From positions 1 through 35,944 of the forward strand of contig JAFGAW010000294.1 in the NCBI GenBank assembly GCA_016933475.1: a DNA stretch of 35,944 nt. Reading direction: 5' to 3'. The position numbers and the translations under genes were made by a program. This stretch comes from Thermoleophilia bacterium (GTDB lineage Bacteria > Actinomycetota > Thermoleophilia > UBA2241). Positions 1-35,944 of the stretch are shown here, piece by piece; within the stretch, counting starts at the first letter, position 1; the number at the start of each line of letters is the position of its first letter. The notes under the pieces were generated by a model. That model was not told the origin of the DNA and ran no database searches. It saw nothing but the letters and a program-made list of their open reading frames with translations.

Positions 1-65
1 AGGGCGAGCTCTCTCTCGCGGCCGACGATGCCGTGCTCGGCCTGGATCGTCTCGATCGGTGTCAC
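1..65 (-). CDS. Probable MoxR-type AAA+ ATPase, N-terminal fragment
   Basis: Only the first 21 codons lie in the window, and the gene runs off the left edge. Reading leftward from a GTG at 65 gives a peptide containing HGIVGREREL. This resembles the N-terminal box that precedes the Walker A loop in actinobacterial MoxR AAA+ ATPases, which are chaperone-like and often sit beside DUF58 and transglutaminase genes. Upstream of the GTG is a modest purine-rich stretch (AAAGGGAC). A nearby ATG near 107 is out of frame and soon meets a stop. It is divergent from the SulP gene. The call rests on a short peptide, so another AAA+ or STAND-type ATPase is possible. Confidence 0.42.
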   Translation of the reverse strand, partial: MTPIETIQAEHGIVGRERELA

Positions 66-130
66 GGGGTCCGTCCCTTTCGTGTCGTGCGGGTGCTCGG
101 GGGCATCGTAGCGCAAGGAAGCCGGTCAGG

Positions 131-152
131 CGGCACCCTGCCGGCACCCTGC
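131..152. repeat. Two tandem copies of an 11-bp unit
   Basis: The unit CGGCACCCTGC occurs twice back to back in the divergent intergenic region between the MoxR-like gene and the SulP gene. It is followed by a partial third copy (CGGCGCC). It may be simple slippage; no function is evident. Confidence 0.6.
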
Positions 153-222
153 CGGCGCCGGGCCCGGCCGCGCCCATGGTCACGCGGCCTGCTTCCGGCT
201 TCGTCGGCGCTCACCGAATCGC

Positions 223-228
223 TAGAGT
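223..228 (+). promoter_or_regulatory. -10 box (TAGAGT) for a leaderless SulP transcript
   Basis: TAGAGT fits TANNNT and ends exactly 7 nt before the ATG at 236, so transcription would start at or next to the start codon. No Shine-Dalgarno sequence precedes that ATG. The box is centred in a small dyad, CGCTA-GAG-TAGCG (220-232), which could also bind a regulator. No good -35 was found. Confidence 0.4.
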
Positions 229-235
229 AGCGGCC

Positions 236-1915
236 ATGCACCGCCTTGCCCGACTGCCGATCCTCACCTCGCTGCGGGGCTACGAGCGCTCGTGGCTATC
301 GCGGGACCTTACCGCGGGAGTACTGATCGTCGCTCTCGCCATCCCTTTGAGCATGGGGATGGCGGAACTGGCCGGTATGCCCCCGGTGGCCGGGCTCTAC
401 AGCTGCATCCTGCCGCTCGTCGCGTATGCGTTCTTCGGCTCGTCCCGGCAGCTCGTGGTGGCGCTCGACGCCTCGACGGCGGCGATGCTGGCCGCCGCGG
501 TCGCTGCCCTGGCCGGCGGCGACCCGCTGCGCTACGCTGCCCTCGCCGGCGGGCTGACCCTGCTGGTCGGCGCCGTCCTGCTGGTCGCCGGTATCGCACG
601 GCTCGGGCTCATCGCCGACTTTCTCTCCGAGCCCGTGCTCCTCGGCTACCAGGCCGGGTTGGCGCTCGTCGTCGTCGCCAGCCAGCTCCCGCGCATGCTG
701 GGCCTGACCGTCGAGGCCGACGCGACGCTCGAGCGCTACCTCGAGATCCTGCGCGGCCTGGGCGAGATCGAGCCGGCCGCGGCGGCCGTCGGCCTCGCGA
801 CCTTCGCGACCGTCGTCCTGCTGCGCCGCTGGAAGCCGACGGTCCCCGGGGCGCTCATCGCTCTTGTCGCCGCCGCGCTCGCGGTCTTCGTCTTCGACCT
901 CGAGCAGCGGGGCGTGGCGGCGCTCGGCCGGCTCCCGTCGGGGCTGCCCGATCTGGCCGTGCCCGACGTGGCCCTGGGCGACCTGCGGACGCTCGTTCCG
1001 GCTGCCGCCGCCATCGCCCTCGTCGCGGCGGCCGACACGCTGGTGAGCTCGCGCGCCTTCGCCGTGCGCGGCGGCTACGAGGTGAAGGCCAACGGCGACC
1101 TCATCGGTCTCGGCGCGGCCAACATCTCGTCCGCGGTCTCCGGCGGCATCACGGCCAGCGCCAGCGCGGCCCGCACTGCGGTCGCCGAATCGGTGGGGTC
1201 GAGGTCACAGGTCGCGGGGCTGACCGCCGCGACTCTCATGGCCGCCGTCCTACTCTTCCTCACCGGCCCGCTCGCCTACGTGCCGGTGGCCACGCTGGCG
1301 GCGATCGTCATCGTCGCCGTGCTCAGGCTCATCGAGCTGCCGACGCTGCGCACGCTCTGGCGCGTCCGGCGCGTCGAGTGGGCCATCGCCATCGCCGCCG
1401 CTGCCGGTGTGGTCGCGATCGGGGTGCTCGAGGGTGTCGTCATCGCCATGGGGCTCTCGCTGCTCGACTTCCTGTGGCGCACGACGCGACCGCGCGACGC
1501 CGTGCTCGGCGTGGTCCCCGGGCGCGCGGGCTACCACGACGTCGCCCGGGCGAAGGGCGCACGCACGCTCCCGGGCGTCCTCGTCTACCGCTTCGGCGCC
1601 CCGCTCTTCTACGCCAATGCCGAGCGATTCCGCACACGAGTGCGCACGCTGGCGCGACGCGGCGACGGCACGCGCCTCGTCGTGGTCGATGCGTCCACCG
1701 TCTCCGACATCGACGTCACCGCCGGGCGGATGCTGGGCGAGCTCCAGGAGGAGCTTGCCGCGCGCGGCGTGCGCCTGGTCGTCGCCGAGGCGCTGCGCGA
1801 CGTGCGCGAGCTGCTCGTCGGCGACGAGCTCAAGGTCGACTTCACCGCGGCGGACATGTACGACACCGTCGACGAGGCGGTCGCTGCCGCCGGCGTCGGC
1901 CCTGAGGTGTCGTAG
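236..1915 (+). CDS. SulP-family anion permease with C-terminal STAS domain
   Basis: This is a 559-residue polytopic membrane protein of the SulP (SLC26-like) family, which moves sulfate, bicarbonate or other anions across the cytoplasmic membrane. The N-terminal two thirds carries many hydrophobic segments. It includes the early GVLIVALAIPLSMGMAELAG stretch and the PPVAGLYSC motif, typical of the first transport helices. The last ~110 residues form a cytosolic STAS domain (LVVVDASTVSDIDVTAG), related to anti-sigma antagonists. The open frame extends back to 59, but homology begins at the ATG at 236, and a -10 box lies just upstream. Length matches the family. The transported ion cannot be told from sequence, and no carbonic anhydrase or sulfate-assimilation gene is adjacent. 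Confidence 0.9.
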   Translation: MHRLARLPILTSLRGYERSWLSRDLTAGVLIVALAIPLSMGMAELAGMPPVAGLYSCILPLVAYAFFGSSRQLVVALDASTAAMLAAAVAALAGGDPLRYAALAGGLTLLVGAVLLVAGIARLGLIADFLSEPVLLGYQAGLALVVVASQLPRMLGLTVEADATLERYLEILRGLGEIEPAAAAVGLATFATVVLLRRWKPTVPGALIALVAAALAVFVFDLEQRGVAALGRLPSGLPDLAVPDVALGDLRTLVPAAAAIALVAAADTLVSSRAFAVRGGYEVKANGDLIGLGAANISSAVSGGITASASAARTAVAESVGSRSQVAGLTAATLMAAVLLFLTGPLAYVPVATLAAIVIVAVLRLIELPTLRTLWRVRRVEWAIAIAAAAGVVAIGVLEGVVIAMGLSLLDFLWRTTRPRDAVLGVVPGRAGYHDVARAKGARTLPGVLVYRFGAPLFYANAERFRTRVRTLARRGDGTRLVVVDASTVSDIDVTAGRMLGELQEELAARGVRLVVAEALRDVRELLVGDELKVDFTAADMYDTVDEAVAAAGVGPEVS

Positions 1916-2060
1916 CCGGCGGCGTCGCGCGCCCGTCCCGAGACGCCGGCCAACGTCACCCGCATGCCGGCGCCATGGTGAACGTCGCCGCCTGCCGTGA
2001 GTCTCGCCGGAGCGCGCCGCTCCCGGCAGACTGCAGACAGGTCCTTCCCCCTTGCGAAGC

Positions 2061-2078
2061 GTTACCGTGGGAGGTAAC
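2061..2078. promoter_or_regulatory. Inverted repeat GTTACC-N6-GGTAAC, candidate operator
   Basis: A perfect 6-bp dyad with a 6-bp spacer lies 8 nt before the GTG of the DUF4160-like gene. It overlaps that gene's purine-rich ribosome site (GGGAGG). A repressor here, perhaps the HTH protein encoded by the second gene, could block both transcription and translation. Regulation is inferred. Confidence 0.45.
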
Positions 2079-2085
2079 ACTTCCG

Positions 2086-2280
2086 GTGACGAAGGTGCGC
2101 CGCGGTGGCTACGTGTTCCTGACCTGGAAGGGCGACCATCCCCCGCGGCATGTGCAGGTCCTTCGCGCGGGGCGGCTGGTGCTGAAGTGGAACCTCGAGC
2201 ACGGCCGCCCCATGCAAGGCGTCGCCACCGGCAAGCTGCTGGCGCTGATCCGTCAGCTCGAAGACGAGGGTCGGCTGTGA
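2086..2280 (+). CDS. Small DUF4160-like protein, possible toxin-antitoxin component
   Basis: This 64-residue protein has the layout of DUF4160 proteins: GGYVFLTWKGDHPPRHVQVL recalls the family's G-Y-x-F ... PPHVHV motif. A hydrophobic strand (GRLVLKW) and a C-terminal helix follow. A longer in-frame start at 1975 would add residues with no family look. GTG at 2086 is chosen because GGGAGG lies 11 nt upstream and homology begins there. It overlaps the next gene by 4 bases (GTGA), implying coupled translation. DUF4160 genes are often paired with a DNA-binding or DUF2442 partner and have been proposed as toxin-antitoxin-like. The activity of this protein is unknown. Confidence 0.68.
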   Translation: MTKVRRGGYVFLTWKGDHPPRHVQVLRAGRLVLKWNLEHGRPMQGVATGKLLALIRQLEDEGRL

Positions 2281-2753
2281 GGATCACCTCGGTCACGGCA
2301 AACAACCGCAAGAGGGCGTTCGAGGTGCGGACACGTCGCGGCGAGTGGCTCTTCCCGTACGGCAAGGCCGAGCCGACGCCGACGCCGACGGCGTCGGATC
2401 GGCTGGTAGAGGTCTTCATCGACCCGGAGCTGGGCCGGGAGGGCTTCACGTATCTGCTTGCGTCCGGCGCCGAGGGGTCGGTGCACATCGACCACGTGCT
2501 CGACTACAACGAAGAGCCGGGCTACATGCGCGACCTGCTGCTCCACAATCTCACCGTGCAGGCGCTGGAACGGATCGAGACGAGCGCGCTCTCCCGGCGC
2601 GAGATCATCCGTCGCCCGGGCACGTCCCCGGCGCAGTTCTACCGGCTGATCGACCCGACCGACTACCGCAAGTCGGTCGACAAGCTGCTGGCGCTGCTGC
2701 AGGTGCTCGACTGCGAGGTCGACCTCGTGGTGCGGGACCGCAGGAGCGCCTGA
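2277..2753 (+). CDS. Protein with C-terminal helix-turn-helix, partner of the DUF4160-like gene
   Basis: This 158-residue protein starts at the GTG overlapping the previous stop. The N-terminal half is beta-rich (RITSVTANNRKRAFEVRTRR) and somewhat like DUF2442. It is followed by an acidic stretch and then a C-terminal XRE-like helix-turn-helix: LSRREIIRRPGTSPAQFYRL, then a segment ending in DCEVDLVVR. A plausible role is DNA-binding antitoxin or autorepressor acting on the GTTACC/GGTAAC dyad upstream. An alternative is a simple regulator unrelated to toxin-antitoxin systems. The open frame extends back to 2052, but that part is a shadow of the first gene. Confidence 0.7.
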   Translation: MRITSVTANNRKRAFEVRTRRGEWLFPYGKAEPTPTPTASDRLVEVFIDPELGREGFTYLLASGAEGSVHIDHVLDYNEEPGYMRDLLLHNLTVQALERIETSALSRREIIRRPGTSPAQFYRLIDPTDYRKSVDKLLALLQVLDCEVDLVVRDRRSA

Positions 2754-2762
2754 GCACCCGCC

Positions 2763-2781
2763 GGTCACCTCGTCAGTGACC
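2763..2781. terminator. Weak bidirectional hairpin between convergent genes
   Basis: GGTCAC and GTGACC form a 6-bp stem with a 7-nt loop in the 19-bp gap between the convergent HTH and nitroreductase genes. It extends into the nitroreductase stop codon and has no strong U-tract. Confidence 0.35.
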
Positions 2782-3621
2782 TTGGGTCTCCGTTGATCCC
2801 GGGCCCGTCCAGCGCGCGATCCACCACGCCACTGAGCGGTTCAGCTCGGCCGTGAAGGCGGCGGTGAACTTGCGCGCGTAGACGTCCTGGACGCAGGTGA
2901 CGGCGCCCGGCGCGAAGCCCCGGGCGCCGTGGGCGCGGTCAAGGTCGTCCGAGGCCTCGCGCAGCTCGTCGGCGCTCAGTCGCCGGTAGGCGTTGCGGTG
3001 CACGACATGGCTCTCGTAGCGCTCGGTCACGCGCAGCCTCGTCTTCGGCCTGCCGAAACAGAGCAGGGCGACGGGAAATGTGTAGCGCGGCAGGTCGAGG
3101 AGGTCGGCGTGGGTCTCGGCCTGCTCCATGATGTCGCCGATGTAGCACGAGCCGATGCCGAGCGACTCGGCGGCGATGACCGCGTTCTGGGCGGCGACGA
3201 GGGCGTCGCAGCAGGCCAGCAAGAGGTCGCCGGGGCCCGGCGTGACGCCGTGCGGCACGCCCTCCATTGCGTCGACGCCGGCGGCGGCGAAGAGGTCCAT
3301 CCACTTCTGGTAGTCGGCGACGAACAGGAGGACCCACGGGGCACGGGCGATGAAGGGTTGGTCGTCGCACGTGACGGCGAGCCGGTCTTTGAGCGCCTGG
3401 TCCTCGATCTCGATGATGGAGTACAGCATGAGATTACCGGCCGTCGGGGCACGCATGGTGGTGTGCAGGATCGTCCGCTTCTCGGTGTCCGTGAGCGGTG
3501 TGGGGTCGTAGGCGCGCGTCGAGCAGCGCGCGTCCATGAGCTCGATGGTGGGGTTCACGGGCACGTCCGCACTCAGGGGTCCGTCGTGCTTCCCGGCCGC
3601 GTCCGACGGCACGCTGTCCAC
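2773..3621 (-). CDS. Nitroreductase-family FMN oxidoreductase
   Basis: This 282-residue cytosolic flavoprotein is of the nitroreductase superfamily, which reduces nitroaromatics, quinones or flavins with NAD(P)H. The FMN-binding start is clear: RCSTRAYDP near residue 33, then APTAGN. Later ALVAAQNAVIAAESLGIGSCYIG matches the conserved helix and glycine turn, and VALLCFGRPK matches the C-terminal dimer strand. Two GTG codons can start it, at 3627 and 3621. The latter is preferred because GGGAGG sits 5-6 nt upstream of it but touches the former. About 50 residues follow the usual family end. CsaA lies 10 bp upstream on the same strand, so the two are probably cotranscribed. The substrate is unknown. 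Confidence 0.88.
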   Translation of the reverse strand: MDSVPSDAAGKHDGPLSADVPVNPTIELMDARCSTRAYDPTPLTDTEKRTILHTTMRAPTAGNLMLYSIIEIEDQALKDRLAVTCDDQPFIARAPWVLLFVADYQKWMDLFAAAGVDAMEGVPHGVTPGPGDLLLACCDALVAAQNAVIAAESLGIGSCYIGDIMEQAETHADLLDLPRYTFPVALLCFGRPKTRLRVTERYESHVVHRNAYRRLSADELREASDDLDRAHGARGFAPGAVTCVQDVYARKFTAAFTAELNRSVAWWIARWTGPGSTETQGH

Positions 3622-3631
3622 AGTCACCTCC

Positions 3632-3982
3632 CTACCCGGCGCGCACGCCGTCGGGGACGGGCTTCTCGGGCACGGCGAGGACCGGCGTGATGCCGTCCTC
3701 GAAGCCGATGTCGAAGAGCAAGCCCTCGGAGACGACGCCGGCCATCGTGCGCGGCGCCAGGTTGACGACGAAGAGCGCCTGGCGCCCCTCGATCTCGCGC
3801 GGGTCGTCGCGCTCCTTCTTCATGCCGGCGAGGATGGTGCGGCGGAAGTCGCCGAAGTCGACGTCGAGCCGCACGAGCTTGCCGGAGCCGGGCACGTCGC
3901 CCACGGCGACGATCGTCCCGACCCGTACGTCGAGCGCCGCCACGGCGTCGATGTCGACCGCGTCCTTGACCGGTGCGCCCAT
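3632..3982 (-). CDS. csaA: CsaA-like tRNA-binding domain protein
   Basis: This 116-residue protein is essentially one tRNA-binding OB-fold, like CsaA or the C-terminal domain of methionyl-tRNA synthetase. The diagnostic stretches are ALDVRVGTIV, GSGKLVRLDVDFG, LFVVNLAPRTMAGVVSEGLL and the C-terminal PVLAVPEK. Such free-standing proteins form dimers and bind tRNA, and CsaA has also been described as a secretion chaperone. The open frame runs back to 4414, but the ATG at 3982 has a strong AGGAGG site 6 nt upstream and gives the exact family length. It probably forms a two-gene unit with the nitroreductase. It is divergent from marR across a 304-bp intergenic region. Confidence 0.9.
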   Translation of the reverse strand: MGAPVKDAVDIDAVAALDVRVGTIVAVGDVPGSGKLVRLDVDFGDFRRTILAGMKKERDDPREIEGRQALFVVNLAPRTMAGVVSEGLLFDIGFEDGITPVLAVPEKPVPDGVRAG

Positions 3983-4221
3983 TCTCGCCTCCTGATCTGC
4001 ACCCCCGTCGTGAGCGATGGTACAGCGGCGAGCGTCAACGGGGGGAGCGCTACCCTCCACAGGCCCTTTGGAGCGCGGGGGAGCCGGCCGCGGTGTCCGG
4101 TTCGCCCGCGCGCGGGTTCGTGCACCGGTCCCAGCTCGCCCCAGCGCGGGTCCGCCCGTCCGGCACATCGCGCCGACGCCCGCTCGCCGTCGCGCCTCCT
4201 CCTCTGGGGCAAGCAGCTTTG

Positions 4222-4251
4222 TTGCCAGGCTAATGGTTAGCATGCTAATCT
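4222..4251 (+). promoter_or_regulatory. Promoter of the marR-ABC operon
   Basis: TTGCCA (4222-4227) and TAATCT (4246-4251) are separated by 18 nt, a good vegetative-type promoter. It predicts a start near 4258 and a ~29-nt leader with AAGGAG before the ATG at 4287. The MarR-type palindrome covers the spacer and the start of the -10. Confidence 0.6.
4237..4248. promoter_or_regulatory. MarR operator palindrome TTAGCATGCTAA
   Basis: This is a perfect 12-bp palindrome, the style of site bound by many MarR dimers. It sits between the -35 and -10 of the promoter driving marR itself. Binding would block RNA polymerase, giving autorepression relieved by a ligand. The site is read directly; the binding is inferred from family behaviour. 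Confidence 0.65.
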
Positions 4252-4286
4252 TTTTGTGCTGGTTCGGCACGAAGGAGCCCCCAACG

Positions 4287-4871
4287 ATGCACCGCAGCAG
4301 TGAAGACTGCACGCGACCCCCGGGGTCGCCCCCGGAGTCCGCCGGCCTCGACGAGGCGTCGGCGGCGCTCTTCCGCGCCTTCGGGCAGGCGTTGCGCCTG
4401 CATCGGCAGTTCATGGCCCGGCGGCTCGGCGAGACCGACCTTCACCCCGGTCAGGCCGCCTGCCTCGGAGTGCTCGCGCACCGTGACGGCATCGCCCAGC
4501 GCGACCTCGCCGAGGCGCTGCACATCGCGCCGCCCACGCTCAGCCGCATGCTGCAGTCGATGGAGAAGAACGGCGTCGTGGAGCGCCGCGACGACGAGGC
4601 GGACCAGCGGCTCAGCCGGGTGTACATGACCGACGCGGGCCGCACCGTCGCACGCGAGATGCGGGCCGCGATGGCCGACCACATCCCCGTCGCCGTGGCG
4701 GCGCTGTCGGACGATGAGCGCGTGGAGCTCGCGCGCCTGCTCGACAAGCTCAGCGCGAGCATCGCGCTCTCCCTCGGTGACGACGGCCCCGGCGCCCGTG
4801 CAGGCACGGAGCAGGACGGGCGCGCGGGCGAAGCGGGTCGCGCCCGCCACGGCGACGGAGGGTCACGGTGA
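4287..4871 (+). CDS. MarR-family transcriptional regulator
   Basis: This 194-residue winged-helix repressor has the MarR core from about residue 20 to 160. It includes LHPGQAACLGVLAHRDGIAQ, then the recognition helix IAPPTLSRMLQSMEKNGVVE and the wing ERRDDEADQRLSRVYMT. The ATG at 4287 has AAGGAG 9 nt upstream, whereas the longer frame back to 4017 crosses the promoter. The acidic, Gly/Arg-rich last ~35 residues look unstructured. The stop overlaps the GTG of the first ABC gene by 4 bases, so repressor and exporter are translationally coupled. This is the usual arrangement for a drug-sensing efflux operon. The ligand is unknown. Confidence 0.92.
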   Translation: MHRSSEDCTRPPGSPPESAGLDEASAALFRAFGQALRLHRQFMARRLGETDLHPGQAACLGVLAHRDGIAQRDLAEALHIAPPTLSRMLQSMEKNGVVERRDDEADQRLSRVYMTDAGRTVAREMRAAMADHIPVAVAALSDDERVELARLLDKLSASIALSLGDDGPGARAGTEQDGRAGEAGRARHGDGGSR

Positions 4872-6607
4872 TCCGGCTGCTGCGCGAGCGCCTGCGACCC
4901 TACGCGCAGCAGATCGTCGTCATCGGCGCGCTCGTCCTCGTTCAGGCGATCGCCAGCCTCTACCTGCCGACGCTCAACGCCGACATCATCAACGACGGCG
5001 TCGTCACCGGCGACATCGACTACATCCTGCGCACCGGCGGCATCATGCTCGTGGTCACGCTCGTCTTCGTCGTCGCGGCCGTCGCCAGCGTGTACCTGGG
5101 CTCCCGGGTATCGATGGGGATGGGGCGCGACGTGCGCGGAGCCCTCTTCCGCCGCGTGGAGAGCTTCTCGCAGGCCGAGGTCAACCACTTCGGCACGCCG
5201 TCGCTGATCACGCGCACGACCAACGACGTGCAGCAGGTGCAGATGGTCGTGCTGATGATCCTCAACGTCATCCTCCTGGCCCCGATGATGATGGTGGGCG
5301 GGATCATCATGTCGCTGCGGCTCAACGTGGAGCTGTCGACCGTCGTCTTCGTGGCGATCCCGGTCCTGCTGGCGTTCATCGCCGCGATGGTCCGCGCGAC
5401 GTTGCCGCTGTTCCAGTCGATGCAGGCGAAGATCGACCGGGTGAACCAGGTCACGCGCGAGGTCCTGAGCGGCATCCGCGTGATCCGCGCCTTCGACCGC
5501 ACGCGTCACGAGGAGGAGCGTTTCACGGCCGCCAACCGCGACCTGACGTGGACGACGCTCAAGGTGAATCGACTCTTCGCCCTCATGTTCCCGACGGTCG
5601 GCATCGTCCTGAACCTCTCCATGGTGGCGATCATGTGGTTCGGCGGCCGGCAGATCGCCGACGGCGACATGCCGATCGGCGACCTGACCGCCTTCCTCAC
5701 CTACATCATCCAGATCCTCTTCTCGGTGATCATGGCGACCATCCTGTTCGTGATGGTGCCGCGCGCCGCGGCGTCGGCGGAGCGCATCCAGGCCGTGCTG
5801 GAGACCGAACCGTCGATCGTCGACCCGGCCACGCCGGCGCGCGACGTACCGTTGCGCGGCCGCGTCGAGTTCCGCGACGTCGAGTTCCGCTACCCGCACG
5901 CCGAGGAGCCGGTGCTCAGCGGCATCAGCTTCACCGCTGCACCGGGGGAGACGGTGGCCATCGTCGGCAGCACCGGCTGCGGCAAGTCCACGCTCATCAG
6001 CCTGATCCCTCGCTTCTACGACGTGACCGCGGGCAGCGTGCTGGTCGACGGCGTCGACGTGCGCGAGTTCGAGCTCAAGGACCTGTGGCGCAGGATCGGC
6101 CTGGTGCCGCAGAAGTCCTTCCTCTTCAGCGGCACCGTGGCCGGCAACTTGCGCCAGGGCGACGCGGCCGCGAGCGATGAAGAGCTCTGGCACGTGCTCG
6201 AGACGGCGCAGGGCCGCGAATTCGTCGAGGAGATGCCGGAGCGGCTCGCGGCGGCGGTCGCGCAGGGCGGCGCCAGCGTCTCGGGTGGCCAGCGCCAGCG
6301 CCTGGCGATCGCACGGGCGCTGGCCAAGCGCGCCCCCATCAACATCTTCGACGACAGCTTCTCGGCCCTGGACTTCACGACCGACGCGCGCCTGCGCGCG
6401 GCCCTGAAGAAGGAGATGGCCGAGGCGACGGTCATCATCGTCGCGCAGCGTGTCGGCACCATCATGCGCGCCGACCGCATCATCGTGCTCGAGAACGGCA
6501 CGATCGCCGCCATGGGCACGCACGCGCAGCTGCTCGAGACCAGCGAGACGTATCGCGAGATCGTCGCCTCGCAGCTCGGCCTCGACGGCGCGGAGGGCGT
6601 GGCGTGA
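4868..6607 (+). CDS. ABC exporter half-transporter with degenerate ATPase site
   Basis: This 579-residue half-transporter has a six-helix membrane domain (about 1-310) and a C-terminal nucleotide-binding domain. Walker A is GSTGCGKST (367-375) and the signature SGGQ (472-475) is canonical. However, the catalytic Glu after Walker B is Asp (IFDDS, D496), and the switch His is Gln (VAQR, Q527). This is the pattern of the degenerate partner in heterodimeric exporters such as TM287/288 or BmrCD. The GTG start overlaps marR's stop and has GGAGGG upstream. It should pair with the next gene to export drugs or lipids across the cytoplasmic membrane. The substrate is unknown. Confidence 0.93.
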   Translation: MIRLLRERLRPYAQQIVVIGALVLVQAIASLYLPTLNADIINDGVVTGDIDYILRTGGIMLVVTLVFVVAAVASVYLGSRVSMGMGRDVRGALFRRVESFSQAEVNHFGTPSLITRTTNDVQQVQMVVLMILNVILLAPMMMVGGIIMSLRLNVELSTVVFVAIPVLLAFIAAMVRATLPLFQSMQAKIDRVNQVTREVLSGIRVIRAFDRTRHEEERFTAANRDLTWTTLKVNRLFALMFPTVGIVLNLSMVAIMWFGGRQIADGDMPIGDLTAFLTYIIQILFSVIMATILFVMVPRAAASAERIQAVLETEPSIVDPATPARDVPLRGRVEFRDVEFRYPHAEEPVLSGISFTAAPGETVAIVGSTGCGKSTLISLIPRFYDVTAGSVLVDGVDVREFELKDLWRRIGLVPQKSFLFSGTVAGNLRQGDAAASDEELWHVLETAQGREFVEEMPERLAAAVAQGGASVSGGQRQRLAIARALAKRAPINIFDDSFSALDFTTDARLRAALKKEMAEATVIIVAQRVGTIMRADRIIVLENGTIAAMGTHAQLLETSETYREIVASQLGLDGAEGVA

Positions 6608-6647
6608 GCGCGGCGGGGCCGGGGGTCGTGGGCGTGAGGAGCGCCAC

Positions 6648-8654
6648 GTGAGTGCGGGCGAGCGGCGCGCAGCGGGGCCGCCGGCGGGGCCCGGCCCGGC
6701 AGGGCCGGCCCGGCGTGGCGGCCCGCCCGGACCCGGTGGGGGCCCGCCCGGTCACGCGCTCATGATGCCCGTCGCCAAGCCCAAGGACCTGAAGGGTGCG
6801 CTGCGCCGGCTGGCCGGCCTCCTGGCGAGGGAGCGGCTGCTCATCGGCGTGGTCGTCCTGCTCGCCGTCGTCAGTGTCGCGCTCGCCGTGCTCGGGCCCA
6901 AGATCCTGGGTCAAGCCACGGACATCCTCTTCGAAGGGGTCGTCAGCCGGCAGCTTCCCGCCGGCACCACGCAGGAGGAGGCCATCGCCGGACTGCGCGC
7001 CCGGGGCCAGGACCAGGTCGCCGAGATGCTCGCGAGCATGACGTTGCGCCCCGGCGAGGGTGTCGACTTCGACGCGATGGGTGTCACGTTGCTGCTGCTC
7101 GTCGGCGTCTACCTGCTCAGCGCGGTCTTCTCCTGGCTGCAGCAGTACCTCATGGCCGGCGTCGCGCAGCGCACGATGTACGAGCTGCGGCAGGCGGTCG
7201 ACGAGAAGCTCGCCCGCCTGCCGCTCAGGTACTTCGACGATCACCCGCGGGGCGACGTCCTGAGCCGCATGACCAACGACATCGACAACATCTCGCAGAC
7301 GCTGCAGCAGACGCTCACGCAGCTCATCACCGCGGCGCTCACCATAGCCGGCGTGCTGGTCATGATGCTCTGGATCAGCTGGATCCTGGCCCTGATCTCG
7401 CTGCTCGTCGTGCCGTTCTCCGTGATCGTCACGCTGTTCATCGCGAAGCGCTCCCAGAAGCAGTTCGCGGCGCAGTGGGAGCGCACCGGTGACCTCAACG
7501 GACACGTCGAGGAGACCTTCACGGGCCACAACGTGGTGAAGGTCTTCGGTCGTCAGGAGGAGGTCATCGAGGCCTTCGATGTGCAGAACGAGAAGCTGTA
7601 TCGATCGAGCTTCAGGGCGCAGTTCATCTCGGGGACGATCCAGCCCGTGATGAACTTCGTCGGCAACCTCAACTACGTGGCGGTCGCCGTGGTCGGCGGC
7701 GTCATGGTCGCCAACGGCCGCATCTCACTCGGAGATGTGCAGGCGTTCATCCAGTATTCGCGTCAGTTCACGATGCCCATCGCGCAGACGGCCAGCATCA
7801 CGAACGTGCTGCAGTCGGCGGCGGCGTCGGCTGAGCGGGTCTTCGAGCTGCTGGATGAGGCCGAGGAGGAGCCCGAGGCGGCCGAGGTCGTGAAGCTCCC
7901 TCACACCCGGGGGCACATCACCCTGCGCGACGTGTCGTTCCGCTACGTCCCCGACACCCCGCTCATCGAGCACCTCGACCTCGACGTGCCCCCGGGGCAG
8001 ACCGTCGCCATCGTCGGCCCGACCGGCGCCGGCAAGACGACGCTCGTCAACCTGCTGCTACGCTTCTACGAGCTCGACGGCGGCGCAGTGCTCATCGACG
8101 GGGTCGACTCCCGGCAGATGTCGAGGAGCGACCTGCGCCGCCTCTTCGGCATGGTGCTGCAGGACACGTGGCTCTTCACCGGCACGATCCGCGAGAACAT
8201 CGCCTACGGGCGCGAGGGCGCGAGCGCGGAGGAGATCCTCGCCGCCGCTCGCGCCGCCCGCGTCGACCACTTCGTGCGCACGCTGCCCGATGGTTACGAC
8301 ACGGTGCTCGACGACGACGCGACCAACGTGTCGGAGGGCGAAAAGCAGCTGCTCACCATCGCCCGCGCCTTCCTCGCCGACCCCGACGTCCTTATCCTCG
8401 ACGAGGCAACGAGCTCGGTCGACACGCGCACCGAGGTGCTGATCCAGGACGCGATGGCTGAGCTGATGGAGGGACGCACCAGCTTCGTGATCGCCCACCG
8501 GCTGTCGACCATCCACGGGGCCGACACGATCCTCGTGATGGACCGCGGGCGCATCGTCGAGCAGGGCACGCACGAGGAGCTGCTCGCGCGACGCGGCTTC
8601 TACCACGACCTGTACGCGAGCCAGTTCACGGAGGCCCTGGTCGAAGCGTCCTGA
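6648..8654 (+). CDS. ABC exporter half-transporter, catalytic partner
   Basis: This 668-residue half-transporter begins with a Gly/Pro-rich tail of about 45 residues, followed by AKPKDLKGALRRL and a six-helix membrane domain. The nucleotide-binding domain has Walker A GPTGAGKTT (457-465), a proper Walker B with catalytic Glu (LILDEA, E586) and the switch His (IAHR, H617). The signature is SEGEK (562-566) instead of SGGQ. Combined with the previous gene, one composite site is intact and one degenerate, as known for heterodimeric exporters. The GTG at 6648 has AGGAG 6 nt upstream; the longer frame from 6450 overlaps the first gene. The 40-bp gap to gene one supports cotranscription. Confidence 0.93.
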   Translation: MSAGERRAAGPPAGPGPAGPARRGGPPGPGGGPPGHALMMPVAKPKDLKGALRRLAGLLARERLLIGVVVLLAVVSVALAVLGPKILGQATDILFEGVVSRQLPAGTTQEEAIAGLRARGQDQVAEMLASMTLRPGEGVDFDAMGVTLLLLVGVYLLSAVFSWLQQYLMAGVAQRTMYELRQAVDEKLARLPLRYFDDHPRGDVLSRMTNDIDNISQTLQQTLTQLITAALTIAGVLVMMLWISWILALISLLVVPFSVIVTLFIAKRSQKQFAAQWERTGDLNGHVEETFTGHNVVKVFGRQEEVIEAFDVQNEKLYRSSFRAQFISGTIQPVMNFVGNLNYVAVAVVGGVMVANGRISLGDVQAFIQYSRQFTMPIAQTASITNVLQSAAASAERVFELLDEAEEEPEAAEVVKLPHTRGHITLRDVSFRYVPDTPLIEHLDLDVPPGQTVAIVGPTGAGKTTLVNLLLRFYELDGGAVLIDGVDSRQMSRSDLRRLFGMVLQDTWLFTGTIRENIAYGREGASAEEILAAARAARVDHFVRTLPDGYDTVLDDDATNVSEGEKQLLTIARAFLADPDVLILDEATSSVDTRTEVLIQDAMAELMEGRTSFVIAHRLSTIHGADTILVMDRGRIVEQGTHEELLARRGFYHDLYASQFTEALVEAS

Positions 8655-8725
8655 GCCGGGCGCCTGTCGCCACGTCCTCGCGCGACGACGCGCGGTCGCC
8701 GCGCCGCCCTCGAGCCGCGCCCGTC

Positions 8726-8741
8726 GCGGCCTTACGGCCGC
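8726..8741. terminator. Short hairpin at convergent ABC/gre junction
   Basis: GCGGCC-TTAC-GGCCGC is a perfect 6-bp stem with a 4-nt loop. The TAA stop of the minus-strand gre-like gene lies in the loop. There is no U-tract, so its strength as a terminator is doubtful. Confidence 0.35.
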
Positions 8742-9247
8742 TCGTCCTCTGGGTACTCGATCGCCAGGATGCGCAGCCGGAGGTCCCCTGCCGGGCGGCG
8801 CCACGTGACGCGGTCGCCGACGGCGGCGCCGAGGAGGGCGTCGGCCAGCGGCGAGACGTAGCTCACCTTCCCGCTCGCCAGGTCGGCCTCGTCCTCGCCG
8901 ACGATGACGAACGTGCGGTCGTCCGCGCCTGACTGCGCGACCGTGACCGCGGCGCCGAAGGCGACCTCGTCGCGCGGCTGCGCCGCAGGGTCGACGACGA
9001 TCGCGCTCTCGAGGCGCGCCGTCACATAGCGCAGGTCGCGGTCGACGTGCAGGAGCTCGTTCTCGGCGACCGCGTCGTCGCCACGTTCCAGCAGCGCCAT
9101 GCGGCGCTCCTGAAGGTCGGCCGCCTCCTGCTCGAGCTGCCGGCGGCCCGCCGGCGTGACGTAGTTGGGGTGCTCGCTGATCGGCCGCTCCGGCAGCGCA
9201 TCGGGCGGCCCGCCGTCGTCAGGCTCTTTCACGAACGCTCTGCTCAT
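8732..9247 (-). CDS. GreA/GreB-family transcription factor
   Basis: This 171-residue protein has a GreB-like opening: MSRAFVKE, a short linker, then LPERPISEHPNYVTPAGRRQ. A coiled-coil region follows (QLEQEAADLQERRMALLERG). The C-terminal FKBP-like domain (ADLASGKVSYVSPLADALLG, then GDRVTWRRPAGD) matches GreA/B. Gre factors enter the RNA polymerase secondary channel and stimulate cleavage of backtracked RNA. The coiled-coil tip seems to carry acidic residues (RGDDAVAENE). Two start codons are adjacent (GTG 9250, ATG 9247); the ATG is chosen for better spacing from GAGG. This may be a Gre-like paralogue rather than the housekeeping GreA. It is divergent from ferritin. Confidence 0.88.
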   Translation of the reverse strand: MSRAFVKEPDDGGPPDALPERPISEHPNYVTPAGRRQLEQEAADLQERRMALLERGDDAVAENELLHVDRDLRYVTARLESAIVVDPAAQPRDEVAFGAAVTVAQSGADDRTFVIVGEDEADLASGKVSYVSPLADALLGAAVGDRVTWRRPAGDLRLRILAIEYPEDERP

Positions 9248-9279
9248 CACGTCCTCGTCGCGCCGGGGTCAATGGACCA

Positions 9280-9327
9280 TACCCACTTCGCCGCCGCCGC
9301 GTGTACGCCCTGCCGTGCAAGTGGGTA
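9280..9327. promoter_or_regulatory. Long-spaced dyad TACCCACTT / AAGTGGGTA between gre and ferritin
   Basis: A perfect 9-bp inverted repeat (9280-9288 and 9319-9327) is separated by 30 nt, midway between two divergent genes. Read outward on each strand it gives AAGTGGGTA, followed by TATGGT-type (gre side) or TAGAAC-type (ferritin side) sequence. Each arm could therefore hold a -10 element of matching type (GGGTA, as in SigB-like promoters) or an operator half. Function is inferred. Confidence 0.4.
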
Positions 9328-9411
9328 GAACGAGAGCGTCCCGTGCGCCCATCCGGCTGCGGGACCTCGCGGAGCGAGACCGGGACACCCCGACGAAGAG
9401 AGGTCGATGAC

Positions 9412-9921
9412 ATGCTCGACACGAGGATGGAAGAGGCGATCAACCGTCAGATCAACGCCGAGATCTACTCCGGTTACCTGTACCTCTCGATGGCCGCGCA
9501 GTTCGCCGAGCTCGGCATGGCGGGAGGGCAGAACTGGATGACGGTGCAGTACCAGGAGGAGCTCTCCCACGCGCAGAAGCTCTTCGACTACGTGATCGAG
9601 CGTGGCGGCCGCGTGACGCTTGGTCCGATCGAGGGTCCGCAGACGGAGTGGAAGACGGGCCTCGACATGTTCGAGGAGGCCTACGCCCACGAGCAGAAGG
9701 TGACGGGGTTGATCAACGACCTCACGACGCTGGCGATCGATCTGAAGGACCACGCCACGCACAACTTCCTCCAGTGGTTCATCGCCGAGCAGGTCGAGGA
9801 GGAGGCGACGGCCAGCGACATGGTGCAGAAGTTCACCATGGCCGGCGAGCACCCGGCCGGCATGTACCAGCTCGACAAGGAGCTCGCGGCGCGCGTCTTC
9901 ACGCCGCCGGCGGCGGAGTAA
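9412..9921 (+). CDS. ftn: Ferritin (non-haem iron storage)
   Basis: This 169-residue bacterial ferritin would assemble into a 24-subunit shell that oxidises Fe(II) and stores iron in the cytosol. The four-helix core shows the ferroxidase ligands: AEIYSGYLYLSMAAQF (Glu near residue 16), QEELSHAQKLFDYV with the E-x-x-H motif, and AEQVEEEATA on the last long helix. NAEIYS with an adjacent Tyr is typical of FtnA. The start is the ATG at 9412 with an AGAGAGG site upstream. A longer frame from 9301 crosses the promoter region. Length fits the family. There is no haem-ligand Met as in bacterioferritin. A strong hairpin follows the stop. Confidence 0.95.
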   Translation: MLDTRMEEAINRQINAEIYSGYLYLSMAAQFAELGMAGGQNWMTVQYQEELSHAQKLFDYVIERGGRVTLGPIEGPQTEWKTGLDMFEEAYAHEQKVTGLINDLTTLAIDLKDHATHNFLQWFIAEQVEEEATASDMVQKFTMAGEHPAGMYQLDKELAARVFTPPAAE

Positions 9922-9966
9922 GCCGAGAGGCGAGCGCCCGCGAAGGGGGCGGCTGCGACCGAGGTC

Positions 9967-10014
9967 GATCGCGGGGCCGGGGGCCGGCGAGAGCCGGCCC
10001 CCGGCCCCGCGATC
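9967..10014. terminator. Perfect 22-bp hairpin, bidirectional terminator
   Basis: Arms 9967-9988 and 9993-10014 are exact reverse complements around a GAGA loop. The hairpin lies between the convergent ferritin and ABC-2 permease genes and touches the latter's stop codon. It is entirely GC-rich at the core with no following U-run. Confidence 0.75.
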
Positions 10015-10780
10015 ACGTCACGTCGCGGCGCATGGTCGTGTAGACGGCGGCGATGCTCACCACGGCGATGTAGCCGAGGCTGACGAGGAAGGCCTCGGGG
10101 CGCGAGAGACCGACCTCCGCTCCGGTGCTGACCGTCACGCCGCCGGTCACGACCTGCTGGAGCGCCGCGAAGGGAAGGTACTGGCCGACCGCCGGCTTCA
10201 GGCTGACGACGATGTTCTCGCCGGCCAGCGCCCAGATCAGCGTCCCCGCCACGGTCGCCGGCTGATTGCGGAAGAGCGCCCCGAGGCCCACGCCGAGAGC
10301 GGCCATGAGTCCGGCGGCCAGCAGGACGAGCGCGAGAGTCTCCGCCACCCCGTCCTCGAAGAGGAAGCTGGTCTCGAGCTCCAGGCTGCGCACCTCGTAG
10401 CCGATGATCGCGGTCAGCGTCACCAGGGAGCCGACGAGCGCCAGCACGACGATCCCGACGCCGAAACACACGAAGAGCTTCACGGCGATGACGCGGGCAC
10501 GGCGCGGAGTGACGAGGTAGCTGTAGGTGATCGTCCCGTGGCGGTACTCGTTGGTCATGCTCAGGATGCCGAAGACGAGGCCGAGCAGCGGGACGACCGT
10601 CACCCCGGTGACGAGGAAGCCGAACCCGCCGACAGTCTCGTCCTCCAGGACTTCCGCCGGGGCGAAGATCAGGATCAGGACCGCCGGGGCCAGGCCGACG
10701 AGCACGGCGGCGATGAGCAGCCCGAGGGCCGTGCGCGTGCTGCGCAGCTTCAGGAGCTCGGCGGCGACGAGGTCGATCAC
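10013..10780 (-). CDS. ABC-2 type transporter permease
   Basis: This 255-residue integral membrane protein has about six hydrophobic segments and no ATPase motifs. The layout fits the ABC-2 permease family: a short N-terminal helix with LLKLRSTRTALGLL, then the signature-like LSMTNEYRHGTITYSYLVTP. That second stretch corresponds to the conserved E-x-R-x-G-T cytosolic motif. Further helices end in YIAVVSIAAVYTT. The GTG at 10780 has AGGAGG 8 nt upstream and overlaps the ATPase stop by 4 bases (GTGA), so the two are translated together. The partner ATPase is immediately upstream. It is probably an exporter; the substrate is unknown. Confidence 0.88.
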   Translation of the reverse strand: MIDLVAAELLKLRSTRTALGLLIAAVLVGLAPAVLILIFAPAEVLEDETVGGFGFLVTGVTVVPLLGLVFGILSMTNEYRHGTITYSYLVTPRRARVIAVKLFVCFGVGIVVLALVGSLVTLTAIIGYEVRSLELETSFLFEDGVAETLALVLLAAGLMAALGVGLGALFRNQPATVAGTLIWALAGENIVVSLKPAVGQYLPFAALQQVVTGGVTVSTGAEVGLSRPEAFLVSLGYIAVVSIAAVYTTMRRDVT

Positions 10781-11676
10781 GACTCCGGCCTCCTGGTGCC
10801 GGCGATCTCGAGGAACAGGTCCTCGAGGCTCGGGCGCTCGGTGATCAGCTCGTGGAGGACGGCCCCGCACTGGTGGGCCGCCTCGCCGACCTCAGGGGCG
10901 CTGGGGCCACGGATCGCGAGCGCGTCACCGAGCCGGTTGACCGCGGCGCCGCGCTCCTCGAGGTGCCGCTGCAGGAGCTCGGCCTGCGGGCTGCGCAGTC
11001 GTACGACCGGGCTCGCGCCCGCGTCCAGCGAGGCCAAGGGCCCCCTCGCGACCAGGCGTCCTCTGCTGATGATGAGCACGTCGTCGACGGTCTGCTCGAC
11101 CTCGGCGAGCACGTGGCTCGAGACGAGGATCGTCTTGCCCTCGGCGGCCCGCGCCCGCAGGAAGGTGCGCAACCAGCGCATGCCCTCCGGGTCGAGCCCG
11201 TTCGCGGGCTCGTCGAGGAGCAGGAGGTCGGGGTCGCCGAGCAGCACGCAGGCGAGGGCGAGGCGCTGGCGCATGCCGGTGGAGTACCCTTTGACCGCGC
11301 GCCGCGCGGCGCCCTCGAGCTCGACGAGCTCGAGCACCTCGGCGACGCGCGCCGCGGGGATCCCCGAGGCGCGGGCGACGACGCCCAGGGCGTTCGCGCC
11401 CGAGCGCCCGGGGTGGAACCCCGAGGCGTCGAGCAGGGCGCCGACGCGCGTCCACGGCCGGGGCAGGTCCCGGTACCGTCCGTCGAAGACCGCGATACTG
11501 CCGGCCGTCGGGCGTACGAGGTCGACGATCATCCTCAGGGTCGTCGTCTTGCCGGCGCCGTTGGGACCGAGGAAGCCGGTGATGCTGCCCTTCTCCAGGG
11601 CGAAGGAGACGTCGTCGACGGCGAGGACGCGCTTGCCGAAGCGCTTGCTCAGGTGCTCGACGTGGACGACGGGCAT
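10777..11676 (-). CDS. ABC transporter ATP-binding protein (drug-export type)
   Basis: This 299-residue ATPase couples to the ABC-2 permease encoded directly downstream. Walker A is GPNGAGKTTT, the signature is YSTGMRQRLALA and Walker B is LLLLDEPANGLDP. The H-loop is LVSSHVLAEVE. The C-terminal ~80 residues form the small extra domain common in DrrA/CcmA-like ATPases (VVRLRSPQAELLQ, ending PSLEDLFLEIAG). The ATG at 11676 follows GGAGG with good spacing. Such pairs export antibiotics, lipids or peptides, but here there is no neighbouring regulator or biosynthetic gene to suggest which. Confidence 0.93.
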   Translation of the reverse strand: MPVVHVEHLSKRFGKRVLAVDDVSFALEKGSITGFLGPNGAGKTTTLRMIVDLVRPTAGSIAVFDGRYRDLPRPWTRVGALLDASGFHPGRSGANALGVVARASGIPAARVAEVLELVELEGAARRAVKGYSTGMRQRLALACVLLGDPDLLLLDEPANGLDPEGMRWLRTFLRARAAEGKTILVSSHVLAEVEQTVDDVLIISRGRLVARGPLASLDAGASPVVRLRSPQAELLQRHLEERGAAVNRLGDALAIRGPSAPEVGEAAHQCGAVLHELITERPSLEDLFLEIAGTRRPES

Positions 11677-11876
11677 GAGGCCTCCGGGTCGTTGCGAACC
11701 TCATGGTACCGGATGGCGGCGCGTCGGGTCGGGGCGACCGGGCAGGGTCGAGAGGGCAGGACGTGCGCGCGCCTCGGCGGCGCGCACCGAGGGCACAGTG
11801 GCGGTCCGGGGCGACGCGCGTCGGCCGACCCGGCGGCGCACGCTCACGACAGGAGCGCCGCGATCACGTCCAAGAG

Positions 11877-11892
11877 CCACCCGACCGGGTGG
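11877..11892 (-). terminator. Hairpin after the small membrane protein gene
   Basis: CCACCC-GACC-GGGTGG (6-bp stem) lies just past the stop of the minus-strand gene ending at 11904. A second, 8-bp stem (11763-11770 with 11780-11787) lies further downstream, before the ABC ATPase gene. Neither has a U-tract. Confidence 0.33.
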
Positions 11893-11903
11893 GCGGTGAC
11901 GCC

Positions 11904-12365
11904 TCAGGTGCTGCCCTGTGGCGGATCGCTCATGAAGGAGAGCCAGAAGTAGAGGCCGGCGGCGCCCATGATGAGGCCGGCGACGGCGTAGTCGAGCCGG
12001 GCCGCGCGGCGAAGGGCGCCCCAGAGGCCGAGGGCCCCGGCGGCCAGGGCGAGGACATCGAGGGCGAGGACCAGGTAGCGGCTCGTCCCCTGGGTCATCA
12101 GGAAGGGACCACCGAGCACGCCGAAGAGACCGGCCACGAGGGCGACCGGTGCGGCGCGCCCGGCCAGGGCCGCGAGCGGGCCGAGTCGTCGCTCGGCGGT
12201 GACCGCCGCTGCGAACCCGAGGTCGGGGTCGGGCGCAGGTGTACGGTCGGCCGGCGGCGCCGTTCGTCGATCGAGTGGAGGCGCCGGCGGTGGTGAGGCG
12301 TCGGGTGAGGGCGCGCCCGCGCTCGAGCGCGGGGCCTGGCCGTCGTGTCCGTCGTCGGGGGTCAC
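11904..12365 (-). CDS. Small membrane protein of unknown function
   Basis: This 153-residue protein has a disordered Pro/Ala/Asp-rich N-terminal third and then three to four hydrophobic helices: APVALVAGLFGVLGGPFLM, YLVLALDVLALAAGALGLWG and YAVAGLIMGAAGLYFWLSF. No family is recognised. The frame extends back to 12470, but GTG at 12365 is preferred because TACACT (12372-12377 on the minus strand) ends 6 nt before it. That suggests a leaderless message, and there is no Shine-Dalgarno for any start. The tail of small residues plus helices is common in uncharacterised actinobacterial membrane proteins. The gene is real by codon usage and hydrophobicity, but the start is uncertain. Confidence 0.6.
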   Translation of the reverse strand: MTPDDGHDGQAPRSSAGAPSPDASPPPAPPLDRRTAPPADRTPAPDPDLGFAAAVTAERRLGPLAALAGRAAPVALVAGLFGVLGGPFLMTQGTSRYLVLALDVLALAAGALGLWGALRRAARLDYAVAGLIMGAAGLYFWLSFMSDPPQGST

Positions 12366-12371
12366 GCGGAG

Positions 12372-12377
12372 AGTGTA
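12372..12377 (-). promoter_or_regulatory. -10 box (TACACT) for a possibly leaderless gene
   Basis: On the minus strand TACACT ends 6 nt before the GTG at 12365, and no ribosome site is present. The arrangement mirrors the rlmN and SulP starts. No convincing -35 was seen. Confidence 0.35.
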
Positions 12378-12524
12378 GCTGGAGTCGCCGGGTGGGGCCT
12401 CACCCAGCGGCGGGTTCGCGGCTTTGGCCCGAGGCGTCACCGGGCGGCGGGGCGCGGCGGGTGGGCTCACGGTGCGGGTACGGGCGCCGGTGCGGGCCCC
12501 ACCGCGTGGGAACGGCAGCCGGCG

Positions 12525-14789
12525 TCAGCCGACGACGACGATGCCCAGGTACCCGTCGACGGTCAGCGGGTCACCGGTGTGGATGAGCTCGGTGGCTCCC
12601 GGGACCCCGGTGACGCACGGGAGGCCGTACTCACGGGCGATGATCGCCCCGTGGATCAGCATGCCGCCGCGGCGCTCGACGATGCCGGCGGAGAGAGGCA
12701 CGACGAAGGTCATGCCGGGCTCGATGGCGTCGCAGACGAGGATCTCGCCCTCCTCGAAGGCGCGCAGGTCATCGGGAGAGGAGATGACGCGGGCGATGCC
12801 CACGCCGACGCCGGGCCCGGCGGGCTGGCCGACGAGCTGGCGGGCCTTGGCGACGGCGCCCGACGGCGACGCGCCTGGGCCTGCGGCGTCTGCAGCAGGC
12901 TGCGGCGCGGCGGGGTGGGGTCGCCCGAGAGGCGAGGGCAGGGCGACCGCGCGCGGCGCGAAGCGCCCGCCGGTCTCGAGACCGCGGCGCCCCATCTCCT
13001 CGAGGGCGGCCGTCAGCTGCGCCTCGATGCGGTCGAGGTAGGCGTTGTCGTCGTCGCGCAGCCGCCAGCCGGCGCGGGCCAGATCGAGGAGGCCGGCCGC
13101 GCGCTCGCGCTCGTCGTCGCCGCCGCCCGCGGCCTGGAGGTAGCGCCGCTCAAGGTCGTCGCGGTCGGGGGCCGGCATCGCCGGCCTGCGACGAGATGCT
13201 GCCGTGGCGTCTTCGACGCCGTCGCCTGGCCCCGCGGCCGACGTCGCAGGGCGATCGGCCGTGGGGCCGGTCACGGCAGCGGACGCCGCGGACCCGGCCG
13301 CCGGAGCGCTCGCCAGCCGCTCGACGACGGCGGCCATCGTCGCGCGTTCGCGCTCGCGGCCGGGAGAGCCGGGTGGCTCGAGGCCGAACTCGTCGAGGAA
13401 GGCCTCGAGCTCAAGGGCGAACGCCTCGTCGCCGGCGTCGTCGCCGGCCTCGCGCCGCAGGTGGGCGAGCCCGGCGAGAGCGGCGTTGCGGCGGGTGCTG
13501 AGCATCGGCGTGCCCGACAACAGGGCGACGAACTCGTAGGGGTCGTCGGGGCGCAGGGCGTCGTTGTAGGCCTGTCCGAAGAGGCGCACGGCGTGGGCGA
13601 AGGGGATGAAGTCACGGGTGTAGACGTCGACCCAGCCGTCGTGCGCCTGCTTGCGCCGCTCGAGCTCGGCGAGCAGGCCGCCGTCGTCGAGCTCGGCGAG
13701 TGGTACGGCGGCGAATGCAGCGGCTTCGGCGGCCATCGCCGGGAGCGCCTCCTCCTCGATGCGCCGGCGCAGCACGACCAGGCTGTCGTAGCTGCGCCGC
13801 AGGCCGAGGTAGGCGGCGCGCCCGTCGTCCTCGGCGCCGCCCGTCGTGATCGGTCGCGACTGCAGAGTGAAGAGCTCTTCGCCGCGCAGGGTCCACTCGA
13901 CGTCCTGCGGGCCGGCGAACGAGCCCTCGGCCTCGCGCGCGAGACCGTGGACGCGGTGCAGATCGTCGCCGGTGAGCGGCGGCCGGCTTCGCCGCCGGCG
14001 GGGTAGCGGCACGAGGCGCACGCCGGCCCCGGCCGGCGCCACCATTTCCTCGCGTGCCGCGGCGTGGTGCTCGAGCACCACGCCGCTGTCGCGCTCGAGC
14101 ACCCAGCGGTCGGGCTCGACCGTGCCGTCGACCAGGCCCTGGTTCAGGCCGTGGACCGCCTCGACCAGGGCCTGGTCGTCACGCTCGGGGTGGCGGCTGA
14201 AGGCGACGCCGGAGCGCTCGCCGGCGATGATCTCCTGGACCACGACCGCCATGCGGCTGCGCAGAGGGTCGAGGCCGAGCTCGCGGCGATAGAGCAGGGC
14301 CGCGTCGGACCACAGCGAGGCCCACACCAGACGGACGTGCTCGAGGATGGCGTCGAGGCCGCGCACGTTGACGTACGACTCGTGAAGGCCGGCGAACGAG
14401 GCGCCTGCCGAGTCCTCGCCCGGCGCCGACGAGCGCACGACGACCGGTCCTTCGTCGGCGCGTGGGCCCAGCGCGGCAGCCAGGGCATCGCGGAGCGTCG
14501 CCGGTAGCGGCGTCGCAAGGAACAGGTTGCGGATGCGCAGGGCGGCGTCCCAGATCTCTTCCCAGCGCATGTCGGCGACGTCCTTGCGCTCGAGCTCGAA
14601 GAGGATGCGCGCCTGCAGCGGGCCGTCGACGAAGGCCTCGTACGCCGCCGTGGTGACGACTGAGAACGGCGGCACGGCGAGGCCGGCGCGGCTGAGCTTG
14701 GCGAGCGCCAGCGCTTTGCCGCCGACGTACGGCGCCACGCGGGCGTCGACCTCGGCCGCGGGCAGGACGAGCGGCACGGGCGCGTTCAT
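12525..14789 (-). CDS. PEP-synthase-like phosphotransferase without PEP-binding barrel
   Basis: This 754-residue protein has three parts. An N-terminal ATP-grasp domain (about 1-335) shows YVGGKA (21-26), VRSSAPGEDSAGASFAG (118-134) and LQSRPI. The middle is helical (about 340-640), interrupted by an Ala/Pro-rich linker. The C-terminal swivelling phosphohistidine domain (about 660-754) has catalytic His713 in GGMLIHGAIIAREYGLP. The PEP/pyruvate TIM barrel of PpsA and PpdK is absent, as in rifampin phosphotransferase and phenylphosphate synthase. The enzyme likely moves a phosphate from ATP via His713 to an unknown acceptor bound by the middle region. The ATG at 14789 overlaps the flavin-barrel gene's stop (ATGA). 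The frame upstream of it is a shadow. Confidence 0.82.
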   Translation of the reverse strand: MNAPVPLVLPAAEVDARVAPYVGGKALALAKLSRAGLAVPPFSVVTTAAYEAFVDGPLQARILFELERKDVADMRWEEIWDAALRIRNLFLATPLPATLRDALAAALGPRADEGPVVVRSSAPGEDSAGASFAGLHESYVNVRGLDAILEHVRLVWASLWSDAALLYRRELGLDPLRSRMAVVVQEIIAGERSGVAFSRHPERDDQALVEAVHGLNQGLVDGTVEPDRWVLERDSGVVLEHHAAAREEMVAPAGAGVRLVPLPRRRRSRPPLTGDDLHRVHGLAREAEGSFAGPQDVEWTLRGEELFTLQSRPITTGGAEDDGRAAYLGLRRSYDSLVVLRRRIEEEALPAMAAEAAAFAAVPLAELDDGGLLAELERRKQAHDGWVDVYTRDFIPFAHAVRLFGQAYNDALRPDDPYEFVALLSGTPMLSTRRNAALAGLAHLRREAGDDAGDEAFALELEAFLDEFGLEPPGSPGRERERATMAAVVERLASAPAAGSAASAAVTGPTADRPATSAAGPGDGVEDATAASRRRPAMPAPDRDDLERRYLQAAGGGDDERERAAGLLDLARAGWRLRDDDNAYLDRIEAQLTAALEEMGRRGLETGGRFAPRAVALPSPLGRPHPAAPQPAADAAGPGASPSGAVAKARQLVGQPAGPGVGVGIARVISSPDDLRAFEEGEILVCDAIEPGMTFVVPLSAGIVERRGGMLIHGAIIAREYGLPCVTGVPGATELIHTGDPLTVDGYLGIVVVG

Positions 14790-15235
14790 CGCATGTGGAG
14801 CTCGGTGACCGTCTGGAAGCGCCGCACGAGGTAGTACGTCTCGACATCGAGGGCGAGCAGGGCGGTCGTGGGTGCGGTCGCGAAATCGGTGAGGTGCGGG
14901 TGGCGGGCGACGAACCGGACGCACGCCTCGTCACGTGCCTCGCCCTCGAGCTCGGCGACCGGGCCGACCGCGGTGACGGCGGTCGCGCGATGGAAGTCGA
15001 GGTCGGCGTCGGAGCGGCTGTCGATGAGCATGGCGACGCGCGGCTCGGCGGTGAGCAACTGGAACTTGCGCGTCGCCCGCGTCGTCGCGAAGGTGAGGCG
15101 CCCGAGGTCGTCGGTGGCGGCGAAGGCGACGAGGCTAGCGTAGGGCCCGCTCTCGCCGTGCGTCGCCAGAACGCCGAGGCGCTGGCGCGAGAGGAGCTCG
15201 CGCAAGAGGTCGAGTGTGACGTCGCGTTCGTCCAT
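14786..15235 (-). CDS. Pyridoxamine-5'-phosphate-oxidase-like FMN/F420 split-barrel protein
   Basis: This 149-residue protein has the split beta-barrel of the PNPOx-like family. LLSRQRLGVLATHGESGPYA gives the first strands, SLVAFAATDDLGRLTFATTR the substrate-side strands, and TRKFQLLTAEPRVAMLID the conserved helix and strand that contact the flavin phosphate. Members bind FMN, F420 or haem, and many remain uncharacterised. The open frame extends to 16807, but that part shadows the MttB-like gene. The ATG at 15235 is the first that fits the family, although its ribosome site is poor. It sits 80 bp after the methyltransferase and is coupled by 4 bases to the phosphotransferase. Cofactor and substrate are unknown. 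Confidence 0.82.
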   Translation of the reverse strand: MDERDVTLDLLRELLSRQRLGVLATHGESGPYASLVAFAATDDLGRLTFATTRATRKFQLLTAEPRVAMLIDSRSDADLDFHRATAVTAVGPVAELEGEARDEACVRFVARHPHLTDFATAPTTALLALDVETYYLVRRFQTVTELHMR

Positions 15236-15315
15236 GGTCCGTGGCCGGCGACGCCAGTCGCCGCCCACGGGAAAGCTTATCCGATGTCGGGGACGGCGCC
15301 GCCGTCGGGCGTCAC

Positions 15316-16713
15316 TCAGCGCCGTCCTTGTGCGAGCGCGGCCAGTGTCCTCGAGACCTCGTCGTCGAGGGCGAACGGCGGGTCGGCGGCCTGAAGCTCC
15401 GCGAGCCGCTCGCGGAGCCGCTCGAGCAGCGTGCGGCCACCGGCGGCCGACCAGCGCTCGTGCGACGCCTGGTCGATCAGGTCCGGTTGCCAGAAGAGCC
15501 GGTGCCGCTCGCGGGTGAGGCGGCGGCCGAGATGGTCGCCGCCCGGCCCGACGGCGGCGACCTCGGCGAAAGCGAAGTCCTCGTCTTCGCTCGGAAGCTC
15601 GGCGAGGAAGGCGCGGGCGTAGCCCGCGATCTCGTCGCCGAGCACCATGCCCTCGAGCGCGCCTTGCAGGCCCGACTCGAGGTAGCCGACGTCGTGCAGC
15701 AGGGTGGCGCGCGACAGGGCGCCGAGCAGCGTCGAGACGGCGAGCTCGAGCGACCACTGCTCGTCGAGCAGCTTGCTGTCGGAGTGACCCGCGTACGACC
15801 AGCTGGGCAGGTCGTAGTGGGCGACGAGATCGAGCTGTGCCTGATTGGCGAGGAAGACCCCGGGCGAGTTGTAGGGGTCGATGGCGGTGCGCATGTTGAG
15901 GACGCCGACTCCGGCCCCACAGACGAAAGGCGCGCCCGGCGCGGCGAGCTGGTGCAGGACGAGGCCGGCCAGCATCTCGGCGTTGACGACACTGATGCAG
16001 GCGGCGAGCGAAGCCGGGCCGCCGGAGCCCGCCGAGACCGAGCCGGCGAGCACGAGCGGTACGCCGAGGCGGGCGCAGGCGATGATCTTGTCGCAGGCCA
16101 CCGGGTCGAGTCGCAGCGGCGGCGACGACATGGCGAGAGAGAGGAGGCTGTCGCGCTCGCCCGCCGCGGCGGCCATCTCCTGCATCACCGCGAGCGACTC
16201 GCCGCCGAAGGGACTCGAGACGACGACCGGCTTGTGCGTCGCGCCGAGCATGACGGCGAGCTGCGCGAGGTCGACGGTTGCGGGCGGGGCGTCTTCGGGC
16301 AGCCCCATCGACATGACGAAGTCGAGGTGAGGGAGCTGCTCGGCGAGCGCGGCCGCGGCACGCACGTCGTCGAGTCGCGCGCGGCGGCGCTCGCCGCTGC
16401 GCGCGTCGCGCACGTAGAGACAGTCGGGCCCGGTGCCGAAGAAGGTCGAACCCCGGCCGAGCTCGAGCGGCGCGGTCGCGCCGCCGCGCGGTCGCACCGT
16501 GAAGCGACGCGGCACGCTGTCGAGGGCGGCGTCGACCATCGCGGCCGGGAAGAAGGCGCGCGTGCCTTCGAGCCGCGCGCCGTGCGCGGCGCAGAGAGCG
16601 CGCGCCTCGCCGCCCTTCAGCTCGACGCCGACCTCGGCGAGCAGGCGTAGGGTCGCCGCATGCGCTCGCGCGCACTGCCCTTCGTCCCAGACGCTCAGTG
16701 TGGCGTGAGTCAT
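15316..16713 (-). CDS. MttB-family (trimethylamine methyltransferase-like) protein, non-pyrrolysine
   Basis: This 465-residue TIM-barrel protein is related to MttB/MtgB. Those enzymes transfer a methyl group from trimethylamine, glycine betaine or other quaternary amines to a cobalamin carried by a small corrinoid protein. Family-like stretches are RLLAEVGVEL, FGTGPDCLYVRD, LVLAGSVSAGSGGPASLAAC, NAEMLAGLVL and the PYNSPGVFLANQAQLDL region. The frame has no internal TAG, so pyrrolysine is not used, as in MtgB-type homologues. The ATG at 16713 has only a weak ribosome site. No corrinoid protein or reductive activator gene is nearby, so either it borrows one encoded elsewhere or it does a different reaction. 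It heads the operon with the flavin-barrel protein and phosphotransferase. Confidence 0.85.
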   Translation of the reverse strand: MTHATLSVWDEGQCARAHAATLRLLAEVGVELKGGEARALCAAHGARLEGTRAFFPAAMVDAALDSVPRRFTVRPRGGATAPLELGRGSTFFGTGPDCLYVRDARSGERRRARLDDVRAAAALAEQLPHLDFVMSMGLPEDAPPATVDLAQLAVMLGATHKPVVVSSPFGGESLAVMQEMAAAAGERDSLLSLAMSSPPLRLDPVACDKIIACARLGVPLVLAGSVSAGSGGPASLAACISVVNAEMLAGLVLHQLAAPGAPFVCGAGVGVLNMRTAIDPYNSPGVFLANQAQLDLVAHYDLPSWSYAGHSDSKLLDEQWSLELAVSTLLGALSRATLLHDVGYLESGLQGALEGMVLGDEIAGYARAFLAELPSEDEDFAFAEVAAVGPGGDHLGRRLTRERHRLFWQPDLIDQASHERWSAAGGRTLLERLRERLAELQAADPPFALDDEVSRTLAALAQGRR

Positions 16714-16879
16714 GCCCGTCCCGTCTCTTCGGCCCCCCGTGCACCGTCGTGCCGCCCGGCGCCGCTCGAGGCAGCGTCATTGAATGCGTGCGACCGGCCG
16801 GAGTCAATTCAGCCGTGAGGCGACCCCAGGCACGGTGCCGGGAGGGCGGCTCCGAACTCTCCCCAGCGCCTCCCGCACG

Positions 16880-16898
16880 GCGCTCACACAGTGAGCGC
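16880..16898. promoter_or_regulatory. Inverted repeat GCGCTCAC-N3-GTGAGCGC, candidate operator
   Basis: This is a perfect 8-bp dyad with an ACA spacer. It lies 167 nt upstream of the MttB-like start and about 200 nt upstream of the PotD-like start. Its size suits a dimeric repressor. It could control one or both divergent units; no regulator gene is adjacent. Confidence 0.45.
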
Positions 16899-16967
16899 GG
16901 CCTGCTCGAGAGGACCGGGGACTACGTGAAATTGTGTGAAGATGCGCGCGCTATTCGCACGACACAC

Positions 16968-16995
16968 TTGCATTCGGAGCCAGTTTGCGTAATTT
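16968..16995 (+). promoter_or_regulatory. Promoter candidate for potD-like gene
   Basis: TTGCAT (16968-16973), a 16-nt spacer and TAATTT (16990-16995) lie in the only AT-rich island of the region. They predict a leader of about 95 nt before the ATG at 17097. Confidence 0.42.
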
Positions 16996-17096
16996 TTGTC
17001 CCCACAGGACCTGTACGTAGGCCGTGCGCGCCGTGTCATCGGGGGAGGTCGTGCGAGTCCGGGTGAGCGCGGGTCATCATCGGTGAGGGGGAGGCT

Positions 17097-18302
17097 ATGG
17101 AAGAACGGGACATCGTTAACCAGAATCAGAAGGAGCTCGTGGGTCTCTGCAAAGAGGCCAAGCACGGCGGCATCACGCGGCGCCAGTTCGTCGAGCGCGC
17201 GCTGATCCTCGGTCTCTCGGCCGGTACGGTCGGCGCCCTCGTCGGCGCCTGCGGTGAGGAGGACGCCGAGCCCGAGGCGCCGCAGGTCGAGATGCCGGTC
17301 ATGGACGAGACCATGCCGGAGGAGATCACGGTCTACAACTGGACCGACTACATGGACCCGGACATCCGCAAGCAGTTCAGGGCGGAGACCGGGATCAAGG
17401 TCAACGAGACCTACTTCGCGAGCAACGAGGAGCTGCTCGCCAAGCTGCGCGCCGGGTCGACCGGCTACGACATCATCGTGCCGTCCGACTACATGTGCCA
17501 GATCATGATCATGAGCGAGCTTCTGCAGCCGCTCGACATCGACGGCTACATCCCCAACTTCGCCGGGGTGGCCGAGCCGCTCAAGGCGCCGACCTTCGAC
17601 AACCCCGCCGACCAGGGCGGCATGAAGTACAGCGTCCCGTACTTCTACGGCACCACGGGCTACGCGACCCGCACCGACAAGGTGTCGCCGACGCCGACCG
17701 ACTGGACGCCGCTCTTCGATCCGGCCAACAGCGGCAAGATCCAGCTGCTCGACGACGAGCGTGAGTGCCTCGGCATGGGCCTCAAGTCGCTCGGCTACTC
17801 GGCCAACACCAAGGACCAGGCCGAGCTCGACGAAGCGACGCAGAAGCTCATCGACCAGAAGCCGCTGGTCAGCACCTACGACTCGGTCAACATGAAGCGC
17901 GCCATCGTCCAGGGCGTCCCGTACGTGATGTGCTGGGACGGCGACGTGCTCATGGCCATCGACGCGCTGGGCGGCGAGGACTACCAGGACATGGTCGACT
18001 GGGTGCTGCCGTCCGAGGGCTTCGTCCGCTGGACCGACGCCATGTCGATGCCCGTTTCTGCGGCCAGCCGGTACGGTGGTCACCTGTTCATGAACTACAT
18101 CCTCGACCCCGAGGTCGCCGGCCAGAACGCGAGCTGGGTGTGGTACCTGTCGGCGGTCCCGGCGTCGCGCGACTTCACCGACCCCTTCGCCCTCATCCTC
18201 ACCCCGAGCGACGAGGACATGGCACGGTCGGAGGAGCTCGAAGACCTCGGCGAGTTCGCCGCCGCCTATCAGATGGCGTGGACGAAGGTGAAGAGCGCCT
18301 GA
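17097..18302 (+). CDS. PotD-like polyamine-binding lipoprotein, Tat-exported
   Basis: This 401-residue periplasmic-type binding protein resembles PotD/PotF. ITVYNWTDYMDPDIRKQF, the GYDIIVPSDYM stretch and VPYFYGTTGYA match the spermidine/putrescine-binding family, as does the C-terminal lobe with FMNYILDPEVAGQNA. The N-terminus has a twin-arginine motif (ITRRQFVERALIL), a hydrophobic segment and a lipobox ending GAC near residue 51. It is thus probably folded before export and lipid-anchored. The ATG follows a strong GAGGGGGAGG. No permease or ATPase of a polyamine ABC system is present in the window. Its ligand may be a polyamine or another amine, which would fit the divergent methylamine-type methyltransferase, but that link is inferred. 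Confidence 0.9.
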   Translation: MEERDIVNQNQKELVGLCKEAKHGGITRRQFVERALILGLSAGTVGALVGACGEEDAEPEAPQVEMPVMDETMPEEITVYNWTDYMDPDIRKQFRAETGIKVNETYFASNEELLAKLRAGSTGYDIIVPSDYMCQIMIMSELLQPLDIDGYIPNFAGVAEPLKAPTFDNPADQGGMKYSVPYFYGTTGYATRTDKVSPTPTDWTPLFDPANSGKIQLLDDERECLGMGLKSLGYSANTKDQAELDEATQKLIDQKPLVSTYDSVNMKRAIVQGVPYVMCWDGDVLMAIDALGGEDYQDMVDWVLPSEGFVRWTDAMSMPVSAASRYGGHLFMNYILDPEVAGQNASWVWYLSAVPASRDFTDPFALILTPSDEDMARSEELEDLGEFAAAYQMAWTKVKSA

Positions 18303-18329
18303 CACGGATCTGCTGATCGCGACGACCGT

Positions 18330-18366
18330 AAGGGGCGGCCGGTGGCAAAGCCACCGGCCGCCCCTT
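18330..18366. terminator. Perfect 17-bp hairpin, bidirectional terminator
   Basis: Arms 18330-18346 and 18350-18366 pair fully around an AAA loop. It lies between the convergent potD-like and ychF genes. The stem begins AA and ends TT, but no longer U-run follows. Confidence 0.72.
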
Positions 18367-18472
18367 GCTCGTTCCCACCTCGGTCCACCGACCGGCACGT
18401 CGCGCAGCGGACGCAGCGCAGACCGGCCGGTCGCGCCGGCGGCAGGCCGGCCACGCCGCGCCGCACCCGTGC

Positions 18473-19570
18473 TCAGGCCGTGTGCATGAAGTGGATCACG
18501 TCGCCGTCGCGGACGATGTAGTCCTTGCCCTCGGTGCGCAGCAGGGCCTTCTCGCGCGCGGCGGCGAACGAGCCGCAGGCCAGGAGGTCGTCGATCTGCA
18601 CGACCTGAGCGCGTACGAAGCCGCGCTCGATGTCGGAGTGGATCCGGCCCGCGGCCTGCCGCGCCGTCGAGCCCTGCGGCAGCTGCCAGGCGCGCGACTC
18701 ACTCGATTTGAAGTCGCCGGTGAAGAAGGTGAGGTAGCCGAGCACGTCGTAGGCCGCGCGCAGCACGACCTCGACGGCGCCGGCGGCGACGCCGAGCTCG
18801 GCGCGGAAGGCGGCGGCCTCGTCGGCGTCGAGGTCGGCGAGCTCGGCCTCGAGCCGCGCGGCGACGGCGACCACGTCGTCGCCGCGCTCCCGCGCCCAGG
18901 CGACGAAGGCGGCGTGCTCCTCCATGGCTTCGCCGGGCGTCGCCTCGTCGTCGATGTTGAGCACGAAGAGCACGGGGCGGTCGCTCACGAGAGCGAGCTC
19001 GCGGTAGAGCGCCTCGTCCTCGCGCTCGCGGGCGACGTCGCGCGCCCGGGCGCCGTCGCGCAGGGCGGCGGTGAGCCCCTCCAGGGTCGCCAGCTCCCTC
19101 TGCGCTGCCTTGTCTCCGCTGCGTGCGGCCTTCACCGTCTTCTCCATGCGCCGTTCGACCAGCTCGAGGTCGCTGAGCACGAGCTCGGTCTCGACGAGTT
19201 CGACGTCGGCGCGAGGATCGACGGGGCCGTCGGCGCCGGCGATCTCGGGGTGCCGGTAGCAGCGCACGACGTGGGCGACGGCGTCGACGCCGCGGATGTC
19301 GGCGACGAAGCGCGCGCCGAGGCCTTCACCCTGCGAAGCACCCTCGGCGAGGCCGGGGATGTCGACCACATCGATCGTGGCGTAGACCTTCTTGGGGGTC
19401 TGCAGGACCTCGTCGAGCCGGTCCAGCCGGTCGTCGGGCACGCTGACGACGCCGCGGTTCGACTCGGCCGACGTGTAGGCATAGGCGGTAGCGGCGGCGT
19501 GGCCGTGGGTCAGGGCATTGAAGAGCGTGGTCTTGCCCACGTTCGGCAGCCCGACGATCCCGAGTCTCAT
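18473..19570 (-). CDS. ychF: YchF/Obg-like GTPase or ATPase
   Basis: This 365-residue protein is the widely conserved YchF (OLA1) P-loop NTPase, which binds ribosomes and prefers ATP over GTP. G1 is GLPNVGKTTLFNAL (residues 7-20), G3 is DIPGLAEGASQGEGLG, and the base-recognition motif is NIDD rather than NKxD, as expected for this family. A coiled-coil insertion lies in the middle (LSDLELVERRMEKTVKAARS). The C-terminal TGS domain ends with DYIVRDGDVIHFMH. The ATG at 19570 has GGAG 8 nt upstream and overlaps the M28-like gene's stop by 4 bases, making it the last gene of a three-gene operon. The open frame reaching 19876 shadows the previous gene. Confidence 0.95.
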   Translation of the reverse strand: MRLGIVGLPNVGKTTLFNALTHGHAAATAYAYTSAESNRGVVSVPDDRLDRLDEVLQTPKKVYATIDVVDIPGLAEGASQGEGLGARFVADIRGVDAVAHVVRCYRHPEIAGADGPVDPRADVELVETELVLSDLELVERRMEKTVKAARSGDKAAQRELATLEGLTAALRDGARARDVAREREDEALYRELALVSDRPVLFVLNIDDEATPGEAMEEHAAFVAWARERGDDVVAVAARLEAELADLDADEAAAFRAELGVAAGAVEVVLRAAYDVLGYLTFFTGDFKSSESRAWQLPQGSTARQAAGRIHSDIERGFVRAQVVQIDDLLACGSFAAAREKALLRTEGKDYIVRDGDVIHFMHTA

Positions 19571-20556
19571 GTCGGCGGCTCCAGAGTGCTGGTCAGCAGT
19601 TCCTCGAGCAGGCGCGCCCCGTCGCCGAGCTGCCGCTCGAGCAGGCCGGTGTCGCCGGCGAGCAGACGGCGCACGGTGTCGCGGGGGGTGCCGGCGACGG
19701 CGGTGGGTTGCTCTGCGTCGACTCGTCCGTCGGTGACGGTGTCGGCGCTCACGAGCCCAGCGTACGGGATCCCGGCCGCGGCGAAGGCGCCGTGCTCGCC
19801 GCCGGCCGCGGCGATGGCCTCGGTCAGCGTCACGTCGCTGCGCTCGGCGGCGATCGCCAGCGCGCTCTGCAGCCACGTTGCACCGTTCTCGGGGCCGTAG
19901 GCGACCAGCTCGGCGCCGCCGGCCACCGCGTCGAGGTCGATCATGCCGAGGAGGGCGTCGCGCTCGAAGTCCTCGAGGTGCTCGACGAAGAACGACGCTC
20001 CGGCCGCCTCCTGCCAGTGGGCGCCGAAGGCGACGAAGACGATCGTGCTCGGCGTCTCGACCTCGCGCAGACGGCCGGCCATCTCGAGCAGCAGACCGAT
20101 GCCGGTGGCGTTGTCCGTGGCGCCCTGCGACCCCGGCACGGTGTCGTAGTGCGCTCCGACGACGAGCGTCGTGCCCGAGGTCCCCTCCTTCGTGACGATG
20201 ATGTTGGCCGAGAGCAAGTGGTCGGCAGGGTCTCCGACGAGGAACTCCTGCGCTCGCGTCGGGTAGCCGAGCTGCTGGAAGGCGAGGGTGACGAAGGCCC
20301 GCGCCTCGATGTCGCCCCAGCTCCCCGTCGGGCGCGGGCCGGCGCGACGCGCGAACTGGACGGTCTCGGTCGCGGCGAGGAGTCCGTGATCGGAGGCCGC
20401 GACGTCCTGAGAGGCGCGCGAGTCGTATGAGGGCTGGCCGCAGCCGCCGGTGCCGAAGGCGGCCATCAGGCTCACTACGGAGAGCGCCAGTGCCGCGAGG
20501 AAAGCGTGCCGCGGAGGGCGGCGGTCATGCAGTGTCGTGTGCGGACGTCCGCTCAC
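19567..20556 (-). CDS. M28-family peptidase-like lipoprotein, catalytic Glu pair replaced
   Basis: This 329-residue protein has a signal with a hydrophobic helix (FLAALALSVVSLMAAFG) and a Cys at residue 39 preceded by TGG, a possible though atypical lipobox. The body is M28 aminopeptidase-like. GAHYDTVPGSQGATDNATG supplies two zinc ligands (His136, Asp148), then come LIDLDAVAGG and GGEHGAFAAAGIPYAG. The usual GAEE motif, with the base Glu and a zinc-ligand Glu, reads GAHWQE (His180-Trp181), so activity may be lost or altered. The GTG at 20556 overlaps the PAP2 stop by 4 bases. The protein is probably extracytoplasmic. Its role beside the PAP2 enzyme and YchF is unknown. Confidence 0.82.
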   Translation of the reverse strand: MSGRPHTTLHDRRPPRHAFLAALALSVVSLMAAFGTGGCGQPSYDSRASQDVAASDHGLLAATETVQFARRAGPRPTGSWGDIEARAFVTLAFQQLGYPTRAQEFLVGDPADHLLSANIIVTKEGTSGTTLVVGAHYDTVPGSQGATDNATGIGLLLEMAGRLREVETPSTIVFVAFGAHWQEAAGASFFVEHLEDFERDALLGMIDLDAVAGGAELVAYGPENGATWLQSALAIAAERSDVTLTEAIAAAGGEHGAFAAAGIPYAGLVSADTVTDGRVDAEQPTAVAGTPRDTVRRLLAGDTGLLERQLGDGARLLEELLTSTLEPPT

Positions 20557-21218
20557 AGCGGCGGGCCGACGAGCCACAGGGTGGCGATGCCGAAGAGGAG
20601 CCCCCAGACGAGACCGCCGGCGACGTCGCCGAGGTAGTGCACCCCGAGGTACACGCGGCTGAAGCACAGCACGGCGGTCAGGACGAGGAGCGCCGGCACC
20701 CAGGCGGGGTACATGGCGCCCATCGTCATCGTGCCGACGACGGCCATGCTGGCGTGTGAGGAGGGGAAGGACGGCGTGATGGGTCGCCGGATCTGCTCCG
20801 GCAAGTCGGGGTCGGCCACGGTCGGCCGCCGCCGGCGGACGACACTCTTGATGCCGAAGCCGAGCACTTCGACGAGGGTGACCGGCACGGCGACGTAGAG
20901 GTAGGCGATGAAGGGCCGCGCGTGGCCGGCCAGCCACGGGAGCAGGCTGAGGCCGTACCACAGGATGCCGTGGTCCGCCGAGTGCGAGAGGAGCCCGAGA
21001 GGCCGCGTGAACCAGGCGGGGTGCGGCCAGGCGACGGCGACGCGCCGCGACACGCGGCGGTCGACCTCGTCGAGACCGGCGAGCCACGACGGTCGCGCGG
21101 CCTCTCCGTTCGGCACGTCCGCCGGCTGCACCTCGTTCGAGGGCATCGGTGCCGTGGGTGAAGCGCCGGCCGGCTTCGCATCGGGGGCGGGAGCCCCACC
21201 AGAGTCGGCGGCAGTCAT
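20553..21218 (-). CDS. PAP2-family membrane phosphatase
   Basis: This 221-residue integral membrane protein of the PAP2/undecaprenyl-diphosphatase superfamily removes phosphate from lipid phosphates on the outer face of the membrane. All three signature parts are visible: KSVVRRRRP (K-x6-RP), PSFPSSHA (PSGH-type) and SRVYLGVHYLGD (SR-x5-H-x3-D). Five to six hydrophobic helices surround them. The first ~45 residues are Ala/Pro-rich and disordered. The ATG at 21218 has little ribosome site, but TACCCA ends 6 nt upstream, so it may be nearly leaderless. It begins the PAP2-M28-ychF operon and is divergent from the ACT-domain gene. The lipid substrate is unknown; undecaprenyl pyrophosphate or phosphatidic acid are possible. 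Confidence 0.9.
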   Translation of the reverse strand: MTAADSGGAPAPDAKPAGASPTAPMPSNEVQPADVPNGEAARPSWLAGLDEVDRRVSRRVAVAWPHPAWFTRPLGLLSHSADHGILWYGLSLLPWLAGHARPFIAYLYVAVPVTLVEVLGFGIKSVVRRRRPTVADPDLPEQIRRPITPSFPSSHASMAVVGTMTMGAMYPAWVPALLVLTAVLCFSRVYLGVHYLGDVAGGLVWGLLFGIATLWLVGPPL

Positions 21219-21304
21219 CGGGTCTGGGTAGGTCGCAGGCGTCAATCGTGTCCTGGAGGCGGGTGGCGGGTCGGGGCCGCAAACGAGCATGGTCGCGAGT
21301 CGCC

Positions 21305-21315
21305 TATAGTATACT
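21305..21315 (+). promoter_or_regulatory. -10 region for the ACT/UPF0210 operon
   Basis: Overlapping TATAGT (21305-21310) and TATACT (21310-21315) stand out in GC-rich sequence about 30 nt upstream of the ACT gene ATG. No matching -35 was seen, as is common in actinobacteria. Confidence 0.5.
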
Positions 21316-21345
21316 TCGCCCCCGTTTCCTCGACTGGAGCCTCGC

Positions 21346-21621
21346 ATGCGGACCACGGTCATCGTCACCGCCCTGGGCCCCGACAGCCACGGGCTGCTGG
21401 CCCAGGTCGCCACGACCATCGCCGAACAGGACGCCAACATCGACGACGTGAGCCAGACCGTCGCCAACGGCATGTTCACGATGATCATGTTCGTCTCGTT
21501 CGACCAGAGCGAGACGACGATGGCGCAGCTCAAGGAGGCGCTCGAGGCGACGGGCGAGCGCATCGGGCTGCAGATCCACGTGCAGCACGAGAACATCTTC
21601 CGCTTCATGCACCGCGTCTGA
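21346..21621 (+). CDS. ACT-domain protein, UPF0237 family
   Basis: This 91-residue protein is a single ACT-type ligand-binding domain: VIVTALGPDSHGLLAQVATT, ANIDDVSQTV, then FTMIMFVSF. It has the UPF0237 ending ENIFRFMHRV. ACT domains usually bind amino acids and modulate a partner. The gene is 11 bp upstream of the UPF0210 gene, a pairing conserved across many bacteria and archaea, so the two proteins very likely act together. GGAG lies 6 nt upstream of the ATG. The ligand is not known to me. Confidence 0.93.
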   Translation: MRTTVIVTALGPDSHGLLAQVATTIAEQDANIDDVSQTVANGMFTMIMFVSFDQSETTMAQLKEALEATGERIGLQIHVQHENIFRFMHRV

Positions 21622-21632
21622 GGGGCGACCGC

Positions 21633-22997
21633 GTGGTCTTCATCACCGCCGAGGAGATCCTCGAGACCGTCAGCATGATCCGCTCGGAGAACCTCGACGT
21701 GCGCGCCATCACGATGGGGATCTCGCTCGACGACTGCGCCGAGCGCGAGGTGCGCCGCACGGCCGAGCGCATCCACGCCAAGGTCGTGCGCCGCGCCGGC
21801 CGCCTGGTCGACGTCGCCCACGAGTTGCAGGAGAAGTACGGTATCCCCATCGTCAACCGGCGGGTCTCGCTGACTCCGATCGCCGAGGTCGTCGGCAGCG
21901 ACGACCCCGCCGACCTCGTCGAGGTCGCGCACGCCCTTGACGCGGCCGCAGAAGAGGTCGGCATCGACTTCATCGGCGGCTTCAGCGCCCTCGTGCAGAA
22001 GGGCTTCACAAGGAGCGATGCGGCCCTGATCGAGGCGATCCCCGAGGCGATCGGCGGCACCGGTCGCGTGTGCTCGTCGGTGAACGTCGCCTCCACCCGC
22101 GCCGGCATCAACATGGACGCCGTCGTGCGCATGGCCGATGTTGTGCTCGCGCTCGCCAAGCGGACGGCGGCACACGACTCGATCGGCTGCGCCAAGCTCG
22201 TCGTGTTCTGCAACGTACCCGAGGACAACCCGTTCATGGCCGGCGCCCTGCACGGCAGCGGCGAGCCCGAGGTCAGCATCAACGTGGCGATCTCGGGGCC
22301 GGGGGTGGTGCGGACCATGGTCGCCAACCATCCGGACGCCTCGCTCATCGAGCTCGCCGACCTGATCAAACGCACGACGTTCAAGATCACCCGCGTCGGC
22401 GAGCTCGTCGCGCGCGAGGCGTCGCAGATGCTCGACGCGCAGATGGGCATCATCGACCTCTCGCTGGCCCCGACCCCGGCGGTCGGCGACTCGATCGCCG
22501 AGATCCTCCAGGCCATGGGCCTCGAGCAGCCGGGCGCGCCCGGCACGACGGCGGCGCTCGCCATGCTGAACGACGCCGTCAAGAAGGGCGGCACGATGGC
22601 CACCTCGTCCACCGGCGGGCTCTCGGGTGCCTTCATCCCCGTGAGCGAGGACGCCGCGATGGCGCGCGCCGCCGCGAGCGGGGCGCTCACCATCGAGAAG
22701 CTCGAGGCCATGACCGCCGTGTGCTCGCTCGGGCTCGACATGATCGTCGTGCCCGGCGACATCAGCCGCAACGCCCTCGCCGGCGTGATCGCCGACGTCA
22801 TGGCGATCGGCATGATCAACTCGAAGACGACCGGCGCCCGGCTCATCCCCGCCTACGGCAAGCAGGTGGGCGAGTGGGTGAAGCTCGGCGGCCTCTTCGG
22901 TGAGGCTCCGGTCATGCCTGTCAGCGCAGCCGGCAACGACGCCTTCGTGGGGCGGGGCGGGCGCATACCGGCGCCTCTCCAGAGCCTCACGAATTAG
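21633..22997 (+). CDS. UPF0210 (DUF711) family protein
   Basis: This 454-residue cytosolic protein belongs to the UPF0210/DUF711 family, structurally related to glycyl-radical (PFL-like) barrels but without a demonstrated activity. Recognisable stretches are ITAEEILETVSMI, VRAITMGISLDDC, IDFIGGFSALVQKG, CSSVNVASTRAGINMDA, VVFCNVPEDNPFMAGA and the glycine-rich end VGRGGRIPAPLQS. GTG at 21633 follows GAGGGG. It is cotranscribed with the ACT protein, its usual partner. Length is normal for the family. The last codons are duplicated just downstream of the stop. Confidence 0.94.
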   Translation: MVFITAEEILETVSMIRSENLDVRAITMGISLDDCAEREVRRTAERIHAKVVRRAGRLVDVAHELQEKYGIPIVNRRVSLTPIAEVVGSDDPADLVEVAHALDAAAEEVGIDFIGGFSALVQKGFTRSDAALIEAIPEAIGGTGRVCSSVNVASTRAGINMDAVVRMADVVLALAKRTAAHDSIGCAKLVVFCNVPEDNPFMAGALHGSGEPEVSINVAISGPGVVRTMVANHPDASLIELADLIKRTTFKITRVGELVAREASQMLDAQMGIIDLSLAPTPAVGDSIAEILQAMGLEQPGAPGTTAALAMLNDAVKKGGTMATSSTGGLSGAFIPVSEDAAMARAAASGALTIEKLEAMTAVCSLGLDMIVVPGDISRNALAGVIADVMAIGMINSKTTGARLIPAYGKQVGEWVKLGGLFGEAPVMPVSAAGNDAFVGRGGRIPAPLQSLTN

Positions 22998-23052
22998 CGG
23001 CGCCGGGCTCGGTGGGGCTGCGCGGCAGAGTACCGGCGCCTCTCCAGAGCCT
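22966..23052. repeat. Direct repeat of the UPF0210 gene's 3' end
   Basis: An identical 22-bp sequence occurs at 22966-22987 (coding for the last residues) and at 23031-23052 (after the stop), 65 bp apart. Similarity continues for about 20 further bases (AGCGGCGCCG versus AGCGGCTCCG). It looks like a small tandem duplication whose second copy is decaying. Confidence 0.7.
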
Positions 23053-23075
23053 GCCGGACCAGCGGCTCCGCAGGC
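23049..23075. terminator. Hairpin between convergent UPF0210 and minus-strand gene
   Basis: GCCTGCCGGA and TCCGCAGGC pair over 9 bp with one bulged C and an 8-nt loop. It overlaps the end of the duplicated segment. No U-tract is present. Confidence 0.4.
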
Positions 23076-23087
23076 GGCCGGTCTGCG

Positions 23088-24017
23088 TCAGTCCCGCAGT
23101 TCGTGCATCATCGTCTTGATGCGCGCCGCCGTCTCGTCCATACCGAGCGTGCGGCTGACCTTCTCGGCCTCGGTCAGCTGCAGGATCGCGTCGACGGTCT
23201 GGCCCGCGGCCGAGAACTCCGACGCCTGGTCGATCTCGTAGCGCACCAGCTCGGTGAGCATGCGGCGCACCTCGGCATCGTTCAGGTCGACCATCTTGCG
23301 GCTCGTGGTGACGATGATGTCGGAGAGGGGGACCATGTGAGGCGCCGGCGGCTCTGGCGGGCTTTCGCCCGATGCCGCCTCCGGCGCCTCGGTCGCGAGC
23401 TCGACCTCGGCGACGGTCTCGCGACCGGCGACCGGCGCCTCCGTCAAGTCTTCCGTCTCGGCGCCCGCTTCGTCAGCGGAACCCGCATCGTCAGCGGCAC
23501 TCGGCGCCTGTGTCGCGGCTTCTGCTTCTGCCCCCGCTGCGTGAACGGCGGCTTGCGCCCGCTTCACGTCGTCGGCCTCGACGACCGCCGCACTCTCGGT
23601 CGCATCGGTGGTCTCCTCTGTGGCCTCGACAGCCGCTCCGTCTGCCGTCGCGGCCACCGGTGCGCTCTCGCCTGGGCTTGCCGATCCGCCCTCGTCCGGG
23701 CCCGCCGGCTCGTCCGCCGCGGCCACGGTGCTCGCGTCCGGCGCGGCGGGCTGCGGCGTCTGCGCAGCCGCGCCTGCCTGCTCCTCACCGCCGCGACCCC
23801 AGTCGAGGCGGAACTCGTCGTCAGCGGTCTCGGGCCGGGTCTCCGGCTCGCCGAGGCCTGCGAACGTGTCCTGGGGTCGGGAGTCGAGGAACGACCCAGC
23901 CGATTCGTCGTCGGCCGCTGCCGCCCTGCGGCGGCGTGAGACGAGGACGACGACGAGCACCAGGACGACGACCGCTGCTGCGGCCGCGGCCGCGATGATG
24001 ATGGGCAGCGAGTTCAT
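23088..24017 (-). CDS. Membrane-anchored protein with long acidic Ala-rich linker
   Basis: This 309-residue protein is not recognised as a known family. It starts with one transmembrane helix (IIIAAAAAAAVVVLVLVVVL, about residues 5-27) followed by SRRRR, so the body is expected in the cytosol. Residues about 35-225 are low complexity, rich in Ala, Glu, Asp and Thr. The last ~85 residues look folded and helical: VPLSDIIVTTSRKMVDLNDA, VRRMLTELVRYEIDQASEF and a C-terminal TARIKTMMHELRD. The C-terminal part resembles a protein-interaction helical bundle. The ATG at 24017 has GAGG upstream. It is divergent from rlmN. A structural or scaffold role is possible but not shown. Confidence 0.7.
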   Translation of the reverse strand: MNSLPIIIAAAAAAAVVVLVLVVVLVSRRRRAAAADDESAGSFLDSRPQDTFAGLGEPETRPETADDEFRLDWGRGGEEQAGAAAQTPQPAAPDASTVAAADEPAGPDEGGSASPGESAPVAATADGAAVEATEETTDATESAAVVEADDVKRAQAAVHAAGAEAEAATQAPSAADDAGSADEAGAETEDLTEAPVAGRETVAEVELATEAPEAASGESPPEPPAPHMVPLSDIIVTTSRKMVDLNDAEVRRMLTELVRYEIDQASEFSAAGQTVDAILQLTEAEKVSRTLGMDETAARIKTMMHELRD

Positions 24018-24092
24018 GTGTCGGCCTCGACCTCCGTTGTGGCCTCCGTCCAGCTAGCTTCGCGCCACGCTCACTATTCCCTGCCGGCGCGG

Positions 24093-24098
24093 TACAAT
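24093..24098 (+). promoter_or_regulatory. -10 box (TACAAT) for leaderless rlmN transcript
   Basis: TACAAT ends 7 nt before the GTG at 24106, so the RNA should begin at the start codon. No ribosome site is present. A very weak -35 (CTCACT) is at the right distance. Confidence 0.55.
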
Positions 24099-24105
24099 CG
24101 CGCCC

Positions 24106-25125
24106 GTGATCGCGCGCTCCGAGATCGAGACGGCCGTCGCCGAACTCGGCGCGCCGCCGTACCGCGCGCGGCAGGTGTATCGGGCGCTCACGCGGGGGCT
24201 CGCCGTCGACTTCGAGGAGATGACGGTCCTGCCGCGTGCGCTGCGTGCCTCTCTCGCCGCGCGCCTGACCGCCAGCGCGCTCGCGCCGGTCGAGCACTGG
24301 CGCTCTCCGGCGGGCGACACCGAGAAGGCGCTCTTCGCGACACGCGACGGGCACGGTGTCGAGGCCGTCCTGCTGCGCTACCCGCGGCGGGCCACCGTCT
24401 GTGTGTCCTCGCAGGTGGGGTGTGCGGTCGGGTGCCCGTTCTGCTCTTCCGGGAGGCTGGGCTTCACGCGCCAGCTGAGCGCCGAGGAGATGATGGACCA
24501 GGTGCTCTACTGGGCCCGCCTCCTCCGCGCCGAGGGCCGGCGCGTCACCAACGTGGTGTTCATGGGCATGGGCGAGCCGCTCTTGAACACGGACGAGACC
24601 CTGCGCGCGTGCAGCCTGCTCAACGACCCAGAGGGCTTCGCGCTCGCCGCCCGCGCCCTCTCGATCTCCACCGTCGGCGTGGTGCCCGGCATCGACCGGC
24701 TGCGCCGCGAGGCACCGCAGGTCAACCTCGCGGTCAGCCTCCACGCGGCGACCGATGACCTCCGCGACCGCCTCGTGCCCCTTAACCGGCGCTTCGGGCT
24801 CGACGTCGTCTTCGCCGCCTGCGCGCGTCACGTGCGCGCGACCCGGCGCAAACTCTTCTTCGAGTGGGTCGTTCTGCCCGGGGTCAACGACGGCGACGAG
24901 CAGGTCGCCGCCGCCGCGTCACGTTTGCGGCGACCCCTCTACCACCTGAACCTGATCCCGTTCAACGAGGCCGGCGGCGGGTTCAGGGCGCCGACCCGGG
25001 ACGAGGTGGAGAGCCTGCGCAGGCGCTTTGTCGCCGCAGGCGTGCGCTGCACCGTGCGACGCTCGCCCGGTGGAGAGATCGAAGCGGCCTGCGGTCAGCT
25101 GGCCCTGCGGCGGCTCGGGCGCTGA
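24106..25125 (+). CDS. rlmN: RlmN-type 23S rRNA/tRNA adenine-C2 methyltransferase
   Basis: This 339-residue radical-SAM enzyme methylates C2 of A2503 in 23S rRNA and of A37 in some tRNAs. The 4Fe-4S motif C-x3-C-x2-C is Cys106, Cys110, Cys113 (QVGCAVGCPFCSSGRLGFTR). The two mechanistic cysteines are present: Cys99 in VCVSSQ and Cys329 in EAACGQL. A family N-terminal HhH-like domain (PPYRARQVYRAL) precedes the barrel. VVFMGMGEPLLN and LAVSLHAATDDLRDRLVPLN are strongly conserved. The GTG at 24106 has no ribosome site, but a -10 box lies just upstream. It is somewhat diverged (VGCPFCSSG instead of the usual GCxFCATG). I judge RlmN more likely than Cfr from context and length. Confidence 0.94.
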   Translation: MIARSEIETAVAELGAPPYRARQVYRALTRGLAVDFEEMTVLPRALRASLAARLTASALAPVEHWRSPAGDTEKALFATRDGHGVEAVLLRYPRRATVCVSSQVGCAVGCPFCSSGRLGFTRQLSAEEMMDQVLYWARLLRAEGRRVTNVVFMGMGEPLLNTDETLRACSLLNDPEGFALAARALSISTVGVVPGIDRLRREAPQVNLAVSLHAATDDLRDRLVPLNRRFGLDVVFAACARHVRATRRKLFFEWVVLPGVNDGDEQVAAAASRLRRPLYHLNLIPFNEAGGGFRAPTRDEVESLRRRFVAAGVRCTVRRSPGGEIEAACGQLALRRLGR

Positions 25126-25296
25126 GCCGGGCCGCCACCCGGCGAACACCCGATCGGGCCGCCGGCCCCAGACACGCGCTGTTCGGTCGGGGAGGCCCGG
25201 GTGAGTGCCGCCGGCCGTCGACGCGAGCCGGCGCGGCGGCGCGGACGTGGGGAGCAGCGGGTCGTGCTGCGGCGGACCACCGGGGAGTGCCGCGGG

Positions 25297-26034
25297 TCAG
25301 TCCGCGTCGAGCGAGGCGTCGAGGATCTTCCCCTCGTCGTCCTCTCTGGAGCGGTAGAGCTGGCGCGCGTCCTTGAGGCGCTCGTAGCTGTCGTCGAGCA
25401 CGGCGCCCATCTCGCGCCACAGGCAGACATCCCTCTTGAGGTAGCGGGCGCGGATCTTGTCGGTGCACTCGCCGGTCAGAGGGCAGGCGTAGCAGACCTC
25501 CTCTACGACGGTGGCGGCCTTGCGCGCCCGCTCGCCCTCGTCGATGCGCCGGTAGGCGTCGAGCAGCAGCTCCTGTACGTTGCCCTCGATCGCCACCTGG
25601 AAGTGGGGCATGATCTCCGGCTCGTCGTAGAGGAAGACGCCGTGGCGCCAGTGGGCGAGCTCGAAGACCTGGTCCATGGTCTGCTTGGCCATGATGCCGC
25701 GGATGGTCGCCTCGTCGGTCACGCCGCGCTCGATCAGCCGCTGCCCGAGGGGCTTCGCGCGGCGCTGGTCGTGGGACAGGCCGGCGTCCTCCATGAGCGC
25801 CTCGGCGAGTTGCTGCTCGGAGAGGCAGCCGGCCCGTACGAGACGGCTGCCCAGCTTCTCGTCGGTGATCGGCAGTGAGATGCCCTCGACCCTGCCTTTG
25901 ACGAGATAGATGAAGCCGTACTCCTCGAAGTCGCGCACCTCGAGCACCCCGGTGCAGCCGACCTGCGCCAGGTACTGCAGGATCCCTGCCAGATTGAAGC
26001 GCCTGATCTGTCCTTCGAGCAGCATCCTCACCAC
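25297..26034 (-). CDS. DUF4388-like protein with C-terminal four-cysteine motif
   Basis: This 245-residue protein has an N-terminal DUF4388 (PatA-like) module: [20 protein letters not shown], then TGVLEVRD and [14 protein letters not shown] helical middle follows ([39 protein letters not shown]) that resembles the MshEN/GspE-N type of repeat. The C-terminal third has Cys181, Cys184, Cys190 and Cys204 (C-x2-C-x5-C-x13-C), fit for zinc or an iron-sulfur cluster. DUF4388 proteins occur in signalling and motility contexts. Three possible starts are close together (GTG 26034, GTG 26031, ATG 26025), and none has a well-placed ribosome site. It is convergent with rlmN and divergent from rpmH. Confidence 0.78.
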
Positions 26035-26108
26035 GGTCCGCTGGCCGTCTCTCCCCTATGTCGGCACAAGGCGGCCATGGGCTTAGTGAGGCGTGCGCGG
26101 GCGTCGCG

Positions 26109-26138
26109 TTGACCCACGCTCGGCGACGCCGCTATACT
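26109..26138 (+). promoter_or_regulatory. Promoter of the rpmH operon
   Basis: TTGACC (26109-26114) and TATACT (26133-26138) with an 18-nt spacer make one of the best vegetative promoters in the window, fitting a highly expressed ribosomal protein gene. The leader before the GTG at 26175 is about 30 nt. Confidence 0.75.
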
Positions 26139-26174
26139 CGTCGTTCTGCAGAGTGGCAAACGAGCGAGGCAGTC

Positions 26175-26309
26175 GTGAAGAGGACGTATCAGCCGAACAC
26201 CCGCAAGCGCAAGAAGACCCACGGGTTCCGGCAGCGCATGAGCACGCGGGCGGGTCGGTCGGTCATCAAGCGGCGGCGGCAGAAGGGGCGCAAGCGTCTC
26301 TCGGCCTGA
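26175..26309 (+). CDS. rpmH: 50S ribosomal protein L34
   Basis: This 44-residue basic protein of the large ribosomal subunit matches L34 end to end: [40 protein letters not shown]. The start is GTG at 26175, giving the exact family length. The longer frame from 26058 crosses the promoter. It is the first gene of rpmH-rnpA-yidD-yidC-jag. In most bacteria dnaA is divergent just upstream, but here that place is taken by the DUF4388-like gene. Confidence 0.98.
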
Positions 26310-26318
26310 GCCGGGCCG

Positions 26319-26714
26319 ATGAACGCCAAGCGCTCGCGCCTGTCGCGCTCCTCCGACTTCCAGCGCATCTACCGGCAAGGGAGTTCGACGGCCTCACGGC
26401 ACCTCGTGCTGTATGCCTTCAAGCGCGCCCAGGGCGCGCCGGCCGAAGGTCCGCGGCTGGGGTTGTCCGTGTCGAAGAAGCTGGGCGGCGCCGTGGTGCG
26501 TAACCGCGTCAAGCGATTGTTGCGCGAGGCGTTCGCCGCCCATGAGCCGCACGTGTCAAGGGAGTACGACGTGGTCTTCATCGCGCGCCCGCAGGTGCTC
26601 GAGCTCGTCGCTCGCCAGCAGGAGGGCGAGAAGGGGCTCGTGACCGCGGCCGTCCGCGACCTGCTCGAGCGCGCCGGCCTCCTCGCGGGGTCGCCCTCGG
26701 AGCCGTCGTCGTGA
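26319..26714 (+). CDS. rnpA: Ribonuclease P protein component
   Basis: This 131-residue protein binds the RNase P RNA and helps process tRNA 5' ends. It shows the start [16 protein letters not shown], the strand [20 protein letters not shown] with the RNR motif, then LLREAF and a basic helix. It follows rpmH by 9 bp, as in most bacteria. The C-terminal ~25 residues beyond the fold are Ser/Gly-rich. The stop overlaps yidD's GTG by 4 bases. Confidence 0.97.
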
Positions 26715-26932
26715 GCAAGGTCCTCATCGCCCTGGTGCGCGTCTACCAGGTCGTGATCTCACCTCTCGTCGGCCCGCGCTGCCGCTTCTACCCGAGCTGT
26801 TCGAACTACGCCATCGAGGCTATGCGCGTGCACGGGGCGCTGCGCGGCAGCGGCCTGGCCGCCTGGCGCGTGTTGCGCTGCAACCCGTTCAACAACGGCG
26901 GCCTCGACCCGGTGCCGCCGCGCCATGACTGA
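26711..26932 (+). CDS. yidD: YidD membrane protein insertion factor
   Basis: This 73-residue protein carries the YidD motifs [36 protein letters not shown] and [17 protein letters not shown]. The three conserved cysteines are present. YidD is thought to sit at the inner face of the membrane and help YidC insert proteins. It is coupled to rnpA by the GTGA overlap and lies 27 bp before yidC. Confidence 0.96.
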
Positions 26933-26959
26933 CGACCTTCTTCACACCGGAGTGCCTTC

Positions 26960-28021
26960 TTGAGCTCTGTACCGATCATCAGCCAGCTTGTCGACCTGCT
27001 CCACTGGGCCCTGACGAGCATCCACGGCCTCATGCCGGCGAGCCTCGAAGAGGTCGCCTGGGGGCTGTCGATCATCGTCCTGACGATCATCGTCCGGCTC
27101 ATCCTCTTCCCTCTGACCTGGAAGCAGTACCGCAGCGCTCAGTCCATGCAGGTCGTGCAGCCCCAGATCAAGGAGTTGCAGAAGAAGTACAAGAACGACC
27201 GGGCGAAGCTCCAGGCGGAGACGATGAAGCTCTACCAGGAGCACCACGTCAACCCGTTCGCCTCCTGTCTGCCGTTGCTGCTGCAGTTGCCGGTGTTCAT
27301 CAGTCTCTACTACGCCATCCGGGGCACCGAGGAGATCAACACCGCGAGCTTCCTCTGGATCGACAGCCTCGGCGAGCCCAACACCGTCCTGCTCGTGATC
27401 TACGTGGTCACCCAGCTCATCTCGACCGAGCTCACCCTGACGACGATGTCGGACCCGCGGCAGAAGTGGATGATGCGGGCGATGCCGTTCATCTTCGTCA
27501 TCATCCTGATCAACTTCCCCGCCGGCCTCTTCCTCTACTGGATCACCACCAACCTGTGGACGATCGGTCAGCAGCTCATCATCCGCCAGCTTGCGCCGGT
27601 CACCGCGAAGGCCGGCGGCAAGGCCCCGAAGCGCAGCCGTTTCATGGAGTCGATGATGGCGGCCCAGCAGGAGCGCACCCGCCAGCGTGACGAGATCCTG
27701 GAGTCGAAATCGGGCGGCAAGAGCTCGGGCGGCAAGTCCGCGGCGGGCAAGCCCGGCGGCAAGGGTGCCGCGCGCAAGGGTGGCCAGCAGGCGAAGGGCG
27801 GGCGGCCCGCGAAGGGCGGCCAGCAGGCCAAGGGTGGCCAGCAGGCCAAGGGCGGCCAGCAGGGCAAGGGCGGTCAGCAGCGCAAGACCGGCCAGCAGGC
27901 CAAGGGCGGCGGCAAGCAGCCGTCCGGCGGTGGCCAGGGCGGGGGCAAGACATCGCCCGGCGGCAAGGGCACCCCCGCCAGGAGTGCGCAACCGACCGGC
28001 GGCGAGCCGCAAGGCAGCTGA
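26960..28021 (+). CDS. yidC: YidC/Oxa1 membrane insertase with basic Gly/Gln tail
   Basis: This 353-residue insertase lacks the large periplasmic domain of enterobacterial YidC, as in Gram-positive bacteria. The 60KD_IMP core spans about residues 30-215 with five hydrophobic segments. Core stretches include LIIVLTIIVRLILFPLTWKQ-like residues with the central Arg, QKKYKNDRAKL, and NPFASCLPLLLQLPVFISLY. The tail (about 225-353) is strongly basic, with hexapeptide repeats of KGGQQA type that may bind ribosomes or membranes. The start is the rare TTG at 26960 with GGAG 7 nt upstream. It follows yidD and precedes jag. Confidence 0.95.
   Translation: MSSVPIISQLVDLLHWALTSIHGLMPASLEEVAWGLSIIVLTIIVRLILFPLTWKQYRSAQSMQVVQPQIKELQKKYKNDRAKLQAETMKLYQEHHVNPFASCLPLLLQLPVFISLYYAIRGTEEINTASFLWIDSLGEPNTVLLVIYVVTQLISTELTLTTMSDPRQKWMMRAMPFIFVIILINFPAGLFLYWITTNLWTIGQQLIIRQLAPVTAKAGGKAPKRSRFMESMMAAQQERTRQRDEILESKSGGKSSGGKSAAGKPGGKGAARKGGQQAKGGRPAKGGQQAKGGQQAKGGQQGKGGQQRKTGQQAKGGGKQPSGGGQGGGKTSPGGKGTPARSAQPTGGEPQGS
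27776..27901 (+). repeat. Seven 18-bp tandem repeats in yidC tail
   Basis: Seven units encode KGGQQA or close variants (KGGRPA, KGGQQG, KGGQQR, KTGQQA) from residue 273 of YidC. The repeat is in frame, so copy number can change without breaking the gene. Confidence 0.85.
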
Positions 28022-28045
28022 CCGGCGTTCGAGGCGGAGGGTCGC

Positions 28046-28783
28046 GTGGACGAAGACTATCTCCCCGACGAGGCGGTCGAGGACGACGAGACTGATTTCG
28101 CGACCGTGGCTGCGGGGTCGACGATCGAAGAGGCGCGCCGCACGGCGATCGCCCAGCTCCGCAAGGTGGTGCCCGCTTTCGACGAGTCCGACGTCGAGTT
28201 CATCACCCTCGAGGAGGGCAGCCGCGGCGGCTTCTTCGGGCGCGGCAAGAGCCAGGCCCAGGTGGAGGCTCACCTGCGGCCCCCGTCGGCCTCGGCGCCT
28301 GCCGCCGTCGAAGGCGACGACGACGGCGAAGAGGCCGCCGAGCGGCTGCGCGGCTTCCTCGAGCACACACTCGAGCTGATGGGCATCGATGCGGGGGTCG
28401 AGACTGCAGAGACGCCCGACGGCGTGCGCGCCGACATCAGCGGCGACGACCTCGGCCTGCTGATCGGCCGGCACGGCTCCACGATAGACGCGCTGCAGTA
28501 CGTCGCCGCCATCGTGGTCAACGGCGACCGTCGCCAGCGGAGGCAGGTCGTCGTCGACGCCGAGGGCTACCGTGTGCGTCGCGAGAGCATCCTCAGGGCG
28601 CTCGCCGAACGCACCGCGACGCGTGTCGCGCGCGATAACGCGGCCGTCACGCTGAAGCCGATGTCGGCCGCCGAGCGCAAGGTGATCCACCTGTATCTGA
28701 AGGACCACCCGCGCGTCGAGACCGTGTCCGAGGGCAACGAGCCCTTCCGCGCGGTCGTCGTCTCGCCGCGCCGCCGGGGCTGA
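28046..28783 (+). CDS. jag: Jag/KhpB (EloR) RNA-binding protein
   Basis: This 245-residue protein has the three Jag parts. A Jag-N domain (GSTIEEARRTAIAQL, EEGSRGGFFGRG) is followed by a KH domain (GDDLGLLIGRHGSTIDALQY). A C-terminal R3H domain has PMSAAERKVIHLYLKDHPRV. It binds RNA and, in other bacteria, influences cell elongation together with KhpA. The start is GTG at 28046 with GGAGG upstream, 24 bp after yidC. The usual followers rsmG, parA and parB are missing, and a lipoprotein gene comes next after 185 bp. Confidence 0.95.
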   Translation: MDEDYLPDEAVEDDETDFATVAAGSTIEEARRTAIAQLRKVVPAFDESDVEFITLEEGSRGGFFGRGKSQAQVEAHLRPPSASAPAAVEGDDDGEEAAERLRGFLEHTLELMGIDAGVETAETPDGVRADISGDDLGLLIGRHGSTIDALQYVAAIVVNGDRRQRRQVVVDAEGYRVRRESILRALAERTATRVARDNAAVTLKPMSAAERKVIHLYLKDHPRVETVSEGNEPFRAVVVSPRRRG

Positions 28784-28968
28784 CGGCGGGCGCCCGCCCG
28801 CGCGGTCGCCGACCCGTGGCGGCAGGCTCCGGCGCGTCCCTGCCGAAGACGTCCATGCTGCCGGCCGCGACGGCTCAAGTGCCCCCGAACCGGGGACGAT
28901 AGAGGTATCTGGCCGCCCGCCGGTGGCTTATCAACGCGCAGTTACCCCTGAGAGAGGGAGGAGAGACG

Positions 28969-29958
28969 ATGCACCGCACGACACTCACGACCGTACTGGT
29001 GGCGCTCCTGGCGCTGGCCGCCGTCTTGGCCTTCGCGGCCGGGTGCGGCGGGGACGGCGAAGAGCTGGCGGCCGAAGCGCCGCAGGTCGCCGAGCTGACG
29101 GCGGAGGAGATCGTCGCCCAGAGCGAACAGGCCATGCAGGACATCATGAGCGCGTCGTTCAACGTCGACCTGTCGATCAAGGTCGAAGGCGACCCCAGCG
29201 CGGCCAGCGACCCGCAGGCGCAGGCGCTCATGCAGTCCCCGATCACCCTGAAGGCGAGCGGTGCGAGCAGTGACGAGCCGGTCGCCGCCGACCTGTCGAT
29301 GACCTTCGGTCTCATGGGCCAGAACATCAAGATGGAGATGCGGGCGAAGGACGACCAGGCCTGGGTCGCCTACGAGGACCAGTGGTACAAGGTCCCGGCC
29401 GAGGACTCGAAGAACGCGACCGGCCAGCTCTCCGAGGGGGCCCTACCGACCGAGCAGCTCGAGGACATCGGGCTCGACCCGGACGAGTGGGACCTGACCT
29501 GGGAGCTGGTCGGGACCGAGGACCTTGCCGGCACGCAGGTCTACCACGTGAAGGGCACGGCCGACGCGGCGAAGTTCGCCGAGAGCCTCCTGAAGGCGCT
29601 CGACGACCCGCAGCTGGCCGAGAAGCTCGGCGCCGACGCTGCGCAGCAGTTGCAGGGCACCAAGGCGCAGAGCGAGAAAGAGCTCGAGCAGCTGCAGAAG
29701 GCGCTCGAGGACGTGAGCGTCGACACGTGGTACGAGGTCGAGACGTTCTACCTGCGCAAGGTCGACGCCAAGGCCGCCTTCGACATGACCGGCCTCGAGG
29801 ACGCAGAGGGCGTGACGGCGATGGACTTCACCATGCTGGTCGAGCTCAACGGCTTCAACGAGCCGGTGGAGGTCGAAGCGCCGAAGGACGCACAGCCGCT
29901 CGAGAAGCTCATGGAGGCCATGTTCGGCGGCATGTCACTGGAGGGCATGGATCTCTGA
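28969..29958 (+). CDS. LppX/LprG-like lipoprotein
   Basis: This 329-residue secreted lipoprotein has signal peptide MHRTTLTTVLVALLALAAVL and lipobox FAAGC (Cys about residue 26). The body resembles the LppX/LprG/LolA fold: ASFNVDLSIKVEG, then long beta strands, DQWYKVPAED, YHVKGTADAAKFAESLL. Such proteins bind lipids in a hydrophobic cavity, and LppX-type proteins carry lipids to the cell surface in mycobacteria. It has a charged coiled-coil-like insertion (KAQSEKELEQLQKALEDV). The ATG is preceded by a strong GAGAGGGAGGAGAG. No lipid-export partner is adjacent, so its ligand is unknown. Confidence 0.82.
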   Translation: MHRTTLTTVLVALLALAAVLAFAAGCGGDGEELAAEAPQVAELTAEEIVAQSEQAMQDIMSASFNVDLSIKVEGDPSAASDPQAQALMQSPITLKASGASSDEPVAADLSMTFGLMGQNIKMEMRAKDDQAWVAYEDQWYKVPAEDSKNATGQLSEGALPTEQLEDIGLDPDEWDLTWELVGTEDLAGTQVYHVKGTADAAKFAESLLKALDDPQLAEKLGADAAQQLQGTKAQSEKELEQLQKALEDVSVDTWYEVETFYLRKVDAKAAFDMTGLEDAEGVTAMDFTMLVELNGFNEPVEVEAPKDAQPLEKLMEAMFGGMSLEGMDL

Positions 29959-29989
29959 GAGGGAGGGCGCCGCGGGGCGTTGGGTCGAG

Positions 29990-30034
29990 ACGACGGCGGG
30001 GGCCGGCGCCTGTGGCGCCGGCCCCCGCCGTCGT
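29990..30034. terminator. Perfect 21-bp hairpin, bidirectional terminator
   Basis: Arms 29990-30010 and 30014-30034 pair perfectly around a TGT loop. It lies between the lipoprotein gene and the convergent zinc-ribbon gene, 5 bp from the latter's stop. There is no U-tract. Confidence 0.75.
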
Positions 30035-30038
30035 GCCC

Positions 30039-31238
30039 TCACCAGTTGAAGTCGCGCGCCTGCGTCTGCTCCCAGGAGGGCTTCTCGTCGTCGGTGCGCT
30101 GCCCGAGCAACGACTGCGAGACGATCTCGGGCGGCCGCTCGGCCGCGTCGCGCGGCGTGCGTCGGCCTGACGACGCCTCTTCTTCGGGGGGCGTCGCCGG
30201 CTCGCGGTCGCGCGCCGCCCTGCTGAGCTGCGCCGGGGCCAGCTGGACCGTGCCGTCGGGTCGCACGCTGGCGTTGGGCTGCAGGTCGGGGCGGTCTTCG
30301 TAGCCGCGCTCGGCGAGGCGCACACTGCCGGCGCCCTCGATGTCGACGGCGAAGCGATACCAGCCGAGCGACCAGAGAAAGGTCACGGCTGCCGTCTGCC
30401 CGTCGAAGCCCACATGGACCTGGGGAACGCCGAGGTCGGCGCTCGTGTCGGCGACCTTGCGGGGCACCGGGCTGACGTTGAGGATGTCGACGCCTCGCTG
30501 GAGCAGTGTGAGCGACGACACGCCCTCGTCGGGCTCGTCGGCGGGGACGATCGTGCTCTCGCCGGCGTCGTCCGCGCCCGCCGCCGCGGCGGCCTCGGCG
30601 AGGGCCGGTATAGCGGCCGTGTCCTCGCCCGCCGCCGGTTCGCCGGCCTCGGCCGCGTGGCCCGTCTCGATCGCGGGCTCCTCGGCCGGCGCCTCGCTCT
30701 CCTCGCCGTACGCCGCTTCGTCGAGCGCGGCCACGGCCGGCGGTGCCTCCGGCTGCGGGGCATCGATCGGCGGCGCCTCAGCCACGCCCTGCTCGTCGTA
30801 CGGTGCTTCGGCGGCGAGTGCGTGCTCGCCGGTGACTTCGTCGTCGGCGAGGAGGACCGCAGTCTCTGGCGAGACCGGGGCTGCCCCCTCCGACTCTGCT
30901 CGCAGGAGGGCGAGCTGACCCGCGAGCTCCTGCCGCTCGGCCTCGCTGCGCGCGAGGCGGGCCTCGAGGTGCTCGATCTGTGCGTCTTTCTCCTTGAGGG
31001 CGCGCCAGAACGTGTCGCTGTCGCTGCGGTCCTTGTCGCCGGGCTCGGGCGCGGAGCCCGTGAAGACGTGCGCCTTACCCTTCTCCGCCGACGGTCGGCC
31101 GCAGAGCGAGCAGATCAGGCGCTCGTTACCGTCTTCGTCGACGATGCGGTGCGTCAACTCACCGGCGAGCAGCGACCGGCCGCACTCCGCGCAGACGGAG
31201 CCCGAGGTGTCGCGCTTACCGCGTCCGAAGAGTCCCAA
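30039..31238 (-). CDS. Zinc-ribbon and coiled-coil protein of unknown function
   Basis: This 399-residue protein begins with a zinc ribbon (Cys16, Cys19, Cys43, Cys46: VCAECGRSLL and ICSLCGRPS). A coiled coil follows (FWRALKEKDAQIEHLEARLA). Next is a long acidic Ala/Glu/Pro-rich linker (about 115-250) and a folded beta domain (about 255-330: LLQRGVDILNVSPVPRKVAD, WSLGWYRFAVDIEG), ending in a charged tail. The start is TTG at 31238. No other in-frame start is possible because TGA codons lie directly upstream, and AGGAG is 9 nt before it. No known family is recognised. The shape suggests a cytosolic scaffold or regulator. Confidence 0.75.
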   Translation of the reverse strand: MGLFGRGKRDTSGSVCAECGRSLLAGELTHRIVDEDGNERLICSLCGRPSAEKGKAHVFTGSAPEPGDKDRSDSDTFWRALKEKDAQIEHLEARLARSEAERQELAGQLALLRAESEGAAPVSPETAVLLADDEVTGEHALAAEAPYDEQGVAEAPPIDAPQPEAPPAVAALDEAAYGEESEAPAEEPAIETGHAAEAGEPAAGEDTAAIPALAEAAAAAGADDAGESTIVPADEPDEGVSSLTLLQRGVDILNVSPVPRKVADTSADLGVPQVHVGFDGQTAAVTFLWSLGWYRFAVDIEGAGSVRLAERGYEDRPDLQPNASVRPDGTVQLAPAQLSRAARDREPATPPEEEASSGRRTPRDAAERPPEIVSQSLLGQRTDDEKPSWEQTQARDFNW

Positions 31239-31261
31239 CCGTCATCACTCCTCACGCCGGG

Positions 31262-31277
31262 CAGCCCGAAAGGGCTG
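31262..31277. other. Short hairpin in zinc-ribbon gene leader
   Basis: CAGCCC-GAAA-GGGCTG is a perfect 6-bp stem about 25 nt before the TTG start. It could be a terminator for the DUF2007 gene or a leader structure. A TATCAT box (31301-31306, minus) upstream may start a separate transcript. Confidence 0.35.
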
Positions 31278-31315
31278 GGGAGGGCCTGTCCGAAGGGCAA
31301 ATGATAGCACGCAGG

Positions 31316-31552
31316 CTAGACGTCCTCGTCCTCTTCTTCAGGCATGGTCTCGTACTGGGCGAGGACGTCACGCGCGCGGTCGGCGTCGGCCTCGCGCACC
31401 AGCACCCGGAAGGGCGAGACCGACGGCGTCGGCAGGGCGTCCTCGCGCCCGCTGCCGCTCACCACCGCCTCGATGCCGGCCTGTTCGAGGACGCCGACGA
31501 TGACATTGGCGAGACCGGTGTCGTTCACGCTCGTCACTGGGACCAGATCCAT
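31316..31552 (-). CDS. DUF2007-type small signalling protein
   Basis: This 78-residue protein has the DUF2007 pattern: LVPVTSVNDTGLANVIVGVL at the start, EQAGIEAVVSG, then FRVLVREADADRARDVLAQ. DUF2007 domains are small alpha-beta folds called putative signal-transducing proteins and resemble PII-like or ACT-like ligand binders. The C-terminus is a poly-acidic tail (EEEDEDV). GAGGTG lies upstream of the ATG at 31552, and a TATACT box is at 31603-31608 on the minus strand, so it likely has its own promoter. Confidence 0.8.
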   Translation of the reverse strand: MDLVPVTSVNDTGLANVIVGVLEQAGIEAVVSGSGREDALPTPSVSPFRVLVREADADRARDVLAQYETMPEEEDEDV

Positions 31553-31602
31553 CGCGTCACCTCGCAGTCCGGCGTGGCGGTGGCGCCGTGCGGCGCACCC
31601 CG

Positions 31603-31608
31603 AGTATA
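31603..31608 (-). promoter_or_regulatory. -10 box (TATACT) upstream of second DUF2007 gene
   Basis: A consensus TATACT on the minus strand lies 50 nt upstream of the ATG at 31552, in a 133-bp gap between the two DUF2007 genes. The -35 is unclear. Confidence 0.45.
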
Positions 31609-31685
31609 CCCGGCCTCCGACGGGGCACCGGGACGGGGCGTCGTATGGAGGTGGTCGGACCCGGGTGCGCGATGCGGCCGCCGGC

Positions 31686-32018
31686 TCAGCGCGTGCGACG
31701 TTCGCCCCCGTGCGGCGAATCGCGGTCGGCCGCCGACCGGTCGTCCTCGGTCGGGTCGCCGTCTCTCCTCATCTCGTCCTCCGCGCCGGGATCACCGTCA
31801 TCTGCGGCGAGCAGGGCGACCGCGCGCTCCGCGTCCTCCTCGAAGACGGTCACGGTGACCGCCGCGACCTGCGGTATGCCGGCGTAGAGGCGACCGAGGA
31901 ACTCGCCGGAGACGATCGCCGGGATCCCTTCGGCCTCCAGCGCCGTGCGCCAGATGTGGGCGAGAGCATGGCCGGTGGTCTGGGCGATCACGACGGTGCG
32001 CCGCGTGCCTGCGCTCAC
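31686..32018 (-). CDS. DUF2007-like protein coupled to nfo
   Basis: This 110-residue protein has a DUF2007-like core (VVIAQTTGHALAHIWRTALE, AEGIPAIVSGEF, VTVTVFEEDAERAVALL) followed by an acidic, Arg-rich tail that looks disordered. The start GTG at 32018 overlaps the stop of endonuclease IV by 4 bases (GTGA), so the two are translated together. It is a distant paralogue of the next gene downstream. Why it should be tied to a DNA repair enzyme is unknown. Confidence 0.78.
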   Translation of the reverse strand: MSAGTRRTVVIAQTTGHALAHIWRTALEAEGIPAIVSGEFLGRLYAGIPQVAAVTVTVFEEDAERAVALLAADDGDPGAEDEMRRDGDPTEDDRSAADRDSPHGGERRTR

Positions 32019-32866
32019 GCGTCGGTCCGCAGGCTGCGCAGCAGCTCGATGTTGCGCAGATCGGGGCCTTCGCCGTCGAACCCTGGCACTTCGAGGATGC
32101 CGGGCAGCTCGGCGAAGGCCGGATGGTTCACGATTTCGCGGAAGGCTGCGAGACCCAGCTCGCCCTCGCCGATGTTGGCGTGCCGGTCGCGGTTCGAGCC
32201 GAGCGGCGTCTTCGAGTCGTTGACGTGGAGGAGCTCGAGGCGCTTGAGGCCGCAGGCGGCGTCGAGCGCCTCGAGCGCCCGGTCGATGTCCTCACGCGTG
32301 CGCAGATCGAAGCCGGCGGCGAAGAGGTGGCAGGTGTCGAGGCACAGACCGATGCGCGGGTCGCCACCGACCGAGTCGATCATCGCCCCGAGCTCGTCGA
32401 AGTTGACCCCCATGGTGCCGCCGGCGCCGGCCGTGTCCTCGAGCAGCACACGGACCTCGGAGTCCCCTACCTCCGCCAGCACCTCGCCGAGGGCGTGCTG
32501 CACGCGCGTCAAGCCGGCCTCGAAGCCGGCGCCCTGATGTGAGCCGATGTGGGTGACGATCGCGTCGACGCCGAGCTGCTCGGCCGAACGCGCGGCGGCG
32601 ACGAGGGCGGCGACGGACTTCTCGTAGAACTCCTCGTTGGTCGTCGCCAGGTTGATCAGGTAGATCGTGTGGATGACGGCGTAGCGGATCGGGGACGCGG
32701 CGCGCGCCTCGCGAAAGCGCGCCGCGTCCTTCTCCTTGTAGACCATCGGCGCCCAGGTGCGCGGGCTGCCCGCGAAGAACTGGATCGCCTCGCAGCCCAG
32801 CTCGACGCCGTTCTCGATCGCCTTCCAGACCCCGCCCGAGGCCTTCACGTGGGCGCCGATGTACAT
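32015..32866 (-). CDS. nfo: Endonuclease IV (AP endonuclease)
   Basis: This 283-residue zinc-dependent enzyme cuts DNA 5' of abasic sites in base excision repair. The TIM-barrel motifs are all visible: IGAHVKASGGVWKAIENG, QFFAGSPRTW, AVIHTIYLINLAT, VTHIGSHQGAG, VLLEDTAGAGGTMG, IGLCLDTCHLFAAGFD, LLHVNDSKTPLGSNRDRHAN, IGEGELG and ILEVPG. These supply the metal-binding His, Glu and Asp residues. The ATG at 32866 has a strong GAGGAGG upstream. It follows the CocE-like gene by 65 bp and is coupled to a DUF2007-like gene. Confidence 0.97.
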   Translation of the reverse strand: MYIGAHVKASGGVWKAIENGVELGCEAIQFFAGSPRTWAPMVYKEKDAARFREARAASPIRYAVIHTIYLINLATTNEEFYEKSVAALVAAARSAEQLGVDAIVTHIGSHQGAGFEAGLTRVQHALGEVLAEVGDSEVRVLLEDTAGAGGTMGVNFDELGAMIDSVGGDPRIGLCLDTCHLFAAGFDLRTREDIDRALEALDAACGLKRLELLHVNDSKTPLGSNRDRHANIGEGELGLAAFREIVNHPAFAELPGILEVPGFDGEGPDLRNIELLRSLRTDA

Positions 32867-32931
32867 GCCGTCCTCCTCTCGCCGTCAGACACGGCTCCGG
32901 CCTCCCCGCCGGACGCTGTCGGCTCCCGCTC

Positions 32932-35130
32932 TCAGACCATGTCACGAGGGAAGCTGCGCTCCCACGCGCGCGCGAACACCTCGCGCCCGCCATCGGCGTC
33001 AGGAGCGTCGGCTCCTGCACCGCCGGCTCTCCCACCGCCTGCTCCCGCGGTGACATCCTCTCCCGGCATCGCCGCCGGGTCGCCCGGGTGGCCGCCGCTC
33101 GATGCCGATCGAACGCCACCCTCGCGCACCGAGACGCTCTCCTTGACGTGGAAGTGCTGCGTGTCGCAGGTCATCTCCCCACGGGCGACGATGCGGAACC
33201 GCCCCTGGGTGCCGCGAATCAGCACCGACTCGACGCTCACGGAGACACGGGCGCTGAGGGGCTCGCCCTCGCGGATCGCGTAGCTGACCTCGTTGTGCTC
33301 CTCGGTCTCCCAGCCGTTCGGTAGCACGACGGCGCCGCCGTCCACGTAGGTGAACGTCCAGGTGAGGCTGTCGTCGGCGAGGTCGCGCGTGTACGTGCGG
33401 CCGCCGGGCCCGCCGCCGACGGTGCGCTCGCCGAGCCCGGCGGCGACCTCCGGGGGGCCGAAGGCGGGCAGCTCGGCGTCGGCGTCCCGTGGCGGCCGCA
33501 CCGGCAGCTCGAGCCGCGAGTCGCCGGCGACGACCTCGAGGGTCACGGGCTCGGGCGACGGCCAGGCCCACGGCCAGTAGGTGGGCGAGAGCGCGAGGCG
33601 CAGGCGGTGGCCGGCCGGGAAGGCGTGGGCGGCGGCGTCGAGCGGCACCGTCGCCTCGTACTCCCGGCCGGGCTCGAGCGCCTGCGGCTCGGCGTGGCCG
33701 GCGAGGTGCGTGAGGTTGAAGACCTGCTGGGCGACGACGCGCGAGACGCCGTCGGGAGCGACATCGGCGAGGCGTGCCGCCACGAGGGCCAGCGGGCGGT
33801 CGCTGGCGAAGCGCAGGCGCAGTACCGGGTGGCCGAGGATCTCGAGGCCCGCGGCGAGCGGCGCCGAGGTGAAGACCAGTGACTGGCCCTCGGCGGCGCG
33901 CTGGTCAGGCGCCCAGTCCGAGGGCTGAGCCTCGGCGCACCAGGCGCCGGCGTCGGCGCCGCAGAGCTGGGCGCCGCGGATGCGCAGCCGGCCGCGTTCG
34001 TCGGCGCCGCCGGCCGCCGCGGCCTCCGGGTCGACGCTGCCCCCTGCGGCTCCCCGCAGCACGCCGTCGGCGCCGAGCCGCAGGGCGCGTGCGGCGATCC
34101 GCGGCGACGGCCACTCCTCCTCGGCGACCCAGCGTCCGGGCTGGTGCTCGAGCAGCGGCCGCGGCGGTACGTACTCCTCCATCCACACGCGCAGCATGGG
34201 CTCGTCCATGATCCCGGTGTCGATGCCCTTGAGCCAGTGGTCCCACCAGCGCAGGGCCTCCTGGAGGTAGCCGATCTCGGGCGTGGGCACCGACTGCATC
34301 GGCCAGGTGTGCGGCCAGGGGCCGATGAGCCCCTTGCGCGGCCCCTCGAGCCCGGCGAGGAGGCGGAGCACGGAGTTCGTATAGCCGTCGATCCAGCCGC
34401 CGATCGCGTAGACCGGCACCTCGATGGCGCCGTAGTCCTCGCAGACCGAGCCGTGCCGCCAGTAGTCGTCGCGGCGCTGGTGGGCCAGCCAGTGGTGGAC
34501 CCAGGGCTCGTTGTGCTCGAGACGCTGCCTCCAGAGCTCGCGCCAGCGTTCGCCGACGGCGACCTCGTGCGGCGGCTGGCACTGCCAATTCAGCATGCAG
34601 CAGCTCCAGTGCAGGAGGTCGGTGGCGAGCACGCAGCCGCCCTTGTAGTGGACGTCGTCGGCGTAGCGGTCGTCGGTCGACATGGCGGTGATGATCGCCT
34701 TGAGCGCCGGCGGCCGCAGGGCGGCGAGCTGCAGGCTGTTGAAGCCGCCCCACGAGATGCCGGTCATCCCCACGTTGCCGTCGCACCACGGCTGGGCGGC
34801 GATCCAGGCGATGACCTCGAGGAGGTCGCGCTGCTCCTGAGGGGCGTATTCGTCGGTGAGCAGGCCGTCCGACTCGCCGGCGCCGCGCAGGTCGACGCGC
34901 ACGCAGGCGTAGCCGTGCCCGGCGAGGTAGCGGTGGATGGGCGCGTCGCGCACCGCCGTGCCGTCGCTCAGGCGGTAGGGGAGGGCTTCGAGGATAGCGG
35001 GGACGGGGGCCGGCGCGGCGTCGCGCGGCAGCCAGACGCGGGCGGCGAGACGGGCGCCGTCGGCCATGGGGATCCACACGTACTCGAGCAGGTCGACCTC
35101 GTGCGGGAACTGGGTGCGGACCGCCGGCAT
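32932..35130 (-). CDS. CocE/NonD-family serine hydrolase (X-Pro dipeptidyl-peptidase-like)
   Basis: This 732-residue hydrolase has an alpha/beta-hydrolase N-terminal domain and a C-terminal jelly roll. The start (VWIPMADGARLAARVWLP) and VRVDLRGAGESDG are typical, and the nucleophile is Ser126 in GISWGG. The C-terminal beta domain (VFTSAPLAAGLEILGHPVLR, FPAGHRLRLALSPTYWPWAW) matches PepX_C. A Gly/Ala-rich insertion of about 45 residues precedes the family end (VFARAWERSFPRDMV). Family members cleave X-Pro peptides, cocaine or glutaryl acyl groups, so the true substrate cannot be read here. There is no signal peptide. The ATG at 35130 has GGAGG. Confidence 0.92.
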   Translation of the reverse strand: MPAVRTQFPHEVDLLEYVWIPMADGARLAARVWLPRDAAPAPVPAILEALPYRLSDGTAVRDAPIHRYLAGHGYACVRVDLRGAGESDGLLTDEYAPQEQRDLLEVIAWIAAQPWCDGNVGMTGISWGGFNSLQLAALRPPALKAIITAMSTDDRYADDVHYKGGCVLATDLLHWSCCMLNWQCQPPHEVAVGERWRELWRQRLEHNEPWVHHWLAHQRRDDYWRHGSVCEDYGAIEVPVYAIGGWIDGYTNSVLRLLAGLEGPRKGLIGPWPHTWPMQSVPTPEIGYLQEALRWWDHWLKGIDTGIMDEPMLRVWMEEYVPPRPLLEHQPGRWVAEEEWPSPRIAARALRLGADGVLRGAAGGSVDPEAAAAGGADERGRLRIRGAQLCGADAGAWCAEAQPSDWAPDQRAAEGQSLVFTSAPLAAGLEILGHPVLRLRFASDRPLALVAARLADVAPDGVSRVVAQQVFNLTHLAGHAEPQALEPGREYEATVPLDAAAHAFPAGHRLRLALSPTYWPWAWPSPEPVTLEVVAGDSRLELPVRPPRDADAELPAFGPPEVAAGLGERTVGGGPGGRTYTRDLADDSLTWTFTYVDGGAVVLPNGWETEEHNEVSYAIREGEPLSARVSVSVESVLIRGTQGRFRIVARGEMTCDTQHFHVKESVSVREGGVRSASSGGHPGDPAAMPGEDVTAGAGGGRAGGAGADAPDADGGREVFARAWERSFPRDMV

Positions 35131-35205
35131 GGGCGCCTCCGGGAGAGATCGGCAGGGCGCCCCGAGTCTATCGGCGGCCGCCGAGGGCGGGCAACGGTGC
35201 TGTGA

Positions 35206-35211
35206 TAGGGT
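35206..35211 (+). promoter_or_regulatory. Possible -10 (TAGGGT) for the asparagine-synthase-like gene
   Basis: TAGGGT fits TANNNT and lies 4 bp before the 14-bp hairpin, which would place the transcript start inside the stem's first arm. No -35 was found. The support is weak. Confidence 0.28.
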
Positions 35212-35214
35212 GTC

Positions 35215-35246
35215 TCGCGCGGCCGGCCGGGAGGCCGGCCGCGCGA
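35215..35246. other. Perfect 14-bp hairpin in leader of asparagine-synthase-like gene
   Basis: Arms 35215-35228 and 35233-35246 pair exactly around a GGGA loop, 30 bp before the ATG. It lies between the divergent CocE-like gene and this gene. It could be a leader structure or a terminator-like element. Confidence 0.55.
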
Positions 35247-35276
35247 CGGTGAACGACGCGAGGGAGTCACCCGCCC

Positions 35277-35944
35277 ATGAGCGGCATCTTCGGCTTCGCC
35301 GGACCGCCCGATCACGCGCTCCTCGCCCGCATGGCCGCGGTGCTCGCGCACCGCGGCCCGGACGGCGGCGGCGCCCTGGAGCGCGACGCCGTCAGCCTCG
35401 GCCATCGCCGGCTCGCCGCCGGCGAAGGGGCCGAAGGCCGGCAGCCCCTTGCCAACGAGGACGAGACCGTCTGGCTCGTCTGCGACGGTCAGGTCCTCAA
35501 CGGCGACGAGCTGCGCGTCGAGCTCGAGGAGCTGGGTCACGTTTTCGCCACGGTGGGCGACGCGGAGGTCATCGTCCACGCCTACGAGCAGTGGGGCGAC
35601 GCCTGCGCGGCGCGCTTCAACGGCAGGTGGGCGTTGGCGATCGCCGACTTTCGCACTCCCGGGGGGGCCGCGGCGGGCGGCGAGGCAGGCACCGGCGCGG
35701 GGCGCACGGCCGGCCGCCTCGTGCTGTGCCGCGACCATCTCGGCATCAAGCCGCTGTACTACGCGCGCTCTCCGGTGTCGGGGAGCCTGCTCTTCGCCAG
35801 CGAGATCAAGGCGCTGCTGCAGGACCCGGAGGTGGCCGCGCGCCCCGACGACCAGGTCGTCTTCGAGTACCTCGAGCACGGCCTGCTCGATCACCGCCCG
35901 GAGACTTTTTTCGAGGGCGTGTACCGGGTGCCGGCAGCGAGCAC
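35277..35944 (+). CDS. Asparagine synthase-like protein, N-terminal part, Cys2 replaced by Ser
   Basis: Only the first 222 codons are in the window, and the gene continues to the right. They match the class II glutamine amidotransferase domain of AsnB: HRGPDGGG, HRRLA, FNGRWALAIAD, RDHLGIKPLYY and FASEIKALL. In active glutaminases the second residue is the nucleophilic Cys (MCGIxG). Here the sequence is MSGIFGFAG, with AGC instead of TGC, so glutamine hydrolysis is probably lost and ammonia would be needed. The ATG at 35277 is preceded by GAGGGAG about 10 nt upstream. No upstream in-frame start would restore a Cys. Whether it makes asparagine or amidates another molecule cannot be told from half the protein. 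Confidence 0.85.
   Translation, partial: MSGIFGFAGPPDHALLARMAAVLAHRGPDGGGALERDAVSLGHRRLAAGEGAEGRQPLANEDETVWLVCDGQVLNGDELRVELEELGHVFATVGDAEVIVHAYEQWGDACAARFNGRWALAIADFRTPGGAAAGGEAGTGAGRTAGRLVLCRDHLGIKPLYYARSPVSGSLLFASEIKALLQDPEVAARPDDQVVFEYLEHGLLDHRPETFFEGVYRVPAAS

Follow-up and report, generated by a model that had tools for sequence, protein, structure and literature searches.

A conserved gene pair encoding a PNPOx-like protein and a predicted rifampin-phosphotransferase-type dikinase, often located near UV- and light-stress genes in other phyla

Rifampin phosphotransferase (RPH; 5hv1 and 5fbs) is a single chain made up of an ATP-grasp domain, a helical acceptor domain, and a C-terminal swivel phospho-His domain. 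The phenol dikinases HpeHI, CreHI, and phenylphosphate synthase use ATP-grasp and swivel-His small-molecule dikinase chemistry as well, consist of two proteins, and serve aromatic catabolism. ATP-grasp and phospho-His domains also occur in PEP synthase and pyruvate phosphate dikinase. The swivel-His mechanism is described in passages of the reports on RPH (PMC4844700) and HpeHI (PMC12167813), and passages of the former present RPH-like dikinases as a large group with mostly unexplored substrates.

We analyzed a window of 35,944 nucleotides (Thermoleophilia bacterium, contig JAFGAW010000294.1) in which an earlier note, made from the sequence alone, had grouped three minus-strand genes. All three genes were present and their families had been typed correctly, as judged by Pfam matches above the cut-offs: PF06253 (222 bits; cut-off, 25) for the MttB-family gene, PF01243 (54 bits; cut-off, 28.1) for the PNPOx-like gene, and PPDK_N (PF01326; 231.8 bits) and PEP-utilizers (PF00391; 74.4 bits) for the dikinase. 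The features are as follows.

12525..14789, minus strand: predicted three-domain small-molecule dikinase, 754 aa (ATP-grasp, helical acceptor domain, swivel phospho-His domain); PF01326 and PF00391; fold closest to RPH; start from the ATGA overlap
12651..12653, minus strand: codon of the phospho-accepting His, dikinase H713 (GGMLIHGAIIARE); present in 52/52 aligned relatives; coordinate computed from the 14789 start
12954..13826, minus strand: coding region of the middle (acceptor) domain, residues 322 to 612, predicted to be all-helical and RPH-like (own fold, pLDDT 86.0; Z, 13.3 to RPH)
14786..14789, minus strand: ATGA shared by the stop codon of the PNPOx-like gene and the start codon of the dikinase gene (4-bp overlap, seen in the sequence); exact 4-bp overlap in 46/77 loci
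14786..15235, minus strand: PNPOx-like split-barrel protein, 149 aa, predicted as a probable FMN-binding partner; PF01243; directly upstream of the dikinase in 77/80 loci
15316..16713, minus strand: MttB-family methyltransferase without a pyrrolysine codon, a neighbor outside the module; PF06253; linkage not conserved

The mechanically called dikinase open reading frame (12525 to 14924) was over-extended, and we placed the natural start at 14789 because the ATG there overlaps the PNPOx-like stop codon as ATGA. Residue numbers refer to the resulting 754-aa protein, and the phospho-His that had been proposed at H713 agrees with this numbering. No structured RNA was detected in the window at Rfam gathering scores, and no sigma-70-like promoters were found within positions 12000 to 17200.

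In the predicted structure of the dikinase, 300 residues of the N-terminal ATP-grasp domain superposed on 5hv6 at 3.0 Å, residues 325 to 601 were predicted to be helical (with no strand between residues 313 and 651), and the chain ended at the swivel domain. A PEP/pyruvate barrel in the middle region, the feature named beforehand as speaking against a barrel-less enzyme, was looked for in this model and was absent. The best structural matches of the isolated middle domain were RPHs (five top rows; Z, 12.7 to 13.3 over 236 to 250 residues; top match, 13.3 over 245 residues), followed by a row with a Z of 9.9 over 120 residues. This likeness was structural only: the Foldseek match was weak (E, 1.4), and hhalign found no sequence-level link to two Streptomyces RPHs (probability, 0.5%). 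The middle domain is modeled as entirely helical and is similar to the RPH substrate domain; the dikinase therefore appears to be barrel-less, which bears out the earlier proposal of a barrel-less phosphotransferase of the RPH kind. According to the model, the protein is a three-domain small-molecule dikinase of the RPH type, with an ATP-grasp domain, a swivel phospho-His domain, and an RPH-type middle domain. It probably phosphorylates a small molecule.

Five residues (H713, R578, D579, D581, and N582) were present in all 52 aligned relatives. The dikinase shares with RPH the invariant His and the lack of a barrel. It differs from RPH in its divergent acceptor domain of about 290 residues, in which the motif R-D-(D/N)-D-N (52/52 relatives) occupies the position of R-E-x-x-K of RPH (catalytic block 9), an equivalence that we infer from motif position. 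The invariant polar residues of this domain (H399, R402, Y408, N409, R434, R578, D579, D581, and N582) make a small charged or polar acceptor likelier than rifampin.

Unlike RPH, the dikinase has a regular PNPOx-like neighbor and a different gene context. A PNPOx-like gene lay directly upstream of the dikinase gene in 77 of the 80 loci that encode a dikinase relative; the spacing was an exact 4-bp overlap in 46 of these 77 and at most 30 nt in 74. Two of the remaining loci (L056 and L057) had no PNPOx-like gene upstream of the dikinase, and the third (L055) begins at a contig end. Because 77/80 loci keep the PNPOx-like gene beside the dikinase, the pairing is clearly beyond chance, and the tight coupling of the phosphotransferase to a PNPOx-like protein, as first suggested, is upheld. 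The unit is a two-gene module consisting of the PNPOx-like protein and the dikinase.

The PNPOx-like protein matched true pyridoxine phosphate oxidase over only about 50 residues, and its PDB relatives included general stress protein 26. It shares the PNPOx_N domain with split-barrel proteins such as general stress protein 26 and the HOZ haem proteins; its invariant R56-K57, which we take to be the site where the FMN phosphate usually binds, was counted as a further likeness. It differs from these proteins in that it is 149 aa long and paired with a dikinase. The protein is probably FMN bound.

The neighborhoods of the pair in other bacteria often contained genes related to light damage. In 17 of 49 genomes, the pair locus also encoded a photolyase, a photolyase-related protein, or UvdE (0.28 expected), and RudS (tRNA 4-thiouridine desulfidase) was encoded there in 13 of 49 (0.13 expected). 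Beside the pair, four unrelated light-linked gene families occurred in varied arrangements, each with an enrichment of approximately 65-fold or higher, and 46/80 loci contained one or more of 14 light-stress-type families. Further neighbors included MsrA, glutathione peroxidase, and peroxiredoxin. RudS genes are often found in light-responsive operons, according to passages of PMC11417400. Our sample comprised the window's own genome and 49 of the 80 loci, chosen before the results and favoring long or diverse loci, and the flank was taken as the locus length minus 2,200 bases. Nearness to the pair was judged manually from the coordinates, and copy numbers were transferred by hand from tables. 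One locus (L014) was excluded from the photolyase count, despite a photolyase found there by tblastn, because its genome gave no PF00875 match; a photolyase match below the cut-off in another genome (G081) was counted as a copy, a conservative choice. The enrichment P values assume independent loci, yet 19 of the 30 loci with a UV or RudS gene were of the Desulfobacterota type (hand-labeled from record titles).

Linkage to photolyase, UvdE, or RudS thus exceeded chance in other phyla and was not seen in the lineage of the window, whose own genome had no DPRP, UvdE, or DUF1722 match and a sole photolyase located on another contig. The pair also occurs in cultured bacteria, among them Desulfosediminicola flagellatus, Desulfogranum marinum, and Ilyobacter polytropus. 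The Ilyobacter pair had no annotated light gene within 9 kb on either side, and none of photolyase, DPRP, UvdE, and RudS was found in 50/80 loci, many of which are short stretches. In a Pfam tally for a shared light regulator, which covered 140 of 330 unnamed neighbor open reading frames, no MerR or B12-binding family was among the 25 listed of the 148 families matched. Outside the window's lineage, the pair often lies within UV/light-stress clusters, which is a new observation, and bacteria of several phyla often keep it near genes for sunlight-damage repair. The best reading of these data, to which we assign a probability of about 0.6, is that the module is a small-molecule dikinase with a flavoprotein partner that acts in photo-oxidative stress.

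The earlier note had placed the pair in an operon with the MttB-family gene and linked it to methylated-amine or corrinoid chemistry. Within the window, the MttB and PNPOx-like genes share a strand and are 80 bp apart, and one other locus (L010) has an MttB gene 4.8 kb from the pair. The 80-bp gap can fold into hairpins (z, -1.8; not significant). A lack of conserved neighbors had been named beforehand as counting against the proposal, and on this point the two neighbors diverge: in our survey of relatives, the PNPOx-like gene was conserved in 77/80 loci, and MttB adjoined the pair in 0/80. At the same ABC/ferritin locus, the closest MttB orthologues occur with no pair beside them, and one close relative carries the pair with no MttB. 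The 2.49-Mb genome contains 39 MttB matches, and the adjacency may be due to chance. On neighborhood and synteny, we rejected MttB as a third module member; it probably lies beside the pair by coincidence. A three-gene methylated-amine/corrinoid pathway is therefore largely refuted and very improbable, and the link to such chemistry is without support, the neighbors in relatives pointing instead to UV/light-stress repair. A pyrrolysine-containing trimethylamine methyltransferase was also rejected as the identity of the MttB gene, which has no in-frame TAG or other stop and reached 242 bits with TIGR02369 (cut-off, 525); by its Pfam match, the product nonetheless belongs to the PF06253 superfamily.

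Other identities of the dikinase were weighed against the same data. A gluconeogenic PEP synthase or pyruvate phosphate dikinase would share the ATP-grasp and phospho-His domains, but the architecture refutes this identity, given the missing barrel and a TIGR01418 score (272 bits) far below the PEP-synthase cut-off of 740. RPHs are the closest solved structures, and yet a rifamycin-inactivating enzyme is very unlikely: the NF041857 score was 264 bits against a cut-off of 999, the replacement of R-E-x-x-K by R-D-x-D-N in 52/52 relatives argues against rifampin as the acceptor, and the RPH gene records examined had no PNPOx-like neighbor within their short stretches. We consider it improbable, if somewhat less so, that the dikinase initiates phenol breakdown in the manner of HpeHI or phenylphosphate synthase. 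The chemistry class is the same, and an HpeI structure ranked with the folds most similar to the ATP-grasp domain, but HpeHI-type enzymes are two-component according to passages of PMC12167813, whereas the dikinase here is one 754-aa chain; moreover, its recurrent neighbors include stress genes and no aromatic-breakdown family. More weight, though still well short of even odds, goes to a general redox or cofactor-maintenance enzyme (e.g., one that repairs or salvages a flavin, B6, or a nucleotide-like cofactor) whose place in stress islands reflects co-traveling genes rather than action on light damage. The 50/80 loci lacking UV and RudS genes, the absence of nearby light genes in the window's lineage and Ilyobacter, and the kinship to general stress protein 26 are in its favor, but the strong enrichment of four unrelated light-linked families in varied arrangements speaks against it.

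Under the preferred reading of a photo-oxidative-stress dikinase with a flavoprotein partner, ATP would bind the ATP-grasp domain, and H713 of the swivel domain would take its beta-phosphate, with release of AMP and Pi. The swivel domain would then move to the helical middle domain, where a small acceptor would be phosphorylated. The PNPOx-like protein, as the regular partner, may act as a subunit or may make or use the acceptor, and the module would form part of a UV/light (photo-oxidative) stress gene set in other phyla. A more specific version, which we offer tentatively and consider possible rather than likely, is a previously undescribed light-responsive two-protein enzyme in which the flavoprotein and the dikinase jointly produce or remove a single phosphorylated small molecule (e.g., a flavin, pterin, or lumazine derivative), giving protection from sunlight in many bacterial phyla and some archaea. 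For one branch of the RPH-like dikinases, the module supplies a regular partner, an acceptor motif of its own, and, in sunlight damage, a physiological context; together, these narrow the search for the substrate. If the reading is true, an unrecognized step would be added to the bacterial light-stress response beside photolyases and RudS.

An anti-phage defense role was rejected, as PADLOC gave no match for the dikinase, PNPOx-like, or MttB protein. A description of the pair was not found in the literature searched, in which one query spelling could miss the usual apostrophe form. Among the literature matches listed, PMC12167813 was the only one concerned with such dikinases.

Three genes on the minus strand of the window, each real as judged from its Pfam matches, were considered.

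15316-16713, minus strand: MttB-family methyltransferase, 465 aa, matching PF06253 (MTTB)
14786-15235, minus strand: PNPOx-like protein, 149 aa, matching PF01243 (PNPOx_N)
12525-14789, minus strand: dikinase, 754 aa from the ATG at 14789, matching PPDK_N and PEP-utilizers

The large ORF as listed begins at GTG 14924. An alternative start, the ATG at 14789, shares bases with the stop codon of the PNPOx-like gene (ATGA), and conservation of the dikinase sequence begins shortly after it; with the start taken there, the protein has 754 aa and its phospho-His is residue 713.

Relatives were sampled by one scan of genome contigs with the large protein, retaining the best 80 loci of 100 relatives. 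A homologue of the small protein lay directly upstream of the dikinase gene on the same strand in 77 of the 80 (exceptions: L056 and L057, which had no upstream PNPOx-like gene, and L055, which starts at a contig end). Computed with the start nearest to the stop, the genes overlapped by exactly 4 bp in 46 of the 77 paired loci and joined within 30 nt in 74. The PNPOx-like and dikinase genes form one unit. Going by record titles, it occurs among others in Desulfobacterota-type bacteria, Nitrospirota, Planctomycetota, Acidobacteria, Gammaproteobacteria, Gemmatimonadetes, Thermoleophilia, Bacillota, and one Methanotrichaceae archaeon. The same pair is present on an Ilyobacter polytropus plasmid, where the two proteins carry no annotation beyond "pyridoxamine 5'-phosphate oxidase family protein" and "PEP/pyruvate-binding domain-containing protein." At six loci (L015:10199-10630; also L020, L021, L023, L024, and L072), the dikinase gene is closely followed on its 3' side, on the opposite strand, by another PNPOx-like gene that has diverged.

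The earlier note had placed all three genes in one operon; its inclusion of MttB did not hold, as an MttB gene adjoins the pair in 0 of the 80 loci (one locus, L010, has MttB 4.8 kb away). The closest MttB orthologues (64-67%) belong to three family members, where their locus has the ABC ATPase and ferritin in common with the window and, in two of the three, ychF as well. This locus contains no pair in these three genomes, whose dikinase matches were weak or none. Locus L054 has the window's order (ychF, two PotD-like genes, pair, ABC ATPase, ferritin) and no MttB. Thus, MttB and the pair are each present at this place with the other absent, and MttB is outside the pair's unit. Within 9301-19582, ychF, the ABC ATPase, and ferritin constitute a frame syntenic in the family, inside which the pair, PotD, MttB, and a binding protein of the peptide type, recognized by eye in its translation, are variably present. 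The window's MttB has no in-frame stop, scores below the cut-off of the trimethylamine model, and has glycine betaine methyltransferase as its best solved-structure match. Its genome (2.49 Mb) has 39 MTTB matches, six with one in-frame TAG, and a pyrrolysyl-tRNA synthetase match (G000:C103:16992-17717; 310.9 bits; cut-off, 178.15), and so probably uses pyrrolysine.

The dikinase was modeled with AlphaFold2 (52 sequences; pLDDT, 86.7; pTM, 0.86). In the model, residues 325 to 601 are helical and strands are absent between residues 313 and 651. The chain terminates at the swivel domain; the predicted structure thus bears out the earlier proposal of an enzyme without a PEP/pyruvate barrel. The best match of the whole model was rifampin phosphotransferase (RPH; 5hv1; Z, 33.4; 643 residues), with an rmsd of 24 Å that probably reflects differing domain placement. 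The middle domain folded alone (pLDDT, 86.0) had RPH as its five best matches (Z, 12.7 to 13.3, borderline by the tool's guidance for helical folds; rmsd, 4.6 to 5.3 Å; 236 to 250 residues), followed by a match with Z of 9.9 over 120 residues. Neither Foldseek (E, 1.4) nor hhalign alone supports this likeness.

Invariant in 52 of 52 aligned dikinases were H713, R578, D579, D581, and N582, as well as H399, R402, Y408, N409, and R434. According to excerpts of Stogios et al. (PMC4844700), the phosphate is surrounded by a network made up of Arg666, Glu667, and Lys670 of RPH, a block that even a distant clade retains. At this position, two Streptomyces RPHs have GYREYPKYG. In contrast, the corresponding helix of the dikinase, equated by position in sequence, reads R-L-R-D-D-D-N, from which we infer an acceptor other than that of RPH, small and polar. 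The chemistry is most likely that described for RPH and the two-component phenol dikinase HpeHI (excerpts of PMC4844700 and PMC12167813), in which case ATP and the acceptor would yield AMP, Pi, and phospho-acceptor via H713. Judging from the genetic coupling, the PNPOx-like protein is probably an FMN-binding partner that serves as a subunit or carries out a redox step on this acceptor. The large protein is very probably a small-molecule dikinase.

Neighbor genes were clustered and exemplars named with Pfam. Recurrent families were NmrA-type SDR, 2-thiouracil desulfurase plus DUF1722 (the architecture of RudS, the tRNA 4-thiouridine desulfidase), DNA photolyase, CIA30, UvdE, flavin amine oxidase, DPRP, DUF1295, DUF1365, cyclopropane synthase, lipocalin, DUF2177, and DUF2878. 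By tblastn, at least one of 14 neighbor families occurred in 46 of the 80 loci: photolyase in 12, DPRP in 8, and UvdE in 6 (any of these three, 23), RudS in 15, and SDR in 17. SDR was the commonest other neighbor; compare the swivel domain of the 12525-14789 protein, which also matches the C-terminal portion of the 854-position model PRK05865 ("sugar epimerase family"). In 49 loci, for which genomic copy numbers gave the expected counts, the observed numbers of loci far exceeded expectation for photolyase (10 versus 0.147), DPRP (5 versus 0.068), UvdE (4 versus 0.061), any of the three (17 versus 0.28), and RudS (13 versus 0.13), although the Poisson values are too small because the loci share ancestry. 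Arrangement and strand of the neighbors differ from locus to locus. Of the 80 loci, 30 had photolyase, DPRP, UvdE, or RudS; judged by title, these included 19 of Desulfobacterota type and 9 across Nitrospirota, Gammaproteobacteria, Planctomycetota, and Acidobacteria. Excerpted reports describe RudS as often in light-responsive operons with photolyases (PMC11417400) and, in Vibrio cholerae, blue-light induction of photolyase operons and a cyclopropane synthase (PMC5241685). A role in UV or light stress is reasonably probable for most carriers.

The window's genome showed no UV-gene linkage: its sole photolyase is on another contig, and it has no DPRP, UvdE, or DUF1722 match. No light gene is annotated within 9 kb of the Ilyobacter pair, and no regulator was identified among neighbors (Pfam; 140 of 330 unnamed neighbor ORFs; 25 of 148 matched families listed). 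A light role for the window's pair would be transferred from relatives in other groups, with dikinases 39 to 54% identical to the window's. For the reading as a whole, a small-molecule dikinase with a PNPOx-like partner acting in UV/light stress, we estimate a probability of about 0.6. The dikinase superfamily is already known; the literature searched yielded no description of this branch, its PNPOx-like partner, or the UV/light setting. In one genome (G085:C34:71272-72468), adjacent matches to UvdE and DUF1722 were each assigned to an open frame of 433 aa and may represent a fusion of the two.
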